From NCBI GenBank assembly GCA_945952105.1, contig CAMFGZ010000003.1, positions 248,001 through 312,000 of the forward strand: a DNA stretch of 64,000 nt, in the 5' to 3' direction. The position numbers were made by a program, and so were the translations under genes. Below are positions 1-64,000 of the stretch, piece after piece (within the stretch, counting starts at the first letter, position 1; each line of letters opens with the position of its first letter). The notes beneath the pieces are model-generated. The model had not been told where the DNA came from and made no database searches. It saw only the letters and a program-made list of their open reading frames with translations. The DNA is from an uncultured Rhodospirillaceae bacterium (GTDB lineage: Bacteria; Pseudomonadota; Alphaproteobacteria; Reyranellales; Reyranellaceae).

Positions 1-781
1 TCTGCGCGGTCTCGATCTCGAACGGCACCCGGGTCGGCGCGTCGTTGTCGGCGTTGCGGACAACGACGAGGCAGTCGGCCTGGCGCAGGCAGAGTTCGGT
101 CCACGGCGTCAGCGTCGGATCGGCGCGATAGAGCACGAAAGACGACTCCAGTTCGCAGCGCGCGAACCATTCCGGTTCCTGGTCGAGCGATTCCGATCCC
201 AGCATCTGCACATGGTCGCCGATGCGGGCGAGCGCGTTGGCCAGCAGGACGGCGAAGCGCGCCGCCGGAACGTCGGGTCCGCTGGGCAGGAGGGCGAAGG
301 TGCGCGGCTGCCGCCGGCGCTTGCCGGCGTCGGCGGCATTGCGCGCGACCACGCTGCGCATCAGCGCCGGCAGCACTTCCGGATGATGCGACGTAAGGGC
401 GTTGAAACTGGTCTGGGGCAGTCGCCAGACTTCGCTGTCGCGCAGCGCGGCCACGCTGCGCGTCCGCTTGCCCTGGGACAGCAGCGACATCTCGCCGACC
501 AGGTTGCCGGGAGGGACCTCGGCGATCAGCACCGGTTCAAGCGCCTCGGCTTCCGATTCGTGGCGGAAGACGCCGAGGCAGCCGCTCGTGACGACATAGA
601 CCGCGTCGGCCGGTTCGCCCGCGCGGAACAGCGAAGCGCCTCCCGGAAGCACCAGCAAGGTCAACTCGTGTTCGACGACCTTCAGCGCCTCGGGATCGAG
701 GTCGGCGAACAGCGGCGTCTGCTGCAGGACCTTCTGCAGCCGCTGCCGTGCGGTATCCTCGCTCGGCTCGGCGAGGCTCAT
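1..781 (-). CDS. Cyclic nucleotide-binding protein, probably patatin-like phospholipase (3' part missing)
   Basis: The frame starts at the ATG at 781 and runs off the left edge, leaving about 260 residues. Residues about 10-140 form a CRP/cNMP-binding beta-roll, including a GNLVGEMSLLSQGKRTRSV phosphate-cassette-like stretch. The following segment (ALLPSGPDVP then a region rich in Ala and Leu) resembles the linker that precedes the patatin domain in neuropathy-target-esterase/RssA-like proteins; the patatin domain itself would lie outside the window. Such proteins are membrane-associated lysophospholipases gated by, or simply carrying, a nucleotide-binding-like domain. The ATG overlaps the stop of the DUF2817 gene by 4 nt (ATGA), so the two are probably translationally coupled. 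The cNMP domain is clear; the patatin assignment is inference. Confidence 0.7.
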   Translation of the reverse strand, partial: MSLAEPSEDTARQRLQKVLQQTPLFADLDPEALKVVEHELTLLVLPGGASLFRAGEPADAVYVVTSGCLGVFRHESEAEALEPVLIAEVPPGNLVGEMSLLSQGKRTRSVAALRDSEVWRLPQTSFNALTSHHPEVLPALMRSVVARNAADAGKRRRQPRTFALLPSGPDVPAARFAVLLANALARIGDHVQMLGSESLDQEPEWFARCELESSFVLYRADPTLTPWTELCLRQADCLVVVRNADNDAPTRVPFEIETAQ

Positions 782-1869
782 CCCCCGGTCATCCCCTTCA
801 GCGCCCAGCCGATGGCCTGATCGGCACGCGTCCAGACCATCTCCCGCCACTTGTCGCCGGCCGGGAAGAAGCGCTCCTTCATATCGGCCTTGAGCGCACG
901 GCCCTGGGCCGAGCCGAGATCGCCGCGATGATGCACCCAGTTGTCAGCGCGCACGGCCGTCAGCACTTCGGGCACGGTGTAGGTGCCGTATTCGAGAGCT
1001 ACGGACGTGACCTCGGCATCCGGAAGCTCCTGCGGAAAGGCATCGGTCATGACGCCGACGACGACGGCCGAGGTCGAGGTGCCGCTCTCGGGCGAGGTCA
1101 TCTCGTCCCCATACCAGGCCTTCGCCCGGGCGAAGGATTTCGCGGCGGGCGACACCGCGCAGATCAGTTCACCGTGGCCGAAGGGGCCGAGGCCCGTATG
1201 GAAGTCGATGATGCCGACGCGCCTGGCCCGCGACAGCTCCTCGCGCGCGATGGCGCGCACCGTGCGGTTGCTCCAGGTGGGAGCCGTGCCGCCGAAGAAG
1301 ATGCCGTCGGGGTGGGTGTACTGGCCACCACTGATCGCGCCCTGAAGGCCGAAGGCTCCGTGCGCCTGGGCATAGGAGGCGAAGACCATCTCGGTCTCGG
1401 CCCGGCTCGCGTCGTCCCACGTATCGGGCAGCACCGCCTTCGCGATGGCCAGATAGCCGTCGTTGGCGGGATATCCTTTGTCATGGTCGACGAAATTGCG
1501 GTTGAGGTCGACGTTGTCCTCGGTGACGCGGCGCGTCCAGGCGAAGCCATAGGGGTTGAGGGCATGGATCAGCAGCGCGCCGGTATTGGTTGGCAGCTTC
1601 GCCGGGCCGCCCGAGCGCAACCAGGCGATCTCGGCGCCGGAACCGCAATGGCCCTCCACGCCGTGGGTGCCGGCGATCAGCACCAGCATGTTCTCGGCAT
1701 CGGCCGCGCCGAAGCGCGCGGTATCCAGAAAGAGCCTCTCCCGGTTGGGGCCGAGCGCCTTGGGATTGAGCCACGAGCGAAGGGCGCCGCCGGCTTCGGC
1801 CGCGGCGGCGCAGAATTTGGGGCGCGCTTCCCCATAGGTTTCGGAAAAGCACGCGGACACTGAGAACAT
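778..1869 (-). CDS. DUF2817 / M14-like metallopeptidase family protein
   Basis: This 363-residue protein has the DUF2817 pattern. A zinc-binding-like HxxE sits in GTHGVEGHCGS (H69, E72), followed by NVDLNRNF (residues about 119-126) and a downstream His in IDFHTGLG (H224). These match the H-x-x-E...H zinc triad of M14 carboxypeptidases, so a peptidase or deacylase role is likely, but the substrate of the DUF2817 family is not established. No signal peptide is obvious. The start at 1869 has a good ribosome site (GGAGGAACCAG before ATG). It overlaps the next gene on the minus strand by 4 nt and follows apt by about 60 nt, so an amidase-apt-DUF2817-patatin transcription unit is plausible. Confidence 0.82.
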   Translation of the reverse strand: MFSVSACFSETYGEARPKFCAAAAEAGGALRSWLNPKALGPNRERLFLDTARFGAADAENMLVLIAGTHGVEGHCGSGAEIAWLRSGGPAKLPTNTGALLIHALNPYGFAWTRRVTEDNVDLNRNFVDHDKGYPANDGYLAIAKAVLPDTWDDASRAETEMVFASYAQAHGAFGLQGAISGGQYTHPDGIFFGGTAPTWSNRTVRAIAREELSRARRVGIIDFHTGLGPFGHGELICAVSPAAKSFARAKAWYGDEMTSPESGTSTSAVVVGVMTDAFPQELPDAEVTSVALEYGTYTVPEVLTAVRADNWVHHRGDLGSAQGRALKADMKERFFPAGDKWREMVWTRADQAIGWALKGMTGG

Positions 1870-1930
1870 CTGGTTCCTCCCGCCGCCATGCTAGCCGGTT
1901 TGACGGCGGGCCGGGAAGTCGGCCCCCGGT

Positions 1931-2458
1931 CTAGCTATCGTACTGCAGCAGCGTTTCGACCGGCGGCTTCAGCTTCTTGCGGCCCTCGAGGAAGGTGAGC
2001 TCGATGATGCAGGCGGCCGTCGGAACGACGGCGCCGACGCTTTCCAGCAGCTCCACGGCGGCGGCCATCGTCCCGCCCGTCGCCAGAAGGTCGTCGACCA
2101 GCACGACGCGCGCGCCCTTGTGCACGGCATCCTGCTGGATCTCGATCGTGTCGGTTCCGTATTCCAGCGCGTAGGTGTGGCGCACGGTCATGCCCGGCAG
2201 CTTGCCCTTTTTGCGCAGCATCACGAAGCCCGTGCCCAGAGCGAGTGCCAGGGGCGCCGCCAGCAGGAAGCCGCGTGACTCGATGCCCGCCAGTACGTCG
2301 GGCTTGTGCGGCCGGATCAGGTCGGCCAGCCGCTCGATGGTGACGTGCCAGGCCTTGGGATGCGCGAGCAGGGTGGAGATGTCGTAGAAGAGGATGCCCG
2401 GCTTGGGGAAGTCGGGAATCGAGCGGATGTGCTTCTTGAGATCCATATCCTTGGACAT
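1931..2458 (-). CDS. apt: Adenine phosphoribosyltransferase
   Basis: This cytoplasmic purine-salvage enzyme makes AMP from adenine and PRPP. The 175-residue length is typical. The PRPP-binding loop [13 protein letters not shown] is at residues 118-130. The N-terminal [17 protein letters not shown] and the [15 protein letters not shown] segment (about residues 57-71) are Apt signatures. It begins 14 nt after the stop of the amidase gene on the same strand, so the two are probably cotranscribed. Nothing is missing, and the family call is secure. Confidence 0.95.
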
Positions 2459-2472
2459 TCTGCTTCCTGCGT

Positions 2473-3930
2473 TCAGCTATAGGCCGGGGGTGGCTCGAAG
2501 CCGCGATATTCCTTCTCCAGCAGCTTGGCGAACTGAATGCATTCGTAGTCGCCATACTGCCGGCCGATGATCTGCACGCCGATCGGCAGACCGTCCTTGC
2601 TCTGGCCGATCGGGGCGGCCGTCGAGGGGAGCCAGGTGACGCCCGAGTAGCCCGCCCAGAAGATCTGGTCGACTACCGGCACCTGCTTGTTGTTCACGAT
2701 GATCGTGCGCTTGTGGCGCAGCCCCGCCTGGTCGTGCGGGAAGGCCGCCGTCACCGCGACCGGGCACAGCATCAGGTCGTAGTCCTGGAAGAAGGCGTCC
2801 CAGGCCCAGCGCATCTTGTGGCGCTTCTCGTTCAGCTGCAGCCAGGTCCGGTGCGGCAGCGAATTGCCGCGCTGCATCCGGGCGAAGTAGCTCATGTCGT
2901 CGGCCGGCAGGCTGGCCGCGTCCTTCACGGCCTGTTCGTAGACCGCGTCGCTCATGCGGGCCGAGGTCGCCGCGCGCAGCAGGCGGATGTACACGTCATT
3001 CAGCTCGACCGTGTCGATGGCCGGCCGCGCCTTGTCGCTTACCTTCACCTTGTTCTTTGCCAGGAACGCGGCGAGCTTGGAGATCTGCTCCTGAACCGAG
3101 TCGTCGACCTCGGCGTTGGGGTCGGTCAGCAGCACCGCCACCTTGAAGTCCCGCAGTTTCGTCTTCTTCGAACGCGGCAGGGAGAGCGTCCAGCCGCGAC
3201 CGTCGATCGAGTCGGGACCGGCCATTGCCGTCAGCGCGATCTCGAGATCCTCCGCGCCACGGGCCAGCGGACCCACCACGCCGATGTCGCCATAGGCGAC
3301 CGCGCCGGCCAGCGCATGACCCTTGGGGGAGACCACGCCCCAGCTCGGCTTGTGGCCCCACACGCCGCAATAGTGCGCGGGGTTACGGATCGAGGCGCCG
3401 ATGTCGCTGCCCGCCTCGATGCCGGTCAGACCGGCGGCCAGCGCCGCACCCGAGCCGCCCGACGAACCGCCCGGCGTGCGGCCAAGATCCCAGGGATTGT
3501 TGGTCGAGCCGTAGACCTCGTTGTAGCTCTGCCAGTCGGCGAGGTTCAGGGGCACGTTGGTCTTGCCGAACAGGGTGACGCCCGCGTCCAGCATGCGTTG
3601 CGTGACCAGTGAATTCTGCGTCACGGCCTCGTCCTTGAAGGCCGGGTCGCCCCAGGTGGTGGGGAATCCCGCGACATCGAAGGATTCCTTGATCGTCATC
3701 GGCACGCCATGCAGGGGCCCCAGTTTCCTGCCGGCCCTGACCGCGCGGTCGGCCGCCTTGGCGCGCTTGCGGGCACCCTCGATATCGGTCGCGACGATGG
3801 CGTTGAGCTCGGGATTATAGGCTTCGACCCGCTTCAGATAGAGGTCGAGCAGTTCCAGGCAGCCGATCTTCTTCTTCCGGACCGCAGCGGCGAGCTGCTT
3901 TGCGGTCTGGAACGGGAGGGCGAGGGACAT
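2473..3930 (-). CDS. Amidase, amidase-signature family
   Basis: A 485-residue amidase-signature hydrolase. Counting from the ATG at 3930, the Ser-cisSer-Lys triad can be read as K81 (PMTIKES), S156 in the glycine/serine-rich [14 protein letters not shown], and S180 in GSDIGASIR. These enzymes hydrolyse carboxamides, carbamates or acyl-amides in the cytoplasm; the substrate cannot be told from sequence. An in-frame TTG at 3966 would add 12 residues, but ATG 3930 begins the conserved MSLALPF region and is preferred; neither start has a strong Shine-Dalgarno. It is upstream of apt by 14 nt and divergent from the DUF2798 gene. Confidence 0.9.
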
Positions 3931-3992
3931 GGGAGGGCTTCCGCAAGGAGGATGGACGAGGTTCAAGCCCGTACCATATTGTCCGGCCTGCC

Positions 3993-4226
3993 GTGAAGAA
4001 ACTCCCCGCCCGCACGATGCACATCGCCCTGCCGCTGGCGCTGACCTTCGTGATGACCTTCCTTGTTTCCGGAATCTCGACGATCCGCGCCATCGGCTTC
4101 GAGACGGGCATGGTGCCCCGCTGGATGGAATCGTGGATGGCGTCCTGGATGGTCGCCTTTCCGATCATGCTGCTCCTGATGCCGGCGATGCGGCGCCTGC
4201 TCTCGTTCCTGATCGAGACGAAATAA
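3993..4226 (+). CDS. DUF2798 family small membrane protein
   Basis: A 77-residue protein if the GTG at 3993 is used; an ATG at 4017 would give 69 residues. Two hydrophobic segments, about IALPLALTFVMTFLVSG and WMVAFPIMLLLMPAM, are joined by GISTIRAIG...MVPRWMESW, matching the DUF2798 family of two-helix inner-membrane proteins of unknown function. It lies divergently 62 nt from the amidase and converges on dnaE2 with only 16 nt between stops, so there is no room for a separate terminator. The upstream extension of the open frame to 3900 is not conserved-looking and overlaps the amidase start, so it was left out. Confidence 0.72.
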   Translation: MKKLPARTMHIALPLALTFVMTFLVSGISTIRAIGFETGMVPRWMESWMASWMVAFPIMLLLMPAMRRLLSFLIETK

Positions 4227-4242
4227 TCTCCGCCCGCGGATT

Positions 4243-7200
4243 TCAGTGGAAGTCGCGCGAGGCGATCCTGATCTTCGGCCGGTCGAGGACGATGCGGGTC
4301 CTATCGTAGCCGGGCCTGGCGGCAACGCCCTGGCTCGACCGGTGCCGGGTGGCATTGGCCTCCGGAGTCTTCACCCGCCGGTCGGCGGAATCCGTGCGGA
4401 CGGCGTCGCCCCGTCCATGGGTCAAGTGGAACAGGTCCAGTTCGGAGATCGAATCGAGGTCGGCCGAGAGGTCCCACACTTCCTCGGCGACGAGATGGAT
4501 CACCTTGTATTCCTTTTCGCCCTCGCACTGGATGCGGCCGCGCACGCCCATGAGGCGGGCGCCCATCACGATGCGACGATAGGCTGCGAACACCTTGGGC
4601 CAGACCACGAGGTTGGCGATGCCGAATTCGTCTTCCAGGGTGACGAACACCACGCCCGAGGCCGTACCGGGCCTTTGCCGTACCAGCACGAGGCCGGCCA
4701 GGGTGAGAAGCGCGCCATTCTTCGCCGTCTTCAAGGCCTCGGTGCTGGAGAATCCATGTTTCGCGAAGGTCGCGCGCAGCAGTTCCATCGGATGCGAGCG
4801 CAGGGACAGCGAGAAGCTGGCGTAATCGTCCACCACCTGCTCGCCGAGAGTGAGCCTCGGCAGGATGACGGGAGGCTCGAGATCGCGCGCCTCCGGCTGT
4901 GTGTCGAGCAGCGGCAGCTGCCCCTCCGGAAAGCCGCGTACCGCCCACAGCACGTCGCGGCGCGTGAGGCCGAGGGAGGCGAAGGCGTCGGCCCGGGCCA
5001 GCGCCACGATCTGCCGCTTGGTGAGGCCGCTGCGCCGCCACAGGTCGGCAGGATCGCGATAGGGTTCGTCGCCGCGGCGCGCGACCAGTTGATTGGCCGC
5101 CTCCTCGGAAAGCCCCGTGACCTGGCGCAGGCCAAGGCGCAGGGCGCAGCGATTGTTCTTTCCCGGCTCCAGCGTGCAGTCCCGGTCGCTGGTGTTGATG
5201 TCGGGCGGGCGCACCTCGACACCGTGATCCTTCGCATCGCGCACGAGCTGGGCCGGGGCGTAGAAACCCATCGGCTGGGAGTTGAGCAGGGCCGCGGCGA
5301 AGACCTCGGGATAGTAATGCTTCACATAGGACGAGGCGTAGACGAGGATGGCGAAGCTCGCGGCATGGCTTTCGGGGAAGCCGTATTCGCCGAAGCCCTC
5401 GATCTGCTTGAAGCAACGCTCGGCGAAATCGCGTTCGTAGCCGTTCTCCACCATGCCTGCGATGAACGGTTCCTTGAACTTGTAGATGGTGCCGTTGTGC
5501 CGGAACGTCGCCATGGCGCGACGCAGCCTGTCGGCCTCTTCCGGCGTGAAACCGGCCCCGACGATGGCGATCTGCATCGCCTGTTCCTGGAACAGGGGAA
5601 CGCCCAGCGTGCGTTCGAGCACCGCCTTCATTTCAGGCTTGGGATAGACGACGGCGTCGCGATTCGCCCGGTTCTTCAGATAGGGATGAACCATGCCTCC
5701 CTGAATGGGGCCCGGCCGCACGATCGCCACCTCGACGACGAGATCGTAATATTCCCGGGGCTTGAGCCGCGGCAGCATGGACATCTGTGCCCGGCTCTCG
5801 ACCTGGAAGACGCCGACCGAGTCGGCCTTGCACAACATCTCGTAGACTTCCGGATCATCCGGCCGCATGTCGAGCGACAGCTTCTCTCCGAAATGTTTCT
5901 CGATGAGGGCGAAACCCTTGCGCAACGCCGTCAGCATGCCGAGCGCCAGCACATCGACTTTGTAGATGTTCAACACGTCGAGATCGTCCTTGTCCCACTC
6001 GACGACGGTGCGATCCTTCATCGCCGCGTTCTGGATCGGCACCAGTTCGTCGAGCCGGTCCTGGGTTAGCACGAAGCCGCCAACATGCTGGGAGAGGTGA
6101 CGGGGGAAGCCGCACAGGGCCGCCGAAAGTTCGAGTGCCAGCATGATGCGGGGATCCATCGGATCGAGGCCGGCCTCACGAACATGCTCGACCTTTATGC
6201 CGCTCGATCCCATGCCCCAGACCGTATCGGCCATCACGCCCACCGTGTCGGGTGAAAGCCTCAGCGTTTTGCCTACTTCTCGAATGGCGCTGCGGCTCCG
6301 GAAGGAGATCACCGTGGCCGCCAGGGCAGCCTTCGAGCGGTGCTTCTCCTCATAGATCCACTGGATGATCTCCTCGCGGCGTTCATGCTCGAAATCGACG
6401 TCGATGTCGGGTGGTTCGTCGCGGGCATTGGACAGGAAGCGCTCGAACAAGACGTCCGTCTCATCGGGATTCACCGACGTGATGCCGAGGCAATAACAGA
6501 CGGCGGAGTTGGCGGCGGAGCCGCGACCCTGGCAGAGAATGCCGCGCCTGCGCGCCTCCATGACGATTTCGTGTACCGTCAGGAAGTAGGGCGCGATCTT
6601 CTTGAGATCGATGAGCGAGAATTCCTTGCGGATCGTGTTCCTCACTTCTTCGGGAACGCCGCCAGGATAACGCCAGTCCGCTCCCTCCCAGGTGAGTCGC
6701 GTGAGCTTGTCCATGGGCGTCTCGCCGCCCTCATAGAGGACCGGATACTGGTAAGTGAGCTGCCGCAGCGAGAAGCCGCAGCGTTTCACGATCTCCTGCG
6801 TGGCCGCGATGGCATGCGGATGGCGACGGAACAGGCGCGCCATCTCGGCCGGGTCCTTGAGATGGCGCTCGGCGCTGGCGAAGCGGCGGAAACCCAGCGC
6901 CTCGACCGTGCAGCCGAGGCGGATGGCCGTCACGACGTCCTGCAGCGCCCGCCGTTCGGGCACGTGATAGTGCACGTCGTTGGTGGCGACGAGCTTCACG
7001 CCGTGCCGATGCGCAAGATCGTCGAGCAGGGCGACGCGGCGCGCATCGTCGCCGCGATAGAGCATGGAGGCGGCGAGATAGCAGCGATCCTCGAACAGTT
7101 CGGCGAGCTTCCGCAGCCGCTCGCGAAAGGCCGGTTCGTCCGGCTTGCGCGGCGGCAGTACGATCGCCAGGAGACCTTCGGCATACTCGGCGAGATCGTC

Positions 7201-7551
7201 GAAGCCGATGTCGCATTGACCCTTTTCGGTGCGCCGGTTCCCGAGGGTCAGCAGGCGGGACAGGCGCTTGTAGGCGTCGAGATCGGTCGGATAGACGAGC
7301 AGCGAATAGCCGTCCCGGGTTTCGAGACGGCTGCCGACCAGCAGCCTGATCCGGTCGTACCCGGGGTCCTTCGGCTTTTCCTCATGGCGTGATGCCGCGA
7401 AAGCCCGCACGACGCCGGCCAGCGTGTTGCGGTCGGTGACGCCGATGGCGGTGTGGCCGAGCTCGATGGCCCGTTCGACCAGCTCCTGCGGGTGCGAGCC
7501 GCCGCGCAGGAAGCTGTAGTTGGTCGTGACCTGCAGCTCGGCGTAGTCCAT
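4243..7551 (-). CDS. dnaE2: Error-prone DNA polymerase DnaE2 (ImuC), catalytic subunit of the SOS mutasome
   Basis: About 1,102 residues, the usual DnaE2 size. The N-terminal PHP domain begins MDYAELQVTTNYSFLRGGSHP and contains GVTDRNTLAGVVRA. The polymerase catalytic aspartates are in PDIDVDFEHERREEI near residues 381-387. The C-terminal part has the tandem HhH and OB-fold regions of C-family polymerases. DnaE2 does mutagenic translesion synthesis with ImuB and ImuA after DNA damage. The ATG at 7551 is preferred over an upstream in-frame Met that would overlap the PIN toxin gene; with it, only 4 nt separate the toxin stop from the dnaE2 start. It is the last gene of a five-gene minus-strand unit headed by a LexA box. 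Confidence 0.96.
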   Translation of the reverse strand: MDYAELQVTTNYSFLRGGSHPQELVERAIELGHTAIGVTDRNTLAGVVRAFAASRHEEKPKDPGYDRIRLLVGSRLETRDGYSLLVYPTDLDAYKRLSRLLTLGNRRTEKGQCDIGFDDLAEYAEGLLAIVLPPRKPDEPAFRERLRKLAELFEDRCYLAASMLYRGDDARRVALLDDLAHRHGVKLVATNDVHYHVPERRALQDVVTAIRLGCTVEALGFRRFASAERHLKDPAEMARLFRRHPHAIAATQEIVKRCGFSLRQLTYQYPVLYEGGETPMDKLTRLTWEGADWRYPGGVPEEVRNTIRKEFSLIDLKKIAPYFLTVHEIVMEARRRGILCQGRGSAANSAVCYCLGITSVNPDETDVLFERFLSNARDEPPDIDVDFEHERREEIIQWIYEEKHRSKAALAATVISFRSRSAIREVGKTLRLSPDTVGVMADTVWGMGSSGIKVEHVREAGLDPMDPRIMLALELSAALCGFPRHLSQHVGGFVLTQDRLDELVPIQNAAMKDRTVVEWDKDDLDVLNIYKVDVLALGMLTALRKGFALIEKHFGEKLSLDMRPDDPEVYEMLCKADSVGVFQVESRAQMSMLPRLKPREYYDLVVEVAIVRPGPIQGGMVHPYLKNRANRDAVVYPKPEMKAVLERTLGVPLFQEQAMQIAIVGAGFTPEEADRLRRAMATFRHNGTIYKFKEPFIAGMVENGYERDFAERCFKQIEGFGEYGFPESHAASFAILVYASSYVKHYYPEVFAAALLNSQPMGFYAPAQLVRDAKDHGVEVRPPDINTSDRDCTLEPGKNNRCALRLGLRQVTGLSEEAANQLVARRGDEPYRDPADLWRRSGLTKRQIVALARADAFASLGLTRRDVLWAVRGFPEGQLPLLDTQPEARDLEPPVILPRLTLGEQVVDDYASFSLSLRSHPMELLRATFAKHGFSSTEALKTAKNGALLTLAGLVLVRQRPGTASGVVFVTLEDEFGIANLVVWPKVFAAYRRIVMGARLMGVRGRIQCEGEKEYKVIHLVAEEVWDLSADLDSISELDLFHLTHGRGDAVRTDSADRRVKTPEANATRHRSSQGVAARPGYDRTRIVLDRPKIRIASRDFH

Positions 7552-7555
7552 GGCT

Positions 7556-7996
7556 TCAGGGATCGACGAGTTCGTGCGCCTCGGAAAGCGGCACGCCGCG
7601 CACATCGATCCCCTCGCTCTTCAAGGCCTGCAGGAACTCTTCTTCGGCACTGACCAGCGGTGCCTTCGCCGCTTCGGCGCACGCGGCGTAGAAGCATTCG
7701 TGTACCGGCCGCCTGCACCGAAGCGCGATGGCCAGCGCCCGGTTGCGCAGTTGCTGCGATTCGACGAAGGCCGAGATGAACGACGGCAACGCGATGTTGC
7801 GCACGATGGGCTCGGCCTGTTCGGCCGAGATCTCGCCGCGCGTCGTCTTCTGCCAGGCCAGCTCGGCGACGCCCGCGATCAGGATGTCGGGCGCGATCAC
7901 CTCGTGCCGGTTGGCCAGCAGGGAACGTGCCTGCGGCCGCAGCGATTCCTCGACGAACCATTTTATGGCGACGCCGGGATCGACGACGACGATCAC
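7556..7996 (-). CDS. PIN-domain toxin, VapC/FitB type, inside the mutasome operon
   Basis: A 146-residue PIN-domain protein. The first acidic residue is D6 in VVDPGVAIKWF and the second is E45 in AGVAELAWQK. The other positions usually filled by Asp carry Glu: E100 in PVHECFYAACAE, and E118/E119 in LVSAEEEF. PIN toxins are Mg2+-dependent ribonucleases that cleave tRNA or rRNA and stop growth. Its ATG overlaps the antitoxin stop by 4 nt (ATGA), the classic coupling. It lies between imuB and dnaE2 with no room for its own terminator. The Asp-to-Glu changes keep acidity but could weaken catalysis, so activity is uncertain. The family call is firm. Confidence 0.88.
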   Translation of the reverse strand: MIVVVDPGVAIKWFVEESLRPQARSLLANRHEVIAPDILIAGVAELAWQKTTRGEISAEQAEPIVRNIALPSFISAFVESQQLRNRALAIALRCRRPVHECFYAACAEAAKAPLVSAEEEFLQALKSEGIDVRGVPLSEAHELVDP

Positions 7997-8238
7997 TTGC
8001 CGCCTCCCCTGTGCGCGAGGACGGCTGGCGGTGTCATGGCGGCGATGCGGTCGGCCTCGGCCAGGGCGTCGAGCACCAGCGGCTGGCCCGACGCATAGGT
8101 CAGCAGGTCGCGCAGGTCGGCCTCGAGCGAACGCCCCTTGGCGCGGGCATGGACCTTCAGGCGGTCGATGATCGCGCCGTCGAGGCCACGGATGGTGAGC
8201 GTGGTGCCGCGCTTGTTTGTTGCTGTTGCCGTTTCCAT
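7993..8238 (-). CDS. Ribbon-helix-helix antitoxin, FitA/VapB type
   Basis: An 81-residue protein. The segment TTLTIRGLDGAIIDRLKVHAR followed by GRSLEADLRDLL is the FitA-like ribbon-helix-helix pattern; this domain binds the operator and the C-terminal tail would wrap the PIN toxin. The start at 8238 is supported by GGAGAGAAGG just upstream. The first ten residues (Thr/Ala-rich) are an extra tail before the RHH strand. It starts 13 nt after the imuB stop and its stop overlaps the toxin start, so it is read as part of the imuA-imuB-dnaE2 transcript. No palindrome or separate promoter is visible in the 13-nt junction; one inside imuB cannot be excluded. Confidence 0.85.
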   Translation of the reverse strand: METATATNKRGTTLTIRGLDGAIIDRLKVHARAKGRSLEADLRDLLTYASGQPLVLDALAEADRIAAMTPPAVLAHRGGGK

Positions 8239-8251
8239 TTCCTTCTCTCCT

Positions 8252-9901
8252 TCAGGCGCAGAAACCGTGGAGGAACCAGCGGGCCGTCGGCTGGCCGTTG
8301 GCGGCCAGCTGGTAGGGGCCGTCGCGGAACAGCCAGAAGCGGCCGCCGTCATCGTCCTCGACCCGGTAATAGTCGCGCACCGGCGGCAGGGTGGTGGCCG
8401 GTGGTCGGCTGCCGTCGGGCCGCGGCCGCCACCATTCGTCGGCGATCCGCTCCGGCCCGTCGGCGCGCACGATGCGATGCGCGTGGCGTCGCCAGCGGAA
8501 CACCGATGGCGGGTCGTCGGGCACGAAGGCGGTGACTTCCACGAGTTCGGGCCGCTGCAGCAGCCGCGTCGGCCGCGCATTCTTGAGATTCGCAATCCGG
8601 CGCCAGGCTCCCTCGCCAGCGGGCTTCGCTGAAACAGGGGCCGGGACCTGGACGCGCTCGGGGAGATGGCTGTCGCGGGTCAGGAGCCGCACGACATTCT
8701 CTGCGCCGAGGCGCAGCGCCAGCCGGTCGGCCAGATCGATCGTGCCGTCCACGCCCGAAGCGACGCCGGGCGATTCCTGGTCGGGCAGCGCATCCTGCGT
8801 ACCGCTCCACGCTTCGACCTCGGGCGCGGAGAGGATCATCAACTCGACGCCGAAACCGGGATCGAGTTGTCCGAGCCTCTCCTCGAACAGTTTCATCAGC
8901 TTCGGGTTGTCGCGGTTGGGCCGGCTGGTCCCGATCGAGGTGCGGTCCACCGAGCCGTCGACGCGGTAGAGCGCGATCTCGAGCTGGCGGGCGCCGACGC
9001 CGGCCTGTTCGAACTGCCGGCACAGGGCCGCCAGCAGGCGACTGGTCGCGGCGGCGATGTCCTCGGCTCGGCCGATCGGCTCGGCGAAGGCGAGGCGCGT
9101 GCGGAAGGCGGGCGGCAGGCGGCGCGGTTCTATCGGCTCGTCGAGCCTGCCTAGCGCCTGATCGACACGGCGCACCGGCTGGTCGCCGAAGCGGCGGACG
9201 AGCGGCCCGCGCGGCATGGGATAGAGATCGCCGATGCGGCGCAGGCCGAGCTTCAGGAAGGTTTCCAGGATCGGTGCCTCGAGGCGCAATCCCTCGACCG
9301 GCAAGGAGGCGAGGGCATCGCGCTGGCCGCGCGCGGGACAGAAGAGATCGGCCTGGCGCTCGGCAAAGCGGGCCAGCGCCCAGGCGGCGCCCGCCGTGTC
9401 GGCCATCGCGGCCCGGCACGAGAGGTCGCGGCGGGCCAGGCGTGTGACCAGATCGGCCAGCAGTGCCCGTTCGCCGCTCTCACCCTCGCCGAAGAGATGC
9501 GTGCAGCCCGTCACGTCGAGCAGCAGGCCGGCATCGCCGCCGAATCCGCCGGCACTGCAGGCCGTCTCGATTTCCGGAGCGATCGCACCGCCCGTCGGGT
9601 CGATCGCTACCCAGGGCGTATAGCGATCGCACCAGCTTGCGATCGCCTCGACCAGGCGAAGGTCGGCCTGTGGCTCCCCCGCTTCCGTGACGAGATCGGG
9701 CAGGAGCGCTCGTGCATCGGCCAGCCGCATGCGTGGCCGCAGGCCGGCGGCGCGGGCATGGGAATTCAGGGCGACGAGACGCGGGCACCCGTCGTCCCAC
9801 GCGACGGTGGCGGCGGCTCTATCCGACCAGTCTTTCTTCGAAACGCGCGCCAGCCGGTCCATGGAGAGCTTGGGGAACCACAGCGAGACAATGCGTTTCA
9901 T
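8252..9901 (-). CDS. imuB: ImuB, Y-family polymerase-like mutasome subunit
   Basis: A 549-residue ImuB. The N-terminus MKRIVSLWFPKLSMDRL is the family hallmark, followed by the Y-family palm-like region (LRPRMRLADARALLPDL) and little-finger region. The long C-terminal part ends DYYRVEDDDGGRFWLFRDGPYQL. ImuB proteins lack the catalytic acidic residues of true Y-family polymerases and act as a hub joining the beta clamp, ImuA and DnaE2. The chosen ATG 9901 begins the conserved N-terminus and lies inside the 3' end of imuA, giving an 83-nt overlap; the longer open frame to 10168 is not ImuB-like. The stop is 13 nt before the antitoxin gene. Confidence 0.94.
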   Translation of the reverse strand: MKRIVSLWFPKLSMDRLARVSKKDWSDRAAATVAWDDGCPRLVALNSHARAAGLRPRMRLADARALLPDLVTEAGEPQADLRLVEAIASWCDRYTPWVAIDPTGGAIAPEIETACSAGGFGGDAGLLLDVTGCTHLFGEGESGERALLADLVTRLARRDLSCRAAMADTAGAAWALARFAERQADLFCPARGQRDALASLPVEGLRLEAPILETFLKLGLRRIGDLYPMPRGPLVRRFGDQPVRRVDQALGRLDEPIEPRRLPPAFRTRLAFAEPIGRAEDIAAATSRLLAALCRQFEQAGVGARQLEIALYRVDGSVDRTSIGTSRPNRDNPKLMKLFEERLGQLDPGFGVELMILSAPEVEAWSGTQDALPDQESPGVASGVDGTIDLADRLALRLGAENVVRLLTRDSHLPERVQVPAPVSAKPAGEGAWRRIANLKNARPTRLLQRPELVEVTAFVPDDPPSVFRWRRHAHRIVRADGPERIADEWWRPRPDGSRPPATTLPPVRDYYRVEDDDGGRFWLFRDGPYQLAANGQPTARWFLHGFCA

Positions 9902-10658
9902 CGTTCCACTCCAGGAGCCAGGACGGGACTTCATCGACAGACGGCACGCCGAAACGGTTGCGCCGCAATTCCACGCGCCAGCGGGCAGCGCCGACATCGG
10001 TGAGGCCCGGCGTCGACGTCGAGGGAGCGGAGGCGATCCGCCAGCGCGTTGCGCACACGCTTTGTGGCGATGCGGGTTGCCCGCGCAGCAGCAGGGCGGG
10101 GACGCCGTTTTTTTCGGCGGCGAGAGACAGGCGGCGGCCGGCCGTTGGATCGACGGAGCGTGTCTCACCCAGCACGGCCGCGATGCCGGGGCAGCGCAGT
10201 CCTTCCTCCATCGCCCAGAAGAGATCCTCGTCGCGCGCCGCCGTGACCATCAGAAGCCGCGCGGGATCGAACCAGGACGAGAGCGCCGGTGCATAGGGCG
10301 CGGCATCGGCGCCCCCTGAGGCGCGACGGCACCACAGGATCGTGCCCGGCCCGAAACGTCCTAACAGATTGGCGGCGAAGCCGAGCGCCGCGCCATCGTG
10401 CGGCGCCACGCGGCCGGACGGGCCGGAACCGGCCTCGATCTCGTGCAGGGCGCCGGTCAGCAGGCCGCCTTCGGGCAGCAGCGCATCTATGGCGGGAATC
10501 CCCAAGGTCACTCCGGCGGCACGGCCGCGGCGCTGGACGCTGTTGGCCCGCTCGAGCCGCCGCACCTTCTCGCGCAGGGCGGCGGCCACTGCGGCGCTCG
10601 CATCGTTGGCGACCCTGGAAGCAGAGGAAGCAAAGACATTCGGGGAAATGACCGGCAT
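9819..10658 (-). CDS. imuA: ImuA, RecA/SulA-like mutasome accessory protein
   Basis: A 279-residue ImuA. It has an N-terminal helix with REKVRRLERA, the segment LGIPAIDALLPEGGLLTGALHEIEAG, and a RecA-like core without a clear Walker A. The C-terminal region RWRVELRRNR...SWLLEWNDETH is typical. ImuA binds RecA and ImuB and is needed for DnaE2-dependent mutagenesis. The ATG at 10658 follows GAGGGGG at a good distance. The gene is first in the cassette; a LexA box lies about 36 nt upstream of its start codon. Its 3' end overlaps imuB by 83 nt in another frame, a longer overlap than usual. Confidence 0.92.
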   Translation of the reverse strand: MPVISPNVFASSASRVANDASAAVAAALREKVRRLERANSVQRRGRAAGVTLGIPAIDALLPEGGLLTGALHEIEAGSGPSGRVAPHDGAALGFAANLLGRFGPGTILWCRRASGGADAAPYAPALSSWFDPARLLMVTAARDEDLFWAMEEGLRCPGIAAVLGETRSVDPTAGRRLSLAAEKNGVPALLLRGQPASPQSVCATRWRIASAPSTSTPGLTDVGAARWRVELRRNRFGVPSVDEVPSWLLEWNDETHCLAVVPQALHGPAGARFEERLVG

Positions 10659-10694
10659 CGCCCCCTCGCAGGCTGATATGGTTGGGGATTAAAT

Positions 10695-10709
10695 GTTCTT
10701 CTTTTGTTC
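10695..10709 (-). promoter_or_regulatory. LexA (SOS) box upstream of imuA
   Basis: On the minus strand the sequence is GAAC-N7-GAAC (spacer AAAAGAA), an exact match to the alphaproteobacterial LexA consensus. A third GAAC half-site sits at 10712-10715. A possible -35 element, TTGACG, lies immediately upstream (10716-10721, minus strand), so LexA would cover the promoter. The box is 36 nt from the imuA start and is the only candidate regulatory site for the whole imuA-imuB-antitoxin-toxin-dnaE2 unit. Confidence 0.88.
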
Positions 10710-10799
10710 TAGTTCCGTCAAATCCGGGAGTCAACGGGAGTCAGGGCTGGCATATCGAGTGCATCTGGGGGGAAGCTGCATGCCTGCCTCGGAGGCTCC

Positions 10800-11642
10800 A
10801 TGACCCTGCGCTTGTCCCTCGTCGCCCTGTGCGCCACCGCCTTTGCCGTGATGGCGGGGCCGGCCCTGGCCCGCTGCTCCAAGAACCTCGTCGAGCTGGG
10901 ACCCATCCTGCAGGGGCGCGGCGTGCAAATGGCCTCGCTCGACGGCGTGCGGATGGCGGCCGACACGGCAAGCCGCGCGATCATCACGTTCCTCGGCCAT
11001 GCCAGTTTCGAGATCGACACGCCGCAGGGCGTGCGCGCCATCACCGACTACAACGGTCTGAACGGCTTCGGCCGCAAGCCTGACATCGTGACGATGAACA
11101 ACGCGCATTCGACGCACTACACCGACACGCCCGAGGAAGGGATCACCTACGTGCTGCGCGGCTGGCCCAGCGAGGCCGGCCAGACCGAGGCGCGCCACGA
11201 CGTTGCGCTCAAGGATCTCAAGGTGGCGAACCTGCCGACCAACGCGCGCGACTGGGGTGGCGGCTCGGCGCGCATCAACGGCAATTCGATCTTCACCTTC
11301 ACTATCGGCGATCTCTGCATCGCCCATCTCGGCCACCTGCATCACCGGCTGACCAAGGACCATCTCGACGAGCTCGGCCGCATCGACGTGCTGATGGTGC
11401 CGATCGACGGCGCCTACACGGTCGGCCTGCCGGTGATGGTCGAGGTCATCCGCCAGGTGCAGCCGCGCATCGTGCTGCCGATGCACTATTGGGGGCGCGG
11501 CCAGGTCGCGCGCTTCGAGGAGCTGATGCAGGACCAGGACGCGGTCTTCATCTGGCCCGATCGCCGCACCATCGAGGTCGCGCACGACACGCTGCCCGAG
11601 AAGCTCACCGTCTACGTCGTCGGCGGGAATGGCGGCGACTGA
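10800..11642 (+). CDS. Metallo-beta-lactamase-fold hydrolase with altered metal motif, exported
   Basis: A 280-residue protein with a signal peptide (residues 1 to about 25, ending ALA). The core has GHASFEI (residues 66-72), like UlaG-type MBL-fold hydrolases. The usual HxHxDH metal motif appears as NAHSTH (N101 to H106), so the first His is Asn and the Asp is Thr. Downstream His residues in AHLGHLHH and LPMHYWG fit other metal ligands. A modified metal site or an altered activity is therefore likely, and the substrate is unknown. The start is supported by GGAGG about 6 nt upstream. Its stop overlaps the kinase gene by 14 nt. Confidence 0.78.
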   Translation: MTLRLSLVALCATAFAVMAGPALARCSKNLVELGPILQGRGVQMASLDGVRMAADTASRAIITFLGHASFEIDTPQGVRAITDYNGLNGFGRKPDIVTMNNAHSTHYTDTPEEGITYVLRGWPSEAGQTEARHDVALKDLKVANLPTNARDWGGGSARINGNSIFTFTIGDLCIAHLGHLHHRLTKDHLDELGRIDVLMVPIDGAYTVGLPVMVEVIRQVQPRIVLPMHYWGRGQVARFEELMQDQDAVFIWPDRRTIEVAHDTLPEKLTVYVVGGNGGD

Positions 11643-12447
11643 TCCGGCCGATCCCGCACCCTGGCTCGCGCGCTGGAATCTTCTGGCCGACGGCGAGCCG
11701 CTGAAGACCCACAGCAGTCTGCTGCTGCCGGTGCGTCACGACGGCGTGCCGGCCATGCTGAAGCTCGCGCATGAGCCGGAAGAGCGCCGCGGCTGCCGTT
11801 TGATGGCCTGGTGGAACGGGGACGGCACGGCCCGCGTGCTGGCCGAGGACGATGGCGTGCTGCTGCTCGAACGCGCGACCGGTCCGCGCTCGCTGGCTGC
11901 AATGGCGAGGGCGGGTGGCAACGGCGACGACGAGGCGACGCGCATCCTCTGCGCCGCCACGAGACGCCTGCACGATCACCGCGCATCACCTCCGTCCGGT
12001 CTCGTGCCGCTCGACACATGGTTCAAGCCGTTGCTGCAGGCATCGAACCAAGGTGACCTCATCGATGAAGCCTGCACCATCGCTCGCGATCTTCTGGCCG
12101 GGCAACACGAGGCCGTGGTGCTCCACGGCGACATCCATCATGAAAACGTGCTGGATGCCGGCCCGCGTGGTTGGCTCGTGATCGATCCCAAGGGGCTTCT
12201 CGGTGAACGTACCTTCGACTTCGTGAACATCCTGCGCAATCCCGACGAGGCAACGGCCCTTGCTTCTGGCCGCTTTGAGCGACAGGTCGGCGTGATCGCA
12301 GAAGCCTCCAGCCTCGATCGCAGGCGGCTGCTGCGATGGACGCTCGCCTTCACCTGCCTGTCCGCGGTGTGGCTTATCGACGATGGCGATACGCCCAAGC
12401 TCGACCTTGCGGTCGCCCGTCTCGCATCGGCCGCCCTCAGAAACTGA
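11629..12447 (+). CDS. APH(6)/hydroxyurea phosphotransferase-like kinase
   Basis: A 272-residue kinase of the aminoglycoside/hydroxyurea resistance kinase family (StrB-like). The catalytic loop is VVLHGDIHHENVLDAG and the metal-binding segment is WLVIDPKGLLGERTFDFVNILRNPD, which is the family signature. Such proteins phosphorylate streptomycin-like compounds, but chromosomal homologues in soil bacteria often have unknown natural substrates, so resistance is only a possibility. It overlaps the MBL-fold gene by 14 nt, indicating a two-gene operon, and converges on the GntR gene with a 6-nt gap. Confidence 0.85.
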   Translation: MAATDPADPAPWLARWNLLADGEPLKTHSSLLLPVRHDGVPAMLKLAHEPEERRGCRLMAWWNGDGTARVLAEDDGVLLLERATGPRSLAAMARAGGNGDDEATRILCAATRRLHDHRASPPSGLVPLDTWFKPLLQASNQGDLIDEACTIARDLLAGQHEAVVLHGDIHHENVLDAGPRGWLVIDPKGLLGERTFDFVNILRNPDEATALASGRFERQVGVIAEASSLDRRRLLRWTLAFTCLSAVWLIDDGDTPKLDLAVARLASAALRN

Positions 12448-12453
12448 CGCAGG

Positions 12454-13140
12454 TCAGCCCCTGGCCGTTTCGGGCATCCCCCTGGCCAGCATGCTGAGCG
12501 CGGTGTCGCGGGTGTCGAACACGAGCTGGCGGGCGAAGCCTTCGGCCTCCCGTGCATTGCCGGCGAGGATCGACTGGACGAGGCCGCGCCAGTTGGCGAT
12601 CGATTGGCGGCGGCGCTCGACGGTGGAGAGGCTGAGTTTGGTGTAGCGCGCGGTCTGGCGGCCGAAGGACAGGACCAGGTCGGCGAGGCGCCGGCTGCCG
12701 GCGTTGCGAACGCAGAACTCGCTGATCGCCAGGCTCGCCCGGGCATAGGCCTCGGCATCGTCGAACGACCTCTCGAGGTCGGCATAGAGGCGCTCCAGTT
12801 CGGGTCTCCCGGATGCGGGCAGGGCGGCGACCAGGCGTTCGCAGGCAAGACCCATCAACTGGGCCCGGATGTCGAAGATGTCCTGGACCTCGTCGACACT
12901 GAGTGCCGTCACCTGCGCGCCGCGCTGGGGCAGGATGGTCACCAGCCCTTCGCGCTCGACGATGCGTAACGCCTCCCGGACGGACGCCCGGCTGACCCCG
13001 AAGGCGGAGGCGAGATCGACCTCGCGCAGCTTCTGGCCGGGGCTGAATTCGTTTTCGACGATGGCCTGTCCGATCCGCACCGCGATCTGCGCGGGCAGGG
13101 TGGCATAGATATCGTAGGTCTTCTGGACGGTCATCGCCAT
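12454..13140 (-). CDS. GntR-family regulator, FadR/FCD subfamily
   Basis: About 228 residues. The N-terminal winged helix has GQAIVENEFSPGQKLREVDLASAFGVSRASVREALRIVEREGLV, an unmistakable GntR HTH, followed by an all-helical FCD effector domain. The ATG at 13140 is chosen because GAGGA lies 9 nt upstream; the ATG two codons later is an alternative. It is transcribed away from the TauD-type dioxygenase, with a long inverted repeat in the shared gap, so it probably represses that catabolic/transport operon and responds to its substrate or an intermediate. The effector is unknown. Confidence 0.9.
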   Translation of the reverse strand: MAMTVQKTYDIYATLPAQIAVRIGQAIVENEFSPGQKLREVDLASAFGVSRASVREALRIVEREGLVTILPQRGAQVTALSVDEVQDIFDIRAQLMGLACERLVAALPASGRPELERLYADLERSFDDAEAYARASLAISEFCVRNAGSRRLADLVLSFGRQTARYTKLSLSTVERRRQSIANWRGLVQSILAGNAREAEGFARQLVFDTRDTALSMLARGMPETARG

Positions 13141-13192
13141 GGATGGGAATCCTCTAGCGGGATTTCTCCCTTGCTTCCAGCCAGTACGTGCC

Positions 13193-13224
13193 CGAATGTC
13201 GATAATTAATAATGTCGACATTCG
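13193..13224. promoter_or_regulatory. Inverted-repeat operator candidate between gntR and the dioxygenase gene
   Basis: A perfect 10-bp inverted repeat, CGAATGTCGA and TCGACATTCG, has a 12-nt AT-rich spacer. The right arm is part of a 12-bp perfect palindrome AATGTCGACATT at 13211-13222. It lies 16 nt before the dioxygenase GTG start and 52 nt before the gntR start, so a protein bound here could control both directions. It is assigned to the adjacent GntR regulator by position only. Confidence 0.65.
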
Positions 13225-13240
13225 GATGGAGGAAGCGCCT

Positions 13241-14299
13241 GTGAAAGAGATGGAATTGGAGGAGGTCGTCAGCCGCTCGGCCTGGCTGGGGCAGGACCTG
13301 CAGAAGAGCGACCAGTGGGTTTATCGACTGAGCGAGGCGGAGATCGCCGAGATCGACGAGGCGCTGCAGTCCCTCCAAAAGACCGGCAAGCAGATTCCGG
13401 ACATCGGCAAGGAGGATTTCCCGCTGAAGCGCTTCGCGCGCACGCTGCGACTGCTCCAGACGGAAATCGAGAACGGCCTGGGCATACTCCTGATCCGCGG
13501 TCTGCCGCGCGACAGCTACAGCGCCGAGGAAATGGGCCTGATCTACTGGGGCATCGGTGCGCATTTCGGGCGTGCGGTGGCGCAGAACGCGCAGGGCGAC
13601 GTGCTGGGCCATGTCCGCGATCTCGGCCGTGACCAGTACAAGGACATGCATGCGCGCGGCTACCAGACCGCCTCGCTGCTGCCGTTCCACAACGACTCCT
13701 GCGATATCGTCGGGCTCTGCTGCCTCGAGACGGCACAGAGCGGCGGCCTCTCCGCCGTTGCCAGTTCTGTCGCCGTCTACAATGCGATGCTGCGTTCGCG
13801 CCCCGACCTCGTGAAGGTTCTCTCGCAGCCCTTCTATGCCGACCGGCGCGGCGAGGAATCGGCGGGGCAGAAGCCTTACTACATCACGCCGATCTTCATC
13901 TGGCACAAGGGCCGGATGTTCAACCGCTTCAACCGCACCTTCATCGACTCCGCGCAGCGCTTCAACGAAGTGCCGCGCCTCACCAAGCTGCAGATCGAGG
14001 CGCTCGATACCGTGGCGGCCTACTGCAAGGATCCGGTGTTCCGCCTCGACATGAAGCTGGAGCGCGGCGACATGCAGTTCGTGAACAATTACTGCGTGCT
14101 CCATTCGCGCACGGCTTACGTCGATCACGCCGAGCAGGAGCGCAAGCGGCACCTTCTGCGCCTGTGGCTGCGCACGTCGGCCTTCACCGACTATCCCGCG
14201 TCGCTGCGCGACCGCTACGAGGACATGGACAAGTGGCGCAGCAGCCCGCGTCCGCCGTCCTACAACTTCGTCACCATGAAGGAGGTGACGACCCACTGA
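13241..14299 (+). CDS. TauD/TfdA-family Fe(II)/2-oxoglutarate dioxygenase
   Basis: A 352-residue dioxygenase. The facial triad is visible as H150-x-D152 in PFHNDSCD and the distal H288 in CVLHSRTAY, followed by an Arg-rich RKRHLLRLWLR that would bind 2-oxoglutarate. The family oxidises small molecules (taurine, phenoxyacetates, carnitine-like compounds); the substrate here is not evident. The GTG at 13241 is chosen because GGAGGAAG sits 5 nt upstream; the ATG at 13226 would place the ribosome site inside the gene. It heads a unit with two solute-binding proteins and is divergent from a GntR regulator. Confidence 0.88.
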   Translation: MKEMELEEVVSRSAWLGQDLQKSDQWVYRLSEAEIAEIDEALQSLQKTGKQIPDIGKEDFPLKRFARTLRLLQTEIENGLGILLIRGLPRDSYSAEEMGLIYWGIGAHFGRAVAQNAQGDVLGHVRDLGRDQYKDMHARGYQTASLLPFHNDSCDIVGLCCLETAQSGGLSAVASSVAVYNAMLRSRPDLVKVLSQPFYADRRGEESAGQKPYYITPIFIWHKGRMFNRFNRTFIDSAQRFNEVPRLTKLQIEALDTVAAYCKDPVFRLDMKLERGDMQFVNNYCVLHSRTAYVDHAEQERKRHLLRLWLRTSAFTDYPASLRDRYEDMDKWRSSPRPPSYNFVTMKEVTTH

Positions 14300-14350
14300 C
14301 GCCTCGTCACGCTCTGTGCCCGAACCAAGAAAAGAATAACTGGAGGAAAC

Positions 14351-15322
14351 ATGACGTTGACGAGGCGTGTGCTGGCCGGAGGGCTGGCGCTGATGCTGTC
14401 GTGCGCGCCCGCGCTGGCGCAGCACTACCCGGACAAGCCCGTGAAGCTCGTCGTGCCGTTCCCGCCGGGCGGGCCGACCGACGTCTTCGCGCGCGTCCTG
14501 TCGGTGGCGCTGTCCGAGCAGCTCGGCCAGCAGGTCGTGATCGAGAACAAGGGCGGCGCCGGCGGCACGGTCGGCACCGAGCAGGTCGCCAAGGCGAAGC
14601 CCGACGGCTACACGCTGCTGTTCGGCACGGCGGCGACGCACGGCATCAACGTCTCGCTCTACGATCAGCTTCCCTACGATCCACTGAAGGATTTCGAGCT
14701 GGTGGCGCTGGCCGGCCTCGTGCCGATGGTGCTTCTGGTCTCGCCGGAGCAGCCGCGCACGCTGCCCGAGCTGATCGCCAAGCTGAAGGCCGAGAAAGGC
14801 AAGTCGAGCTACGCCTCGTCGGGCAACGGCACGACCAACCATCTGGCCGGCGAGCTGTTCAAGACACGCGCCGGTGTCGAGGCGACGCATGTGCCCTATC
14901 GCGGGTCGGGGCCGGCGCTGCAGGACCTGATGGGTGGCCGCGTGACCTTCATGTTCGATTCGTTCGGCACGTCGCTGGAGCAGATCAAGGCCGGCAAGCT
15001 CCATGCGGTCGTCATCATGGCCGACAAGCGCAGCCAGGCGCGGCCCGACGTGCCGACCGCCGCGGAGGCGGGGCTCGCCGACTTCGTGGGCGGCACCTGG
15101 AACATCGTGGCGGTGCCGGCGGGTACGCCCAAGCCAATCGTCGACCGGTTGAACGCCGCCATCAACAAGGCGCTGACGAGTCCCGTGGTGGCGGAGCGGT
15201 TGCAGCAGCTCGGCATCGAGGCGGTCACCGATTCCACGCCGGCCAGCACGCGTGCCTTCGTGATGGCCGAGATCGCCAAGTGGCGCGACGTCATCCGCGC
15301 CGCGGGCGCAAAGGTGGATTGA
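14351..15322 (+). CDS. Bug/TctC-family periplasmic solute-binding protein (first of a tandem pair)
   Basis: A 323-residue protein with a signal peptide (about residues 1-24, ending ALA before QHYPDKPVKLVVPFPPGGPTD). The motifs PFPPGGPTD, ENKGGAGGTVGTE, LLFGTAATHG and HVPYRGSGPALQDL are typical of the Bug receptors of tripartite tricarboxylate transporters, which bind carboxylates in the periplasm. No TctA/TctB membrane genes are nearby, so it is an orphan receptor, as is common in this family. It follows the dioxygenase by 51 nt and sits 1 nt before its close paralogue. Confidence 0.92.
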   Translation: MTLTRRVLAGGLALMLSCAPALAQHYPDKPVKLVVPFPPGGPTDVFARVLSVALSEQLGQQVVIENKGGAGGTVGTEQVAKAKPDGYTLLFGTAATHGINVSLYDQLPYDPLKDFELVALAGLVPMVLLVSPEQPRTLPELIAKLKAEKGKSSYASSGNGTTNHLAGELFKTRAGVEATHVPYRGSGPALQDLMGGRVTFMFDSFGTSLEQIKAGKLHAVVIMADKRSQARPDVPTAAEAGLADFVGGTWNIVAVPAGTPKPIVDRLNAAINKALTSPVVAERLQQLGIEAVTDSTPASTRAFVMAEIAKWRDVIRAAGAKVD

Positions 15323-15323
15323 T

Positions 15324-16292
15324 ATGCGTTCTGTTCTCGCTTCGCTTCTCGTTGGTGCCGTGGCGCTTTTGTCCGCCGGCCCAGCCTCGGCGCAGTATCC
15401 AGATAAGCCGCTGCGCATGGTGGTGCCTTTCCCGCCGGGCGGTCCGACCGACCTGATCGCGCGCGTCGTCGCAGTCGGCATGGCGGCCGATCTCGGCCAG
15501 CAAGTGATCATCGACAACAAGGGCGGGGCGGGCGGCAATGTCGGCACTGAGATGGTCGCCAAGTCGAAAGCCGACGGTTACACGCTGCTGTTCGGCACGG
15601 CCGCGACGCACGGCATCAACATCTCGCTCTACAAGACCTTGCCCTATCACCCGGTGAAGGACTTCGAGCTGGTGGCACTCGTCGGCCTCGCGCCGATGGC
15701 GCTGCTAGTGCCCGCCGGACAGCCGACCAGGCTGCCGGACCTCATCGCCAAGCTGAAGGCCGAGCCCGGCAAGGCGAGCTATCCCTCGTCGGGCAACGGC
15801 ACGACCAATCATCTCGCCGGCGAGCTGTTCAAGACACGCACCGGCGTCGACATCCTGCACGTGCCCTATCGCGGGACAGGCCCGGCGCTGCAGGACCTGT
15901 TGGCCGGCCGCCACGCGCTGATGTTCGGCACGCTGGGGCCGGTGATGGAGAATGTGCGGGCGGGACAACTCGTGCCGGTCGCGTTGATGGCCGACAAGCG
16001 CAGCACGGTGATGCCGGACATCCCCACCATGAAGGAGGCGGGCCTGCCCGACTTCGTGGGCGGCACCTGGAACGTCATTGCAGTCCCTGTGGGCACGCCA
16101 GCCGACATCGTCCGCCGCCTCAACGCCTCGGTTTACAAGGCGCTGGCCGATCAGACGCTGGGCGAGCGGCTGAAGGCGCTGAACGTGGAAGCCAGCGACC
16201 AGCTCACGCCGGCCGAGACCAAAGCCTTCGTCGAGGCCGAGATCGAGAAATGGCGCAAGGTCGTGATGGCGGCCGGAGCGCAGGTGGATTGA
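15324..16292 (+). CDS. Bug/TctC-family periplasmic solute-binding protein (second of a tandem pair)
   Basis: A 322-residue paralogue of the preceding gene. It shares nearly identical stretches (LLFGTAATHGIN, SSGNGTTNHLAGELFKTR, FVGGTWN) and begins 1 nt after its stop. The signal peptide ends about residue 23 (ALA-like SASA before QYPDKPLRMVVPFPPGG). The two look like a recent tandem duplication with divergence in the ligand-contact loops (for example FMFDSFGTS versus LMFGTLGPV). It probably binds a related carboxylate for the same pathway as the dioxygenase. It ends near a hairpin at 16310-16340 shared with the converging gene. Confidence 0.92.
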   Translation: MRSVLASLLVGAVALLSAGPASAQYPDKPLRMVVPFPPGGPTDLIARVVAVGMAADLGQQVIIDNKGGAGGNVGTEMVAKSKADGYTLLFGTAATHGINISLYKTLPYHPVKDFELVALVGLAPMALLVPAGQPTRLPDLIAKLKAEPGKASYPSSGNGTTNHLAGELFKTRTGVDILHVPYRGTGPALQDLLAGRHALMFGTLGPVMENVRAGQLVPVALMADKRSTVMPDIPTMKEAGLPDFVGGTWNVIAVPVGTPADIVRRLNASVYKALADQTLGERLKALNVEASDQLTPAETKAFVEAEIEKWRKVVMAAGAQVD

Positions 16293-16309
16293 CCAACGGC
16301 GCCGGATTG

Positions 16310-16340
16310 GAGAGGGGCGTGGCTAGCCGCGCCCCTTCTC
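16310..16340. terminator. Long hairpin at the convergent gene ends
   Basis: GAGAGGGGCG and CGCCCCTTCTC pair with one bulge and continue through TGGC/GCCG, giving about 14 pairs. The structure covers the stop codon of the deacetylase-family gene and lies 18 nt after the Bug2 stop. There is no U-tract, so termination is plausible but not shown. Confidence 0.45.
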
Positions 16341-17351
16341 GAAGCCGTTGAGAAACTGCACGAGGTTGCGGCCGAGATCGTCGCCGAGATAGCCGCCTTC
16401 CTGCACCAGCACGGTCGGCAGGCCGAGGCGTGCGATCTTCTCGGCCATGGCGTGGAAGCCCGCGCCGGTGACCTTCAGGCCCTGCAGCGGATCGCTTTCG
16501 CTGGCGTCGAGGCCGAGCGCCACCACGAGCGCGGTCGGCTGGAATTCCTTGATCCGCGCCAGCGCCCTGTCGCCGGCTTCGAGCCAGGGGGCATCGGGCG
16601 AGCCGAGCGGCAGCGGCAGGTTGAGGTTGAAACCCTCCCCCTTGCCCGCGCCGTGCTCGTGCGCATGACCCCAGAAGAAGGGATAGTAGTTGTCGGGATC
16701 GGCGTGGATCGAGACGGTGAGCACGTCGTCTCGCTCGTAGAAGATGCCCTGCGTGCCGTTGCCGTGATGCACGTCGACATCGAGGATCGCCACGCGCTGG
16801 TGCCGGCCGCGCAGGCGCTGCGCGGCCACGGCGGTGTTGTTCAGGAAGCAGAAGCCGCCCGCCATGTCGGCATAGGCGTGATGGCCGGGCGGCCGGCAGA
16901 GCGCATAGGCGTGGCTTTCGCCCGCCAGCACCATGTCGGCCACGGTCGCGGCCACCTCGGTGGCGGCAAGGGCGGCCTCCCAGGTGTGCGGGCCGATCGG
17001 GCAGGCCATGTCGACCTGGTGCCAGCCGGCCCGGCCGGCCAGCGCCTTCGGATAGGAGGCATGGGCGCGTGCCGGATGCACGTTGGGCACGACCTCGGGG
17101 CTGGCGCCCGGCAGCTTCGACCATTCGCGCGCGGCGATCTGCAGGAAGTCGATATACTCCGGCGTATGCACCGTCGCGGCCGGGCCGGGGCCGAACGACT
17201 GCGGCGGCAGGATCGCATGGCCGGATGCCTTGGCGGCGGCCAGCAGGCGCGTCGCGCGCTCCGGCTGCTCGGCGCTGCGCTGCTTGGTGCCGCGCACGAC
17301 GAAGTTCTGCGGGTCGTGCTGGGCGTGCTTCTCGGAGTAGACGATCTTCAC
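16323..17351 (-). CDS. Histone-deacetylase-family amidohydrolase (acetylpolyamine aminohydrolase type)
   Basis: A 342-residue class II HDAC-fold enzyme. The zinc-site segment DVDVHHGNGTQGIF (about residues 187-200), the RPPGHHAYADMAGGFCFLNN stretch with the catalytic His pair, and the C-terminal VLVQEGGYL match bacterial acetylpolyamine amidohydrolases and HDAC-like proteins. These cytoplasmic enzymes remove acetyl groups from acetylated polyamines or related amides. It starts 9 nt after the CaiB-family gene, so the two are probably cotranscribed. A polyamine ABC transporter lies 7 kb away, but any link is only inference. Confidence 0.9.
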   Translation of the reverse strand: MKIVYSEKHAQHDPQNFVVRGTKQRSAEQPERATRLLAAAKASGHAILPPQSFGPGPAATVHTPEYIDFLQIAAREWSKLPGASPEVVPNVHPARAHASYPKALAGRAGWHQVDMACPIGPHTWEAALAATEVAATVADMVLAGESHAYALCRPPGHHAYADMAGGFCFLNNTAVAAQRLRGRHQRVAILDVDVHHGNGTQGIFYERDDVLTVSIHADPDNYYPFFWGHAHEHGAGKGEGFNLNLPLPLGSPDAPWLEAGDRALARIKEFQPTALVVALGLDASESDPLQGLKVTGAGFHAMAEKIARLGLPTVLVQEGGYLGDDLGRNLVQFLNGFEKGRG

Positions 17352-17360
17352 GGCGGGACC

Positions 17361-18533
17361 TCAGGTCGTGGCGATGGCTTTCGCCGACTTGAGGCCGGCA
17401 ATCTCGTCATCGCTATAGCCGACCTCGCGCATGATCTCGACCGTGTGCTCGCCGATGCCGGGCGACTTCTGCCGCGTCTCGACCGGTGCGGCGGACAGCT
17501 TGATCGGGTTGGCCGCCGACTTCACCGGACCGATCCCGGGATAGTCGATCTCCAGCACGCTGCCGCGCGCCCGGGCATGGTCGCTCGCCATCACGTCGCT
17601 CACCTTGTAGGCGGCGGAGCAGGGCATCCCGGCAGGAATGAGCTTGTCCAGGAGTTCGTCGGCCGTGTGCTCCCTGAAATAGGCCTCGATCATCGGCTCG
17701 AGCGTCAAGCGATGGGCGACGCGGCCAGCGTTGGTCTTGAAGCGCTCGTCGTTCAGCCAGTCCTGCTTCCCAAGTGCCGTGCAGAGCAGGCGCCAGAAGG
17801 CATCGTTGGTGCCGGCCACGAACACCGGCTGCGTCTTTGTCGGAAATACGCGCAGCGGGCAGAGGATCGTGTTCGACGTGCCCATGCGCTCCGGGTTCTC
17901 GCCGGTCAGCCCATGGTTGGTGATCCAGTGGCTCATCAGGTGCATGCCGACGTCGAACAGCGACAGGTCGAGCCGCTGGCCTTTGCCGGTCTTGATCCGG
18001 TGCAAGAGCGCGAAGGCGATGCCGCCGGCGCAGGCGAGGCCGGTCGAATAGTCGATCGGCGCGGTGCCGACGCGGCACATCTCGCCCTGGTAGGGGCCGG
18101 TCGCGTCCATCAGGCCGATCTCGGCCTGGATGCAGGGATCGTAGCCGGCGCGCGGCGAGTAGGGGCCGGTCTGGCCGTAGCCGGAAATCGAGGCGTAGAT
18201 GGCTTGCGGGTTGACCTTGGAGACGACATCCCAGCCGAAGCCGAGTTTGTCGATCACCCCCGGCGTGAAGGCTTCCATGAACACGTCGGCTTTCTTCACC
18301 AGCCGCATCAGCACGTCCTTTCCGCCCTCGCTCCGCAGGTCGATCGCCAGGCCGCGTTTGTTGCGGTTCATCGACGGCACCCAGGCGCCGCCGAAATGCG
18401 GTCGGAAATGCTCGCCGTTCAGCGGCTCGACCTTGATCACGTCGGCGCCCATGTCGCCGAGGATCTGGCCGGCGGTGGGACCGGCGATGACCTGCGTGAG
18501 GTCGAGAACGAGCGTATCGGACAGCGGAAGCAT
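17361..18533 (-). CDS. CaiB/BaiF-family (class III) CoA-transferase
   Basis: About 390 residues. The N-terminus MLPLSDTLVLDLTQVIAGPTAGQILGDMGADVIKVEP is the class III CoA-transferase signature, and the catalytic Asp region is near GLMDATGPYQGE. These enzymes move CoA between acyl groups (formyl/oxalyl, carnitine, aromatic succinates). The ATG at 18533 begins the conserved sequence; the open frame upstream to 18605 carries unrelated residues and overlaps the ParE gene by 4 nt. No strong ribosome site is seen. It is cotranscribed with the amidohydrolase gene (9-nt gap). Confidence 0.9.
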   Translation of the reverse strand: MLPLSDTLVLDLTQVIAGPTAGQILGDMGADVIKVEPLNGEHFRPHFGGAWVPSMNRNKRGLAIDLRSEGGKDVLMRLVKKADVFMEAFTPGVIDKLGFGWDVVSKVNPQAIYASISGYGQTGPYSPRAGYDPCIQAEIGLMDATGPYQGEMCRVGTAPIDYSTGLACAGGIAFALLHRIKTGKGQRLDLSLFDVGMHLMSHWITNHGLTGENPERMGTSNTILCPLRVFPTKTQPVFVAGTNDAFWRLLCTALGKQDWLNDERFKTNAGRVAHRLTLEPMIEAYFREHTADELLDKLIPAGMPCSAAYKVSDVMASDHARARGSVLEIDYPGIGPVKSAANPIKLSAAPVETRQKSPGIGEHTVEIMREVGYSDDEIAGLKSAKAIATT

Positions 18534-18601
18534 GCGGTTACACATCCAATGTTGTGAGGTTCGAGCAATAGCGGCGCGTGACCGATCCTGCCAGCGTTGG
18601 C

Positions 18602-18931
18602 TCACGCGCCCAGCAGGCGTCTGGCTAGAAGGGCACGCATATCGCGGCGTCCATCCGCGATGAGGAATGCGACGACCTCTCGATCGTAGACTCGGTAGAC
18701 AATACGGTACGGCTTGAAGTGGATTTCCCGGAAATTTCGATTCCCGACCGCCAGAAGCTCTCGCGGATACGCTCCCCGGTTCGGCAAGCTGGCAAGCGAT
18801 GAAAGCGCCTCCTCGATCCGGTGTGCGACCTGCTCCGCTTTCTGCGGTAAATCGTGGAGCGCGATGTAACGGGCAATGTCGTCGAGATCGAGAACGGTCT
18901 GCTCTGCCAGCACTACCTTGTAGTGTTTCAT
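18602..18931 (-). CDS. ParE/RelE-family toxin
   Basis: A 109-residue toxin of the RelE/ParE superfamily. Visible features are the N-terminal helices (VLAEQTVLDLDDIARYIA), ASLPNRGAYPRELL, the strand pair FREIHFKPYRIVYRVYDREV and the C-terminal ADGRRDMRALLARRL. ParE proteins inhibit gyrase and RelE proteins cleave mRNA; these residues do not decide between them. Its start overlaps the Phd antitoxin stop by 4 nt. It lies 68 nt upstream of the CoA-transferase start on the same strand. Confidence 0.88.
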   Translation of the reverse strand: MKHYKVVLAEQTVLDLDDIARYIALHDLPQKAEQVAHRIEEALSSLASLPNRGAYPRELLAVGNRNFREIHFKPYRIVYRVYDREVVAFLIADGRRDMRALLARRLLGA

Positions 18932-19215
18932 TCCTTCGCTCTTGTTCGCTTCACCTGATCGCGGAACCTTTGCATCGCCTTGGCGACGGGTACGGTCTTG
19001 CCCTCTCTGACCTGCTGTTCGCCAAGAGCAAGAATCTTGAGAAGCGCGAGCGTCTCCTGTGTTTCCTCGTAACTGGCGATGTCCTGAATAACGGCAGTGG
19101 CTTCGCCATTCTGGGTGATGATCATTGGCTCACCGCTCTCGGCGAGCCCGCGCACGACTTCTGCGGCATTCGCCTTGAGGTAGCTGATGGGCTTGATCCG
19201 GGTGGAGTACTTCAT
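18928..19215 (-). CDS. Phd/YefM-family antitoxin
   Basis: A 95-residue antitoxin. The N-terminal Phd/YefM DNA-binding region reads ISYLKANAAEVVRGLAESGEPMIITQNGEATAVIQDIASYEE, the standard family pattern; the charged C-terminal half would neutralise the toxin. It overlaps the toxin gene by 4 nt (ATGA). GGAGG precedes the ATG. A 16-bp near-palindrome 20 nt upstream of the start is a likely autoregulatory site. Confidence 0.9.
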   Translation of the reverse strand: MKYSTRIKPISYLKANAAEVVRGLAESGEPMIITQNGEATAVIQDIASYEETQETLALLKILALGEQQVREGKTVPVAKAMQRFRDQVKRTRAKE

Positions 19216-19235
19216 GGTAGGGTCCTCCTGACCTT

Positions 19236-19251
19236 GGACTGAATTTAGTCC
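19236..19251. promoter_or_regulatory. Palindromic operator candidate of the Phd/ParE pair
   Basis: GGACTGAATTTAGTCC is a 16-bp near-perfect palindrome (arms GGACT/AGTCC, core GAATTT) lying 20 nt upstream of the antitoxin start and 29 nt before the divergent M20 hydrolase gene. The position fits autoregulation by a Phd-type antitoxin. It may also influence the divergent gene. Confidence 0.55.
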
Positions 19252-19280
19252 GTTAAAGGCTTGATGACAACGGAGTCGCC

Positions 19281-20522
19281 ATGACCACCGCCGACCGCCC
19301 CAATCTCCGCGTAGATCACGACCGGCTGTGGTCGAGCCTGATGGAGCTGGGGCAGATCGGGGGCACGGAGAAGGGCGGTGTCTGCCGCATCGCGTTGACC
19401 GATCTCGACCGGCAGGGGCGTGACCTGTTCGTGCGCTGGGCCAGGGAGGCGGGCTGCACCATCAAGGTCGATCAGCTCGGCAACGTCTTTGCCCGCCGCG
19501 AGGGCCGCGATCCGTCCAAGCCGCCGATCATGACCGGCTCGCATCTCGACACCCAGCCGACCGGCGGCAAGTTCGACGGCGCCTATGGCGTGATGGCCGG
19601 GCTGGAGGTGCTGCGCGTACTGCACGATTCCAACTACGTCACCGAGGCGCCGATCGAGGTCGCGGTCTGGACCAACGAGGAAGGCTGCCGCTTCGCGCCG
19701 GCAATGGTCGCCTCGGGCGTGTTCGGCGGGGCCTTCACCCTGGAGCATGCGCTGTCGATCAAGGATCGCGACGGCGTGACCTTTGGCGAGGCGCTGAAAC
19801 AGATCGGCTATGACGGCAAGGAGCCGGTGGGCGGCCGGCCGGTCGGCGCCTTCTTCGAGGCGCATATCGAGCAGGGCCCGATCCTGGAGCGCGAAAAGAA
19901 GACGATCGGCGTGGTCACCGGCGCACAGGGCCAGCGCTGGTACGAGATCAACTGGACGGGCATGGAGAGCCATGCCGGTACGACACCGATGGAGGGACGC
20001 CGCGATGCGCTGGTCGGCGCGGCCGAGCTGATCGTCGCCGCGCGCACGATCGGCAACCGACCGAATGGGCGCTCGACCATCGGCGTGATCGACAGCCTGC
20101 CGCAGGCGCGCAACACGATCCCGGGCCGCGTCTTCATGACGGTCGATTTCCGCCATCCCGACGATGGCGAACTGACGAAGATGGACGCCGAGATGCGCGC
20201 CGCCGCAGCCGACATCGCCAGGCGCCATCGGCTCGAAGTGAAGATCGAGCAGATCTGGTACTTCCCGCCGTCGCCGTTCGCGAATGAACTGGTCGACGCC
20301 GTGCGTCGCGGTGCCGAGCAGGCGGGCTATCCGCACATGGACATCGTGAGCGGCGCCGGCCACGACGCCTGCTATGTCAGCCGCGTCGCGCCGACGGCGA
20401 TGGTGTTCGTGCCCTGCAAGGACGGTGTCAGCCACAACGAGATCGAGGACGCCAGCAAGGGCGACGTCGGCGCTGGCGCGCAGATCCTGCTGCAGGCGAT
20501 GGTCGAACGGGCGAATGCGTAA
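19281..20522 (+). CDS. M20-family Zn-dependent amidohydrolase (N-carbamoyl-amino-acid / allantoate type)
   Basis: A 413-residue dinuclear-zinc hydrolase. The motifs are GSHLDTQPTGGKFDGAYGVMAGLEVL, the catalytic TNEEGCRF, FEAHIEQGPILE and SGAGHDACYVSRV near the C-terminus. This set matches N-carbamoyl-L-amino-acid hydrolase, beta-ureidopropionase and allantoate amidohydrolase; the exact substrate (ureido compound) is not resolved. It is followed immediately (no gap) by a BenE-family transporter gene with a GTG start, suggesting that transport and hydrolysis are coupled. Confidence 0.9.
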   Translation: MTTADRPNLRVDHDRLWSSLMELGQIGGTEKGGVCRIALTDLDRQGRDLFVRWAREAGCTIKVDQLGNVFARREGRDPSKPPIMTGSHLDTQPTGGKFDGAYGVMAGLEVLRVLHDSNYVTEAPIEVAVWTNEEGCRFAPAMVASGVFGGAFTLEHALSIKDRDGVTFGEALKQIGYDGKEPVGGRPVGAFFEAHIEQGPILEREKKTIGVVTGAQGQRWYEINWTGMESHAGTTPMEGRRDALVGAAELIVAARTIGNRPNGRSTIGVIDSLPQARNTIPGRVFMTVDFRHPDDGELTKMDAEMRAAAADIARRHRLEVKIEQIWYFPPSPFANELVDAVRRGAEQAGYPHMDIVSGAGHDACYVSRVAPTAMVFVPCKDGVSHNEIEDASKGDVGAGAQILLQAMVERANA

Positions 20523-21686
20523 GTGAAATCCGGCGGACTCATCTCCGTCGCGGCCGCCGCGCTGGTCGCGACGATTGCCGGCGTGGGCGGGACCTTGCCG
20601 GTCGTGCTGGCGGCGGCGCAGGCCGTTGGCGCAACGCCCGATCAGGCGAGTTCGTGGGTGTCAGGGCTCGGCCTCGCCACGGCAGCGAGCGCGCTGCTGC
20701 TCAGCGTCCGCTACCGCATGCCGATCATCACCGCCTGGTCGACGCCGGGTGCCGCGTTGATCGCCTCGACTTCCGGCGTGCCGAGCTTCGCGGCGGCGGT
20801 CGGCGCCTTCGTGTTGGCGGCGCTGCTGATCCTGCTCACGGCGGCGGTGCGGCCGATCGGGCGGTTGATCGAGAGGATTCCGGCCAGTATCGCGGCCGCC
20901 ATGCTCGCGGGCATCCTGCTGCGCCTGGTGATGGCGATGGTCGAGCATGTGCCGACCTCGCCGCTGCTGGTCCTGCCGTTGATCGCGCTGTTCCTGGTGG
21001 CGCGGGCCTTCTTCCCGGCGCTGGTGTCGCTGATCGTGCTGGTGGCGGGCGCGTTGCTCGCCTGGTCGCTGGGCTTGGTGAAGCCGCTGCCGCCAATCGG
21101 TCTTTCGACGCTGGTCGTGACTGCACCGGTCTGGGACGTCGCTACGCTGATCGGCCTCGGCGTGCCGCTCTATCTCGTGACCATGGCGTCGCAGAACCTG
21201 CCGGGCTTCGCGGTGCTGCGCGGCTCGGGCTATCAGCCGCCGACCCAGCCCATTCTGGGTGTCACGGGCGCGGCCTCGCTCGCGACCGCGTTCCTCGGCG
21301 CGCACACCTCGAACCTCGCGGCGATCTCGGCGGCTTTGTGCACGGGACCCGACGCGCATCCTGATCCGGCGCAGCGCTGGAAGGCCGGGCCGTTCTACGC
21401 CGTGTTCTGGGGATTGATCGCGCTGTTCGGCGCCTCGCTGGTCGGCCTGTTCGGCGCGCTGCCGCCAGCGCTGCTGGCGACCGTCGCGGGTACGGCATTG
21501 CTGGGCTCGATGGCGGGTGCGTTGGGCATTGCGCTGGCGGGCGACCAGGATCGGCTCGCGGCGGCGGGCACGCTGGCTGTCACCGTCTCGGGCGTCACCT
21601 TGATGGGCGTCGGCTCGGCCTTCTGGGGCCTCGTCTTCGGCCTGCTGATCCTGACGGTCGACCGGCTCACGAAGAAGAAGCGCTAG
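20523..21686 (+). CDS. benE: BenE-family (benzoate/H+ symporter-like) membrane transporter
   Basis: A 387-residue polytopic protein with about 11-12 hydrophobic segments. The N-terminus SVAAAALVATIAGVGGTLPVVLAAAQAVGA, the motif AWSTPGAALIA, and TGAASLATAFLGAHTSNLAAISAA are BenE signatures. BenE proteins are proposed benzoate/proton symporters, but the neighbour here is a ureido-type amidohydrolase, so the cargo may differ. The GTG start follows the upstream TAA directly, with no gap. The 3' end overlaps the convergent CMD gene by 20 nt. Confidence 0.88.
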   Translation: MKSGGLISVAAAALVATIAGVGGTLPVVLAAAQAVGATPDQASSWVSGLGLATAASALLLSVRYRMPIITAWSTPGAALIASTSGVPSFAAAVGAFVLAALLILLTAAVRPIGRLIERIPASIAAAMLAGILLRLVMAMVEHVPTSPLLVLPLIALFLVARAFFPALVSLIVLVAGALLAWSLGLVKPLPPIGLSTLVVTAPVWDVATLIGLGVPLYLVTMASQNLPGFAVLRGSGYQPPTQPILGVTGAASLATAFLGAHTSNLAAISAALCTGPDAHPDPAQRWKAGPFYAVFWGLIALFGASLVGLFGALPPALLATVAGTALLGSMAGALGIALAGDQDRLAAAGTLAVTVSGVTLMGVGSAFWGLVFGLLILTVDRLTKKKR

Positions 21687-22221
21687 GGAAGCGCGCACCG
21701 TAGGCTTCGAGCGGCAGTTCTAGCGCACGGCAAAGGAAGCTGATCGTGTGGTAGTAGCCCGCGAGCGCGATGACTTCGAGGACCTGCGCCTCGTCGAAAT
21801 GCGCGGCGAGCGCAGCCCATGTCGTGTCACTGATCGTGTGGTGATCGACGAGGTCATCGACGGCAGACATTAGCGCCCGCTCCCCTGCGGTCCAGCAGGA
21901 TGCGTCGGCAGGTCCGTGGACGGTGGCCGCGACCTGCGTCGCATCGAGGCCGACCTTGTCGGCGAAGAAGGCGATGTGGACGCCCCATTCGTATTCCGCG
22001 CCGAGCCGCGCCGTCGTGCGGTCGATCACCAGCTCGCGCTGGCGCAGCGAGAGCGCGCCCTTGTCGAGCAGGCCGCCGGCAAACATCCTGTCGAAGATAC
22101 GCGGATTGCGCGCCATCGTCCGGAACAGGACCAGCGGCGCCATGCCCGCCGGCATGATGCGCTCCAGCGCGGCAGCGATCTCTGGTGCGTAGGGCGCTTC
22201 GGCGGGAGCGATGCGCGGCAT
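21667..22221 (-). CDS. Carboxymuconolactone decarboxylase-family protein, cysteine-free type
   Basis: A 184-residue CMD/AhpD-fold protein. The conserved helical region LSLRQRELVIDRTTARLGAEYEWGVHIAFFADKVGL (about residues 58-92) aligns with the CMD core. The redox Cys pair of AhpD is absent: the position reads EYEWGVH, a pattern common in the non-redox subgroup. The biochemical role is therefore unknown; it is not a canonical alkylhydroperoxidase. It is divergent from an HxlR regulator, with twin palindromes in the gap, so it is probably that regulator's target. Confidence 0.85.
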   Translation of the reverse strand: MPRIAPAEAPYAPEIAAALERIMPAGMAPLVLFRTMARNPRIFDRMFAGGLLDKGALSLRQRELVIDRTTARLGAEYEWGVHIAFFADKVGLDATQVAATVHGPADASCWTAGERALMSAVDDLVDHHTISDTTWAALAAHFDEAQVLEVIALAGYYHTISFLCRALELPLEAYGARFPSASSS

Positions 22222-22242
22222 GGCTGGTCTCCGGCGGTGATG

Positions 22243-22257
22243 CTACATTTTCAGTAG
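22243..22257. promoter_or_regulatory. Operator candidate 1, CTAC-N7-GTAG
   Basis: CTAC, seven nt (ATTTTCA), then GTAG; flanked by G and C, extending the arms to GCTAC/GTAGC. It lies 21 nt upstream of the CMD-family start and is repeated 34 bp away as site 2. Confidence 0.6.
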
Positions 22258-22276
22258 CAACGGAAATTCGGGATCG

Positions 22277-22291
22277 CTACAGAAATTGTAG
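22277..22291. promoter_or_regulatory. Operator candidate 2, CTAC-N7-GTAG
   Basis: A second CTAC-N7-GTAG (spacer AGAAATT), 16 nt upstream of the hxlR ATG. The centres of sites 1 and 2 are 34 bp apart, about three helical turns, so both would face the same side of the DNA. Two matching sites between divergent genes fit autoregulation by the HxlR protein. Confidence 0.62.
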
Positions 22292-22307
22292 TAACGGAGT
22301 GAAATAG

Positions 22308-22619
22308 ATGGTGAAGCGCGTGCGCGGCTCGACGACCGGCCGGCCGATCATGGTGCTGCTCGACCTGCTGGGAAGGCGCTGGACCCTCCGCATCGTCTGG
22401 GAGCTACGTGAGGAGCCGAGGCGCTTCCGCGAGCTGCAGGACCTGATCGGCGCCAGCCCGACCATCGTGAACACGCGGCTCGCCGAGCTTCGCGTGGCGA
22501 AGCTGGTCGAGCTCGACGAGGCGGCGGGCTACCGGCTCACGGCACTGGGCAACGAATTGCTGCGGCTGTTCCTGCCGCTGCATGTCTGGTCGGAGAAATG
22601 GGCCAAAGCCGTCCGCTGA
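22308..22619 (+). CDS. HxlR-family winged-helix transcriptional regulator
   Basis: A 103-residue HxlR protein. The HTH reads DLLGRRWTLRIVWELREEPRRFRELQDLIGASPTIVNTRLAELRVAKLVE, the standard family sequence, though the usual N-terminal Cys redox sensor is not obvious. HxlR proteins respond to aldehydes, quinones or disulfide stress. It is divergent from the CMD-family gene with two CTAC-N7-GTAG sites between. Its stop abuts the convergent SorB-type cytochrome gene (stop at 22620). Confidence 0.92.
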   Translation: MVKRVRGSTTGRPIMVLLDLLGRRWTLRIVWELREEPRRFRELQDLIGASPTIVNTRLAELRVAKLVELDEAAGYRLTALGNELLRLFLPLHVWSEKWAKAVR

Positions 22620-23063
22620 CTATTTCAGGAACGGATTGTCGCTGCCGCGGCCCTTGCGGCGGGGCGGGAAGTGCTCGGCGAGGTAGTCGAGGATCTCGCT
22701 ACGTTCCTCGGCCTTGATCGGCGGCATGCGGTGTTTGTCGACCATCAGGTCGAGCGTCGAATCCCACAGTTCGCGTGTCAGGCCCTGCGCCTTGATCAGT
22801 GCCACGCCGTGGCAGGCCGTGCAGGTGTAGAACGTCAGCTCGCGGTTCTTGCCCTCGGGCAGATCCTCAACCTTGTCGTTGTGCGGCGGCGGCTTGCCCT
22901 TGTCGGGATCGGGCTCGGCCGCGGCGACCGGTGCGGCCTTGGGCGCCGGTGGCGCGTAGACATACTTGTCCTTGCGCAATTCGCCGGCGCGGTCGAAGGC
23001 AAGCAGGATGAACGTCGCCGTCAGGGTGACGACGACCGCATGCGTGATGTTGATCCGGGTCAA
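22620..23063 (-). CDS. sorB: SorB-type cytochrome c subunit of sulfite dehydrogenase
   Basis: A 147-residue c-type cytochrome. One heme motif C81-T-A-C84-H85 is present, with M113 in HRMPP as the likely axial ligand. The N-terminal hydrophobic segment (about residues 8-23) is an export signal or membrane anchor; a Pro/Ala-rich linker follows. No ATG exists at the right place; the best start is the TTG at 23063, which overlaps the stop of the sulfite-dehydrogenase gene (TTGA), so translation is coupled. In SorAB enzymes this subunit takes electrons from the molybdenum subunit. The upstream open frame is SorA read in another frame. Confidence 0.8.
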   Translation of the reverse strand: MTRINITHAVVVTLTATFILLAFDRAGELRKDKYVYAPPAPKAAPVAAAEPDPDKGKPPPHNDKVEDLPEGKNRELTFYTCTACHGVALIKAQGLTRELWDSTLDLMVDKHRMPPIKAEERSEILDYLAEHFPPRRKGRGSDNPFLK

Positions 23064-24286
23064 GATTCGACGAGCACCCGGATGCGGTTGATCGGATTGG
23101 CGCCGTAGCCCTGCGGGTTCCAGTTGGCGGCCTGGAAGGGCTGCGTCACGCCCTTGCTGTCGGTCGCCTTGGCCCACACCTCGTAGTAACCGGTCGTCGG
23201 CAGCTCGATCGATGCGCTGAAGTTCTGCCACGCATACTTGTTGGCAGGGGCGTCGACCTTGGCCGGCTTCCAGGTGACGCCGTAGTCGGTCGAGATGTCG
23301 ACGGTCTTGACCTCGAAGTCGCCGGCCCAGGCATGGCCGCGCAGGTCGAGCTTGCGCGAGGTGAGCTTCGAGCCGTCGGCGGGGAAGGTGATGACCGAGC
23401 GAACCGGCATCGATTCCAGGATCGCCATGTCCTTCTCGTTGCCCTTGCTGCCGGGCACGATCGGCGTCTTGGGGACACGGTAGGAGAAGCCGCCCATGCC
23501 CGGGCCGTCATGCTCCTTGTCGCGCACCCAGATGCGCTTCAGCCATTTGGTCGACACCGACGCAGGCCAGCCCGGAATGACCAGACGGGCCGGCGCGCCG
23601 TGGATCAGCGGCAGATCCTGGCCGTTCAGCTTGAAGGCGATCAGCGTATGCTCCTCCATCGCCTTGGCGATCGGCACGCCGCGCGAGATGGTGGGCTTGT
23701 CGGTTTCGCCGGCCAAGGTCGGATCGGCGCCGTAGCTGCCAATGTAGACGGCGGAGGATTTCAGGCCGGCGCTCTTCAGCACGTCGGCCAGACGCACGCC
23801 GGTCCACATCGGGCAGCCCGCGCCGCCGTTGGTCCACTGGTTGCCGCGCGCGTCGGGCGAGAAGAAGGAGCGTCCGTTGCCGCCGCATTCCAGCATGAGC
23901 TGGTAGGTGACGGCGGGGAACTTGCTCATGAGGTCGCCGACGCTGATCTCCACCGGCGTGTTGACCTCGCCGTCGATCTTAACCTTCCAGGCCTTGGGAT
24001 CGCCGGTGACGTCCGGCACCTGGCCGTTGTTGCGGATGAAAAGCTTGTTCGTCGGCGTGACGTTGTCGTCGAGCAACTCGGCCTGCGTTTCGGCCACGAG
24101 CGGCTTGTCGCCCAGCACCGCGAGCTTGGCCTTGCCCTCCATCTCGAGCAGCTTCGGCCCCTTGGCGGCCGGTGCGCCTTGAGCCAGGGCCGACCCGACG
24201 GGCGGCAACGAAGCACCGATAGTGGCCATACCGACCCCCTTCAGCACATTACGACGCGACGCCTTGGACGTTCCGGAACGCAGCAT
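23060..24286 (-). CDS. sorA: Sulfite dehydrogenase molybdopterin subunit, SorA-like
   Basis: A 408-residue periplasmic oxidoreductase of the sulfite oxidase family. A Tat signal is visible (SRRNVLKG, residues about 10-17) with cleavage after SALA. The molybdenum ligand Cys is in LMLECGGNGRSFF (about residue 135). The region TSRKLDLRGHAWAGDFEVKTVDISTDYGVTW is the Mo-co dimerisation/Ig-like domain. It oxidises sulfite to sulfate and passes electrons to the overlapping cytochrome gene. Sulfite is a product of organosulfonate and taurine-type catabolism, which would fit the TauD-family genes in the window, though they are not adjacent. Confidence 0.88.
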   Translation of the reverse strand: MLRSGTSKASRRNVLKGVGMATIGASLPPVGSALAQGAPAAKGPKLLEMEGKAKLAVLGDKPLVAETQAELLDDNVTPTNKLFIRNNGQVPDVTGDPKAWKVKIDGEVNTPVEISVGDLMSKFPAVTYQLMLECGGNGRSFFSPDARGNQWTNGGAGCPMWTGVRLADVLKSAGLKSSAVYIGSYGADPTLAGETDKPTISRGVPIAKAMEEHTLIAFKLNGQDLPLIHGAPARLVIPGWPASVSTKWLKRIWVRDKEHDGPGMGGFSYRVPKTPIVPGSKGNEKDMAILESMPVRSVITFPADGSKLTSRKLDLRGHAWAGDFEVKTVDISTDYGVTWKPAKVDAPANKYAWQNFSASIELPTTGYYEVWAKATDSKGVTQPFQAANWNPQGYGANPINRIRVLVES

Positions 24287-24315
24287 TTTTTCCTCCCTGA
24301 CGGAGGATTCTTAGC

Positions 24316-25107
24316 TCAAACTTTCCGCCGCGTCAGCCAGCCCGACAGGATCAATGCACAGGCCGCGATCGTGACGACGATGGTCGCGAGTACGTTGATC
24401 TGGGGATCGACGCCGAGGCGGACGCTGGAATAGACGCGCATCGGAAGCGTTTGCGACTGCGCGCCGGCGACGAACTGGGTCAGGATCAGGTCGTCCAGCG
24501 ACAAGGTGAAGGCGAGCAGCCAGCCCGAGCCGACGGCCGGTGCGATCAACGGCAGGGTGATGGTGCGGAAAGTGACCCAGGGGGTGGCGCCGAGGTCCAT
24601 CGCCGCTTCTTCCAGCGCCCGGTCGAAGTCGGTGAGCCGGGCCTGCACGACGATGGCCACGAAGGCGATCGAGAAGGTCGTATGGGCGATGGCGATGGTG
24701 AGGAAGCCGCGGTCCGGGCCGCCGAAGAGCTGCTCGGAGCCGACGAACAGCAGCAGCATGGAAATGCCCATCACGACCTCGGGCATCACCATGGGCGCGA
24801 TCACGAGGCTGCCGAACAGCGTGCGGCCCGGGAAGCGGGGTGCGCGCACCAGCGCGTAGCCGGCGGCCAGCCCGATCAAAGCCGCGCCGGTCGCGCTCAC
24901 CAGCGCGATCCGCAGCGACAGCCAGGCGGCCTCCAGCATAGCCTCGTTGGCGAACAGCGCCCGCCACCATTTCAGCGAGAATCCCGACCAGACCGTGACG
25001 AGGCGCGATTCGTTGAACGAATAGACGATCACCAGCGCGATCGGCAGATAGAGGAAGGCATAGCCGAAGGCCAGCATGCTCAAGGCGAAGCGGGCGCGGC
25101 CCCTCAT
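24316..25107 (-). CDS. potI: Polyamine ABC transporter permease, PotI/PotC-like
   Basis: A 263-residue inner-membrane permease with about six helices. The EAA motif region EEAAMDLGATPWVTFRTITLPLIAPA identifies a PotC/PotI-type MetI-superfamily permease that pairs with PotH. It is the last gene of a four-gene minus-strand operon and starts 10 nt after the PotH-like gene. Confidence 0.92.
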   Translation of the reverse strand: MRGRARFALSMLAFGYAFLYLPIALVIVYSFNESRLVTVWSGFSLKWWRALFANEAMLEAAWLSLRIALVSATGAALIGLAAGYALVRAPRFPGRTLFGSLVIAPMVMPEVVMGISMLLLFVGSEQLFGGPDRGFLTIAIAHTTFSIAFVAIVVQARLTDFDRALEEAAMDLGATPWVTFRTITLPLIAPAVGSGWLLAFTLSLDDLILTQFVAGAQSQTLPMRVYSSVRLGVDPQINVLATIVVTIAACALILSGWLTRRKV

Positions 25108-25117
25108 GCGACGGCGC

Positions 25118-25957
25118 TCACGCGCGCCGCTCCAGGCTGCGCGCCTGGTTGCGCTGGAAGATCGCGATCGGGCCGACCAGCAGCACCAGCAGGCAGACCG
25201 CGACGGCCGAAGCGAGCGGCCAATCGCCGTTGGTGAAGAACTCGTCCCACAGGACCTTGCCGATCATCAGCGTCCCGGTGCCGCCCAGCAGGTCGGGGAT
25301 CACGAACTCGCCGACCGCCGGGATGAACACGAGGAGACAGCCGGCGACGATGCCGGGCAATGATAGTGGGAGCGTGACGGTAAGGAAGGCGGCGAGCGGC
25401 CGGGCACCGAGGTCGGCCGCGGCTTCGAGCAGGCTGTCGTCGAGCTTTTCCAGCGTGGCGTAGAGCGGCAGGACCATGAACGGCAGGTAGGCGTAGACGA
25501 TGCCCAGATGCACCGCCCATTCGGTGCCGAGGATCGTACCTGGATTGCTGGCGAGGCCGGTCCAGCGCAGGAACTGCTCGATCAGCCCGTTGTCGGCCAG
25601 CAGGCCCATCCAGGCGTAGATGCGGATCAGGAACGAGGTCCAGAAGGGCAGCACGACCAGCATCAGTAGCAGGGGCCTGCGGTTCGGTGCGGTACGGGCG
25701 ATGGCATAGGCCATGGGATAGCCCAGCAGCAGCGCGACCAGCGTCGAGGTGGCCGCGATCCTGATCGAGGAGAGCCAGGCCGCGAGGTAGAGATCGTCGG
25801 AGAAGAGCAGCGCGAAGCTCTTGAAACTGAATCCAAGCTCGACCGGCGGCACCGAATCGGGCGCGTTGGTGCCGAGCGCGATCGCCAGCACCAGCAGGCA
25901 GGGCAGGAGGAAGAAGACCCCGAGCCACAGGAACGGCAGGCCGATGACGAAGCGCAT
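25118..25957 (-). CDS. potH: Polyamine ABC transporter permease, PotH/PotB-like
   Basis: A 279-residue permease with about six membrane segments. The EAA loop LLEAAADLGARPLAAFLTVTLPLSLPGI and FVIPDLLGGTGTLMIGKVLWDEFF are characteristic of PotH/PotB. It starts 3 nt after the ATPase gene stop, so it is cotranscribed with and probably coupled to the rest of the polyamine importer. Confidence 0.92.
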   Translation of the reverse strand: MRFVIGLPFLWLGVFFLLPCLLVLAIALGTNAPDSVPPVELGFSFKSFALLFSDDLYLAAWLSSIRIAATSTLVALLLGYPMAYAIARTAPNRRPLLLMLVVLPFWTSFLIRIYAWMGLLADNGLIEQFLRWTGLASNPGTILGTEWAVHLGIVYAYLPFMVLPLYATLEKLDDSLLEAAADLGARPLAAFLTVTLPLSLPGIVAGCLLVFIPAVGEFVIPDLLGGTGTLMIGKVLWDEFFTNGDWPLASAVAVCLLVLLVGPIAIFQRNQARSLERRA

Positions 25958-25960
25958 GCG

Positions 25961-26959
25961 CTAGGCCTCCAGCCTTTGGCCGGCACCCTCGGACCAGCCC
26001 AGCCAGACAGGCTGGCCGCGCGCAAAACCTTCGCCGGCGGCGCGGCTTGTGTTGGCCGTCGACACGATCATCGTGCCATGGGTGTTGGTCGCGACGTGAT
26101 AGAGCGAACGGTCGCCTTCATAGGCGACGTCGACGATCTTGCCACTCACCGCCAGCGGCAGGTCGGGCCGCCTGGCGGCGAGCGTGATCTTCTCCGGCCG
26201 CAGCGCAAGCCAACCGCCGCCGGGGAGGTCGAGAATGTTGGCGATGCCGATGAAGTCGGCGACGAAGCGGGAGGCCGGACGCTCGTAGACCTCGTGCGGC
26301 GTGCCGATCTGGGCGATGCGGCCGGCATTCATCACGGCGAGCCGCGTCGCCATCGACATCGCCTCTTCCTGGTCGTGCGTCACCATCACGAAGGTGAGGC
26401 CGAGTTGTTCCTGCAGGCGCACCATCTCGAAGCGCGTGGCCTCGCGCAGCTTGCGGTCGAGTGCGGCGAGCGGCTCGTCGAGCAGCAGGATCTTCGGCCG
26501 CTTCACGAGCGCGCGCGCGAGCGCCACCCTCTGTCGCTGGCCGCCGGAAAGCTGCGACGGCTTGCGCTTCGCATGGTCCTGCAGACGCACCAGCTCAAGG
26601 ATCTCCGCGACCCGATCCGCGATCTCGGGCGCCTTCACGCCGTCGCGGCGCAGTCCGTAGCCGACGTTCGCCGCCACATCCATGTGCGGGAACAGGGCAT
26701 AGGACTGGAACATCATGTTCACCGGCCGCCGGTAGGGCGGCACGTTCGTCATGTCCTGGCCGTCGATGAACAGGCGGCCCTCGTCGGGCGTCTCGAAGCC
26801 CGCCAGCATGCGCAGCAGGGTGGTCTTGCCGCAGCCCGAGCCGCCCAGCAGCGCGAACAGCTCGCCGCGCGCGATCTCCAGGTCGACGCGATCGACGGCG
26901 ACGATCGGTCCGAAGCGCTTGGTCAATCCCTCGATGCGGACGATCGGCCCGGTAGTCAA
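25961..26959 (-). CDS. potG: Polyamine ABC transporter ATPase, PotG/PotA-like
   Basis: A 332-residue ABC ATPase. Walker A is GGSGCGKTT (about residues 37-45), the signature is LSGGQRQRVALARAL and Walker B is ILLLDEPLAALD, followed by the switch His in VTHDQEEAM. A C-terminal TOBE-like regulatory domain (about residues 240-330) is present. It lies 1 nt after the binding-protein gene and 3 nt before the PotH-like gene. Confidence 0.94.
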   Translation of the reverse strand: MTTGPIVRIEGLTKRFGPIVAVDRVDLEIARGELFALLGGSGCGKTTLLRMLAGFETPDEGRLFIDGQDMTNVPPYRRPVNMMFQSYALFPHMDVAANVGYGLRRDGVKAPEIADRVAEILELVRLQDHAKRKPSQLSGGQRQRVALARALVKRPKILLLDEPLAALDRKLREATRFEMVRLQEQLGLTFVMVTHDQEEAMSMATRLAVMNAGRIAQIGTPHEVYERPASRFVADFIGIANILDLPGGGWLALRPEKITLAARRPDLPLAVSGKIVDVAYEGDRSLYHVATNTHGTMIVSTANTSRAAGEGFARGQPVWLGWSEGAGQRLEA

Positions 26960-26960
26960 T

Positions 26961-28055
26961 TCAGCGGCCCGTCTTCACCGAGGTCCACAGGCGCGTGCGG
27001 TCGCGCGTCTGCTCGGCGGTGCCGGCGGTGATCGTGTAGAACTTTGCGCGCACGTCGGCCGGCGGATAGATCAGCGGGTTCTCCGAGATGTCCTTCGGCA
27101 GGAGCGCGAAGGCCGCCTTGTTGCCGTTGGCGTAGCCGGTGAGTTCGGTCGAGGCCGCGGCGACCTTGGCTTCCAGCATGAAATCGAGGAAGCGGTAGGC
27201 ATTGGCCTGGTTGGGCGCGTCCTTGGGGATGGCGACGACGTCGATCCAGAGCATCGCGCCTTCCTTCGGGATCGCGTACTCGATCTCGACCTTGCTGGCA
27301 GCCTTGGCGCCCCGGTCGCGCGCCTGGAAGATGTCGCCGGAGAAGCCGAAGGCGAGACAGATGTTCCCGCCGGCCAGCGCGTTGATGTACTCCGACGAAT
27401 GGAACTTGCGGACATAGGGCCGCACGGCCTTGATGACATCGGCCGCCTTGGCGAGATCCTCCGGCTTCTTCGAATCGGGATCGAGGCCGAGATATTTGAG
27501 CGCGGCCGGCAGCATGTCGGTGGCGCTGTCGAGCAGCATCACGCCGCAATCCTGGAACTTCGAGACGACCGCCGGATCGAAGATCATGCGCAGCGAATCG
27601 ACCGGCGCGTCCGGCAGGCGCTTCCTGATCTCCGCCACGTTGTAGCCGATGCCGATCGTGCCCCACATCCAGGGAGCGGCATGGGCATTGCCGGGATCGT
27701 AGGCGGCCAGCGCCTTCATGATCTCGGGATCGAGGTTGTTCCAGTTCTTCAGCTTCGATTTGTCGAGGGCTGCGAAGATGTTGGCCTGGAGCTGCCGCAC
27801 GAAGAACGGCGAGGCGGTCGGCACGACGATGTCGTAGCCCGACTTGCCGGTGCGCAGCTTGGCGTCGAGAATCTCGTTGCTGTCGTAGGTCGTGTAGTTG
27901 ACCTTGATGCCGGTGTCCCTGGCGAAGTCCTTGAGCTGGTCCTCGGCGATGTAATCCGACCAGTTGTAGACGTTGACCTGGCCCTGGGCGAAGGCCGGCG
28001 CGGCGAGCGATGCGGCGGCGAGGCCGAGCAGCGAAAACAGGACGGAAGGACGCAT
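26961..28055 (-). CDS. potF: Polyamine-binding periplasmic protein, PotF/PotD-like
   Basis: A 364-residue spermidine/putrescine-binding protein. The signal peptide MRPSVLFSLLGLAAASLAAPAFA is followed by QGQVNVYNWSDYI, the hallmark start of mature PotF/PotD. The ATG at 28055 is supported by GGAG upstream; an in-frame ATG a few codons earlier only lengthens the signal. It heads the potFGHI operon. Polyamine specificity is family knowledge; some relatives bind other cationic or amide ligands. Confidence 0.9.
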   Translation of the reverse strand: MRPSVLFSLLGLAAASLAAPAFAQGQVNVYNWSDYIAEDQLKDFARDTGIKVNYTTYDSNEILDAKLRTGKSGYDIVVPTASPFFVRQLQANIFAALDKSKLKNWNNLDPEIMKALAAYDPGNAHAAPWMWGTIGIGYNVAEIRKRLPDAPVDSLRMIFDPAVVSKFQDCGVMLLDSATDMLPAALKYLGLDPDSKKPEDLAKAADVIKAVRPYVRKFHSSEYINALAGGNICLAFGFSGDIFQARDRGAKAASKVEIEYAIPKEGAMLWIDVVAIPKDAPNQANAYRFLDFMLEAKVAAASTELTGYANGNKAAFALLPKDISENPLIYPPADVRAKFYTITAGTAEQTRDRTRLWTSVKTGR

Positions 28056-28147
28056 CGGAGGCTCCGGAATGACCGCGCGCATCATTCCGGCCGCCCCTGT
28101 GAAAGGCAAGCGGCGAGCTGCCACGCAGCCCGCCGCTCTACGGCCTT

Positions 28148-29521
28148 TTATACCGGTGACGTCCGATGGAGGTTCCGAGTGAACCACATGGCGAGGGAAA
28201 GCACGGAGAAGAGCATCAGCGAGCCCGCCAAGAGGGCGACATCCTCGAGCTGCAGTAGGCTGTAGAGTCCGGCATACAGGCACGCTAGGACCATGCCGAA
28301 GGCCAGCGCGGCGGCCCGTCTGCGATGAAGCGCCCAACTGTAGATCGCCGCTTGCATCACGACGGCTGCTGCGCTGACCACATAGGCGGGTCCGAAGCCG
28401 ATCTGTTCGCTGAGCGACAGAAGCAATAAATAGAAGATGCACAGCGCGAGGCCGATAAGTCCGTACTGCATAAGGTGCGGCCGGCTACCGGTGGCCATCT
28501 CGACGATAAGGCTGGCGGCAAGGGTCAGTCCGATAAACATGATGCCGTACTTTATCGCCCTGTCGGTCTCGCGATAGGCGTCGACTGGCGAGAGCAGCGT
28601 GACCCCGAAGGACGAGTTGATGACGGTCATCGATGAGGGATCGTTGTCGGGGGTGGCGCTGTCCCAAAGCTGACTGTAGGGGCGGCCGAGATGAGACGTG
28701 ATCCATGTCGCGCGAAACCCGTCTCGATCGATCGATTGTGTTGTTGGCAGGTTTCGGCCCGTAAAGCTCGGCGAGGGCCATGGGGACATGATCGTCGCTT
28801 CCGTCCGAAGGCCTAATGGCGTGATGGCGAAGTTCTTGCTGCCGGCGAGCGATATCTGGAAGCGGACGGTAATCGTCTCTGCTGCAGCAACGCTTGCTGA
28901 GCCGATGGCTGCCCGGAGCGACGCCAGAAGCCTGCCTGAACCGGCCATCCATTCCGATGTCTGCCCGTCGACGTCAACCTTTCCGGCATCGATCGATCTT
29001 ACGTCGGTGACGCCGATCTCGAGGCTTGCATGCTGCCAATCGAGTAGTCGTCCGTCTGAAAAAGCGGCCTCTATAGCCTTGGTCCGGAATTCTGCGACCA
29101 CGTCTAGAGTCGTCGCATAGACGGTCACGGCAAACAGGCCGCGGCGACGCTGTTCCGGCAAGATGCGGCCATTGATTGTCAGCTTTTCAGGGAGAAGCGT
29201 CAGTGTCCGGCTATATTTATCGGTTTCTTTGCCTCTGTAAGGCAGGGCGAGCATCGGACCGGTGAAAGTCTGCGACCCGCCCCAGGATTCCGTGATGTTC
29301 TGCGTGGCTTCCTTCTGGAAGGTTTGCCGGTCGTTGACCACACCGCCGATCAGGCCGAGGGGCACGGTGAGAGCAAGAGTGAGAGCGGCCATGATAACGG
29401 CCCGCGCCGGCAGGCTGCCGGCCAGCAGATAGCGATAGACCGTCAGCAGGAAGCCCGGTTCGCGCGGAGACGGCGGAGCCGGCGGCACTGGCGGCTCAGG
29501 AGGAACGGCGGGATCTATCAT
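28148..29521 (-). CDS. creD: CreD-family inner-membrane protein
   Basis: A 457-residue membrane protein. A proline-rich N-terminus (PAVPPEPPVPPAPPSP) precedes a first helix; a large periplasmic region with PEKLTINGRILPEQRRRGLFAVTVY follows; then about five C-terminal helices (YGIMFIGLTLAASLIVEMATG onward). This is the CreD pattern. CreD belongs to the CreBC regulon and is linked to envelope stress and beta-lactam or colicin sensitivity in enterics. The ATG at 29521 starts the Pro-rich stretch. It is divergent from a response-regulator/kinase pair 133 nt away, which suggests this TCS is CreBC-like. Confidence 0.88.
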   Translation of the reverse strand: MIDPAVPPEPPVPPAPPSPREPGFLLTVYRYLLAGSLPARAVIMAALTLALTVPLGLIGGVVNDRQTFQKEATQNITESWGGSQTFTGPMLALPYRGKETDKYSRTLTLLPEKLTINGRILPEQRRRGLFAVTVYATTLDVVAEFRTKAIEAAFSDGRLLDWQHASLEIGVTDVRSIDAGKVDVDGQTSEWMAGSGRLLASLRAAIGSASVAAAETITVRFQISLAGSKNFAITPLGLRTEATIMSPWPSPSFTGRNLPTTQSIDRDGFRATWITSHLGRPYSQLWDSATPDNDPSSMTVINSSFGVTLLSPVDAYRETDRAIKYGIMFIGLTLAASLIVEMATGSRPHLMQYGLIGLALCIFYLLLLSLSEQIGFGPAYVVSAAAVVMQAAIYSWALHRRRAAALAFGMVLACLYAGLYSLLQLEDVALLAGSLMLFSVLSLAMWFTRNLHRTSPV

Positions 29522-29654
29522 CGAATGCCTCCGGTGTAGGACACGAGCCAAGCTGGCGACCCGAGGTGCAGGCGGGGCACAGGGTTTGTGGAGATTTCGT
29601 GCAAAAGCGCGCGCTGCGGTCGACACGCCCCCTGCCTGCGCTACAGTCGCTTCC

Positions 29655-30332
29655 ATGCAGAAGATCCTGGTCGTCGACGACGATGCGCATATTCGCGAAG
29701 TCGTGTGCTTCGCTTTGCGCCGCGCCGGCTACGATCCGATCCAGGCGGCCGACGGCGCCGCGGCCCTCGACGTGGCCGCGCGGGAGAAGCCGTCGCTGAT
29801 CGTCCTCGACATCGTCATGCCCGAACTCGACGGCACGGCGGTGTGCACGCAGCTGCGCGCCTCGTCGGACGTGCCGATCATCTTCCTCAGTTCCCGCGAC
29901 GAGGAGATGGATCGCATCCTGGGCCTCGAACTGGGGGGCGACGACTATGTCGTGAAGCCGTTCAGCCCGCGCGAGCTGGTGGCGCGCGTGAAGGCGATGC
30001 TGCGCCGTCACGGCCAGCCCGCGGTGGCTGACACGCAGCGGCTGGTGCATGGCCGGCTGGTGATCGATCTCGAAGCCCATGTCGCGCTCTGGGACGGCGG
30101 TGAAGTCGCCCTGACGGCGACGGAGTTCGCCTTGCTGAAGGTCTTCGTCGCCCAGCCGCGCCGGGCCTTCACGCGCGACAATCTGATGGCGGCGGCCTAT
30201 CCGGGCAGCCGCTTCGTGAGCGATCGCACGATCGACAGCCATGTCCGGCACATCCGCTCCAAGTTCGGCGCGGTCGGCGGCGATCCGATCGAGACGGTGC
30301 ACGGCGTGGGCTACAAGCTGGCGGCTGCCTGA
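29655..30332 (+). CDS. OmpR-family response regulator (CreB-like by context)
   Basis: A 225-residue regulator. The receiver has the acidic pair VVDDD, phosphoacceptor D52 in IVLDIVMPELDG and K101 in YVVKPFSP. The C-terminal winged helix ends with TIDSHVRHIRSKF and ETVHGVGYKL, an OmpR/PhoB-type DNA-binding domain. It is 1 nt before the kinase gene and divergent from creD; CreB-like function is inferred from that neighbourhood, not from the sequence alone. Confidence 0.92.
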   Translation: MQKILVVDDDAHIREVVCFALRRAGYDPIQAADGAAALDVAAREKPSLIVLDIVMPELDGTAVCTQLRASSDVPIIFLSSRDEEMDRILGLELGGDDYVVKPFSPRELVARVKAMLRRHGQPAVADTQRLVHGRLVIDLEAHVALWDGGEVALTATEFALLKVFVAQPRRAFTRDNLMAAAYPGSRFVSDRTIDSHVRHIRSKFGAVGGDPIETVHGVGYKLAAA

Positions 30333-30333
30333 G

Positions 30334-31941
30334 ATGAAGCTGGCGATCCGACGCCTGCCGCGCATCCGCACGCTGCTGCTCGGTACCTGTCTCACGGTCC
30401 TGCTGTTGCCGGTCGCGGGCATCGGCATGCTGAGGCTCTATGAGAGCGCCCTGCTGCGCCAGACCGAGGCCGAGTTGCTCGCGCAGGCTGCGGTCCTGTC
30501 AGCGGTGTATCGGTCGAGCTGGCTGGAGCATGCGCCGCCGGGCGCGCTGGAGGCCATGCCCAAGGTGACACTTCCGTGGGGGACGTCTTCCTCTGCGCGG
30601 TCCATCGACCAGGGGCTCGTGCTGCAGCCCCAGCTCGACTTTGCCGACACGAAGATATTGCCGCGCGCGCCGGATGCGACGGTGACCGACCGGCGGCCGG
30701 AGCCCGTGGCCACGCGGGTTGCCGGGGTGCTGTCGTCGGTCGTCGGGCAGGTTCGCCGGATGACCCTGGCCGGCGTGCGCGTCGTGGACTCGACGGGCAT
30801 CGTGGTCGCCTCGACCGGTGGCGAACTCGATCTCAGCCTGGCCGGCCAGACGGAAGTCGCGCACGCGTTGAAGGGCGCGCCCATCGCGGTACTGCGCGAG
30901 CGCGTGACGCAATCGCCGGATCCGGGATGGGACTCGATCAGCCGCAACACCGATGTGCGCGTCTTCGTGGCCGTACCGGTCGTGGCTGAGGGGCATGTGC
31001 TGGGCGCCGTGCTGGTGTCGCGCACGCCGCGCAACATCGTGCAGACCCTCTACGGCAAGCGCTATGCCCTGCTGGGCCTTGCCGCCGTGCTCATCGCTTC
31101 CGTCCTCGCGCTGGCATGGTTTGCCGGCCGCACCATCGCACGGCCGACGCGCCAGCTCGAGGCGATGGCCCGCCGCGTAGCGAGCGGCGAAGTGAGATCC
31201 GTCGAGCCGCTCGCCCATCCCATGACGCACGAACTCCAGTCGCTGTCGGAATCGATCGTCACGATGGCGCATGCGCTGGAGGCCCGCGCCGACTATGTGC
31301 GCGATCTTGCCTTGGGCATCAGCCACGAGTTCAAGACGCCGCTCACCGCGATCCGCGGCAGCGCCGAGCTGCTGCGCGATCACCTGCATGAGATGTCGGA
31401 CGAGGAGCGCAGCCGGTTCCTGTCGAACATCCTCGCCGACACCGAGCGGCTCGACCGGCTGGTGCGGCGCATCCTCGACCTCGCGCGCGCGGACTCGCTG
31501 ACGCCGCGCGGTGATGAGGCGTGCGATGTCGCGGCGGTCCTCAAGGACATGGCGGGCGGGCTGGAGCAGGAGGGGTATCGGATCGCCATCGAAGCGCCCA
31601 TCACCTTGCGCGCGGCGATCGACCAGCCGTCCTTTGAGATCGCGCTCTCCAACCTGCTGGAGAACGCGCGGCAGCATGCCGGCCCTTCGGCCTCCGTTCA
31701 CGTCATCGCGCGTGTCGTTCAGGACGAGGTCGTCGTGGAGGTGAGCGACGACGGCGTCGGCATCTCCGCCGGCAATGCCGCCCACATCTTCGATCGCTTC
31801 TTCACGACGGCCCGCAACACCGGCGGCACCGGCCTCGGCCTCGTCATCGCCCGGCGACGGGTCGAGGCATTCGGCGGGCGCCTCGATCATGTGCCGTCGC
31901 CTCGCGGCGCATGCTTCCGGATTCGATTGTGCATAGCCTAG
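30334..31941 (+). CDS. Membrane sensor histidine kinase (CreC-like by context)
   Basis: A 535-residue kinase. It has a first helix near residues 10-35, an extracytoplasmic sensor (about 36-245), and a second helix (about 250-270, YALLGLAAVLIASVLALAWFAG). HAMP follows, then the phosphoacceptor H331 in GISHEFKTPLTAIRGS and the ATPase motifs LSNLLENARQHA (N box), VEVSDDGVGIS (G1) and GGTGLGLVIARR (G2). The start ATG 30334 follows the regulator stop by 1 nt. The sensed signal is unknown. Confidence 0.9.
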   Translation: MKLAIRRLPRIRTLLLGTCLTVLLLPVAGIGMLRLYESALLRQTEAELLAQAAVLSAVYRSSWLEHAPPGALEAMPKVTLPWGTSSSARSIDQGLVLQPQLDFADTKILPRAPDATVTDRRPEPVATRVAGVLSSVVGQVRRMTLAGVRVVDSTGIVVASTGGELDLSLAGQTEVAHALKGAPIAVLRERVTQSPDPGWDSISRNTDVRVFVAVPVVAEGHVLGAVLVSRTPRNIVQTLYGKRYALLGLAAVLIASVLALAWFAGRTIARPTRQLEAMARRVASGEVRSVEPLAHPMTHELQSLSESIVTMAHALEARADYVRDLALGISHEFKTPLTAIRGSAELLRDHLHEMSDEERSRFLSNILADTERLDRLVRRILDLARADSLTPRGDEACDVAAVLKDMAGGLEQEGYRIAIEAPITLRAAIDQPSFEIALSNLLENARQHAGPSASVHVIARVVQDEVVVEVSDDGVGISAGNAAHIFDRFFTTARNTGGTGLGLVIARRRVEAFGGRLDHVPSPRGACFRIRLCIA

Positions 31942-31970
31942 AGCCGTTTGGCTTCGCTGGAGGCGCCCCC

Positions 31971-32084
31971 AACCTCATCCTGAAAAGCGGCCGCAGGCCG
32001 CGTCTCGAAGGATGGGCTGCAGGCGCGGTGCTCGTTCCCATGCTTCGAGACGCGCTCCTTTGGAGCGCTCCTCAGCATGAGGTT
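31971..32084. repeat. Compound inverted-repeat intergenic element (REP-like)
   Basis: The outer arms AACCTCATCCTGA and TCAGCATGAGGTT pair with one mismatch. The inner arms (31999-32016 and 32037-32054, around CTCGAAG and CTTCGAG) pair with one mismatch in 18. Two small hairpins sit between outer and inner arms (GCGGCC-GCA-GGCCGC and GCGCTCC-TTT-GGAGCGC). The whole can form a long cruciform or RNA hairpin. It lies between the kinase and livF stops, as expected for dispersed repeats known from Rhizobiales-type genomes. Confidence 0.7.
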
Positions 32085-32125
32085 GGTGATTGTTCGGCCT
32101 TGGCAGGCCCAGCGTGCTCTAACGT

Positions 32126-32827
32126 CTAGACGCCAAGATACCTGTGCTGCAGGTCCTTGTCCCTGGCCAGCGCCTGGGAAGAACCGGCCCAGACGACGCG
32201 GCCCTTCTCGACGATGTGGTGGCGGTCGGCGAGGGGGATCAGGGCCGACACGTTCTTGTCGATGACGAGGATGGCTTGGCCCTCTGTCTTCAATCGGCCG
32301 AGGCAGGACCAGATTTCCTGGCGGATCAGCGGCGCCAGCCCCTCGGTCGCCTCGTCGAGGATCAGCAGCTTCGGGTTGGTCATCAGTGCGCGGCCGATCG
32401 CCAGCATCTGCTGTTCGCCGCCCGAAAGTTGATTGCCCATGTTGCGCTGGCGCTCGGCGAGGCGCGGGAAGAACTCGAAGACGCGCGCGATGGTCCAGGG
32501 GCTCGGCCGGGACGTGCGGTTGGCGCTGGCTGCCAGAAGGTTCTCGCGCACCGAGAGGTTAGGGAAGATCTGCCGTCCCTCCGGGACGAGGCCGAGACCG
32601 AGCCGGGCGATGCGGAAGGCGGGCATGCCGTCGACCCGGCTGCCCTCGAACTCGACCGCGCCGCGGCGCGCCGGCAGCAGGCCCATGATCGTGTGCACGG
32701 TCGTGGTCTTGCCCATGCCGTTACGGCCCATCAGGGTCACGACCTGGCCGGCCTCGATGGCCAGTTCCATCCCGAACAGCGCCTGGCTGGAGCCGTAGAA
32801 GGCGTCGAGATCGCGGACGCGCAGCAT
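32126..32827 (-). CDS. livF: ABC transporter ATPase, LivF-like
   Basis: A 233-residue ATPase. Walker A is GRNGMGKTT, signature LSGGEQQMLAIGRALM, Walker B LLILDEATEGLAP; this last is a LivF hallmark. It supplies energy for HAAT-family import. Its ATG shares one base with the LivG stop (TGATG), so translation is coupled. It is the last gene of the livKHMGF unit. Confidence 0.93.
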   Translation of the reverse strand: MLRVRDLDAFYGSSQALFGMELAIEAGQVVTLMGRNGMGKTTTVHTIMGLLPARRGAVEFEGSRVDGMPAFRIARLGLGLVPEGRQIFPNLSVRENLLAASANRTSRPSPWTIARVFEFFPRLAERQRNMGNQLSGGEQQMLAIGRALMTNPKLLILDEATEGLAPLIRQEIWSCLGRLKTEGQAILVIDKNVSALIPLADRHHIVEKGRVVWAGSSQALARDKDLQHRYLGV

Positions 32828-33579
32828 CAGGCCATCTCCTCGCCGAGATAGGCCTGGCGAACGTCCTGGTTGGTGCGGATCTCGTCGGGCGTGCCGGTGG
32901 CGATGGCGCGGCCGTAAACCAGCACGGTGATGCGGTCGGCCAGCTGGAAGACGGCATCCATGTCGTGCTCGATCAGCAGCATGGCGTGCTTCTGCTTCAG
33001 CGCCCGCAGGAAGCCGATCAGCCGCTGACTCTCCTCGACGCCCATGCCGGCCATCGGCTCGTCGAGCAACAGCACGGTGGGATCGCCGGCCAGTGCCATG
33101 GCGATTTCGAGCTGGCGCTGCTCGCCGTGGCTGAGCGCCGAGGCGAGGGTACCGCCCCGGCCGCCCAGCCCCACCTCGTCGAGCAGGCGGCGGGCAGGTG
33201 CGCGCAGCCTCTCGTCGCGGCGCGCATCGGCCAGAAAACGGAAGGAATGGCCGGCATGGCCCTGCACGGCCAGCGCCACGTTCTCCAGCGCCGTGAACTC
33301 GCGCAGCACCGAGGTGATCTGGAAGGAGCGGCCGAGGCCCAGCCGCACGCGCGCATGCGTGGGCACGCGCGTGACGTCCTGCCCGGCGAAGTGGATGGCA
33401 CCCGAGTCGGGCGCGACCACGCCGGTGAGCTGATGCACCAGGGTGGTCTTGCCCGCGCCGTTGGGCCCGATCAGCGCGTGGATTTCGCCCGGCCGCACGT
33501 CGATGGAGACATTGTCGGTGGCCAGAAGGCCGCCATAGCGCTTCACGAGTCGCTCGGTACGCAGCAGGGGATCAGTCAT
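32827..33579 (-). CDS. livG: ABC transporter ATPase, LivG-like
   Basis: A 250-residue ATPase with Walker [10 protein letters not shown], signature [16 protein letters not shown] and Walker [13 protein letters not shown], all LivG-type. The C-terminal [23 protein letters not shown] is the family tail. It overlaps LivM by 8 nt upstream and LivF by 1 nt downstream. Confidence 0.93.
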
Positions 33580-34540
33580 GATGGCGCCCCAGCAGCGAAT
33601 CGATGCCGCCGCGTGCGTAGAGCGCGATCAGGACCAGCAGCGGGCCGAATACGATCATCCAGTATTCACCCCAACCCTTGTGCACGAGGTTGAGGATCGG
33701 CGGCAGCGATTCTTCGAGCACGAAGAAGGCGATCGTGCCGTAGAGCGGGCCGAACACCGTGCCCATGCCCCCCAGCACGACGATGACGATGAGATCGCCC
33801 GACTTCATCCAAGACATCATGGCGGGCGAGACATAGGCTCCCTCGTTGGCCAGCAGGATACCCGAGAGGCCGCCCAGCGCGCCGGCGATGGTGAAGGCGG
33901 CGAGCCTGTAGCGGAACACCGGGAAGCCGAGCGCCGTCATGCGCAGTTCGTTGGACTTCGCGCCGCGGATCACCAGGCCGAAGCGGGAGTTGGCGTAACG
34001 GCTGCAGAACCACAGGCTGGCGCAGAGCAGCGCGAGGCAGAGCCAGTAGAAGCTCGCCTTGTCGCGCAGGTCGATCAGGCCGGGGAAGCGGCTGCGGCTG
34101 ATGTTGAGCCCGTCGTCGCCGCCATAGGCCTCGAGGCCGCTGCCCACGTAGTAGACGAGCTGGGCAAAGGCGAGCGTGATCATGATGAAGTAGAGGCCGC
34201 GCGTGCGGAGCGACAGCGCGCCGATCAGCGCGGCCCACGCCGTCGCCGCGAGCAGCGCGATGGGCCACTGGATCCAGCCGCTGGAAACGCCATGCGCCGA
34301 CAGGATGCCGACCGCATAGCCGCCGATGCCGAAGAACATCGCATGGCCGAAGCTCACCATCCCGCCATAGCCCAGGATCATGTTGAGGCTGACCGCTGCG
34401 ATCGACCAGATGACGATGCGTGTGCCGATCGACAGGAGGTAGCGCTGGTCAAAGGCCTGGGTGAGCAGCGGCAGGGCCGCCAGCACCAGCAGGACCAGCG
34501 CCGTCGCGATCCCGCGCGGCGTGCGAAGGGCAGCCATCAT
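33572..34540 (-). CDS. livM: ABC transporter permease, LivM-like
   Basis: A 322-residue permease with about nine helices. GYGGMVSFGHAMFFGIGGYAVG and the loop around GAKSNELRMTALGFPVFRYRLAAFTIAGALGGLSGILLA are LivM signatures. The ATG at 34540 overlaps the LivH stop by 4 nt (ATGA) and is preferred over an upstream in-frame start at 34573. Confidence 0.92.
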   Translation of the reverse strand: MMAALRTPRGIATALVLLVLAALPLLTQAFDQRYLLSIGTRIVIWSIAAVSLNMILGYGGMVSFGHAMFFGIGGYAVGILSAHGVSSGWIQWPIALLAATAWAALIGALSLRTRGLYFIMITLAFAQLVYYVGSGLEAYGGDDGLNISRSRFPGLIDLRDKASFYWLCLALLCASLWFCSRYANSRFGLVIRGAKSNELRMTALGFPVFRYRLAAFTIAGALGGLSGILLANEGAYVSPAMMSWMKSGDLIVIVVLGGMGTVFGPLYGTIAFFVLEESLPPILNLVHKGWGEYWMIVFGPLLVLIALYARGGIDSLLGRHHD

Positions 34541-35451
34541 GTGCGCTGGCCGAACAGGCCGGTCGGCCGCCACACCAGCACGGCGGCCATCAGCACGTAG
34601 ACCAGGACCTGCGAGATGGCGGGCGCGGCGCTCGAGGCGGCGCTGGAGCTCATGAAGGTCTTGAGCAGGTCGGGCAGGAAGGCGCGGCCCACGATGTCGA
34701 TCTGGCCCACGATCATGGCGGCGATGAAGGCGCCCTTGATCGAGCCGATGCCACCGATGACGATGATGACAAGGGCGAGGATCAGGATGTCGTCGCCCAT
34801 GCCGATGCGCACCGAGGCGATGGGCGCGGCCATCAGGCCGGCGAGGCCTGCGAACACCGCGCCCAGGCCGAACACCAGGGTGAACAGCAGCTCGATGTTG
34901 ACGCCGAGCGCGCCGATCATGCGGCGGTTGGAGGCGCCGGCGCGGATCAGCATGCCGAGCCGCGTGCGCGCCACCAGCCAGGCCAGGAGGATCGCCACGA
35001 CCGCGCCGACCACGATGATGGCGAAGCGGTAGGCGGGGTAGGGCACGCCCGGCAGGATCTCGATGGTACGGTTCAGGAAGCCCGGCACCGCGATGCTCTT
35101 GCCGCCGGGACCCCAGAGCGCGCGCACCAGCTCGTTGAAGAACAGGATCAGGCCGAAGGTCGCCAGCACCTGGGTGAGATGGTCGCGCGCGTAGAGGCGC
35201 CGGATCACCACGGCCTCGACGATCACGCCCAGCAGGAAGGTCGCGGGCAGCGCCAGCAAGGCACCCAGCACGAAGGAATCGGTGACGCCGATCAACGTCC
35301 AGGCGATGTAGGCGCCCATCATGTAGAGCGAGCCGTGCGCCAGGTTGACCAGGTCCATGATGCCCAGGGTCAGGGTCAGGCCGGCGGCGAGCAGGAACAT
35401 CAGCAGGCCGAGCTGCACGCCGTTCAGCACCTGGAGCAGCAGGTATTCCAT
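34537..35451 (-). CDS. livH: ABC transporter permease, LivH-like
   Basis: A 304-residue permease. The N-terminal QVLNGVQLGLLMFLLAAGLTLTLGIMDLVNLAHGSLYMMGAY is a classic LivH start, and the region SNRRMIGALGVNIELLFTLVFGLGAVFAGLAG matches the cytoplasmic coupling loop. It lies 89 nt after the LivK gene stop, a gap that may hold a processing hairpin, and overlaps LivM by 4 nt. Confidence 0.93.
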   Translation of the reverse strand: MEYLLLQVLNGVQLGLLMFLLAAGLTLTLGIMDLVNLAHGSLYMMGAYIAWTLIGVTDSFVLGALLALPATFLLGVIVEAVVIRRLYARDHLTQVLATFGLILFFNELVRALWGPGGKSIAVPGFLNRTIEILPGVPYPAYRFAIIVVGAVVAILLAWLVARTRLGMLIRAGASNRRMIGALGVNIELLFTLVFGLGAVFAGLAGLMAAPIASVRIGMGDDILILALVIIVIGGIGSIKGAFIAAMIVGQIDIVGRAFLPDLLKTFMSSSAASSAAPAISQVLVYVLMAAVLVWRPTGLFGQRT

Positions 35452-35540
35452 TTGGCCCGTTACGCTCTCTCTCTTCTCACGCTCTCAAACAAAACGGGAG
35501 CGCGTCGCCGCGCTCCCGTCGATTGTCTCGACGACGAACT

Positions 35541-36719
35541 TCACTTCATAGGGCACTTTTCGGCGAAGGGATCGACCGCGTTCTTCACGGCGGTGGCAAT
35601 GGTCTTCACCGTCATCATGCCCTGCGGATCCTTGACCGCTTCCTGGATGTAGAAGTTCTCGATCGGGAAGTTGTTGTTGCCGAACTTGAAGTCGCCTCGG
35701 ACCGACTTGAAGTTCGCCTTCTTCATCTCGGCGCGGACCTTGTCCTTGTTCGACAGGTCGCCCTTCAGCGCCTCGGCGGCCGAGGCCATCAGCATGATCG
35801 CGTCGTAGCTCTGCGCACCGTAGTAGGACGGGTAGACGCCGTGCTTCTTCTTGAAGTCCTCGACGTACTTCTTGTTGGCCTCGTTCGGCAGGTCGTTGAC
35901 CCATTCCTGCGCGCCCAGGGTGCCGATGGCGAGATCGCCCTGCTGCGGCAGGGTGATCGCGTCGATCGAGAACACCTGGTAGAGCGGCACGGTCTTGTTG
36001 AGGCCCGACTGCGCCCACTGCTTCACGAACTGAACGCCGTGCGCGCCGGGGTAGAAGATGAAGATGCCGTCGGGCTTGGCGGCGGCGATCTTGGTCAGCT
36101 CGGCCGAGAAGTCGAGCTGGTCGGGCCACTTGGTGAAGTCCTCGCTGACGATCTTGCCCTTGTAGGTGCGCTTCACGCCCGCGAGCATGTCCTTGCCGGC
36201 GGCATAGTTGGGGCCAACGAGATAGAGGCTCTTCACGCCCTTGGTGTTGAGATACTCGCCCATCGCCATCGGCGTCTGGTCGTTCTGCCACGAGGTCGAG
36301 AAGAAGTTCTTGTTGCAGAGCTCGCCCGCGATCTGCGACGGGCCGGCATTCGCCGAGATCATGATCGTGTCGCCTTCGTCGGCGACCGCCTTCAGCGAGG
36401 CCAGCAGCACGTTCGACCAGATGTAGCCGGCGATGAAGTTAACCTTGTCCTGCTGGACGAGCTTCTCGGAGCGCGCCTTGCCGACGTCGGGCTTGAACTG
36501 GTCGTCCTCGTAGATGATCTCGAAGGGCTTGCCGCCCATCTTGCCGCCGAGATGCTCCTTGGCCAGCTCGACCGACCGGCGCATGTCCTCGCCGATCGCG
36601 GCCTGCGGACCCGAAAACGTGCTGACGAAGCCGATCTTGATCGGGCTCTGTGCCGCCGCCGGCAGGCTGAGCGCAGCCACGGCCGCAATCGTTGCGGTCC
36701 CAAACAATTTGTTCTTCAT
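35541..36719 (-). CDS. Branched-chain-amino-acid-type ABC substrate-binding protein, LivK family
   Basis: A 392-residue periplasmic receptor. The signal peptide ends near residue 23 (SLPAAA before QSPIKIGFVSTFSGPQAAIGEDMRR). YEDDQFKPDVGKARSEKLVQQDKVNFIAGYIWSNVLLA is a type I periplasmic-binding-protein pattern. The benzoate-CoA-ligase-family gene lies directly upstream on the same strand, so the likely ligand is an aromatic acid rather than leucine; that is inference from context. GGGAG precedes the ATG. Confidence 0.9.
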   Translation of the reverse strand: MKNKLFGTATIAAVAALSLPAAAQSPIKIGFVSTFSGPQAAIGEDMRRSVELAKEHLGGKMGGKPFEIIYEDDQFKPDVGKARSEKLVQQDKVNFIAGYIWSNVLLASLKAVADEGDTIMISANAGPSQIAGELCNKNFFSTSWQNDQTPMAMGEYLNTKGVKSLYLVGPNYAAGKDMLAGVKRTYKGKIVSEDFTKWPDQLDFSAELTKIAAAKPDGIFIFYPGAHGVQFVKQWAQSGLNKTVPLYQVFSIDAITLPQQGDLAIGTLGAQEWVNDLPNEANKKYVEDFKKKHGVYPSYYGAQSYDAIMLMASAAEALKGDLSNKDKVRAEMKKANFKSVRGDFKFGNNNFPIENFYIQEAVKDPQGMMTVKTIATAVKNAVDPFAEKCPMK

Positions 36720-36815
36720 GAGCCCACGCTCCCTGTTTCCCTTGTTCGTATAAAAGCTGAAAAAACAGGCTCCAACAACGGCATATTGGGTGCGACGCCT
36801 GTCGCCGGCCTTCCT

Positions 36816-38375
36816 TCAGCCCCGCAGCTTGAACCGCTGGATCTTGCCTGTGGCGGTCTTGGGCAACTCAGGGACGTATTCGATCCACCGCGGGTACTTG
36901 TAGGGCGCGAGCGTCCGCTTGCAGTGGGCCATCAGGGCGTCGGTGAGGCCGGCGCCTGCCTCGCCCGGCTGCTTCAGGACGACGATCGCCTTGGGCTTGA
37001 TCAGCGACTGCTCGTCGGCCTGGCCGATCACCGCCGCCTCGAGAACGGCCGGGTGGCCGACCAGGCAGTTCTCGATTTCGACGGGGGAGCACCAGATGCC
37101 GCCGACCTTCAGCATGTCGTCGCTGCGGCCCTCGTAGATGAAGTAGCCGTCATCGTCCTCGCGGTAGGTGTCGCCGGTGTTGAGCCAGCCGTTCACCATC
37201 GTCTCCGCCGTCTTCTCGGGCTTGTTCCAGTAATACCTGGCGGCAGACTCCGCCTTGATCCACAAACGCCCGCTTTCGCCTTTCGCGACGGGATCGCCGT
37301 TCTCGTCCAGGATGCGGACTTCATAGCCCGGTACGGGCTTGCCGCTGGTGCCGGGACGATAGTCGTCGAGCCGGTTGCCGATGAAGATGTGCAACGCCTC
37401 GGTCGAGCCTATTCCGTCGAGGATGGTCGTGCCGGTCAGTTCCTTCCAGCGGCGGAACATGTCGCCGGGCAGCGCCTCGCCGGCCGAAACGCAGGCGCGC
37501 AGAGACGAGAGATCGCGCTTCTGCGTCTCCAGCGCCGCGAGCTGGGCGGCGTAGAGGGTGGGCACGCCGTAATAGATCGTCGGCTTGAACGTCTCGATGT
37601 TCGAGAAGGTCGTGTCGGGTGTCGGTCGCCGATCGTCGAGGACGGCGGTGCCGCCGACCCACAGCGGGAAGGTCATGCCGTTTCCCAGCCCGTAGGCGAA
37701 GAAGAGCTTGGCGGCGGAGTAGCTTACATCGGTCTCGCCGATCCCGAGCACGCGCACACCATAGAGTTCGCTGGTCACGACCATGTCGCGCTGCGCGTGC
37801 ACCGCGCCCTTGGGGCGGCCGGTCGAGCCCGACGAGTAGAGCCAGAAACAGTCATCCTCCGGCGCCGACAGCCTCGGCTCGAGAGCAGGAGACGCTTTCG
37901 CCATCTCGGCCAGGAAGGAATCGACTTCCATGGCCTGCGGGGCCCTGATGCCAAGTTGGTTCAGGGCGGGCCCGATTTCGCCCGCGAACTCGGAGGAATA
38001 GACGACGAGCCCACAACCGGAATCGTCGATCATGTAGGCATAATCCGGTGCACGCAGCAGCGTGTTCGGCGGCACGGGCACGATGCCTGCCTTGATGGCT
38101 CCCCAGAAGAGATAGAAGAAGGCCGGGCAGTCCTTCACCACCATCAGCAGCCGGTCGCCGGGCTTCAGCCCGCTGGCCAGCAGCGCGTTGCCCGACCGGT
38201 TCACCCGTTCGGCCAGTTCGGCGTAGCTCACCGTTTCCCGAGAGGTCCGGATCGCCGCTTTCGTACCGCGACCTTCTCCGGCGTGCCGGTCGATGAAGGG
38301 GACGGCCACGTTGAACCGGGCCGGCAACTCGACCGAATGGGCCGTGGAGAAGGAGATGCCTGACGGAAGCGCCAT
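36816..38375 (-). CDS. Benzoate-CoA ligase-family acyl-CoA synthetase
   Basis: A 519-residue adenylate-forming ligase. The ATP motif YSSGSTGRPKG is near residue 180, GEALPGDMFRRWKELTG and YRPGTSGKPVPGYEVRILDENG lie in the core, and the hinge/lid reads GWLNTGDTYREDDDGYFIYEGRSDDMLKVGG. The catalytic Lys is in LPKTATGKIQRFKL near the C-terminus. The N-terminus FNVAVPFIDRHAGEGRGTKAAIR is typical of benzoate-CoA ligases. It activates an aromatic carboxylate with CoA and ATP. The start is taken at ATG 38375, where conservation begins; the open frame continues upstream into the divergent gene region. Confidence 0.88.
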   Translation of the reverse strand: MALPSGISFSTAHSVELPARFNVAVPFIDRHAGEGRGTKAAIRTSRETVSYAELAERVNRSGNALLASGLKPGDRLLMVVKDCPAFFYLFWGAIKAGIVPVPPNTLLRAPDYAYMIDDSGCGLVVYSSEFAGEIGPALNQLGIRAPQAMEVDSFLAEMAKASPALEPRLSAPEDDCFWLYSSGSTGRPKGAVHAQRDMVVTSELYGVRVLGIGETDVSYSAAKLFFAYGLGNGMTFPLWVGGTAVLDDRRPTPDTTFSNIETFKPTIYYGVPTLYAAQLAALETQKRDLSSLRACVSAGEALPGDMFRRWKELTGTTILDGIGSTEALHIFIGNRLDDYRPGTSGKPVPGYEVRILDENGDPVAKGESGRLWIKAESAARYYWNKPEKTAETMVNGWLNTGDTYREDDDGYFIYEGRSDDMLKVGGIWCSPVEIENCLVGHPAVLEAAVIGQADEQSLIKPKAIVVLKQPGEAGAGLTDALMAHCKRTLAPYKYPRWIEYVPELPKTATGKIQRFKLRG

Positions 38376-38486
38376 TTGCAGCCTGAGGGGGTTGATCCGG
38401 CTCCATCGATACTGACTGACCGGTCGACTCGCAACGTCACCCGCCCCTTCAGCGTTAGGCGTGTCGAATCCCAGGGGCCGACGTCC

Positions 38487-38948
38487 ATGAACCAAGGCAT
38501 CGTTTTCGCAATCTCCACCACCGTTCTGCTGGCCACTGTGGCCGCCGCCCATATCGCCGCGCCGTTACCCGACGGCACGCAACGTGGTTCCGCCAAGGCG
38601 GCCACCGGGACCATTCAGCCGGTACAGACCTCCACCGGTCAGCTCCCGTCCGCGAAACCGGTCCTCGTCGAGACGAGGCAGGCCCCGGTCCCGATCCTCG
38701 TGCGTGAGCGGCCCCCCGTCGTCCTGCCGGCCGTCGAAACCGCCTCCGCCACGGCTCCGCTGCCGCCCACGCCGATGGCGGACCCCGAGGGCAACAGTTT
38801 TGCAAAAGGCGCGATCGAAGCGGACGGCTACAAGTTCGTTAAGAACATTACGCCCGGACCGGATGGGACATGGCGCGCGCGCGCCCTGCGCGGAAAGACC
38901 GAAGTCGTTCTCACGGTCGATCGGGAAGGCCGCGTTTCGGCCGAGTAA
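38487..38948 (+). CDS. Hypothetical exported protein with proline-rich linker
   Basis: A 153-residue protein I do not recognise. The N-terminal hydrophobic stretch (IVFAISTTVLLATVAAAHIAA) looks like a signal peptide or anchor. Residues about 40-100 are rich in Pro, Ala and Val, without domain signatures. The C-terminal 45 residues (DGYKFVKNITPGPDGTWRARALRGKTEVVLTVDREGRV) resemble the small beta-strand-rich PepSY-like repeats that end many exported hypothetical proteins. The start at 38487 is the first ATG after the bcl promoter region; it is divergent from the ligase gene. Confidence 0.6.
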   Translation: MNQGIVFAISTTVLLATVAAAHIAAPLPDGTQRGSAKAATGTIQPVQTSTGQLPSAKPVLVETRQAPVPILVRERPPVVLPAVETASATAPLPPTPMADPEGNSFAKGAIEADGYKFVKNITPGPDGTWRARALRGKTEVVLTVDREGRVSAE

Positions 38949-39094
38949 CGAGACTGGCGGCTGGGCGGCCCTAAATCGGGGGAAAAGGGAAAGTGGATTT
39001 GGGGTGGGCGCCGTCGATTTTCCTGACCTTGATGATGGCATTCGGCTCTTTCCTGGTAGTGCTGCCGTTTCTCTGAATTTCTCGGAACTTATTG

Positions 39095-39160
39095 CTGGGG
39101 GCTGCGTTGTTCGGGTGCAGCCTTTGGCGGTTCGAGTAACCGTCCCTCTCCCCCGAGGGG
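39095..39160 (+). ncRNA. Candidate structured RNA segment (unnamed)
   Basis: Several stems can be drawn: GCTGC (39101-39105) with GCAGC (39117-39121), and CGGTT (39128-39132) with AACCG (39138-39142). GGGG at 39097-39100 can pair with CCCC at 39150-39154. That last pairing competes with CCCTC (39144-39148) and GAGGG (39155-39159). A terminator-like hairpin follows at 39168. This could be a small RNA or the 3' end of the preceding transcript. I do not recognise a known family. Confidence 0.3.
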
Positions 39161-39167
39161 CTGCAGG

Positions 39168-39198
39168 AGCCCGTCCTGGCAAACCCAGGGCGGGCTTT
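39168..39198 (+). terminator. Terminator-like hairpin, plus strand
   Basis: AGCCCGTCCTGG pairs with CCAGGGCGGGCT (one G-U) around the loop CAAAC, followed by TT then CC. The short U-run makes it weaker than the next hairpin. It would end the transcript of the hypothetical exported protein or of a small RNA. Confidence 0.55.
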
Positions 39199-39223
39199 CC
39201 ATTTCGCGCCCAACTGCACGTAA

Positions 39224-39253
39224 AAACGCCCGCCGGTAATTCGGCGGGCGTTT
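39224..39253. terminator. Perfect bidirectional terminator hairpin
   Basis: AAACGCCCGCCG and CGGCGGGCGTTT form a perfect 12-bp stem around a 6-nt loop. On the minus strand the flanking A-run becomes a U-tract, so it best serves the OmpA-domain gene whose stop is 21 nt away; on the plus strand GTTTG gives a short U-run. Confidence 0.85.
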
Positions 39254-39274
39254 GTCATTCGGTTCGATGGATGG

Positions 39275-39643
39275 CTAAAATTTGATATCCACCCGCCGTT
39301 CGGTCGGATCCGCGACTCCGTCGCCGACCTTCACGAGCGGTTTGGTGGGCGTCGGCCGGACCGTGATCGCTTCCGCAGGCGCGCCCTGGCGGACGAGTTC
39401 CTGCTTCACGGCGTTGGCATGGTCCACCCGACCCTCGATCCGGATCGGCGCCGACTTGGCGGCATCCGCCGCATTTCGGATTGTCTCCATGGCGGACGAA
39501 GGAACGCGTGTATCGCCCTTGTCCATGAACACCATGTGATCGGACACCGGTGTGTTCGGCACGGAGGCGAGTTCCTGACTCATCGCTGTCACGGGAGCCA
39601 ATGCCAAACCGGCGAGGATGAATGCAGAGCTGAGCTTTCGCAT
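39275..39643 (-). CDS. Small exported OmpA-domain-like protein
   Basis: A 122-residue protein. The signal peptide MRKLSSAFILAGLALAPVTAMS is followed by a short OmpA-C-like fold: MVFMDKGDTRVPSSAMETIRNAADAA, PIRIEGRVDHAN, and the terminal GVADPTERRVDIKF. The G-x-x-D step of the peptidoglycan-binding loop and the ERRV ending are recognisable, but the region is compact. It probably sits in the periplasm and may bind peptidoglycan. The ATG at 39643 is chosen because the signal peptide begins there; the longer frame upstream is not convincing. Confidence 0.68.
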   Translation of the reverse strand: MRKLSSAFILAGLALAPVTAMSQELASVPNTPVSDHMVFMDKGDTRVPSSAMETIRNAADAAKSAPIRIEGRVDHANAVKQELVRQGAPAEAITVRPTPTKPLVKVGDGVADPTERRVDIKF

Positions 39644-39874
39644 GTTTGTCTCCTTCCGTATGAGATTCAAACGCAAAAGACACAGTGGATGTTTCATGGA
39701 AATTGCGCGGAACCAACATTGGTCCGCCCCGTTAAAATCAGTTGCATCGGAATCGGGCGCTGCCCTTCCTCTCACAAAAAATTCAGCATCGATGCATTTG
39801 GTTTGCGCGGGTGCAATTTTGGAATTCGCGAAGTCTGCAGCTTCTTCGTTCGGAGAGATTTGCTAGGATGAGAC

Positions 39875-40126
39875 ATGGAGATACTCATCATCGTGGCCGT
39901 TTGTACTCTGGGCGGTGCCGCTTGGGGGTGGTGGCGAGCCACGAAAAACATCGAGAACCCTCCAGACAAGTACGATTTTCCAGGCGGCATGACGCGACGG
40001 GAGCATCTAAGCCTGCTCACCAAGAAGCATCGGCGCCGGCGCATTCCCTTCACGATCGGCACCGGCCTCGCTGCCGGGGCTGCTTCCTTCATTGCACTTC
40101 TCGCAATCGCTGTATTCAAGCGCTGA
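39875..40126 (+). CDS. Hypothetical small membrane protein
   Basis: An 83-residue protein I cannot assign. It has an N-terminal helix (EILIIVAVCTLGGAAWGWW), a charged middle (MTRREHLSLLTKKHRRRR) and a C-terminal helix (IGTGLAAGAASFIALLAIAVF), so both ends would be in the membrane with a basic cytoplasmic loop. AGGATGAG precedes the ATG. A 231-nt non-coding gap separates it from the divergent OmpA-domain gene. Confidence 0.55.
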   Translation: MEILIIVAVCTLGGAAWGWWRATKNIENPPDKYDFPGGMTRREHLSLLTKKHRRRRIPFTIGTGLAAGAASFIALLAIAVFKR

Positions 40127-40211
40127 GAATGCCCGGCGAGTGTCCGGCGGCTTGCCGTTTCGCGTGGTGTCGCGCACCATGTGCGGATCACAAGAAGCGA
40201 GAGGGCAGGCT

Positions 40212-40487
40212 ATGTCGGAGGAACGGAAGAAGGTATTCCAGCGCTTTCAGGAACGCCTCGCGCATCTCGAATCCGGCGCCTTGGCGGGGCCTGCGCACTG
40301 GCACATTTTCCACCTGCACAATGCGCTGAAGGCGCTTCCAGACGATCACGCGGCCGCGGACCTCCATCTCGACGAGTTCGACCGGGCCGAGGTGGCGAGA
40401 GAAATTCCCGAACTGGCCGTCGACAAGGCGCCGAGCGTCGCGGAAATTCGCAACCGGTTCGATATGCTGGCTGGCGGCACGCTCTAG
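40212..40487 (+). CDS. Hypothetical protein
   Basis: A 91-residue, probably soluble helical protein without a recognised family. It is rich in charged residues (SEERKKVFQRFQERLAHLE at the N-terminus) and contains HWHIFHLHNALKAL, an unusual His-rich stretch of the kind that could bind metal, though this is speculative. The ATG at 40212 is preceded by GGCAGG; longer upstream starts overlap the previous small membrane gene. It lies 80 nt before the TRAP operon. Confidence 0.5.
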   Translation: MSEERKKVFQRFQERLAHLESGALAGPAHWHIFHLHNALKALPDDHAAADLHLDEFDRAEVAREIPELAVDKAPSVAEIRNRFDMLAGGTL

Positions 40488-40567
40488 TCGACTCCTCGGC
40501 GGGGTCTTCAAGTTCTCCCTGCCTGTGGTAGCCTGTCTCCCATAAGAAAAGTCTCAGGGAGGCATCG

Positions 40568-41620
40568 ATGCCGATCAATCGTCGCAAGGTGTTTGCGTTA
40601 GCCGGCACTGCTCTTGCCGCGCCCGCGTTGCTGCGCGAAGGCTACGCGCAGGCCGCCGAGGTGAACCTCAAGCTGCACCATTTCCTGCCGGCCGCCTCGA
40701 ACATCCATCAGAAGTTCCTGACACCGCTGGTGCGGAAGATCGAGGCGGAGTCGAACGGCCGGATCAAGATCACGATCTTCCCGGCGATGCAGCTGGGAGG
40801 TGCGCCGCCGCAGCTTTACGATCAGGCGCGCGACGGCGTCGCCGACATCGTCTGGACGCTGCCGGGCAACACGCCAGGCCGCTTCCCCGCGAGCGAGGCG
40901 ATGGAACTGCCCTTCGTCGCCGACAAGCTCGGCATCGTGAATGCCAAGGCGTTCCAGGAGTATGCCGACACCTACCTCAAGGACGAATTCAAGGAGGTCC
41001 ATCTCATCTGCGCCTGGGCGCACGATGCGGGGCTGATCCACGCCAACAGGCAGGTGAAGACGATGGAGGACCTGAGGGGTCTGAAGTTGCGCTTCCCGAC
41101 GCGGCAGGCCGGCGAGGCGCTTAAGGCGCTGGGCGCCAGCCCGATCGGCATGCCGATCCCGCAGGTGCCCGAAAGTCTCGCACAAAAGGTCATCGACGGC
41201 TGCGTCGTGCCGTGGGAGGTCGTGCCCGCCATCAAGGTGCAGGAGCTGCTGAAGTACCATACCGGGATTCCCGGCTCCCCGACCCTCTACACCGCGACCT
41301 TCGTGCTGGCGATGAACAAGGGCAGCTACGACAAGGTGCCGGCCGACCTGAAGAAGGTGCTCGACGCCAACTCCGGCATGGCGGCCGCCGCCATGGCCGG
41401 CAAGACCTGGGACGACGCCGGCGCGGCGGTACTCGAGATGGTCTCCAAGCGCAGCGGCAACGTCATCAGCGAGATCTCGGTCGACGAGGCGGCGCGGTGG
41501 CGGAAGACGACGCAGCCGGTGATCGATGCGTGGATCGCGTCGGTCAAGGATCGCAACCTCGACGGCACCAAGCTGGTCGAGGCGGTGCGGACTCTGGTCC
41601 AGAAGTACAAGGTGTCCTGA
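40568..41620 (+). CDS. TRAP transporter solute-binding protein, DctP family
   Basis: A 350-residue periplasmic receptor with a Tat-like signal (NRRKVFALAGTALAAPALL). The mature part EVNLKLHHFLPAASNIHQKFLTPLVRKIEAESNGRIKITIFPAMQLGG is the DctP pattern, and the conserved Arg region LRGLKLRFPTRQAGEALKALGA would bind the substrate carboxylate. It heads a complete P-Q-M operon. The cargo is an organic acid, not further resolved. Confidence 0.92.
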   Translation: MPINRRKVFALAGTALAAPALLREGYAQAAEVNLKLHHFLPAASNIHQKFLTPLVRKIEAESNGRIKITIFPAMQLGGAPPQLYDQARDGVADIVWTLPGNTPGRFPASEAMELPFVADKLGIVNAKAFQEYADTYLKDEFKEVHLICAWAHDAGLIHANRQVKTMEDLRGLKLRFPTRQAGEALKALGASPIGMPIPQVPESLAQKVIDGCVVPWEVVPAIKVQELLKYHTGIPGSPTLYTATFVLAMNKGSYDKVPADLKKVLDANSGMAAAAMAGKTWDDAGAAVLEMVSKRSGNVISEISVDEAARWRKTTQPVIDAWIASVKDRNLDGTKLVEAVRTLVQKYKVS

Positions 41621-41627
41621 GCCCCGC

Positions 41628-42107
41628 ATGGGCTGGGTCCGAAGCGCAGAAAGGCTGGGGGCGGCGCTTGCGCTGGCAGGCGCTGCCTTGTCGCTGTTCA
41701 TCGCAGGGCTCGTGACGGTGAGCGTGGGCCTGCGCTGGGTGACCTCCAGCGGCCTGCCGGGCGACTTCGAGACAGTGCAGATGGCGGTCGCCCTCGCGAT
41801 CTTCTCCTTCCTGCCCTACACGCAGCTCCGCCGCGGAAACATGCTGGTCGACACGTTCACCATCCGGCTTCCGCCGCGTGCCGTGGTCGCGATCGACGCG
41901 TTCTGGGATATCGTCTATGCCGCCGCCGCCGCGCTGCTGGGCTGGCGGCTCGCCGTCGGGGCGACGGATGCCATCAGCTCGCAAACCACCACGATGGTTC
42001 TTGGCCTGCCGGTAGGGTGGGCGATCATGGCCTGCGCCGCTATGGCGAGCCTGCTCGCAGTGGCGTCGCTGGTCACCGCGGCCGGCCGCTTCGGGACCGA
42101 GTCGTGA
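41628..42107 (+). CDS. TRAP transporter small permease, DctQ family
   Basis: A 159-residue inner-membrane protein with four hydrophobic segments (the first being LGAALALAGAALSLFIAGLVTVSVGLRW). It is the small subunit linking receptor and large permease. The ATG at 41628 is 7 nt after the DctP stop; the stop overlaps the DctM GTG by 4 nt (GTGA). Confidence 0.85.
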   Translation: MGWVRSAERLGAALALAGAALSLFIAGLVTVSVGLRWVTSSGLPGDFETVQMAVALAIFSFLPYTQLRRGNMLVDTFTIRLPPRAVVAIDAFWDIVYAAAAALLGWRLAVGATDAISSQTTTMVLGLPVGWAIMACAAMASLLAVASLVTAAGRFGTES

Positions 42108-43423
42108 CCGGAACGTCCGCCGCGATCCTCGGCTTCGTCATCATGCTGCTGCTGATGGCGGCGCGCATGCCGATCGGACTCTCCCTGCTGTTCGTCGGCG
42201 GCGCGGGCTACGCCTGGCTGGGTGGGTGGCCTACCTTCCTGAACTACATCAAGGCGACGCCCTATCACGACTTCTCCAACTACACGCTTTCGGTCATCCC
42301 GCTCTTCATCCTGATGGGCGCGCTCGCCGAGAAGTCGGGTCTCTCGACATCCTTGTTCCGCGCGGCCTCGAGTCTGATCGGCCATCGTCGCGGCGGGTTG
42401 GCGATGGGGCTGATTGCGGCCTGCACGGCGTTCGGTGCGATCTGCGGCTCCTCGGTCGCCACTACGGCCACCTTCGCACGCGCCTCGCTGCCGGAGTTCG
42501 AGCGCTACCGCTACGACGCGGGCTTCGCCACCGGCACGATCGCCGTGGGCGGCACGCTGGGTATTCTGATCCCACCGTCGGTGATCCTCGTCGTCTACGG
42601 CATCTCGACCGAACAGAACATCGCCAAGCTCTTCATGGCAGCCTTCATCCCGGGCTTCATGGCCGCGATCTTCTACTGCATCGTCATCGCCCTCGTCGTG
42701 CGCCGCCGGCCGGAGCTGGGGCCGGCTCTGCCACGCGTGCCGCTGGACCGGAGGCTGCGTGACGTCGCTTCCGTCTGGCCCGCGATCCTTGTGGCGCTTG
42801 TGGTGCTCGGCGGCATCTATGGCGGCATCTTCTCGCCGACCGAGGGCGCTGCGGTCGGCGTCATCGCCATGCTGGTCGTTTCGGTACTGGTCGGTGGCAT
42901 GCGCTGGGCCGGGCTGAAGGCCGCGCTGCTGCAGACCGCCGAGACCGCCGGGATGATCTTCCTGATCCTGCTGGGAGCCGACGTGTTCAACGCCTTCCTG
43001 GCACTGTCGCAACTTCCCGTCGCCGCCGCCGAATGGATCGGCAATTCCGGTTTCACGCCCTACGGCGTCATGGCGCTGATCCTTCTGTTCTACATCTTGC
43101 TGGGCGCGGTCATGGACGAGCTGGCCATGATCCTGCTTACCCTGCCAATCTTCTTTCCGATCGTGCAGGCGCTCGACTTCGGCATGGCGGCGGACGATGT
43201 CGCGATCTGGTTCGGCATCCTCGTCCTGATCGTGGTCGGCATCGGCCTCACCGCACCGCCGATCGGGCTCAACGTCTTCGTGGTGTCGGCGATCGCCCGG
43301 CACGTGGCGCTCACCCGCATCTACCGCGCCGTGCTGCCCTTCATCGCCGCCGACATCATCCGCCTCGGCCTGGTGATGGCCTTCCCGGGCCTCGCGCTGG
43401 CGACGGTCCGCCTGCTGACGTGA
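42104..43423 (+). CDS. TRAP transporter large permease, DctM family
   Basis: A 439-residue polytopic permease with about 12 helices. Motifs: AARMPIGLSLLFVGGAG, CTAFGAICGSSVATTATFARASLPEFERYRYDAGFATGTIAVGGTLGILIPPSVILVVYGI, and the C-terminal TAPPIGLNVFVVSAIAR. It uses a cation gradient, not ATP. The GTG at 42104 overlaps the DctQ stop and gives the conserved TGTSAAILGFVIMLLLMAARMPIG start. It converges on purB with 4 nt between stops. Confidence 0.93.
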   Translation: MTGTSAAILGFVIMLLLMAARMPIGLSLLFVGGAGYAWLGGWPTFLNYIKATPYHDFSNYTLSVIPLFILMGALAEKSGLSTSLFRAASSLIGHRRGGLAMGLIAACTAFGAICGSSVATTATFARASLPEFERYRYDAGFATGTIAVGGTLGILIPPSVILVVYGISTEQNIAKLFMAAFIPGFMAAIFYCIVIALVVRRRPELGPALPRVPLDRRLRDVASVWPAILVALVVLGGIYGGIFSPTEGAAVGVIAMLVVSVLVGGMRWAGLKAALLQTAETAGMIFLILLGADVFNAFLALSQLPVAAAEWIGNSGFTPYGVMALILLFYILLGAVMDELAMILLTLPIFFPIVQALDFGMAADDVAIWFGILVLIVVGIGLTAPPIGLNVFVVSAIARHVALTRIYRAVLPFIAADIIRLGLVMAFPGLALATVRLLT

Positions 43424-43427
43424 GACG

Positions 43428-44753
43428 TCAGCCGAACACGCGCTGGAAGATCGTGTCGACGTTCTTGGTGTGATGGCGCATGTCGAACAGGGCGGTGAGC
43501 TCGTCGTCGGCCAGGAACTCGCCGATCTCCTTGTCGGCCCGGCAGAGCGCCAGCAGCGAGGCGTTGCCGCGCCAGGCTTCCATGGCGTTGCGCTGGACGG
43601 CGGCGTAGGAGGCTTCGCGGCTCATGCCCTTCTGCGTGAGCGCCAGCAGGATACGTTGCGAGAAGACCAGGCCGCCCAGTGAGTCGAGGTTGGCCTGCAT
43701 GCGGTCGGCATAGACCACGAGCTGTTCGACGACACCCGCCATCCGGTTGATGGCGAAGTCGAGCGTGCCGGTCGCATCCGGCGCGATGTAGCGCTCGGTC
43801 GAGGAGTGCGAGATGTCGCGCTCGTGCCAGAGCGTGACGTTTTCCAGGGCCGGCACGACGGCGGAGCGCACGACGCGCGCGAGCCCGGTCACATTCTCCG
43901 TCAGCACCGGGTTGCGCTTGTGCGGCATCGAGGAGGAGCCCTTCTGGCCGGCCGAGAAGAACTCCTCGGCCTCGCGCACCTCGGTGCGCTGCAGGTGGCG
44001 GATCTCGGTGGCGAGGTTTTCGATCGAAGAGGCGACGATGGCCAGGGCCGCGAAGAAGGCCGCGTGGCGATCACGCGGGATCACCTGCGTCGACACGGTC
44101 TCCGATGCGAGGCCGAGCTTGCGGGCGACATGATCCTGCACCCGCGGATCGACGGAGGCGAAGGTGCCGACGGGGCCGGATATCGCACAGGTCGCGATCT
44201 CGGCGCGCGCCGTCTCCAGCCGCTTGCGGTTGCGCGCGAAGGCCGCGTAGTGGCCGGCAAGCTTGACGCCGAACGTCGTGGGTTCGGCATGGATGCCGTG
44301 GCTGCGGCCGATCGTGACCGTATCCTTGTGCTCGAACGCGCGCTTCTTCAAGGCCTCGAGCAGGCGATCCGTCCCGGCCAGCAGCAGGTCGGCCGCCTGG
44401 GTGAGCTGCACGGCGAAGCCGGTGTCGAGAACGTCGGAAGACGTCATGCCCTGGTGCACGAAGCGCGATTCAGGGCCGATGAACTCACCCAGCCAGGTCA
44501 GGAAGGCGATGACGTCGTGCTTGGTGACGCGCTCGATGGCGTCGATCTTCTCGACATTGCCGGCGGGGTCCGCTTTCAGGGCCGCCATCGCCTTGGCGCC
44601 GCCCTCCCAGATCGCCTTGGCGGCTTCCCTGGGGATGATGCCGGCCTCGGCCATGGCATCGCAGGCATGGGCCTCGATCTCGAACCAGATGCGGAAGCGG
44701 TTCTCGGGCGTCCAGATGGCCGCCATCTGCGGCCGCGAATAGCGCGGGATCAT
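43428..44753 (-). CDS. purB: Adenylosuccinate lyase
   Basis: A 441-residue fumarase-superfamily lyase of purine synthesis, acting at two steps (SAICAR to AICAR, and adenylosuccinate to AMP). The N-terminus MIPRYSRPQMAAIWTPENRFRIWFEIEAHACDAMAEAG is PurB-specific, and KGSSSMPHKRNPVLTENVTGLAR is the superfamily signature with the catalytic Ser. The length is normal. It is divergent from the HAD phosphatase gene 51 nt away. Confidence 0.95.
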   Translation of the reverse strand: MIPRYSRPQMAAIWTPENRFRIWFEIEAHACDAMAEAGIIPREAAKAIWEGGAKAMAALKADPAGNVEKIDAIERVTKHDVIAFLTWLGEFIGPESRFVHQGMTSSDVLDTGFAVQLTQAADLLLAGTDRLLEALKKRAFEHKDTVTIGRSHGIHAEPTTFGVKLAGHYAAFARNRKRLETARAEIATCAISGPVGTFASVDPRVQDHVARKLGLASETVSTQVIPRDRHAAFFAALAIVASSIENLATEIRHLQRTEVREAEEFFSAGQKGSSSMPHKRNPVLTENVTGLARVVRSAVVPALENVTLWHERDISHSSTERYIAPDATGTLDFAINRMAGVVEQLVVYADRMQANLDSLGGLVFSQRILLALTQKGMSREASYAAVQRNAMEAWRGNASLLALCRADKEIGEFLADDELTALFDMRHHTKNVDTIFQRVFG

Positions 44754-44804
44754 GCGCGGCTTTTAGCGCCGAAGAGGCGACGGCGCCATGTTAGAAGTCG
44801 CCGC

Positions 44805-45602
44805 ATGGAGCCCCTGAAGAACTGCCCCCGCGAAACCCTCGCCGCCGTCCGCGGCGTGCTCACCGACATCGACGACACCGTCTCCACCGAGGGCGCGCTG
44901 ACGGCCGCCGCCTATGGCGCCCTGGAGGCGCTGAAGAAGGCTGGCCTGCTGATCGTGCCGGTGACCGGCCGGCCGGCCGGCTGGTGCGACCACATCGCGC
45001 GATTCTGGCCCGTCGATGCGGTGGTGGGCGAGAACGGCGCCTTCTGGATGTGGCATGACCACGGGCAGAAGAGGCTGCGCACGCGCTTCATTCAGCCCGA
45101 AGCCGAGCGTGCCGAGGGCCGTCAAAGGCTCGAACGGGTGCGCGCGGACGTGCTGCGGGAAGTGCCTGGCGCCGGTATCGCCTCCGACCAGCCCTATCGT
45201 GTAGCCGACCTGGCGGTGGATTTTCGTGAGGACGTACCGCCGCTGGCGGAGGCCGACATTCAGCGCATCGTGGAGATTTTCGAGCGCCACGGGGCTCACG
45301 CCAAGGTGAGCTCGATCCACGTCAATGGCTGGTTCGGCGACTACGACAAGCTGACGACCAGCCGCGCGATGATGCGCGAGCTTTTCGGCATCGACCTGAC
45401 TTCCGAACGCGGGAACTACGTCTTCGCGGGCGATTCACCCAACGACGCGCCGATGTTCGGATGGTTTCCCAATGCCGTCGGCGTGGCGAACGTCGCTGAC
45501 TTCGCGGACCGGCTGCAATACCGGCCGCGCTGGATCACCGTGGGCCGCTCCGGAGAGGGCTTCGTCGAACTCGCCGAAGCGTTGCTGGCGGCGCGGCGGT
45601 AG
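44805..45602 (+). CDS. HAD-superfamily (type IIB) phosphatase
   Basis: A 265-residue phosphatase. Motif I is GVLTDIDDTVSTEG, motif II is VPVTGRPAGW, and motif IV is YVFAGDSPNDAPMFGWFPNAVGVAN, a type IIB cap arrangement as in mannosyl-3-phosphoglycerate or sucrose-phosphate phosphatases. The substrate is a phosphorylated sugar or similar compound. The ATG at 44805 is chosen because motif I follows; the longer upstream frame is the antisense of purB. Confidence 0.8.
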   Translation: MEPLKNCPRETLAAVRGVLTDIDDTVSTEGALTAAAYGALEALKKAGLLIVPVTGRPAGWCDHIARFWPVDAVVGENGAFWMWHDHGQKRLRTRFIQPEAERAEGRQRLERVRADVLREVPGAGIASDQPYRVADLAVDFREDVPPLAEADIQRIVEIFERHGAHAKVSSIHVNGWFGDYDKLTTSRAMMRELFGIDLTSERGNYVFAGDSPNDAPMFGWFPNAVGVANVADFADRLQYRPRWITVGRSGEGFVELAEALLAARR

Positions 45603-46241
45603 TCAGCGCGTCGGGGGCGGCGGGGCGATCAGCAGGGACCCGTAGCGGGTGACGCTGTCGCTCTGGCTCCACACGCCGACGGCGCCGGCCTGGACCAGCG
45701 ATCGATCGTTGATGCCGAAGAGCGGTTTGCCGTCGAGCGCGACCTCGATGCGGTCGTTGGCGGCGATCACGCGCAGGGAATGCCACTTGCCGAGTTCGAC
45801 GGGCGCTTCCTTGGTGCCGAGCTGGCTGCGCTTGCCCTTGTCCATGCGGTAGAGGCGCACCGAGTTGTCGCGGGCATTCACCCGCACGACGTAATAGTCG
45901 CTGGCGCTCTGGGCCCGGAACATGAAACCGGCCACCTGGTCGCGGGAGCCCGAGATGATCTTGAAGCGCAGCGTGGCGTCGAAGTCGCGTCCCTGCGCCT
46001 GTTCGGAAATGCACAGCGGAAAGCGCTGATCGGTGGCATCCGGCTCGCTCTCGACCAGGGCCCAGCCGTCGGGTCCGTCCGGATCGGCGACGGCGCGCCA
46101 GTCGGCGGGGCGGCCGATGCCGGTCTTGCCTTGCGTGCAGGCGACGCGACCGTCCGGCGTGGTGAGGGGCACGACGAGTTGCGCCGAAGCGGGGAGGGCC
46201 AGGAAGATCAGCGGAAGGACGATAAGCAGAAGGGGGCGCAT
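45603..46241 (-). CDS. Exported DUF1080/LamG-like protein
   Basis: A 212-residue periplasmic protein. The signal peptide MRPLLLIVLPLIFLALPASA is followed by a jelly-roll-type region with FDATLRFKIISGSRDQVAGFMFRAQSASDYYVVRVNARDNSVRLYRMDKGKRSQLG and KWHSLRVIAANDRIEVALDGKPLF, the concanavalin-like/DUF1080 pattern found in carbohydrate-binding and 3-keto-disaccharide hydrolase-type proteins. Function unknown; binding of a polysaccharide or sugar is plausible. Its stop abuts the HAD gene stop directly (convergent). Confidence 0.75.
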   Translation of the reverse strand: MRPLLLIVLPLIFLALPASAQLVVPLTTPDGRVACTQGKTGIGRPADWRAVADPDGPDGWALVESEPDATDQRFPLCISEQAQGRDFDATLRFKIISGSRDQVAGFMFRAQSASDYYVVRVNARDNSVRLYRMDKGKRSQLGTKEAPVELGKWHSLRVIAANDRIEVALDGKPLFGINDRSLVQAGAVGVWSQSDSVTRYGSLLIAPPPPTR

Positions 46242-46345
46242 GGGCGGACTCTAGCAAAAAAAGAGGCGTGCTTGACCGATGATGCGGGAGGGAGGAGTTT
46301 ACGCGCCGGCCGTACTTCGGACGAATTCTTCAAGGGGGAAACTCA

Positions 46346-47218
46346 ATGCGTCTTTGCACCATCCTGAGCGGCGGCAAGCCGGCTGTGGGCGTCAAACTGG
46401 GCGATGGCAAGATCGTCGATCTCAGCAAGCAGATGCCGCGCGGACCGAAGTCGGTGGTCGAGATCCTGTCGGGCGGCAAGAAGCTCCAGCAGGCGGTGCT
46501 GAAGGCCTGCGCCAAGCCCAAGGCCGGCGCCACCGTGTCGGAGAAGTCGGCCAAGTACCTGACGCCGATCCCCGCGCCCGGCAAGATCCTCTGCATCGGC
46601 CTCAACTACCGCAAGCACGCCGAGGAGACCGGCAGCCCGATCCCGACCTATCCGGTCGTGTTCACGCGCTTCAACAACACGCTGGTGCCGCACAACGGCA
46701 AGATGCTCTCGACCACTCACTCGAAGGAGTTCGACTGGGAAGCCGAGCTCACCATCGTCATCGGCAAGAAGTGCCGCAACGTGCCGAAGGAAAAGGCGCT
46801 GTCGGTGATCGCCGGCTACGCCTGCTTCAACGACGGCTCGATCCGCGACTGGCAGCGCAAGTCGGGCGGCCAGTTCACGCTGGGCAAGAACTTCGACGCG
46901 ACGGGCGGCTTCGGTCCCGACATCGTGACGTCGGACGAGCTGCCCAAGGGCGCCGCGCCGCTGCGCATTTCGACCCGCGTCAACGGCGTCACCATGCAGG
47001 ACAGCAACACCGACGACCTGATCTTCGACGTGCCGACGCTTGTGCATGAGCTCAGCAAGTGCATGACGCTCGATCCGGGCGACATCATCATCACCGGCAC
47101 GCCCTCGGGCGTCGCGATGGCCCGCAAGCCGCAGCCCTGGCTGAAGCCGGGCGACGTCTGCGAAGTCGAGATCGAGGGCATCGGGACCCTGCGCAACACG
47201 ATCGCCCAGGGGGCATGA
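46346..47218 (+). CDS. Fumarylacetoacetate hydrolase-family protein
   Basis: A 290-residue FAH-family enzyme. The metal-binding motifs are visible in LCIGLNYRKHAEETG, SKEFDWEAELTIVIGKK and the stretch GDIIITGTPSGVAMAR. These proteins cleave or decarboxylate 2-oxo acids (for example acylpyruvates and hydroxypentadienoate-type compounds) in aromatic or ketone degradation. GGGGGAA lies just upstream of the ATG at 46346. It stands alone between intergenic gaps of 104 and 169 nt. Confidence 0.9.
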   Translation: MRLCTILSGGKPAVGVKLGDGKIVDLSKQMPRGPKSVVEILSGGKKLQQAVLKACAKPKAGATVSEKSAKYLTPIPAPGKILCIGLNYRKHAEETGSPIPTYPVVFTRFNNTLVPHNGKMLSTTHSKEFDWEAELTIVIGKKCRNVPKEKALSVIAGYACFNDGSIRDWQRKSGGQFTLGKNFDATGGFGPDIVTSDELPKGAAPLRISTRVNGVTMQDSNTDDLIFDVPTLVHELSKCMTLDPGDIIITGTPSGVAMARKPQPWLKPGDVCEVEIEGIGTLRNTIAQGA

Positions 47219-47287
47219 TCGTTCTTCGGATATCGCTTGAAGACCAACGGCGGTCCCGAAGGGGCCGCCGTTGTTCATTTGGCAACT

Positions 47288-47367
47288 GTCGTCCGGAGCG
47301 AAGCGAGGGACCCTGCAGATCGACCAGATGACTGCGTAGCTGGAGCGAGATCCTTCGCTCAGGAAGA
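47288..47367. repeat. Degenerate inverted-repeat element
   Basis: The left part around GTCGTCCGGAGCGAAGCGAGG and the right part around GATCCTTCGCTCAGGAAGAC are imperfect inverted copies of the same unit, AGCGAAG/CTTCGCT. It lies between the FAH and TetR gene ends. The unit resembles that at 50939-50996 and is typical of dispersed intergenic repeats. Confidence 0.5.
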
Positions 47368-47387
47368 CAGGGAAATCGTAACCGCTG

Positions 47388-48023
47388 CTAACGCCGCGGC
47401 AGCTTGTCGAGGCCGCCCAGCATCAGGTGCGTGGCGAACTCCGCGGCGGCGTCGGGATCGACCGGGTCGCGGGCGACCATGACCATGGAGATCTCGAAGG
47501 CGATGCCCGCCATGGACGCGCTGAGATAGGAAACATCGACATTGGGCAGGATGCCCCGCGCGATCGCGGCGCGGATGTCGTCGTTCAGGGCCTTGGCGAG
47601 CGCCCGGACGTCGGGCTTGTCGAGCAGGGTGCGCACGGCGGTGAAGCTCGACCGGGCCAGCGCCAGAAGCTCGGGATCCTCCGCCAGGAAGTTGAAGTAG
47701 GCGGCATAGTGCAGGCGCACGAATTCCTCGGTCGAGGTCGCCTTGGCGCGGCCGTCGTTATGGCGCTGCAGCAGTACGCTGGTGAGCTCGCCAACGACGG
47801 CTTCGAAGATTTCGTCCTTGTCCTTGAAGTAGTTGTAGAACGTGCCCGAGGCGAGATCGGTGCGGCGCACGATGTCGCGCACGCTGGCCGCGCCATAGCC
47901 CATCTCGGCGAACACGCCGCGAGCGGCCTTCAGCAAGGCCGTGCGGTTTTCCGCCTTGTTCTGTTCGCGGCGCCCGGCGCGTTCGCCGCGTTGTTCGGTT
48001 GGTGTCGTGCCGTCGCCGCCCAT
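47388..48023 (-). CDS. TetR-family transcriptional regulator
   Basis: A 211-residue TetR regulator. The HTH reads NRTALLKAARGVFAEMGYGAASVRDIVRRTDLASGTFYNYFKDKDEIFEAVVGE. The C-terminal ligand-binding half is helical. The start at 48023 is chosen because the HTH lies close behind; the open frame continuing upstream for thousands of bases is an antisense artefact. The esterase gene stop is 26 nt upstream on the same strand, so the two are probably in one unit and the esterase may be its target. Confidence 0.9.
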   Translation of the reverse strand: MGGDGTTPTEQRGERAGRREQNKAENRTALLKAARGVFAEMGYGAASVRDIVRRTDLASGTFYNYFKDKDEIFEAVVGELTSVLLQRHNDGRAKATSTEEFVRLHYAAYFNFLAEDPELLALARSSFTAVRTLLDKPDVRALAKALNDDIRAAIARGILPNVDVSYLSASMAGIAFEISMVMVARDPVDPDAAAEFATHLMLGGLDKLPRR

Positions 48024-48049
48024 GTTCCGCCGCTCCTCTCCAGGCCCCG

Positions 48050-49114
48050 TCATCGTCCAAGCTGCGCGAGTTCGTGGCGCACTCCAGCCACCATTTCGTC
48101 CAACGCCCTTGCAGCGGCGTGGACGGCCCCTCTCATGCCGACAAATCCATGTATGAGCGTTTCGAATTCGCGATGGATCACCTTGACCCCGGCGGCCTGC
48201 AGGCGGGCGGCATAGGCTTGCCCCTCGTCGCGCAGCGGATCGAAGCCCGCGGTGAAGATCAGCGCCGGCGCCACGCCCGAGAGATCGGTCGCCCGCAAGG
48301 GCGAGGCGCGGGGATCGTCGGTTTCTGTGGCGGCCGCGCCGAGATAGTGCATGCGGAACCACGCCATGTCCGCCTGGGTAAGGAGGAAGCCATCGCCGCA
48401 GCTTTTGTGGGAGGCGGTGTCGCCCGCCATGTCGGTGGCGGGATAGATCAGCCACTGCAGGCAGGGCCGCTGCGGCTCGTGGCGCACCGTCTGGGCGACC
48501 ACGGCGGCCAGCGTCCCGCCCGCCGAATCGCCTGCCACGACGATGCGGTCGGGGTCGAGCCCGAGCGAAACCGCCTCGCCCGCCAGCCAGCGATAGGATG
48601 CCACCGCGTCGTCGACCGCGGCAGGGAACTTGTGCTCGGGCGCCAGCCGGTAGTCGACCGCGACGACGGCACAGCCCGAGCGGGCGCAGAAATAGCGGCA
48701 GGCGAGGTCGTAGCCTTCGAGGCTGCCGATGACCCAGCCGCCGCCGTGGAAATACAGGACGGTCGGCAGCAGGCGGGCCACGGTCCCGGCCGGGCGGTAG
48801 ATGCGGATCCTCATGGGGCCGGCCGGGCCGGGCAGGGTGCGGTCGAGGATGGAACTCACCGGCGCGGGCTTGCCGCCCAGCAGCAGCATGAAGGCGTCGA
48901 AATCCTCGCGTGCGTCGGCGACGCTCATCGTGTGCACAGCGGGCTGGCCGCCATAGGCGAGCAGCTTCAGGAACCATTGGGTGCGGCCGTCGAGGGTGCG
49001 TCCGTCCACGCCGACCGGAGGGCCAGCCAGGATATTCACCCAGGAAATCGGCATGCGCAGAGCCAGGTTGGCCACCTTGCCCTGAAGCTCCCGCGCGATC
49101 TCCTTCATCGACAT
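48050..49114 (-). CDS. Alpha/beta hydrolase, hormone-sensitive-lipase family (esterase)
   Basis: A 354-residue esterase. The oxyanion HGGGW motif is in YFHGGGWVIGSLEG (about residue 123), the nucleophile is in VVAGDSAGGTLAA (about residue 195), and the C-terminal His is in HREFETLIHGFVG. This is the HSL (bacterial lipase/esterase IV) pattern. It has no signal peptide. It lies 26 nt upstream of a TetR regulator on the same strand and is divergent from the cyclase gene. Confidence 0.88.
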   Translation of the reverse strand: MSMKEIARELQGKVANLALRMPISWVNILAGPPVGVDGRTLDGRTQWFLKLLAYGGQPAVHTMSVADAREDFDAFMLLLGGKPAPVSSILDRTLPGPAGPMRIRIYRPAGTVARLLPTVLYFHGGGWVIGSLEGYDLACRYFCARSGCAVVAVDYRLAPEHKFPAAVDDAVASYRWLAGEAVSLGLDPDRIVVAGDSAGGTLAAVVAQTVRHEPQRPCLQWLIYPATDMAGDTASHKSCGDGFLLTQADMAWFRMHYLGAAATETDDPRASPLRATDLSGVAPALIFTAGFDPLRDEGQAYAARLQAAGVKVIHREFETLIHGFVGMRGAVHAAARALDEMVAGVRHELAQLGR

Positions 49115-49178
49115 GCCGTGTAACTAGCACCGTGCCCGCCCGTTGTGGAGCCCGCCGGCTCTGGCTAGTTTGCGCACG

Positions 49179-50462
49179 ATGGCTGCCGCGGTGCCCGACT
49201 TCTTCTCCGACGCGCTCCGCCGCGAGATCATCCGCAGCGAGCAGCGGCGCATGCGGGCGCTGGCCATCATCCTGGCCGCGTTGCTCGCACTGTCGCTGGC
49301 GGTCACCAACCTCTTCCCGTCCTACACGTCGCGCATCTTCGAGCGCGATGTGCCAGGCTGGCTTCCGTTCGTCGGCATCGGGCCTTTTCTGCTGTACGAA
49401 CTGGGCTCGCTTACCTTCCTGGGATATCGCGCATCGAGGGGCCTGGATTTCCCGCGGTTCGGACGCTTGGCCAATGCCCTCATAGAGACGTCCCTGCCGG
49501 CCGCGATCATCATCACGCTCAGCCATTACATGGATCCGCTGCTGGTCTTCGGCTTTTGGCCGCCGCTGCTCTATTTCATCTTCATCCTCCTCTCGACCCT
49601 GCGGCTCGATTTCTGGCTGTCGGTCTGGACCGGCAGCGTCGCGGCCGTGCAGCAGATGGTGTTGGTGCTGTGGCTGCTGCCGATCGAACCGTGGGGCAAC
49701 ATCCCGCAGGAAACACTGCTGTTCCACTTCAGCCGGACCCTCGTCCTGTTCACAAGTGGCCTGGTGGCCGGCTTCGTCGCCGACAGCCTGCGTACCCAGT
49801 TCGAGAAGTCGGTACGCGCCGTGGCGTCGCGCGACCGCGTCACCAACCTGTTCGGCCAGCACGTCTCGCCGGCGGTGGTCGACCGGTTGCTGGCGACGCA
49901 GAGCGAGCCCCCGAGCGAGATTCGCACGGTTTGCGTGCTGTTTCTCGACATCCGGGGATTCACCGCGATGACCCGCCGGCGGTCGGCCGACGAAACTGTC
50001 GCGCTGCTCAACGCCTTCTTTGCCCGGATGATCGACGTGGTGGACCGCAACAACGGCATCATCAACAAGTTCCTGGGCGACGGCTTCCTCGCGCTGTTCG
50101 GCGCACCGCTTGCCGATCCCTCGGCGGCGCAGAATGCGCTGGCTGCGGCGCGCGCCATGATCGAAACGGTCGAGGCATGGAACCGTACTCACCCCGGCTG
50201 GGCATTGCGCGTCGGGATCGGCATCCATCTCGGAGAGGCGGTGACGGGCACGGTGGGCTCGCCGCAGCGCAAGGAATACACGGTGATCGGCGATACGGTG
50301 AACCTGGCGGCCCGGCTCGAGCAGCTCACCAAGGAAATGGGCGCGCAGCTCCTGGTGTCGCAGTCGGTGCATGACGCCACGCCCTGCGACGGCGCCGTCG
50401 ATCTCGGTCCCGTCGAGATCCGTGGCTACGAGGAAAAGGTGCGGGTATGGCGGATGGCCTGA
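49179..50462 (+). CDS. Membrane class III adenylate cyclase, six-helix type
   Basis: A 427-residue protein with about six N-terminal membrane segments (residues about 25-200) and a C-terminal class III catalytic domain. The metal Asp is in VLFLDIRGFTAM, the substrate Lys in NGIINKFLGDGFLALF, and EYTVIGDTVNLAARLE holds the adenine-specifying Asp and the transition-state Asn and Arg. All key residues for ATP cyclisation are present. Its 3' end overlaps the gamma-glutamylcyclotransferase gene by 16 nt. The start ATG at 49179 has no strong ribosome site. Confidence 0.9.
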   Translation: MAAAVPDFFSDALRREIIRSEQRRMRALAIILAALLALSLAVTNLFPSYTSRIFERDVPGWLPFVGIGPFLLYELGSLTFLGYRASRGLDFPRFGRLANALIETSLPAAIIITLSHYMDPLLVFGFWPPLLYFIFILLSTLRLDFWLSVWTGSVAAVQQMVLVLWLLPIEPWGNIPQETLLFHFSRTLVLFTSGLVAGFVADSLRTQFEKSVRAVASRDRVTNLFGQHVSPAVVDRLLATQSEPPSEIRTVCVLFLDIRGFTAMTRRRSADETVALLNAFFARMIDVVDRNNGIINKFLGDGFLALFGAPLADPSAAQNALAAARAMIETVEAWNRTHPGWALRVGIGIHLGEAVTGTVGSPQRKEYTVIGDTVNLAARLEQLTKEMGAQLLVSQSVHDATPCDGAVDLGPVEIRGYEEKVRVWRMA

Positions 50463-50923
50463 CCTGGTATTTCGCCTACGGCTCCAACATGGATGCCGCG
50501 CGCCTCTTCGAGCAGCGCCTGGCGCCGAAGGGCGTGCCGCGCGGCGAACGCATCGGCGGTCGCCTCGATGGCTGGAAGCTCGTCTTCGACAAGCCCTCGC
50601 GCAGCATCGTGGGCAGCGCTGCGGCCAACATCGTCGTCTCCGACGGTGGAGTCGTCCACGGCACCCTGAATGCGCTGCCGGACGCCGGCTTCGAGGTCCT
50701 CGACATCTACGAAGGCGTCTTGGGCGGCCATTACGAACGCCGCACGATCCGTGTCGTGCGGTCCGACACTGGCGAGGCGGTCGACGCGATCGTCTACATC
50801 GCGCTGATGCAAGGCGAGGGCCTCAAGCCCCCGCGCGCCTATCTCGATTGCCTGTTGGCAGGCCGAGACCTGCTGCCGCCGGATTACTGGGACCAACTCG
50901 CCGCAACGCCGACGTTCGATTGA
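50447..50923 (+). CDS. Gamma-glutamylcyclotransferase-family protein
   Basis: A 158-residue GGCT-fold protein. The substrate loop Y11-G-S-N14 and the catalytic Glu (E89 in DIYEGVLGGHYER) are present, as in gamma-glutamylcyclotransferases that release 5-oxoproline from gamma-glutamyl peptides. Its start overlaps the cyclase gene by 16 nt, so the two are translated from one message. Why a cyclase and GGCT share an operon is unclear. Confidence 0.88.
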   Translation: MADGLTWYFAYGSNMDAARLFEQRLAPKGVPRGERIGGRLDGWKLVFDKPSRSIVGSAAANIVVSDGGVVHGTLNALPDAGFEVLDIYEGVLGGHYERRTIRVVRSDTGEAVDAIVYIALMQGEGLKPPRAYLDCLLAGRDLLPPDYWDQLAATPTFD

Positions 50924-50938
50924 CCAGCCCGGGAGCAC

Positions 50939-50996
50939 GAATCCTTCGCTGCGTTCGGGATGACACCTCGCTTCGCTCAGGATGACATGATCTGTC
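50939..50996. repeat. Degenerate repeat of the AGCGAAG/CTTCGCT family
   Basis: Two similar units are present, around ATCCTTCGCTGCGTTCGGGATGAC and CCTCGCTTCGCTCAGGATGAC, each ending GGATGACA. They lie between convergent gene ends and resemble the element at 47288-47367. Only a minor intergenic repeat is seen. Confidence 0.45.
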
Positions 50997-51957
50997 ACCC
51001 GCCCAGCAGGTGCCGGCGCACGTAACCCTTCAGATCTTCCATCGACTGTTTCGCGGCCGCGTCGTTGGCGCCGCCGCTGACGCCCAGCGTCCTGCAGGCG
51101 GCCATAGCCTTGGTCAGCGCGCCTGGGATCGGCTTGCCGTCGGGGCCGAAGGTCGGGATGCCGCTGTCACGCATGATCCAGGAGCGGTCGGGCTGCTGTT
51201 GGTTCACGCACTTCGAATAGTTCTCGCCACGCGGATTGAAGTAGGGCGGACCGTAGTCGAAGCCGTGCATGGCGCCGGGAAAGACCTTGGTCTGGATCGT
51301 GGCGCCAGCGGCGCGCAGCGCCTCGCCGTAGGCCTGGCAGGGCTCGAAACCGACATAGGTATCGGCGCCGCCCAGCAGTTGATAGATCGGCGCGCCGGTC
51401 GTGCGCGGCTGGTAGTATTGCGCGCTGCACGAGGGATAGAAGGGCACGTGCAGCGCATAGCGCGGGCCGCCCGGAATGCCGCCGGCGGCGAGGATGAGCT
51501 GCTCGTGCGAGGCCATCAGCGCCGAGGTGCCGCCCTTTGAGAATCCCATGATGCCGATACGGCGGCGGTCGATGCGCGGGTTGGCCGCGAGGGCCTTGAG
51601 GGCCGCGAGGGCATCCAGGTTGAAGTCCTGGCCGGTGACGGCCGACTGATCGAGCACGGTCGAGGTGACGCCGCGCGGCTTGAAAGAGTCGATGACCACG
51701 GTGGCGACGCCCATCGGCACCAGTTCGCGGACGTAGCGCGCCTCGCGCTCGCCGACGCCGCCGCTGCCATGATGGATGACCATCGCCGGTACCGGGCCCG
51801 CACCTGCCGGCCAGGTGATCTCGGCCGTCACTTGGACGGGTTGCCCCTTCTGCCGGCTTTCGAAGGAAATGATTTCGCGCTGCTGCGCCTGCGTGTCCGT
51901 GAGAAACAAGGCGCAGGCGAGCAGGACGCAGGCGGCGGTGCGCGCCGCCCGAAGCAT
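50995..51957 (-). CDS. Exported dienelactone-hydrolase-family protein
   Basis: A 320-residue alpha/beta hydrolase. A signal peptide (about residues 1-24, ending TQA) precedes a DLH-like core: VIHHGSGGVGEREARYVREL, IDRRRIGIMGFSKGGTSALM with the nucleophile in GFSKGG, and HGFDYGP with the catalytic His near the C-terminus. Unlike chlorocatechol DLHs the nucleophile is Ser, as in many exported relatives. The substrate is unknown. It is 1 nt from the VOC-family gene stop. Confidence 0.85.
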   Translation of the reverse strand: MLRAARTAACVLLACALFLTDTQAQQREIISFESRQKGQPVQVTAEITWPAGAGPVPAMVIHHGSGGVGEREARYVRELVPMGVATVVIDSFKPRGVTSTVLDQSAVTGQDFNLDALAALKALAANPRIDRRRIGIMGFSKGGTSALMASHEQLILAAGGIPGGPRYALHVPFYPSCSAQYYQPRTTGAPIYQLLGGADTYVGFEPCQAYGEALRAAGATIQTKVFPGAMHGFDYGPPYFNPRGENYSKCVNQQQPDRSWIMRDSGIPTFGPDGKPIPGALTKAMAACRTLGVSGGANDAAAKQSMEDLKGYVRRHLLGG

Positions 51958-51958
51958 C

Positions 51959-52402
51959 CTAGGCCGGGACCTTCTGCTTCTCGGCCGTGACCTTGTTGGC
52001 CATAGGGTCGTAGCCCGCGAGTTCGGCCACGTCTTCCTCGTGCCAGAAGTTCAGTTCAATCATCACGCCGTCGGGATCGTGGACGAAGACCTGCTGCAGC
52101 GGCCGCGCCGGTACCTTTTTCACCTCGAAGGCCACGCCGTCTTTCTTTATCTGGTCGAGCGTGCCGCGGATGTCGGCGCAGTTGATGGCGATGTGGTCGA
52201 TGGCGCCGCTGCCCTGGTCGGCGCGGCCGGTCTCCGACACGAGATGCAGGATCGCTTTCTCGCCAGCGTACATCCAGGCGCCCGGGAACGGGAAGGGCGG
52301 ACGCTCGCCGTTGGTCAGGCCGACATAGCGTTCGTAGAAGCGAACGGTGGCGTCGAGGTCGGTGCAGTAGATGTTGTAGTGGTCGAGCGAGAGTGCGGTC
52401 AT
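51959..52402 (-). CDS. VOC-superfamily (glyoxalase/dioxygenase-fold) protein
   Basis: A 147-residue VOC protein. LDHYNIYCTDLDATVRFYERYVGLTNG starts the first beta-alpha-beta-beta-beta unit, and AIDHIAINCADIRGTLDQIKKDG the second; the metal positions are in HYNI, DHIAI and VMIELNF. The substrate is unknown. GGGAGAAG precedes the ATG at 52402. It is read ahead of the DLH-family gene with 1 nt between them, so an operon is likely. Confidence 0.88.
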   Translation of the reverse strand: MTALSLDHYNIYCTDLDATVRFYERYVGLTNGERPPFPFPGAWMYAGEKAILHLVSETGRADQGSGAIDHIAINCADIRGTLDQIKKDGVAFEVKKVPARPLQQVFVHDPDGVMIELNFWHEEDVAELAGYDPMANKVTAEKQKVPA

Positions 52403-52485
52403 GCGAGCTTCTCCCAATCTTTCGGTCCGGATGGGCCCAAGTTTACAGCAATCCGCTGGCCTCGTGGCAGCGGGATTTTCCGGCT

Positions 52486-53352
52486 TCAGCCGCTCTGCGC
52501 TACGGGCTCGTCGCGGCCGAGGACGTTGTTGAAGACGACCGGTGGCACCGCGACCCGGCTGTCCTCGTAGGCGACGCGCAACGCGGCAGGATCGGCATCG
52601 GGATGGCTGGAAAGCGCGGCCAGCCGGTCAATGAAGGCCCGGTCGATCCTGTCACTGTCCGCCACCATGGCGCCCCACACGTCCCACGGCAGCATCTCGC
52701 GGCCGTTCAGCGCGGCCACGTCGCGGATCACGTTGCTCGCGATGAACCACCAGCCCTTCATGTCGAGGATGCCGAAGGCATCCGGATCGGCCTTGCCCTC
52801 GCGGCAGAGCGCCCAGGCATCGCCCGCGACGAGGAACTGATCGCGCGGCACGTCGAGCGGATCGATGGCAACGCCGAAGAGCTTCATCTGGTGTGGATCC
52901 ATCTGCGCGTCGACCAGCACCCAGCGCTTCTCGTCCGCGTTCCAGTACTCCGTGACCCAGTGGTCATAATACTTGCCCACCTCGAAATAGCCGCCGAAGC
53001 CGCAGCGCGCGCGTGCCGCAATGCCCTGCGCACGCAGCATCGCGACATGGACCAGCGAGAAATGGCGGCAGACGCCGACCTGGCGCTCGCCCGGCCCCCG
53101 CGCGACCGTGAGGGGGCGCGCATCCTGCCCGGCGATGCCGTCGAGCACTTCTTCGACGGATCGGAGATGCGCTTGTTCATGCTGGTCGGCATCGAGCTGC
53201 ACGCCGTAGGTCGGCGCGACATGCTCGTGCATGAGGATCCCCTGCACGATCTCCGCCAATGCGGCAGGTCCCTGCGGCAGACCGGCGATTAGACCGGCGC
53301 GATCGCCGGGCGAACTCAGGCCTTCAGGCGTCAGCCACGGTCGGGTGTTCAT
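52486..53352 (-). CDS. Transglutaminase-like domain protein
   Basis: A 288-residue cytoplasmic-looking protein with a transglutaminase-like core. C95 is in VGVCRHFSLVHVAMLRAQGIAARARCGFG, H131 in YYDHWVTEYW and D148 in LVDAQMD, forming a full Cys-His-Asp triad as in cysteine-protease-like transglutaminase superfamily members. It probably acts as a peptidase or amidase rather than a cross-linking enzyme. Its ATG overlaps the SRPBCC gene stop by 4 nt (ATGA). Confidence 0.85.
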   Translation of the reverse strand: MNTRPWLTPEGLSSPGDRAGLIAGLPQGPAALAEIVQGILMHEHVAPTYGVQLDADQHEQAHLRSVEEVLDGIAGQDARPLTVARGPGERQVGVCRHFSLVHVAMLRAQGIAARARCGFGGYFEVGKYYDHWVTEYWNADEKRWVLVDAQMDPHQMKLFGVAIDPLDVPRDQFLVAGDAWALCREGKADPDAFGILDMKGWWFIASNVIRDVAALNGREMLPWDVWGAMVADSDRIDRAFIDRLAALSSHPDADPAALRVAYEDSRVAVPPVVFNNVLGRDEPVAQSG

Positions 53353-53780
53353 GCGAACAACGCCTCCAGCCGGTCGAGTCCGCTGTTCCAGCCACCGCGA
53401 TGATCGTCGCGCGCTTTCTCGCTGAAGAACTGTTCGTGCGTCAGGGTGAGGATCGTGCCGTCATTGTCCGGCTTAAGATCGATCGTGACCTGCGACTCGC
53501 GCTCCGGCGTACTTTGCCAGGCCCAGGAGAAGACGAGCTTCGTCGGTGGCAAGATCTCGCGATAGATGCCGCTCACGCTGTGGTGCTCGTTGTCGGGCGT
53601 CCAGAACTGGACGCGGAAACGGCCGCCCACACGCAAGTCGGTCTCGGCGACGGGCGTCCGGTGGTGGCCGGTGACGCCCCACCACCGGATCATCTTTTCC
53701 GGCTGCGTCCAGGCTTCGTAGACTTTCTCGAGCGGCGCGTTGAGGCGGCGCTTGAGGGCGAGGCTCGGCTTGCTGACCAT
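53349..53780 (-). CDS. SRPBCC/AHSA1-family protein
   Basis: A 143-residue helix-grip-fold protein. KRRLNAPLEKVYEAWTQPEKMIRWWGVTG, VGGRFRVQFWTPDN and SGIYREILPPTKLVFSWAW are the AHSA1/polyketide-cyclase-like signature. It would bind a small hydrophobic ligand. It is encoded right after an ArsR regulator, a common pairing, and its start lies inside the 3' end of the regulator frame. It overlaps the transglutaminase gene by 4 nt. Confidence 0.88.
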   Translation of the reverse strand: MVSKPSLALKRRLNAPLEKVYEAWTQPEKMIRWWGVTGHHRTPVAETDLRVGGRFRVQFWTPDNEHHSVSGIYREILPPTKLVFSWAWQSTPERESQVTIDLKPDNDGTILTLTHEQFFSEKARDDHRGGWNSGLDRLEALFA

Positions 53781-54112
53781 GGGGCGTCTTCCTCCAGAAA
53801 GGCGGCGAGGCGATCGAGTTGCTGCGTCCAGTAATGCTGGTAGCGGGCGAGCCAGCTCATCGCCTGCTCCATGGGCTGGGCCTTGAGCGTGCACGTCACG
53901 ACGCGGCCGGACTTCGAGCGCTCAACCAGTCCGGCGGCGGACAACACGTCGAGATGCTTCATGATGGCCGGCAGCGACACGGGAAACGGCCGCGCCAGTT
54001 CGCTGACGGTCACGCCCGGCTCGACGTCGAGCCGGGCCAGGAGTGCCCGGCGCGTCGGGTCGGCGAGGGCTGCGAAGGTGCGGTCGAGGGTGGTATTCTG
54101 AGAGTTAACCAT
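53690..54112 (-). CDS. ArsR-family transcriptional regulator, 3' end overlapping the SRPBCC gene
   Basis: Residues 1-105 are a normal ArsR winged helix (NTTLDRTFAALADPTRRALLARLDVEPGVTVSELARPFPVSLPAIMKHLDVLSAAGLVER). From about residue 108 the frame runs 91 nt into the SRPBCC gene and translates as a Ser/Arg-rich tail, so the true C-terminus is probably shorter in its relatives. The usual metal Cys are absent. It is transcribed with the SRPBCC gene and starts inside a perfect palindrome, so autoregulation is expected. Confidence 0.85.
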   Translation of the reverse strand: MVNSQNTTLDRTFAALADPTRRALLARLDVEPGVTVSELARPFPVSLPAIMKHLDVLSAAGLVERSKSGRVVTCTLKAQPMEQAMSWLARYQHYWTQQLDRLAAFLEEDAPWSASRASPSSAASTRRSRKSTKPGRSRKR

Positions 54113-54121
54113 TTGGTTAAC
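54104..54121. promoter_or_regulatory. ArsR-type palindrome overlapping the arsR start codon
   Basis: GTTAACC, four nt (ATTT), then GGTTAAC: a perfect 7-bp inverted repeat whose centre contains the ATG of the regulator (minus strand AACCAAATGGTT). A protein bound here would block the promoter or the ribosome-proximal start. The half site GGTTA recurs immediately beyond (54122-54126). Confidence 0.68.
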
Positions 54122-54157
54122 GGTTAGGCGCCGCCCGTGCTGCAGTCAAGTCCGCGG

Positions 54158-54898
54158 CTAACCCAGCTTCTTGATCAGCGCCTGCGCTGCCGCCGGATTG
54201 CGGACCTTGGCGCCGGAGATGAAGTAAACGAAAGCGTCGCCCTTCTTCGCCCAGGCCTTGGCGCGCTTGGCCCATTTGTCGATGCCGGTGGGCTTGTAGC
54301 CGGTCTTCACGTTCTCCTCGGACTGCATCAGCCGGGCGTAGGTGAAATCGGCGGTCGGCTCGTCGATCTCGGGGAAATCCTTGTCGTGCGCGTAGACGAT
54401 TGCCGCGTTGTACTTGCGTGCGAGATCGTAGAAGCGTTCGTCCTTGAAGCTGTCGTGTCGTACTTCCAGCGCGTGCCGCAGTGGCAGCTTGCCGACCTCG
54501 CGGGGCAGCAGTTTCAAGAACGCCTCGAAGTCCTCGGGGTCGAACTTCTTGGTGCCCATGAATTGCCAGTTGATCGGACCGAGCCGGTCCTTCAGTTCGA
54601 CGAGCCCTTGCGTCACGAAGCGCTGCACCGATTCGCCCGCCTCGGCCAGCACGCGGCGGTTGGTGCAGAAGCGCGAGGCCTTCACCGCGAAGACGAAACC
54701 GTCGGGGGTCTCGTCGCGCCACTTGGCCCAGCTCGCGGGCTTGAAGCTCGAATAATAGGTGCCGTTGATCTCGATCGAGGTGAGTTGGCGGCTGGCATAT
54801 TCCAGCTCGCGCTTTTGCGTGAGGTCATCGGGATAGAAGACCCCGCGCCACGGTTCGAAGGTCCAGCCACCGATGCCGACAAGGATTTTTCCACTCAT
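54158..54898 (-). CDS. DUF72-family protein
   Basis: A 246-residue protein of the DUF72 (YecE-like) family. ILVGIGGWTFEPWRGVFYP starts the TIM-barrel-like fold; SIEINGTYYSSFKPASWAKWRDETPDGFVFAVKASRFCTNRR and LRHALEVRHDSFKDE are typical. The function is unknown. The start ATG is at 54898. It is separated from the ArsR gene by 45 nt. Confidence 0.88.
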   Translation of the reverse strand: MSGKILVGIGGWTFEPWRGVFYPDDLTQKRELEYASRQLTSIEINGTYYSSFKPASWAKWRDETPDGFVFAVKASRFCTNRRVLAEAGESVQRFVTQGLVELKDRLGPINWQFMGTKKFDPEDFEAFLKLLPREVGKLPLRHALEVRHDSFKDERFYDLARKYNAAIVYAHDKDFPEIDEPTADFTYARLMQSEENVKTGYKPTGIDKWAKRAKAWAKKGDAFVYFISGAKVRNPAAAQALIKKLG

Positions 54899-55084
54899 GC
54901 CGCGGAGTATAGCCTCACATCGCCGAGGCCGGGCTGTGGGTGGCGACGGTCATCTTCCTGACTGAACAATGCAAAAAAGGAAGGGAAATTCCGATCTGCG
55001 GTCCCATTCGCGCATCCGCAGACGGCTCACGTGCGTAGCTTGGGCTGCGGCCGTGGGAAGCCGCGCGTAGTACTGGGGTGGGTA

Positions 55085-55489
55085 GTGACGGATACCAGTG
55101 AGGCAGGCGCTCTGGGCCTGTCGATTCTCGTCGTGGAGAGCGATTCTGAGGCGCGGAGTGTCTTGTTGGACCATCTGCGACGTCATGGCTTCAGGATCGT
55201 CGAAGCCGAACATGGCGGTCAGGCCATCCGGACGGCCGTGGTCCAATCCTTCGATTACATGCTGGCGGATCTCGACTGGATCGGCGTCAGCGATGGTGCG
55301 GCGCTCGCCCGATGGGCACGAACCAACCGGCCGGAAACACGGGTGATCCTGTCGTCCACGACCTTGTCTCACTGGTTTCCGTCCGACAGCGCCATGGCCG
55401 GACTGCCGATCATCAAGAAGCCTTTCGCACAGAGCGATCTCGACAGGCTGCTGGCGCCCGTCGCGGTCACGGCAATCCCGGGCTCCTGA
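55085..55489 (+). CDS. Single-domain response-regulator (receiver) protein
   Basis: About 134 residues, with one receiver domain and no output domain. LGLSILVVESDSEARSVLLDHLRRHGFRIVEAEHGGQA starts it, the phosphoacceptor Asp is in YMLADLDW and the conserved Lys is in PIIKKPFAQSDL. The first acidic pair reads ESD instead of DD. It may act as a phosphate shuttle or by protein contact; no kinase gene is beside it. Start choice is uncertain: GTG 55085 is favoured, GTG 55031 is possible. Confidence 0.75.
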   Translation: MTDTSEAGALGLSILVVESDSEARSVLLDHLRRHGFRIVEAEHGGQAIRTAVVQSFDYMLADLDWIGVSDGAALARWARTNRPETRVILSSTTLSHWFPSDSAMAGLPIIKKPFAQSDLDRLLAPVAVTAIPGS

Positions 55490-55516
55490 GATTCGTCCGG
55501 CAGACCGCCTTCGCCG

Positions 55517-56386
55517 CTAAGCCGGCAGCGGCAGGTCGAGCGTAGTGGTGCGGCGCATCTCGCGGCGGTGCTTCTGGTCGTCGAACGGCCGGGCGCGGTG
55601 CATCGTGCAGCGATTGTCCCAGATGACGAAATCATGGGGCCGCCAGATGTGCCGATAGACGAATTCCCGCTGCGTGGCATGGTCGGTGAGATCGCGCAGC
55701 AGCAATCGTCCCTCCGGCACCGGCATGTCGACGATATGCTCTGCATGCGAGGCGAGGTAGAGGGCGCGGCGCCCCGAGCCGGGAATGGTGCGCACCAGCG
55801 GATGGACGGCGCCCTTCAGCTTTTCCTTCTCATCGTCGTTGAAGTCGAAGCCCAGCACATGGCGCGAATAGACGATCGTGTGATGGACGCGCAGCCCTTC
55901 CAGCGACGCGCGGGTCTCCTCGTCGAGCGCGTCGTAGGCCGCGCGCATGTCGGCGAATTCGGTGTCGGCGCGCACCGAGGGCACCACCCGCGCCGACAGC
56001 ATCGAGTATCGGCCCGGCGGATCGACGAACGACGCGTCGGTGTGCCACAGCCGGTTGCCGACCGCGGAAGCGCGCATGCGGTTATTGGCGTCTCGGATCT
56101 TGCCGTCCTTGTCGACATTGGAAACGTCGGCGATGGCCTCGTTGCCGAAGCGGTTGGCGCCGATCGCGGACGAAGAGGTGCGGGCATGCAAGGTGCCGTC
56201 GAAACGCTGCGCGAAGTCGAGTTGTTCTTCGTTCGTGAACTTCTGGTCGCGGAAGACCAGGACGGCATACTTGTCCATACCGGCGCGGATCGCTTCCAGC
56301 GACTCGCGATCATGGACCTGGCGCAGGTCGATCGGGCCTACTTCGCCGGCGAAGACAGGCGTGAGCTGGGTGATGGTGACGGTCAT
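55517..56386 (-). CDS. TauD/TfdA-family Fe(II)/2-oxoglutarate dioxygenase (second)
   Basis: A 289-residue dioxygenase with complete triad H115-x-D117 (LWHTDASF) and H263 (TMHRARPF), plus an Arg near R279 (MRRTTTLD) for 2-oxoglutarate. This compact length and the HATQREFVYRHIWRPHDFVIWDNRC region are typical of the TfdA/TauD group. No transporter or regulator is adjacent. The start ATG 56386 is followed by MTVTITQLTPVFAGEV, and GGGAGGGAACACC precedes it. Confidence 0.9.
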   Translation of the reverse strand: MTVTITQLTPVFAGEVGPIDLRQVHDRESLEAIRAGMDKYAVLVFRDQKFTNEEQLDFAQRFDGTLHARTSSSAIGANRFGNEAIADVSNVDKDGKIRDANNRMRASAVGNRLWHTDASFVDPPGRYSMLSARVVPSVRADTEFADMRAAYDALDEETRASLEGLRVHHTIVYSRHVLGFDFNDDEKEKLKGAVHPLVRTIPGSGRRALYLASHAEHIVDMPVPEGRLLLRDLTDHATQREFVYRHIWRPHDFVIWDNRCTMHRARPFDDQKHRREMRRTTTLDLPLPA

Positions 56387-56460
56387 AGGGTGTTCCCTCC
56401 CGGAGAACGATCGCCGCCATCCTGATCGAAGAAAGCACGCCGACCAACCCGGATTTTCCG

Positions 56461-57255
56461 TCAGGCGATGACCCGGTAGAGGCGCCACCGCTTCGGCACC
56501 CCCTTCAGCTGGTGAACGCCGCGATCCTTGAAGCTGACGTCGGATTCCGACATCAGCTCCCTGACCGCGCTCGATACCAGGACCTCGCCGGGGCGCGCTT
56601 TTGCGGCGACCCGCGAGCCGATGTGCAGCGCGAGTCCGACGGTATCTGGCCCGCTGACCTTGTATTCGCCCGCGTGCAGCCCCGCCCGGATCTCGAGACC
56701 CAGCGTGCGCACGGCCTCGCGGATCGTCTTGGCGCACTGGACGGCCGCCGCCGGCGCCTTGAAGCGCGCGAGCATGCCGTCGCCCGTCGTCACGATCTCC
56801 TTTCCGCGCGAGGTCTTCAGCTCCTTGCGGACGGCGGCGTAGTAGTGGTTCATCACCTGTGTCCACCGCGTATCGCCCAGCCGCGCGGCTTTCTCGGTGG
56901 ACCGCACGATGTCGACGATCAGGATCGTCGCGAGCGCTTGGTCCGTGTCCGCGATCCGACGGACCGGCCGCCGACGGGTGGCGATGATCGACGCCAACGG
57001 CTCGTAACTGTGGCTGCGCCGCCGGGCGATCGCGTTACGCACATAGTCGTCGGCGGCCTTCAACGCCTTGCAGCGGATTTCCTTCTCGCGCGGCGGCACA
57101 GTCCAGTAGACCTTGCGTCCGTCACCCGCGCCCTGGACCTCGACGGCACCCCACTTGAGGTAAACCGTCGAGCCGATCCGGCGAATGCACCACGCCTTCG
57201 ACGTGTAGCCGGAGACGTTGGATTGATGAACTCCGATGCGGAGAAACTTGGGCAT
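56461..57255 (-). CDS. Class III nucleotide cyclase with WGR-like N-terminal region
   Basis: A 264-residue soluble protein. Residues about 1-90 (AWCIRRIGSTVYLKWGAVEVQGAG then KALKAADDYVRNAIARRR) resemble a WGR-type small domain. Residues about 100-260 form a class III cyclase: metal Asp in ILIVDIVRSTEKAARLGD, TTGDGMLARF, GLHAGE and GLALHIGSRVAA. The domain pattern matches short cyclases of the ADP-ribosyl/NAD-type neighbourhood only loosely. A WGR-like module with a cyclase is unusual. Confidence 0.75.
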   Translation of the reverse strand: MPKFLRIGVHQSNVSGYTSKAWCIRRIGSTVYLKWGAVEVQGAGDGRKVYWTVPPREKEIRCKALKAADDYVRNAIARRRSHSYEPLASIIATRRRPVRRIADTDQALATILIVDIVRSTEKAARLGDTRWTQVMNHYYAAVRKELKTSRGKEIVTTGDGMLARFKAPAAAVQCAKTIREAVRTLGLEIRAGLHAGEYKVSGPDTVGLALHIGSRVAAKARPGEVLVSSAVRELMSESDVSFKDRGVHQLKGVPKRWRLYRVIA

Positions 57256-57342
57256 GAGCCTGCAGCGCGACTATTCTGGGGACTCGGCAGGTAAATGTGG
57301 TCGCGCATGTCCGCGCTGGCAACATCGTTCGCGCATGCCTGC

Positions 57343-58314
57343 TTAAAGCAGTCCCAGACTCCTGAAGCTCGCATGTCCCTTGCGGCCGATCACGAGGTGA
57401 TCGTGTATCGTGATGCCCAACGCCTCGGCTGCAGTCTTGATTTCCCGCGTCATCTCGATGTCGTCGCGGCTGGGTTTGGGGTCGCCCGAGGGGTGGTTGT
57501 GCACCAGGATCAACGCGGCTGCATTCAGTGCAAGCGCGCGCTTCACGACCTCGCGCGGATAGACTGGCGTGTGGTCGATGGTGCCGCGCTGCTGAACCTC
57601 GTCGGCGATCAGAACGTTCTTGCGGTCGAGAAAGAGGATGCGGAACTGCTCGGTCTTCTCGTGGGCGAGCGCGGCATGGCAGTAGTCGATGAGCTGTTGC
57701 CAGTTGGTGAGGACAGGCATGTCCTTCACCTTGCGTTCGGCCAGCCGCCGGCCGACTTCGCGCATCGCCTTGAAATGAACCAGCGTGCGCTGGTCGACGT
57801 CGAACTCGCGCAGTTGCGCGGGCTCGGCGGCGAACACGTCGCCCAGGGTGCCGAACCTTTCCAGCAGCGCCTTGGCCATCGGCTTGGTGTCGATCCGCTC
57901 GATCGAATAGAACAGCAGCAGCTCGAGCAGTTCATAGTCGGCCAGCGGCTCGACTCCAGCCTTCATCACCCGCTCGCGAACCCGGCCGCGATGGCCGTGA
58001 TAGTGAGGCTTCGGTGCTTCGCCTTCGCCGCTGTTGTGGCCGGCCGGAGCGGGGGATGCCTCGATCGCTGCCGCGAGCCTGGTCGTCGGATCTTCACCTG
58101 TGAAATCCCAGCATTGATCGAGCCGGTTCCAGGTGCCGCCGGCCTCACGCAGCAACACACGGTGGGGGAGGGTGTTGCCACTCACGCGCCACAGCCCGTC
58201 GGAGGATTGCAGACGGAGCCCGGCCGCCAGCAGCGCAATCAGGGCCGCGTCGTCGGGGCCCGGCGTCGGCACAGGAGACTCGGCGGGCTTCAGCTGTGAG
58301 CGGCTCTTTGCCAT
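57343..58314 (-). CDS. radC: RadC-family (JAB1/MPN) protein with an extra N-terminal region
   Basis: A 323-residue RadC. The C-terminal JAMM metalloprotease-like motif is LVHNHPSGDPKPSRDD, preceded by the helix-hairpin-helix-like stretch YELLELLLFYSIERIDTKPMAKALLERFG. Residues about 14-100 are an additional segment (SGNTLPHRVLLREAGGTWNRLDQCWDFTG) not usual in RadC; the aggTWNrldqcWdF pattern resembles small GxxW-W motifs seen beside nucleic-acid enzymes. The start is the ATG at 58314 just before MAKSRSQ. The biological role of RadC is still debated. Confidence 0.85.
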   Translation of the reverse strand: MAKSRSQLKPAESPVPTPGPDDAALIALLAAGLRLQSSDGLWRVSGNTLPHRVLLREAGGTWNRLDQCWDFTGEDPTTRLAAAIEASPAPAGHNSGEGEAPKPHYHGHRGRVRERVMKAGVEPLADYELLELLLFYSIERIDTKPMAKALLERFGTLGDVFAAEPAQLREFDVDQRTLVHFKAMREVGRRLAERKVKDMPVLTNWQQLIDYCHAALAHEKTEQFRILFLDRKNVLIADEVQQRGTIDHTPVYPREVVKRALALNAAALILVHNHPSGDPKPSRDDIEMTREIKTAAEALGITIHDHLVIGRKGHASFRSLGLL

Positions 58315-58376
58315 ATTTGCAACCTTGTCGCGTGAGCAAGGCAATATCACGGCGTTTGCGATTTCGGGAGGGGCAG

Positions 58377-59423
58377 ATGGGCAAGCGCTTCCACACCTTC
58401 TGGATGGGCGTAGCTGTCGCCTCCCTCCTCGTGGTCCTGGCGGTGCCGGGGGAGGCTCGGGAATGGAAGGTCCAGGGCAGGGTGGAAGGCAAGGAGAGCG
58501 ACAAGGCCAAGGACGTCAGCGGAATCGCCTGCATCACCGAGGCCGGCTTTCCCCGCAAGTGCCTCGTGATCGACGACGAGGTGCAATGGGCGCAGGTGGT
58601 GATCGTTCATGAAGACAGGATCGTCGCCGGCCAGACGATTCAATTGATCGACGACACCTATGGCGGCAAGCCACTGGAGCTGGATGGCGAGGGCGTGGCT
58701 TTTGCCGACGGCTACTTTTACGTGATGGGTTCGCACGGCAGGCCGCGCAAAAAGATCGAAGACACGGCAAAGCTCGACGCACGGATCAAGGCCAGCAGCC
58801 AGCTCATCCGGATCCGGCTCGGCAGCGACGACATTTCGCCGGAAGGTCATGTGAAACCGCCCGCCATCAAGGCGACGGCAAAGCTGCGCGAGGCCTTGGC
58901 AAACCACCCCAAACTGAAAGCTTTCGCCAACCGGGAGTTGGACGATTACGGGCTCACCATCGAAGGCGTCGCGATCAGGAACGGCATCCTCTATGCCGGG
59001 CTGCGGGCGCCGCTCCTGGATGGCCGGGCCGTGGTGGCCAGTGTTCCGGTAAGTGCGCTGTTCGACGAAACTTCCGGCGTTCCGAATCTGACGCTGCACT
59101 CGCTGACGATCGGCCCGGGGAACGGCATCCGCGATCTCGTCGTCTGCAAAGGGGAGTTCATCGTTCTGGCGGGATCCGCACTTGCCCTGAACGATGAGGA
59201 AGCCGGCAGATATTCCCTCTACAGATGGACAGGCGCGGGCGACGTCACCGGGTCGGGCGTCGACGTCCCTGTGTACCCGAAGCAGAAGGGCGACAAGTCG
59301 AGCTATCCCAAGCCCGAAGCGATCCTGCCCCTTGAACAGACCCAGGACGGCCTGCGCATGCTCGTGATCTACGAAGGTGCCGAGGAGGGTCGGCCGAGGG
59401 ATTTCACGTTTCACTGGAAGTGA
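58377..59423 (+). CDS. Exported DUF3616 protein
   Basis: A 348-residue protein with a signal peptide (MGKRFHTFWMGVAVASLLVVLAVPGEA). The mature part begins REWKVQGRVEGKESDKAKDVSGIAC, followed by GFPRKCLVIDDEVQWAQV and YVMGSHGRPRKK, the DUF3616 beta-propeller-like family. The function is unknown, but such proteins are periplasmic. GGGAGGGGCAG precedes the ATG at 58377. It is divergent from radC across 62 nt and is followed by the serine hydrolase gene at 45 nt. Confidence 0.8.
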   Translation: MGKRFHTFWMGVAVASLLVVLAVPGEAREWKVQGRVEGKESDKAKDVSGIACITEAGFPRKCLVIDDEVQWAQVVIVHEDRIVAGQTIQLIDDTYGGKPLELDGEGVAFADGYFYVMGSHGRPRKKIEDTAKLDARIKASSQLIRIRLGSDDISPEGHVKPPAIKATAKLREALANHPKLKAFANRELDDYGLTIEGVAIRNGILYAGLRAPLLDGRAVVASVPVSALFDETSGVPNLTLHSLTIGPGNGIRDLVVCKGEFIVLAGSALALNDEEAGRYSLYRWTGAGDVTGSGVDVPVYPKQKGDKSSYPKPEAILPLEQTQDGLRMLVIYEGAEEGRPRDFTFHWK

Positions 59424-59468
59424 CAGGAAAGGGCTGAAGCCTGCAGCACAGCCCTGTAGGCTGGTCGC

Positions 59469-60881
59469 ATGTCAGCCCGGAATTCTACCGAGATCGACGC
59501 GGCCTGCGCCGCTTTTGCCGAACACGAGAAGGTCCCGGCCCTCGCGGCCGGGATCGTGCAGGGAGGGCGGCTCGTCCATGTGACGACGCTGGGCCTTGCC
59601 GACCGGGAGGTCGGCCGCCCGGTGACGGCGGGGACAGCTTTCCGCATCGCCTCGATGACCAAGAACATGACGGCGCTGGCAATCCTGGCGCTGCGCGACA
59701 AGGGTTGGCTTCATCTCGATGCGGCGCTGTCGCACTATGTTCCACAATTCGCGGCGGTGAAGCCCGCGACACGCGACAGCGCGCCTGTCACCGTGCGCCA
59801 CCTGCTGACCCACACGGCGGGCTTCGTCACCGACGATCCCTGGGGCGATCGCGTACTGGGCATGAGCCCGGCCGAGCTCGACCAGGTAATGTCCACCGGG
59901 CACCTGTTCGCCCGTCCGCCTGGCCTCGCCTTCGAATACAGCAACCTGGGCTACGCGCTGCTCGGCCGCGTGCTCACCAATGTGAGCGGCGAGCCCTACC
60001 AGGCCTTCATGCGCCGCACCTTCCTCGAGCCGCTGGGCATGGCGCGCACCACCTTCGACGCGCCAGCCGCTGCGTCGGGTGACTATGCCTGGGGATACAG
60101 GCTGGACGGCGAGACATGGTCACGGGAACGCATCGAGCCGGACGGCGAGGTCGGCGCCATGGGCGGCCTCGCGACGACCGTGCCCGACTATGCACGCTAC
60201 GTTGCCTTCCTGCTCGATGCCTGGCCGGCGCGCGACGATCCCGAGACGGGGCCGGTCCGCCGGTCGAGCGTGCGCGAGATGGTACTGTGGCACGCGCCGC
60301 CCTTCCTGCCCGATCCTCTCCCCGATCTCCGTTCACCGCAGCCCAGCGCCTATGGCTATGGGCTCACCCATTCGAGCGACGCGCTGCTCGGCATGCGAAT
60401 CCACCATGCCGGCGGCCTGCCGGGCTACGGCTCGCACGTGCTGATGCTGCCGGAACGCGGCTGGGGAATCTTCGCTTTCGGCAACCGGACCTACGCGCCG
60501 ATGTCGCGCCTGACGCTTCAGATCGCGGAAATGCTGCACGCGGCGTCCCCACCGCCTGCCATACAGCCGCCGTCACCCGTGCTGGCGCGCGCGATCGAGG
60601 CGATCACCGCCGCCTATGGCTCGGGCCGCATCGAGGGCACCGATCATCCTTTTGCGGTGAATTTCCTCCTCGATACGCCGGCACCGCTGCGCAACGCGGA
60701 GCTGGCCGCGTTGAAGGCGCAGCTGGGCGAGGGGCGTCTCCAACGGATCGAGCCGATCCATGCGCTGGCGGGACGGTTCGTCCTGGCCTGCGTGAACGGC
60801 CGCCTGAAAGGCACCGTCACGCTCTCGCCCGAGGCGGACGGCGGGATCCAGAAGCTGGTGCTGTCGGCTGCCGTCGGCTGA
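59469..60881 (+). CDS. Serine hydrolase, class C beta-lactamase/esterase family
   Basis: A 470-residue protein with the active-site S62-x-x-K65 in IASMTKNMTAL, Y-S-N in LAFEYSNLGYAL (about residue 157) and HHAGGLPGYGSHV (about residue 311) in place of KTG. No export signal is clear. Such enzymes are esterases, D-aminopeptidases or penicillin-binding-protein relatives; beta-lactamase activity should not be assumed. A C-terminal extension of about 90 residues follows the catalytic domain. It converges on the multicopper oxidase gene with 6 nt between stops. Confidence 0.88.
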   Translation: MSARNSTEIDAACAAFAEHEKVPALAAGIVQGGRLVHVTTLGLADREVGRPVTAGTAFRIASMTKNMTALAILALRDKGWLHLDAALSHYVPQFAAVKPATRDSAPVTVRHLLTHTAGFVTDDPWGDRVLGMSPAELDQVMSTGHLFARPPGLAFEYSNLGYALLGRVLTNVSGEPYQAFMRRTFLEPLGMARTTFDAPAAASGDYAWGYRLDGETWSRERIEPDGEVGAMGGLATTVPDYARYVAFLLDAWPARDDPETGPVRRSSVREMVLWHAPPFLPDPLPDLRSPQPSAYGYGLTHSSDALLGMRIHHAGGLPGYGSHVLMLPERGWGIFAFGNRTYAPMSRLTLQIAEMLHAASPPPAIQPPSPVLARAIEAITAAYGSGRIEGTDHPFAVNFLLDTPAPLRNAELAALKAQLGEGRLQRIEPIHALAGRFVLACVNGRLKGTVTLSPEADGGIQKLVLSAAVG

Positions 60882-60887
60882 TCGCCG

Positions 60888-63800
60888 TCAGTCGCCGGCG
60901 AGCGGCACCGGTGCGCCGCCGGCCGCGCCCGCTGCGGCGATGTCCCCGAGCTTCACGGCTTGCAGCGTAGTGGCCTTCGGGTCGGGGCGCGTGAAGTCGT
61001 ACTTCGCGACGCCGGCCACGCCCTGTGCCGAGATGCCGCTCACCAGCAGGTCGGCGCCGGTGGTCGTGCTGGTCGTTGCCACGCGCACGCCACCGGTTCC
61101 CTCGAACGGCGCGAAGCTGGCGACCTCGCGAAAGTCGGCGTGCTGGTGATGGGCCGGATTGTGCAGATACATCGCAGGACCGCCGTCCAGCGCCGATCCG
61201 CTGGAATAGACCTTCACCTGAGCGCCATCGGCGAGTTGGCCGACGATGATGCGTTTGGCGCCGCCCAGGTTGCCTGCCAGCCAGCCGGTCGCCAGCGAGA
61301 CACCGCCGCTGTACGCGTCGCCGAACGGCCTCAGGCTCGCGGTCGTCTGCGGCTGCGGTGATGCCGGAGAAGCCGCGCCGGTCTGGTCGAGCAGCGGGAA
61401 GACGAACACCTTCACCTCGGCCACGCTGCCCGCTCCCGGTGCGGCCACGATGCTGTTGCGGCCGGTCGAGAAGTCGACAAAGCCCGTGGCCAGGGTGACG
61501 CCGCTGGAATCGCCGGCGTAGGGCGCGAAGGACGTGAAGAGTGGCGGGGGCATCCCGGGCCCGGGGAGCCGGGTGCCGTAGACCTTGATCTCACTCGCCA
61601 TGCCGGCGCCGGAACCGACGATGATATTGTCCGAGGTCGCGCCGTCGATCTGTGCGGCCGCGACGCTGACGCCGCCGCGCGCATCGGCGCCAAAGGCGGA
61701 GAAACGCGCCAGCTCGGTCGAGTAGGCGGCCTTGCCGGCTGGGGCCTTGCCCGCATAGGCGACGACGTTGGGAGCATGATCCCTGCCGGCTCCGACCACG
61801 AGGTCGAGCACACCATCGCCGTCGAGATCGCCCATTGCGACGCTGACGATGCCCTCGTAGTCCGGGAAAGGCGTGACGGCGGCAATGAGCCTGTCGCCAT
61901 TCGCATCGAGCACCCGCACGGTCGTCGCCTTGCCGCCGCCTCCCGGAACAACCACCGCATAGGCCGAGACGGCCGGGATCACGTTGACCAGGGCCATCAG
62001 CCCGTTGTCCTCGTGGTTGAGGCGATGGCAATGCATGACGTAGAGGCCGATGAAATCGTCGAAGCGCGTGCGCATCGCCATGTAGCCCGGCTGGACCACG
62101 GTCTCGTCCGGCATCATCACCGGTGCCGGCACGTTGGCATTGTCGACGAAGAACTTGTCCGGGCCGGTGCGCAGGCCCGTCGTCGGGTCGTGATAGGCCG
62201 TCACCTGGAAGTCATTGACGTGCACATGGATCGGGTGCTCGTCATTGTTGTGGTTCAGGAACTGCCATTCCTCGATCGAGTTGAGGCGGGCCTGTATCAG
62301 GGGCATGTTCGGAAAGGCGGCGCCGTCGAAGGCGTAGGTGAAGGACTTGGCGTCCGATTTCGTCACGAGGTCGTTCAGGAAGCCGCCCCTGATGATGATC
62401 TTGCGCGTGACGTCGGGTGCCGCCCGCGAGAGGTCGGTGAAGGGCGTCCGTCCGCGCAAGGGCTGGCCCTTCGCGAACGGCACCGTCACGCCCGGCCCCG
62501 ACCCCTGCGGCGCCGTGGCACGCGCCAGGACCTGCGTCGGGAAGACGAAGAAGCCGTCGGCATAGCTGATCGCGGAGGGCAGCACGGTGAGGCTGCCCAG
62601 GACGGCGGGGGGATTTTCCGTGCCGTCGTTGGTGTAGAGGACGCCGGGCATGGTCATCGTCCGAGCGCCACCGCCGCGGTCCGGCATTTCCAGCACGAGA
62701 TCGCCCTTGGCCGGCATGGTCACGGCAATGGCGAAGCGGCTGGCCGGCGGGATCAGCAACCGCGTGCCGTTGTCGGTCGGCGGATGTTCCACGGCGCCGT
62801 AGGGCTCGCCGTCTTGGCCGACGATGGCGATCGGCGGGTGCCGGCCGGTCGCCGTCTCGGTAAGCTGCACGTTGATGTAGGCGATGTCGCTCACGTTGGA
62901 GAGGACCCAGATCTCCGTCTGCCCGGGCTTGCTCCGGACGACGGGCTGGAACTGCCCGTTAACCGTGAACTGCATGTCGCGCTTGTCGTCGGGCAGCGAG
63001 GGATCGGCCGGCATGTTCATGTCGGTGCGCCCGTCCGCCGCCGTGAAGCTCATCAGGTTTGTGGGGATGTACTGGAACGCGCCGCGCCTGTTGTCGATCG
63101 AGAGCGGGCCCGCATACCACACGGTGGTGTACCGCGTGCCCTTGCCCGTTTCGGTGAAATTGGTCGGAGCCAGCAAGGGACGATAGGTGCCCTTGGCCAG
63201 TTCGTCTTCCTTGGGAGGCGTGATGGTGCTGACGAACTGCGGCCAGTAGGGGTTGTTGAGCTGGGCGCTGCCACCCGCACGATCGAAGACATAGTTGTAC
63301 TGCAGCATCATGTTGCGGATCGGGATGCGCTTCTCGGTGACGACCGGCAGGCCGCCGTCGAGACGGCCGATCGCCAGCAGGCCGACCATGCCCAGGTAGA
63401 CATGCGCCGTCGTCAGCATGTGCAGGTGGCTGTGATACCAGTAGGCGCCCTGCGGGTGTGCCTTGGGAATGTCGTAGGTGAAGGTATTCGACGTTCCCGC
63501 CTGCATGTGCAGCATCACGTTGTCGGCGTTGCCCTTGGGGCTGACGTGCAGGCCGTGCGTGTGCAGGTTGAGCGGCGATTCTGTGAGCTGCTCGGGATAG
63601 ATCGGCACCGGTTTGTCGTTGGCGATATAGGCCGGGCTGTAGAAGTCGCGGATCGTGAGGCCGCTCAACCCGTTCTCGAAATGGACGATCAGCCGTTCAC
63701 CGGGGAAGACCTGCAAGGTGGGGGCGGGGTAGAGATTCTTGCCCGACTTCCGGCCGTCGGACGCCGCCCCGCGCACCAGTTCGTAGCTGAACAGCAGGAA

Positions 63801-63992
63801 GTTCTTCACCGGCCGCGCGACCGTATCGAGCTTTACCTCGCCCTGGGCAGCCGAAAGCCTGATTTCGAGCACGCCGTCCAGCGAAGCGAGAACCACCGGC
63901 TCGCGCAATTCCGCGCGTGCTGCAACCGGCGGCTTGGCCGGTGCAGGGGGCTGTGGTTGCGCGAGGGCGGGGGTGCCGGCTCCAGCCAACAT
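60888..63992 (-). CDS. Multicopper oxidase fused to FG-GAP/VCBS-like repeats (5' end possibly outside the window)
   Basis: At least 1,034 residues. The copper sites are HTHGLHVS (about residue 146), YWYHSHLHM (about 180), HPIHVHVND (about 585) and HCHRLNHEDNGLM (about 653-665), so all four clusters are present. Residues about 690-1000 carry repeats such as VAMGDLDGDGVLDLVVGAGRD and GGVSVAAAQIDG, like FG-GAP propeller blades. The multicopper part would be exported and oxidise a phenol or metal. The visible N-terminus (GAGTPALAQPQPPAPAKPP) looks like the end of a signal peptide, so translation probably starts beyond the right edge. Confidence 0.85.
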   Translation of the reverse strand: MLAGAGTPALAQPQPPAPAKPPVAARAELREPVVLASLDGVLEIRLSAAQGEVKLDTVARPVKNFLLFSYELVRGAASDGRKSGKNLYPAPTLQVFPGERLIVHFENGLSGLTIRDFYSPAYIANDKPVPIYPEQLTESPLNLHTHGLHVSPKGNADNVMLHMQAGTSNTFTYDIPKAHPQGAYWYHSHLHMLTTAHVYLGMVGLLAIGRLDGGLPVVTEKRIPIRNMMLQYNYVFDRAGGSAQLNNPYWPQFVSTITPPKEDELAKGTYRPLLAPTNFTETGKGTRYTTVWYAGPLSIDNRRGAFQYIPTNLMSFTAADGRTDMNMPADPSLPDDKRDMQFTVNGQFQPVVRSKPGQTEIWVLSNVSDIAYINVQLTETATGRHPPIAIVGQDGEPYGAVEHPPTDNGTRLLIPPASRFAIAVTMPAKGDLVLEMPDRGGGARTMTMPGVLYTNDGTENPPAVLGSLTVLPSAISYADGFFVFPTQVLARATAPQGSGPGVTVPFAKGQPLRGRTPFTDLSRAAPDVTRKIIIRGGFLNDLVTKSDAKSFTYAFDGAAFPNMPLIQARLNSIEEWQFLNHNNDEHPIHVHVNDFQVTAYHDPTTGLRTGPDKFFVDNANVPAPVMMPDETVVQPGYMAMRTRFDDFIGLYVMHCHRLNHEDNGLMALVNVIPAVSAYAVVVPGGGGKATTVRVLDANGDRLIAAVTPFPDYEGIVSVAMGDLDGDGVLDLVVGAGRDHAPNVVAYAGKAPAGKAAYSTELARFSAFGADARGGVSVAAAQIDGATSDNIIVGSGAGMASEIKVYGTRLPGPGMPPPLFTSFAPYAGDSSGVTLATGFVDFSTGRNSIVAAPGAGSVAEVKVFVFPLLDQTGAASPASPQPQTTASLRPFGDAYSGGVSLATGWLAGNLGGAKRIIVGQLADGAQVKVYSSGSALDGGPAMYLHNPAHHQHADFREVASFAPFEGTGGVRVATTSTTTGADLLVSGISAQGVAGVAKYDFTRPDPKATTLQAVKLGDIAAAGAAGGAPVPLAGD

Positions 63993-64000
63993 CGAAGCGG

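What the first reader, a model, noticed from the sequence alone, without database searches (positions are those of the whole stretch)
4243..10709. Toxin-antitoxin pair nested inside the LexA-controlled imuA-imuB-dnaE2 mutagenesis cassette
Seen: imuA, imuB, RHH antitoxin, PIN toxin and dnaE2 are all on the minus strand. The junctions are an 83-nt overlap, 13 nt, a 4-nt overlap and 4 nt, and one exact LexA box precedes imuA. Known: imuAB-dnaE2 is an SOS-induced mutasome; VapBC/FitAB pairs stop growth by RNA cleavage. Inference: SOS induction would raise the toxin and the mutasome together, tying growth arrest to translesion mutagenesis, or the pair protects the cassette from loss. I know of no described system of this form.
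Basis: partly seen in the sequence, partly recalled or inferred. Interest (0 to 1): 0.82.

Follow-up and report, generated by a model that had tools for sequence, protein, structure and literature searches.

The report
Disarmed toxin pair inside mutagenesis operon
In Reyranella bacteria a toxin-antitoxin gene pair sits inside the predicted damage-induced operon for error-prone DNA copying, but the toxin's cutting site and the antitoxin's matching plug are both altered, so the pair likely no longer stops growth and would instead serve the mutagenesis operon itself.

Summary
It is no local accident. Of 37 Reyranella genomes, 25 have imuB-RHH-PIN (dnaE2 seen next in 24) and 8 have imuB directly followed by dnaE2. 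Nine genomes of eight other alphaproteobacterial families carry a PIN at the same place, one without the RHH gene. Imu-site PINs form one group on a tree, with moderate support. The PIN fold is intact, but the catalytic glutamate is glycine in 36 of 37 crown Reyranella sequences, and the antitoxin lacks the arginine tail that plugs VapC-type active sites. A lost acid together with a lost tail recurs in another family. PINs away from imu genes keep the quartet in 28 of 29. Yet PIN is under purifying selection much like imuB and dnaE2. Best reading: a captured pair, disarmed and kept as a co-expressed RHH-PIN complex that probably binds DNA and tunes the operon (role inferred). E. coli dinB-yafNO is a published precedent for the general idea.

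The parts
10695..10709 (-). LexA box GAACAAAAGAAGAAC
   Evidence: in all 34 Reyranella imuA promoters given; same motif upstream of lexA and recA
10728..10734 (-). TTGACTC, -35-like element 18 nt before the LexA box
   Evidence: sequence; near-invariant in pair-bearing and pair-less species
10738..10742 (-). GACTC, upstream copy 10 nt from the GACTC of the -35; candidate operator half-site, unproven
   Evidence: motif A.TC.CGTTGACTC in 26 of 34 pair-bearing and 2 of 9 pair-less promoters; confounded by clade
9819..10658 (-). imuA
   Evidence: NCBIfam ImuA 58 bits, below cut-off 150; synteny
8252..9901 (-). imuB (Y-family polymerase homologue); overlaps imuA by 83 nt
7993..8238 (-). RHH (FitA-like) antitoxin homologue; RHH part and the stretch taken as toxin-docking helix kept, C-terminal arginine plug lost
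7556..7996 (-). PIN (VapC/FitB-like) toxin homologue, GTG start, altered active site
7871..7873 (-). codon 42 (GGC, Gly) at the place of the catalytic Glu
7697..7699 (-). codon 100 (Glu) at the place of the third catalytic Asp
7643..7645 (-). codon 118 (Glu) at the place of the fourth catalytic Asp
4243..7551 (-). dnaE2, error-prone DNA polymerase, starts 4 nt after the PIN stop

Best explanation
An RHH-PIN pair of the FitAB/VapBC kind sits between imuB and dnaE2 behind a LexA box, its PIN lacks the catalytic glutamate and its RHH lacks the active-site plug, so it is likely no longer a growth-arrest toxin and is predicted to act, co-expressed with the mutasome, as a DNA-binding RHH-PIN complex that would tune the operon. 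Shown by sequence: position, tight junctions, LexA box, grouping of imu-site PINs on a tree, loss of a catalytic acid together with the antitoxin tail in two lineages, and purifying selection. Inferred: one SOS transcript from imuA through dnaE2; loss of RNase toxicity; survival of the RHH-PIN complex through the kept docking stretch; and its use as a local autoregulator. The likely order of events is capture of an active pair (the quartet is still intact in L102, the Reyranella PIN that branches next to the crown, and in other families), then in some lines deletion of the pair and in others disarming with retention.
For: Gene order: imuB-RHH-PIN in 25 of 37 Reyranella genomes, dnaE2 seen next in 24; next to imuB in 41 of 41 Reyranella-like loci of the genome-contig scan, dnaE2 seen in 39; L039, L100, L101 of other genera of the order; 9 genomes of 8 other families. 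PIN tree: 47 imu-site PINs on one side of a branch, 89/82, 90% of bootstrap trees. Quartet 6/42/100/118: DEDD in 28 of 29 PINs without imu genes in the held flanks and in 10 of 50 imu-site PINs; Gly42 in 36 of 37 crown sequences; DDLD in L131 and L137, by eye also L240; DEID in L039. Antitoxin tail present in 9 of 9 scored DEDD imu pairs, absent in 38 of 39 scored non-DEDD ones. Median omega for PIN 0.136, 0.074, 0.129 against imuB 0.114, 0.080, 0.107 in three clades, while former catalytic positions 100 and 118 are more variable than 86% and 64% of PIN positions. RHH/PIN overlap of 4 nt in 47 of 49 loci listed. Passages read: VapB Arg64 binds VapC Glu42 and Asp98 while aromatic residues dock beside it (PMC3384007); VapB11 Arg62 binds Asp5, Glu44, Asp116, and changing Asp5 removes toxicity (PMC6265470).
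Against: Acids remain: of 37 crown sequences 32 keep D6, 34 have D or E at 100, 33 keep D118, and 36 have an acid at 45, one helix turn from 42, so the metal site may be moved rather than dead. Gly42, Pro7 and Gly8 are themselves conserved, which fits a rebuilt pocket as well as decay; position 42 is less variable than most (38th percentile). One crown member has Asp42 (L057), and one non-imu PIN has lost an acid too (L118). RHH omega reaches 0.211 in one clade. No operator was shown: synonymous difference at the end of imuB is not clearly low; inverted repeats in pair-bearing promoters are about as common as in shuffles and rarer than in pair-less ones. The 10-nt GACTC repeat is confounded by clade and absent from L088, L093, L100, L101, where the quartet is intact. 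Only two lineages show acid and tail lost together.
Confidence: 0.5

Rival explanations
1. [quoted passage not shown]
For: Purifying selection on PIN like that of the mutasome genes; tight junctions with them; no operator found.
Against: No interaction evidence; 8 Reyranella genomes and 80 of 89 class loci with dnaE2 seen have the cassette without a detected pair.
Confidence: 0.2
2. The PIN is still a nuclease with a shifted metal site (acid at 45 for Glu42), so the pair remains an SOS-induced RNase, perhaps with a new target.
For: Acid at 45 in 36 of 37 crown sequences; 6, 100 and 118 acidic in most.
Against: Acids are broken further in L007, L020, L038, L068, L081 with open frames; the antitoxin plug is gone, which a live RNase would be expected to need.
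Confidence: 0.15
3. One reading: a live toxin-antitoxin pair that couples growth arrest to SOS mutagenesis.
For: Position behind a LexA box; nine imu-site pairs elsewhere keep both quartet and plug, and for those this reading stays open.
Against: In this genome E42G, D100E, D118E and no plug.
Confidence: 0.08
4. The pair is a cassette-stabilising addiction module, or a passenger kept only because PIN translation is coupled to dnaE2.
For: PIN-dnaE2 spacing of 3-4 nt in 31 of 35 crown loci listed.
Against: Amino-acid-level purifying selection speaks against a mere spacer; clean absence in 8 genomes and the altered toxin speak against addiction.
Confidence: 0.07

Closest known systems
E. coli dinB-yafNO operon (PMC2814082, passages read)
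   Same: TA pair transcribed from the DNA-damage-induced promoter of a translesion polymerase gene.
   Different: yafNO lies after dinB, encodes an active RelE-type mRNA interferase and also has its own autoregulated promoter; here the pair lies in the middle of the operon, is of PIN type, shows no promoter of its own and has an altered active site.
FitAB / VapBC type II toxin-antitoxin systems
   Different: Catalytic Glu and antitoxin Arg plug absent in crown Reyranella; embedded in a DNA damage operon.
imuA-imuB-dnaE2 mutasome cassette
   Same: Gene content, order, LexA box.
   Different: Two extra genes between imuB and dnaE2. A 2026 survey with DnaE2 neighbourhood analysis (PMC12926913, passages read) has no word beginning with 'toxin' in its main text; its supplements were not read.

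Membership tests
Type II TA, VapBC/FitAB | Antitoxin-toxin bicistron with RHH and PIN domains | tested here: met
   PF22513 43.9 bits, PF01850 25.9 bits, both over cut-off; overlap 4 nt
Type II TA, VapBC/FitAB | Intact acidic quartet of the PIN nuclease | tested here: not met
   window D6, G42, E100, E118
Type II TA, VapBC/FitAB | Antitoxin C-terminal Arg that plugs the active site | tested here: not met
   tail motif absent in the window, present in 9 of 9 scored DEDD imu pairs and 18 of 19 scored non-imu pairs
Type II TA, VapBC/FitAB | Toxicity neutralised by the antitoxin | not testable with these tools
   needs expression assays
Type II TA, VapBC/FitAB | Autoregulation through an operator | tested here: inconclusive
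   no clear signal at imuB end; a candidate repeat at the -35
imuA-imuB-dnaE2 cassette | DnaE2 error-prone polymerase | tested here: met
   NF004225 1370 bits, cut-off 939
imuA-imuB-dnaE2 cassette | ImuA and ImuB upstream | tested here: inconclusive
   weak HMM matches, ImuA and IMS below cut-off, but conserved order
SOS (LexA) regulon | LexA box in the promoter | tested here: met
SOS (LexA) regulon | Induction by DNA damage of the whole transcript | not testable with these tools
   no expression data

The most novel reading that the evidence does not exclude
A toxin-antitoxin pair captured once by the imuAB-dnaE2 operon of alphaproteobacteria has been turned, in at least two lineages independently, from an RNase toxin into a non-toxic RHH-PIN component of the SOS mutagenesis machinery: pseudo-toxin and plug-less antitoxin lost their active-site halves together and now set the dose or DNA contact of the mutasome.
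Probability: 0.3. Interest if true: 0.85.

Novelty: new variant of a known kind. Interest (0 to 1): 0.68.

Why it matters
It gives a concrete case, with intact and disarmed relatives at the same site, of how a toxin-antitoxin pair can lose its toxin function yet stay under selection. It also names a possible missing component or regulator of the imuAB-dnaE2 mutasome, a source of damage-induced mutations in many bacteria. Because the same operon exists with an intact pair, a disarmed pair and no pair within one genus, the role can be tested by comparison and by gene removal.

Tried and rejected
Operator at the 3' end of imuB: in pair-bearing species the synonymous difference over the last 20 codons is at the 34th percentile of windows and over the last 30 at the 20th; in pair-less species at the 77th and 16th; no clear signal. 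Inverted-repeat operator in the imuA promoter: 1.08 per pair-bearing promoter, 2.89 per pair-less one, 0.93 in shuffles, no position shared by more than 2. Pattern promoters and terminators: 0 promoter-like sites in 4200-10800 and none of the three terminator-like sites on the operon's strand; the scan also misses the LexA promoter itself, so it is weak evidence. Spread beyond the class: in 398 genomes of the phylum, at E up to 1e-20, only the window and G103 (same class) had the arrangement among the matches. Simple vertical descent across the class: on a dnaE2 tree the pair needs 10 changes, at least 6 by starred branches, so ancestral presence with many losses, or transfer between imu operons, stays open. 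Grouping of imu-site PINs is moderate (89/82, not starred). Two searches around other pair-bearing genomes: 3 of 10 genomes in the order of G234 (one genus) and 1 of 2 in the order of G278 have it at the imu site. Other ORFs between imuB and dnaE2 in the class (named by eye) were not pursued.

Literature: no paper on this arrangement in searches (open-access library only). Of the 14 papers listed I opened passages of one (PMC8072749), of the two one (PMC12926913); the rest were seen as listings. Background passages also came from PMC4803016 and PMC4105405.

Limits of counts: 12 of 79 rows had no antitoxin scored (L109 has none, L067 and ten non-imu rows were missed) and one row (L036) was scored on a wrong frame; tails of L036 and L067 as seen also lack the motif. 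Crown rows are 37 loci (34 distinct proteins); L008 (cut by the contig end) and many loci of L048-L088, largely the same species, were left out. In one search, 95 imuB loci were taken (170 of 385 genomes had imuB; the match list was cut), 6 without dnaE2 in the stretch held; the pair was sought there with the window's own proteins, so distant pairs may be missed. Non-imu PINs were judged on flanks of 1.5 to 6 kb. Most dnaE2 rows cover only its N-terminal part.
Full report
What is there. DnaE2 is firm (NF004225, 1370 bits); PIN and RHH pass Pfam cut-offs; ImuA and ImuB match their models only weakly and are named by order as well. One GAACN7GAAC box stands before imuA. Chance alone gives 1.36 per window, but the box stands in all 34 Reyranella imuA promoters given, and lexA and recA of this genome carry the same motif upstream. 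LexA control is thus well supported by sequence; induction itself was not observed.

How conserved it is. The window is judged to be from Reyranella by the titles of its nearest records. Of 37 genomes of the genus, 25 show imuB-RHH-PIN (dnaE2 next in 24; in L008 the contig ends inside PIN), 8 show imuB directly followed by dnaE2, one contig ends 387 nt after imuB with no RHH match, and three gave no imuB match. In a wider look, 43 of 65 genomes of the genus have a PIN at least 59% identical to the window's (place not checked for each). A scan of one genome for each of 84,980 species with the PIN alignment gave 52 loci: 41 Reyranella-like ones (59-90% identity) all lie next to imuB, dnaE2 being visible in 39; two more (L090, L093) are at the same place in other bacteria; nine have no imu gene in the stretch held. 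In the same order but other genera, L039, L100 and L101 also have it. In an even sample of 385 alphaproteobacterial genomes, 58 have a PIN match at 1e-12; of the 30 loci returned 11 are at an imu site, three of them Reyranella, and G104 was added through the imuB survey. That makes nine non-Reyranella genomes of eight families, eight of them with RHH. In the survey that started from imuB, dnaE2 was seen downstream in 89 of 95 loci and the pair in 9 of these, three of them Reyranella. In 398 genomes of the phylum no case outside the class was seen.

One group of PINs. On a tree of 76 PINs the 47 imu-site ones lie on one side of a branch (89/82; 90% of bootstrap trees; shuffled labels need about 23 changes). 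On the dnaE2 tree the label is scattered (10 changes). A single capture followed by many losses, or by transfer from one imu operon to another, are both possible.

The toxin is changed. AlphaFold2 gives a confident PIN fold (mean pLDDT 96) closest to PAE0151 and to VapC toxins. The profile alignment to PAE0151 places the catalytic Glu where the window has Gly42. Over 79 aligned PINs the four acids read DEDD in 28 of 29 PINs without imu genes in the held flanks, and in 10 of 50 imu-site PINs (L100-L102, L107-L113). In 37 crown Reyranella sequences position 42 is Gly in 36 and Asp in 1; position 6 is Asp 32, Glu 5; 100 is Asp 22, Glu 12, Ala 2, Gly 1; 118 is Asp 33, Asn 2, Glu 1, Gly 1; Ser8 of the DAS motif is Gly in 33. 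L131 and L137 of another family read DDLD, and L240 looks the same by eye; L039 reads DEID. By the PIN tree these are three separate departures, all at imu sites, with one odd row elsewhere (L118, DEGD).

The antitoxin changed with it. In solved VapBC complexes a stretch of the antitoxin docks beside the toxin and a C-terminal Arg enters the active site, binding Glu42 and Asp98 in S. flexneri (PMC3384007, passages) and Asp5, Glu44 and Asp116 in VapBC11 (PMC6265470, passages). The corresponding tail (LLREDR and the like) ends the RHH protein in all nine scored DEDD imu pairs and is missing from 38 of 39 scored non-DEDD ones; the exception is L039. The stretch before it (EADRIAAMTP in Reyranella) and the RHH strand are kept. 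Loss of the plug together with a change of its binding partner is what one expects if the nuclease no longer needs restraint. It happened in two lineages, crown Reyranella and the family of L131, so the number of independent events is small.

The pair is still selected. Median dN/dS in three clades of 8, 4 and 6 species is 0.07-0.14 for PIN and 0.01-0.21 for RHH, against 0.08-0.11 for imuB and 0.14-0.15 for the dnaE2 part held. The 37 crown PIN frames are open at normal length or longer. RHH and PIN overlap by 4 nt in 47 of 49 listed loci (L108 and L109 differ), and in L017, L018, L019 and L021 RHH even starts inside the imuB stop. The pair thus has no room for a promoter of its own between genes, although one inside imuB is not excluded.

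What it does. The nuclease part has gone or been rebuilt; the DNA-binding and docking parts remain. The most economical function is a DNA-binding RHH-PIN complex acting on its own operon; a mutasome subunit is the main rival, a nuclease with a shifted metal site the next. The search for an operator gave only a lead: in crown species the -35 TTGACTC is extended towards a GACTC repeat 10 nt apart (26 of 34 pair-bearing promoters, 2 of 9 pair-less). Species are not independent here; the two pair-less exceptions (L031, L032) fall in one small dnaE2 group with the intact-pair species L102, and the four pair-bearing promoters with intact quartet lack it. I give the whole chain 0.5.

Known or new. 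A TA pair driven by the SOS promoter of a translesion polymerase gene is known: dinB-yafNO (PMC2814082, passages). The imu location, its spread over the class, and the paired loss of active site and plug were not found in print in the searches; the 2026 survey with DnaE2 neighbourhoods (PMC12926913, passages) does not use the word toxin in its main text. I therefore rate it a new variant of a known kind.

Noticed in passing
window 10749-10762, +: GG-N10-GC, a sigma-54-like element (consensus recalled) before the divergent gene at 10800-11642 (metallo-beta-lactamase-fold-like by eye); a similar GCA...TGCCAG block is seen by eye in many pair-bearing and pair-less Reyranella promoters.
   Followed up: partly
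window 10728-10742, -: Two GANTC sites (the CcrM methylation motif, recalled) 10 nt apart at the -35 of imuA; the -35 copy is near-invariant in the genus.
   Followed up: partly
L109 (G385) 1000-1413: PIN with intact DEDD directly after imuB and no RHH gene between: a toxin homologue without its antitoxin at the imu site.
   Followed up: no
L093 5400-6900 (L108 the same place in G103): Two RHH-like ORFs and a PIN ORF with a C-terminal extension of about 130 residues between imuB and dnaE2.
   Followed up: no
L045 (G016): A second, distant imuA-imuB-dnaE2 cassette in a Reyranella genome that lacks the pair.
   Followed up: no
L044, L141, L143, L147, L167, L193, L197, L200: Other ORFs between imuB and dnaE2 in the class (by eye GIY-YIG, glyoxalase-like, uracil-DNA-glycosylase-like, antisense MerR), so this junction seems to take up genes repeatedly.
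   Followed up: no
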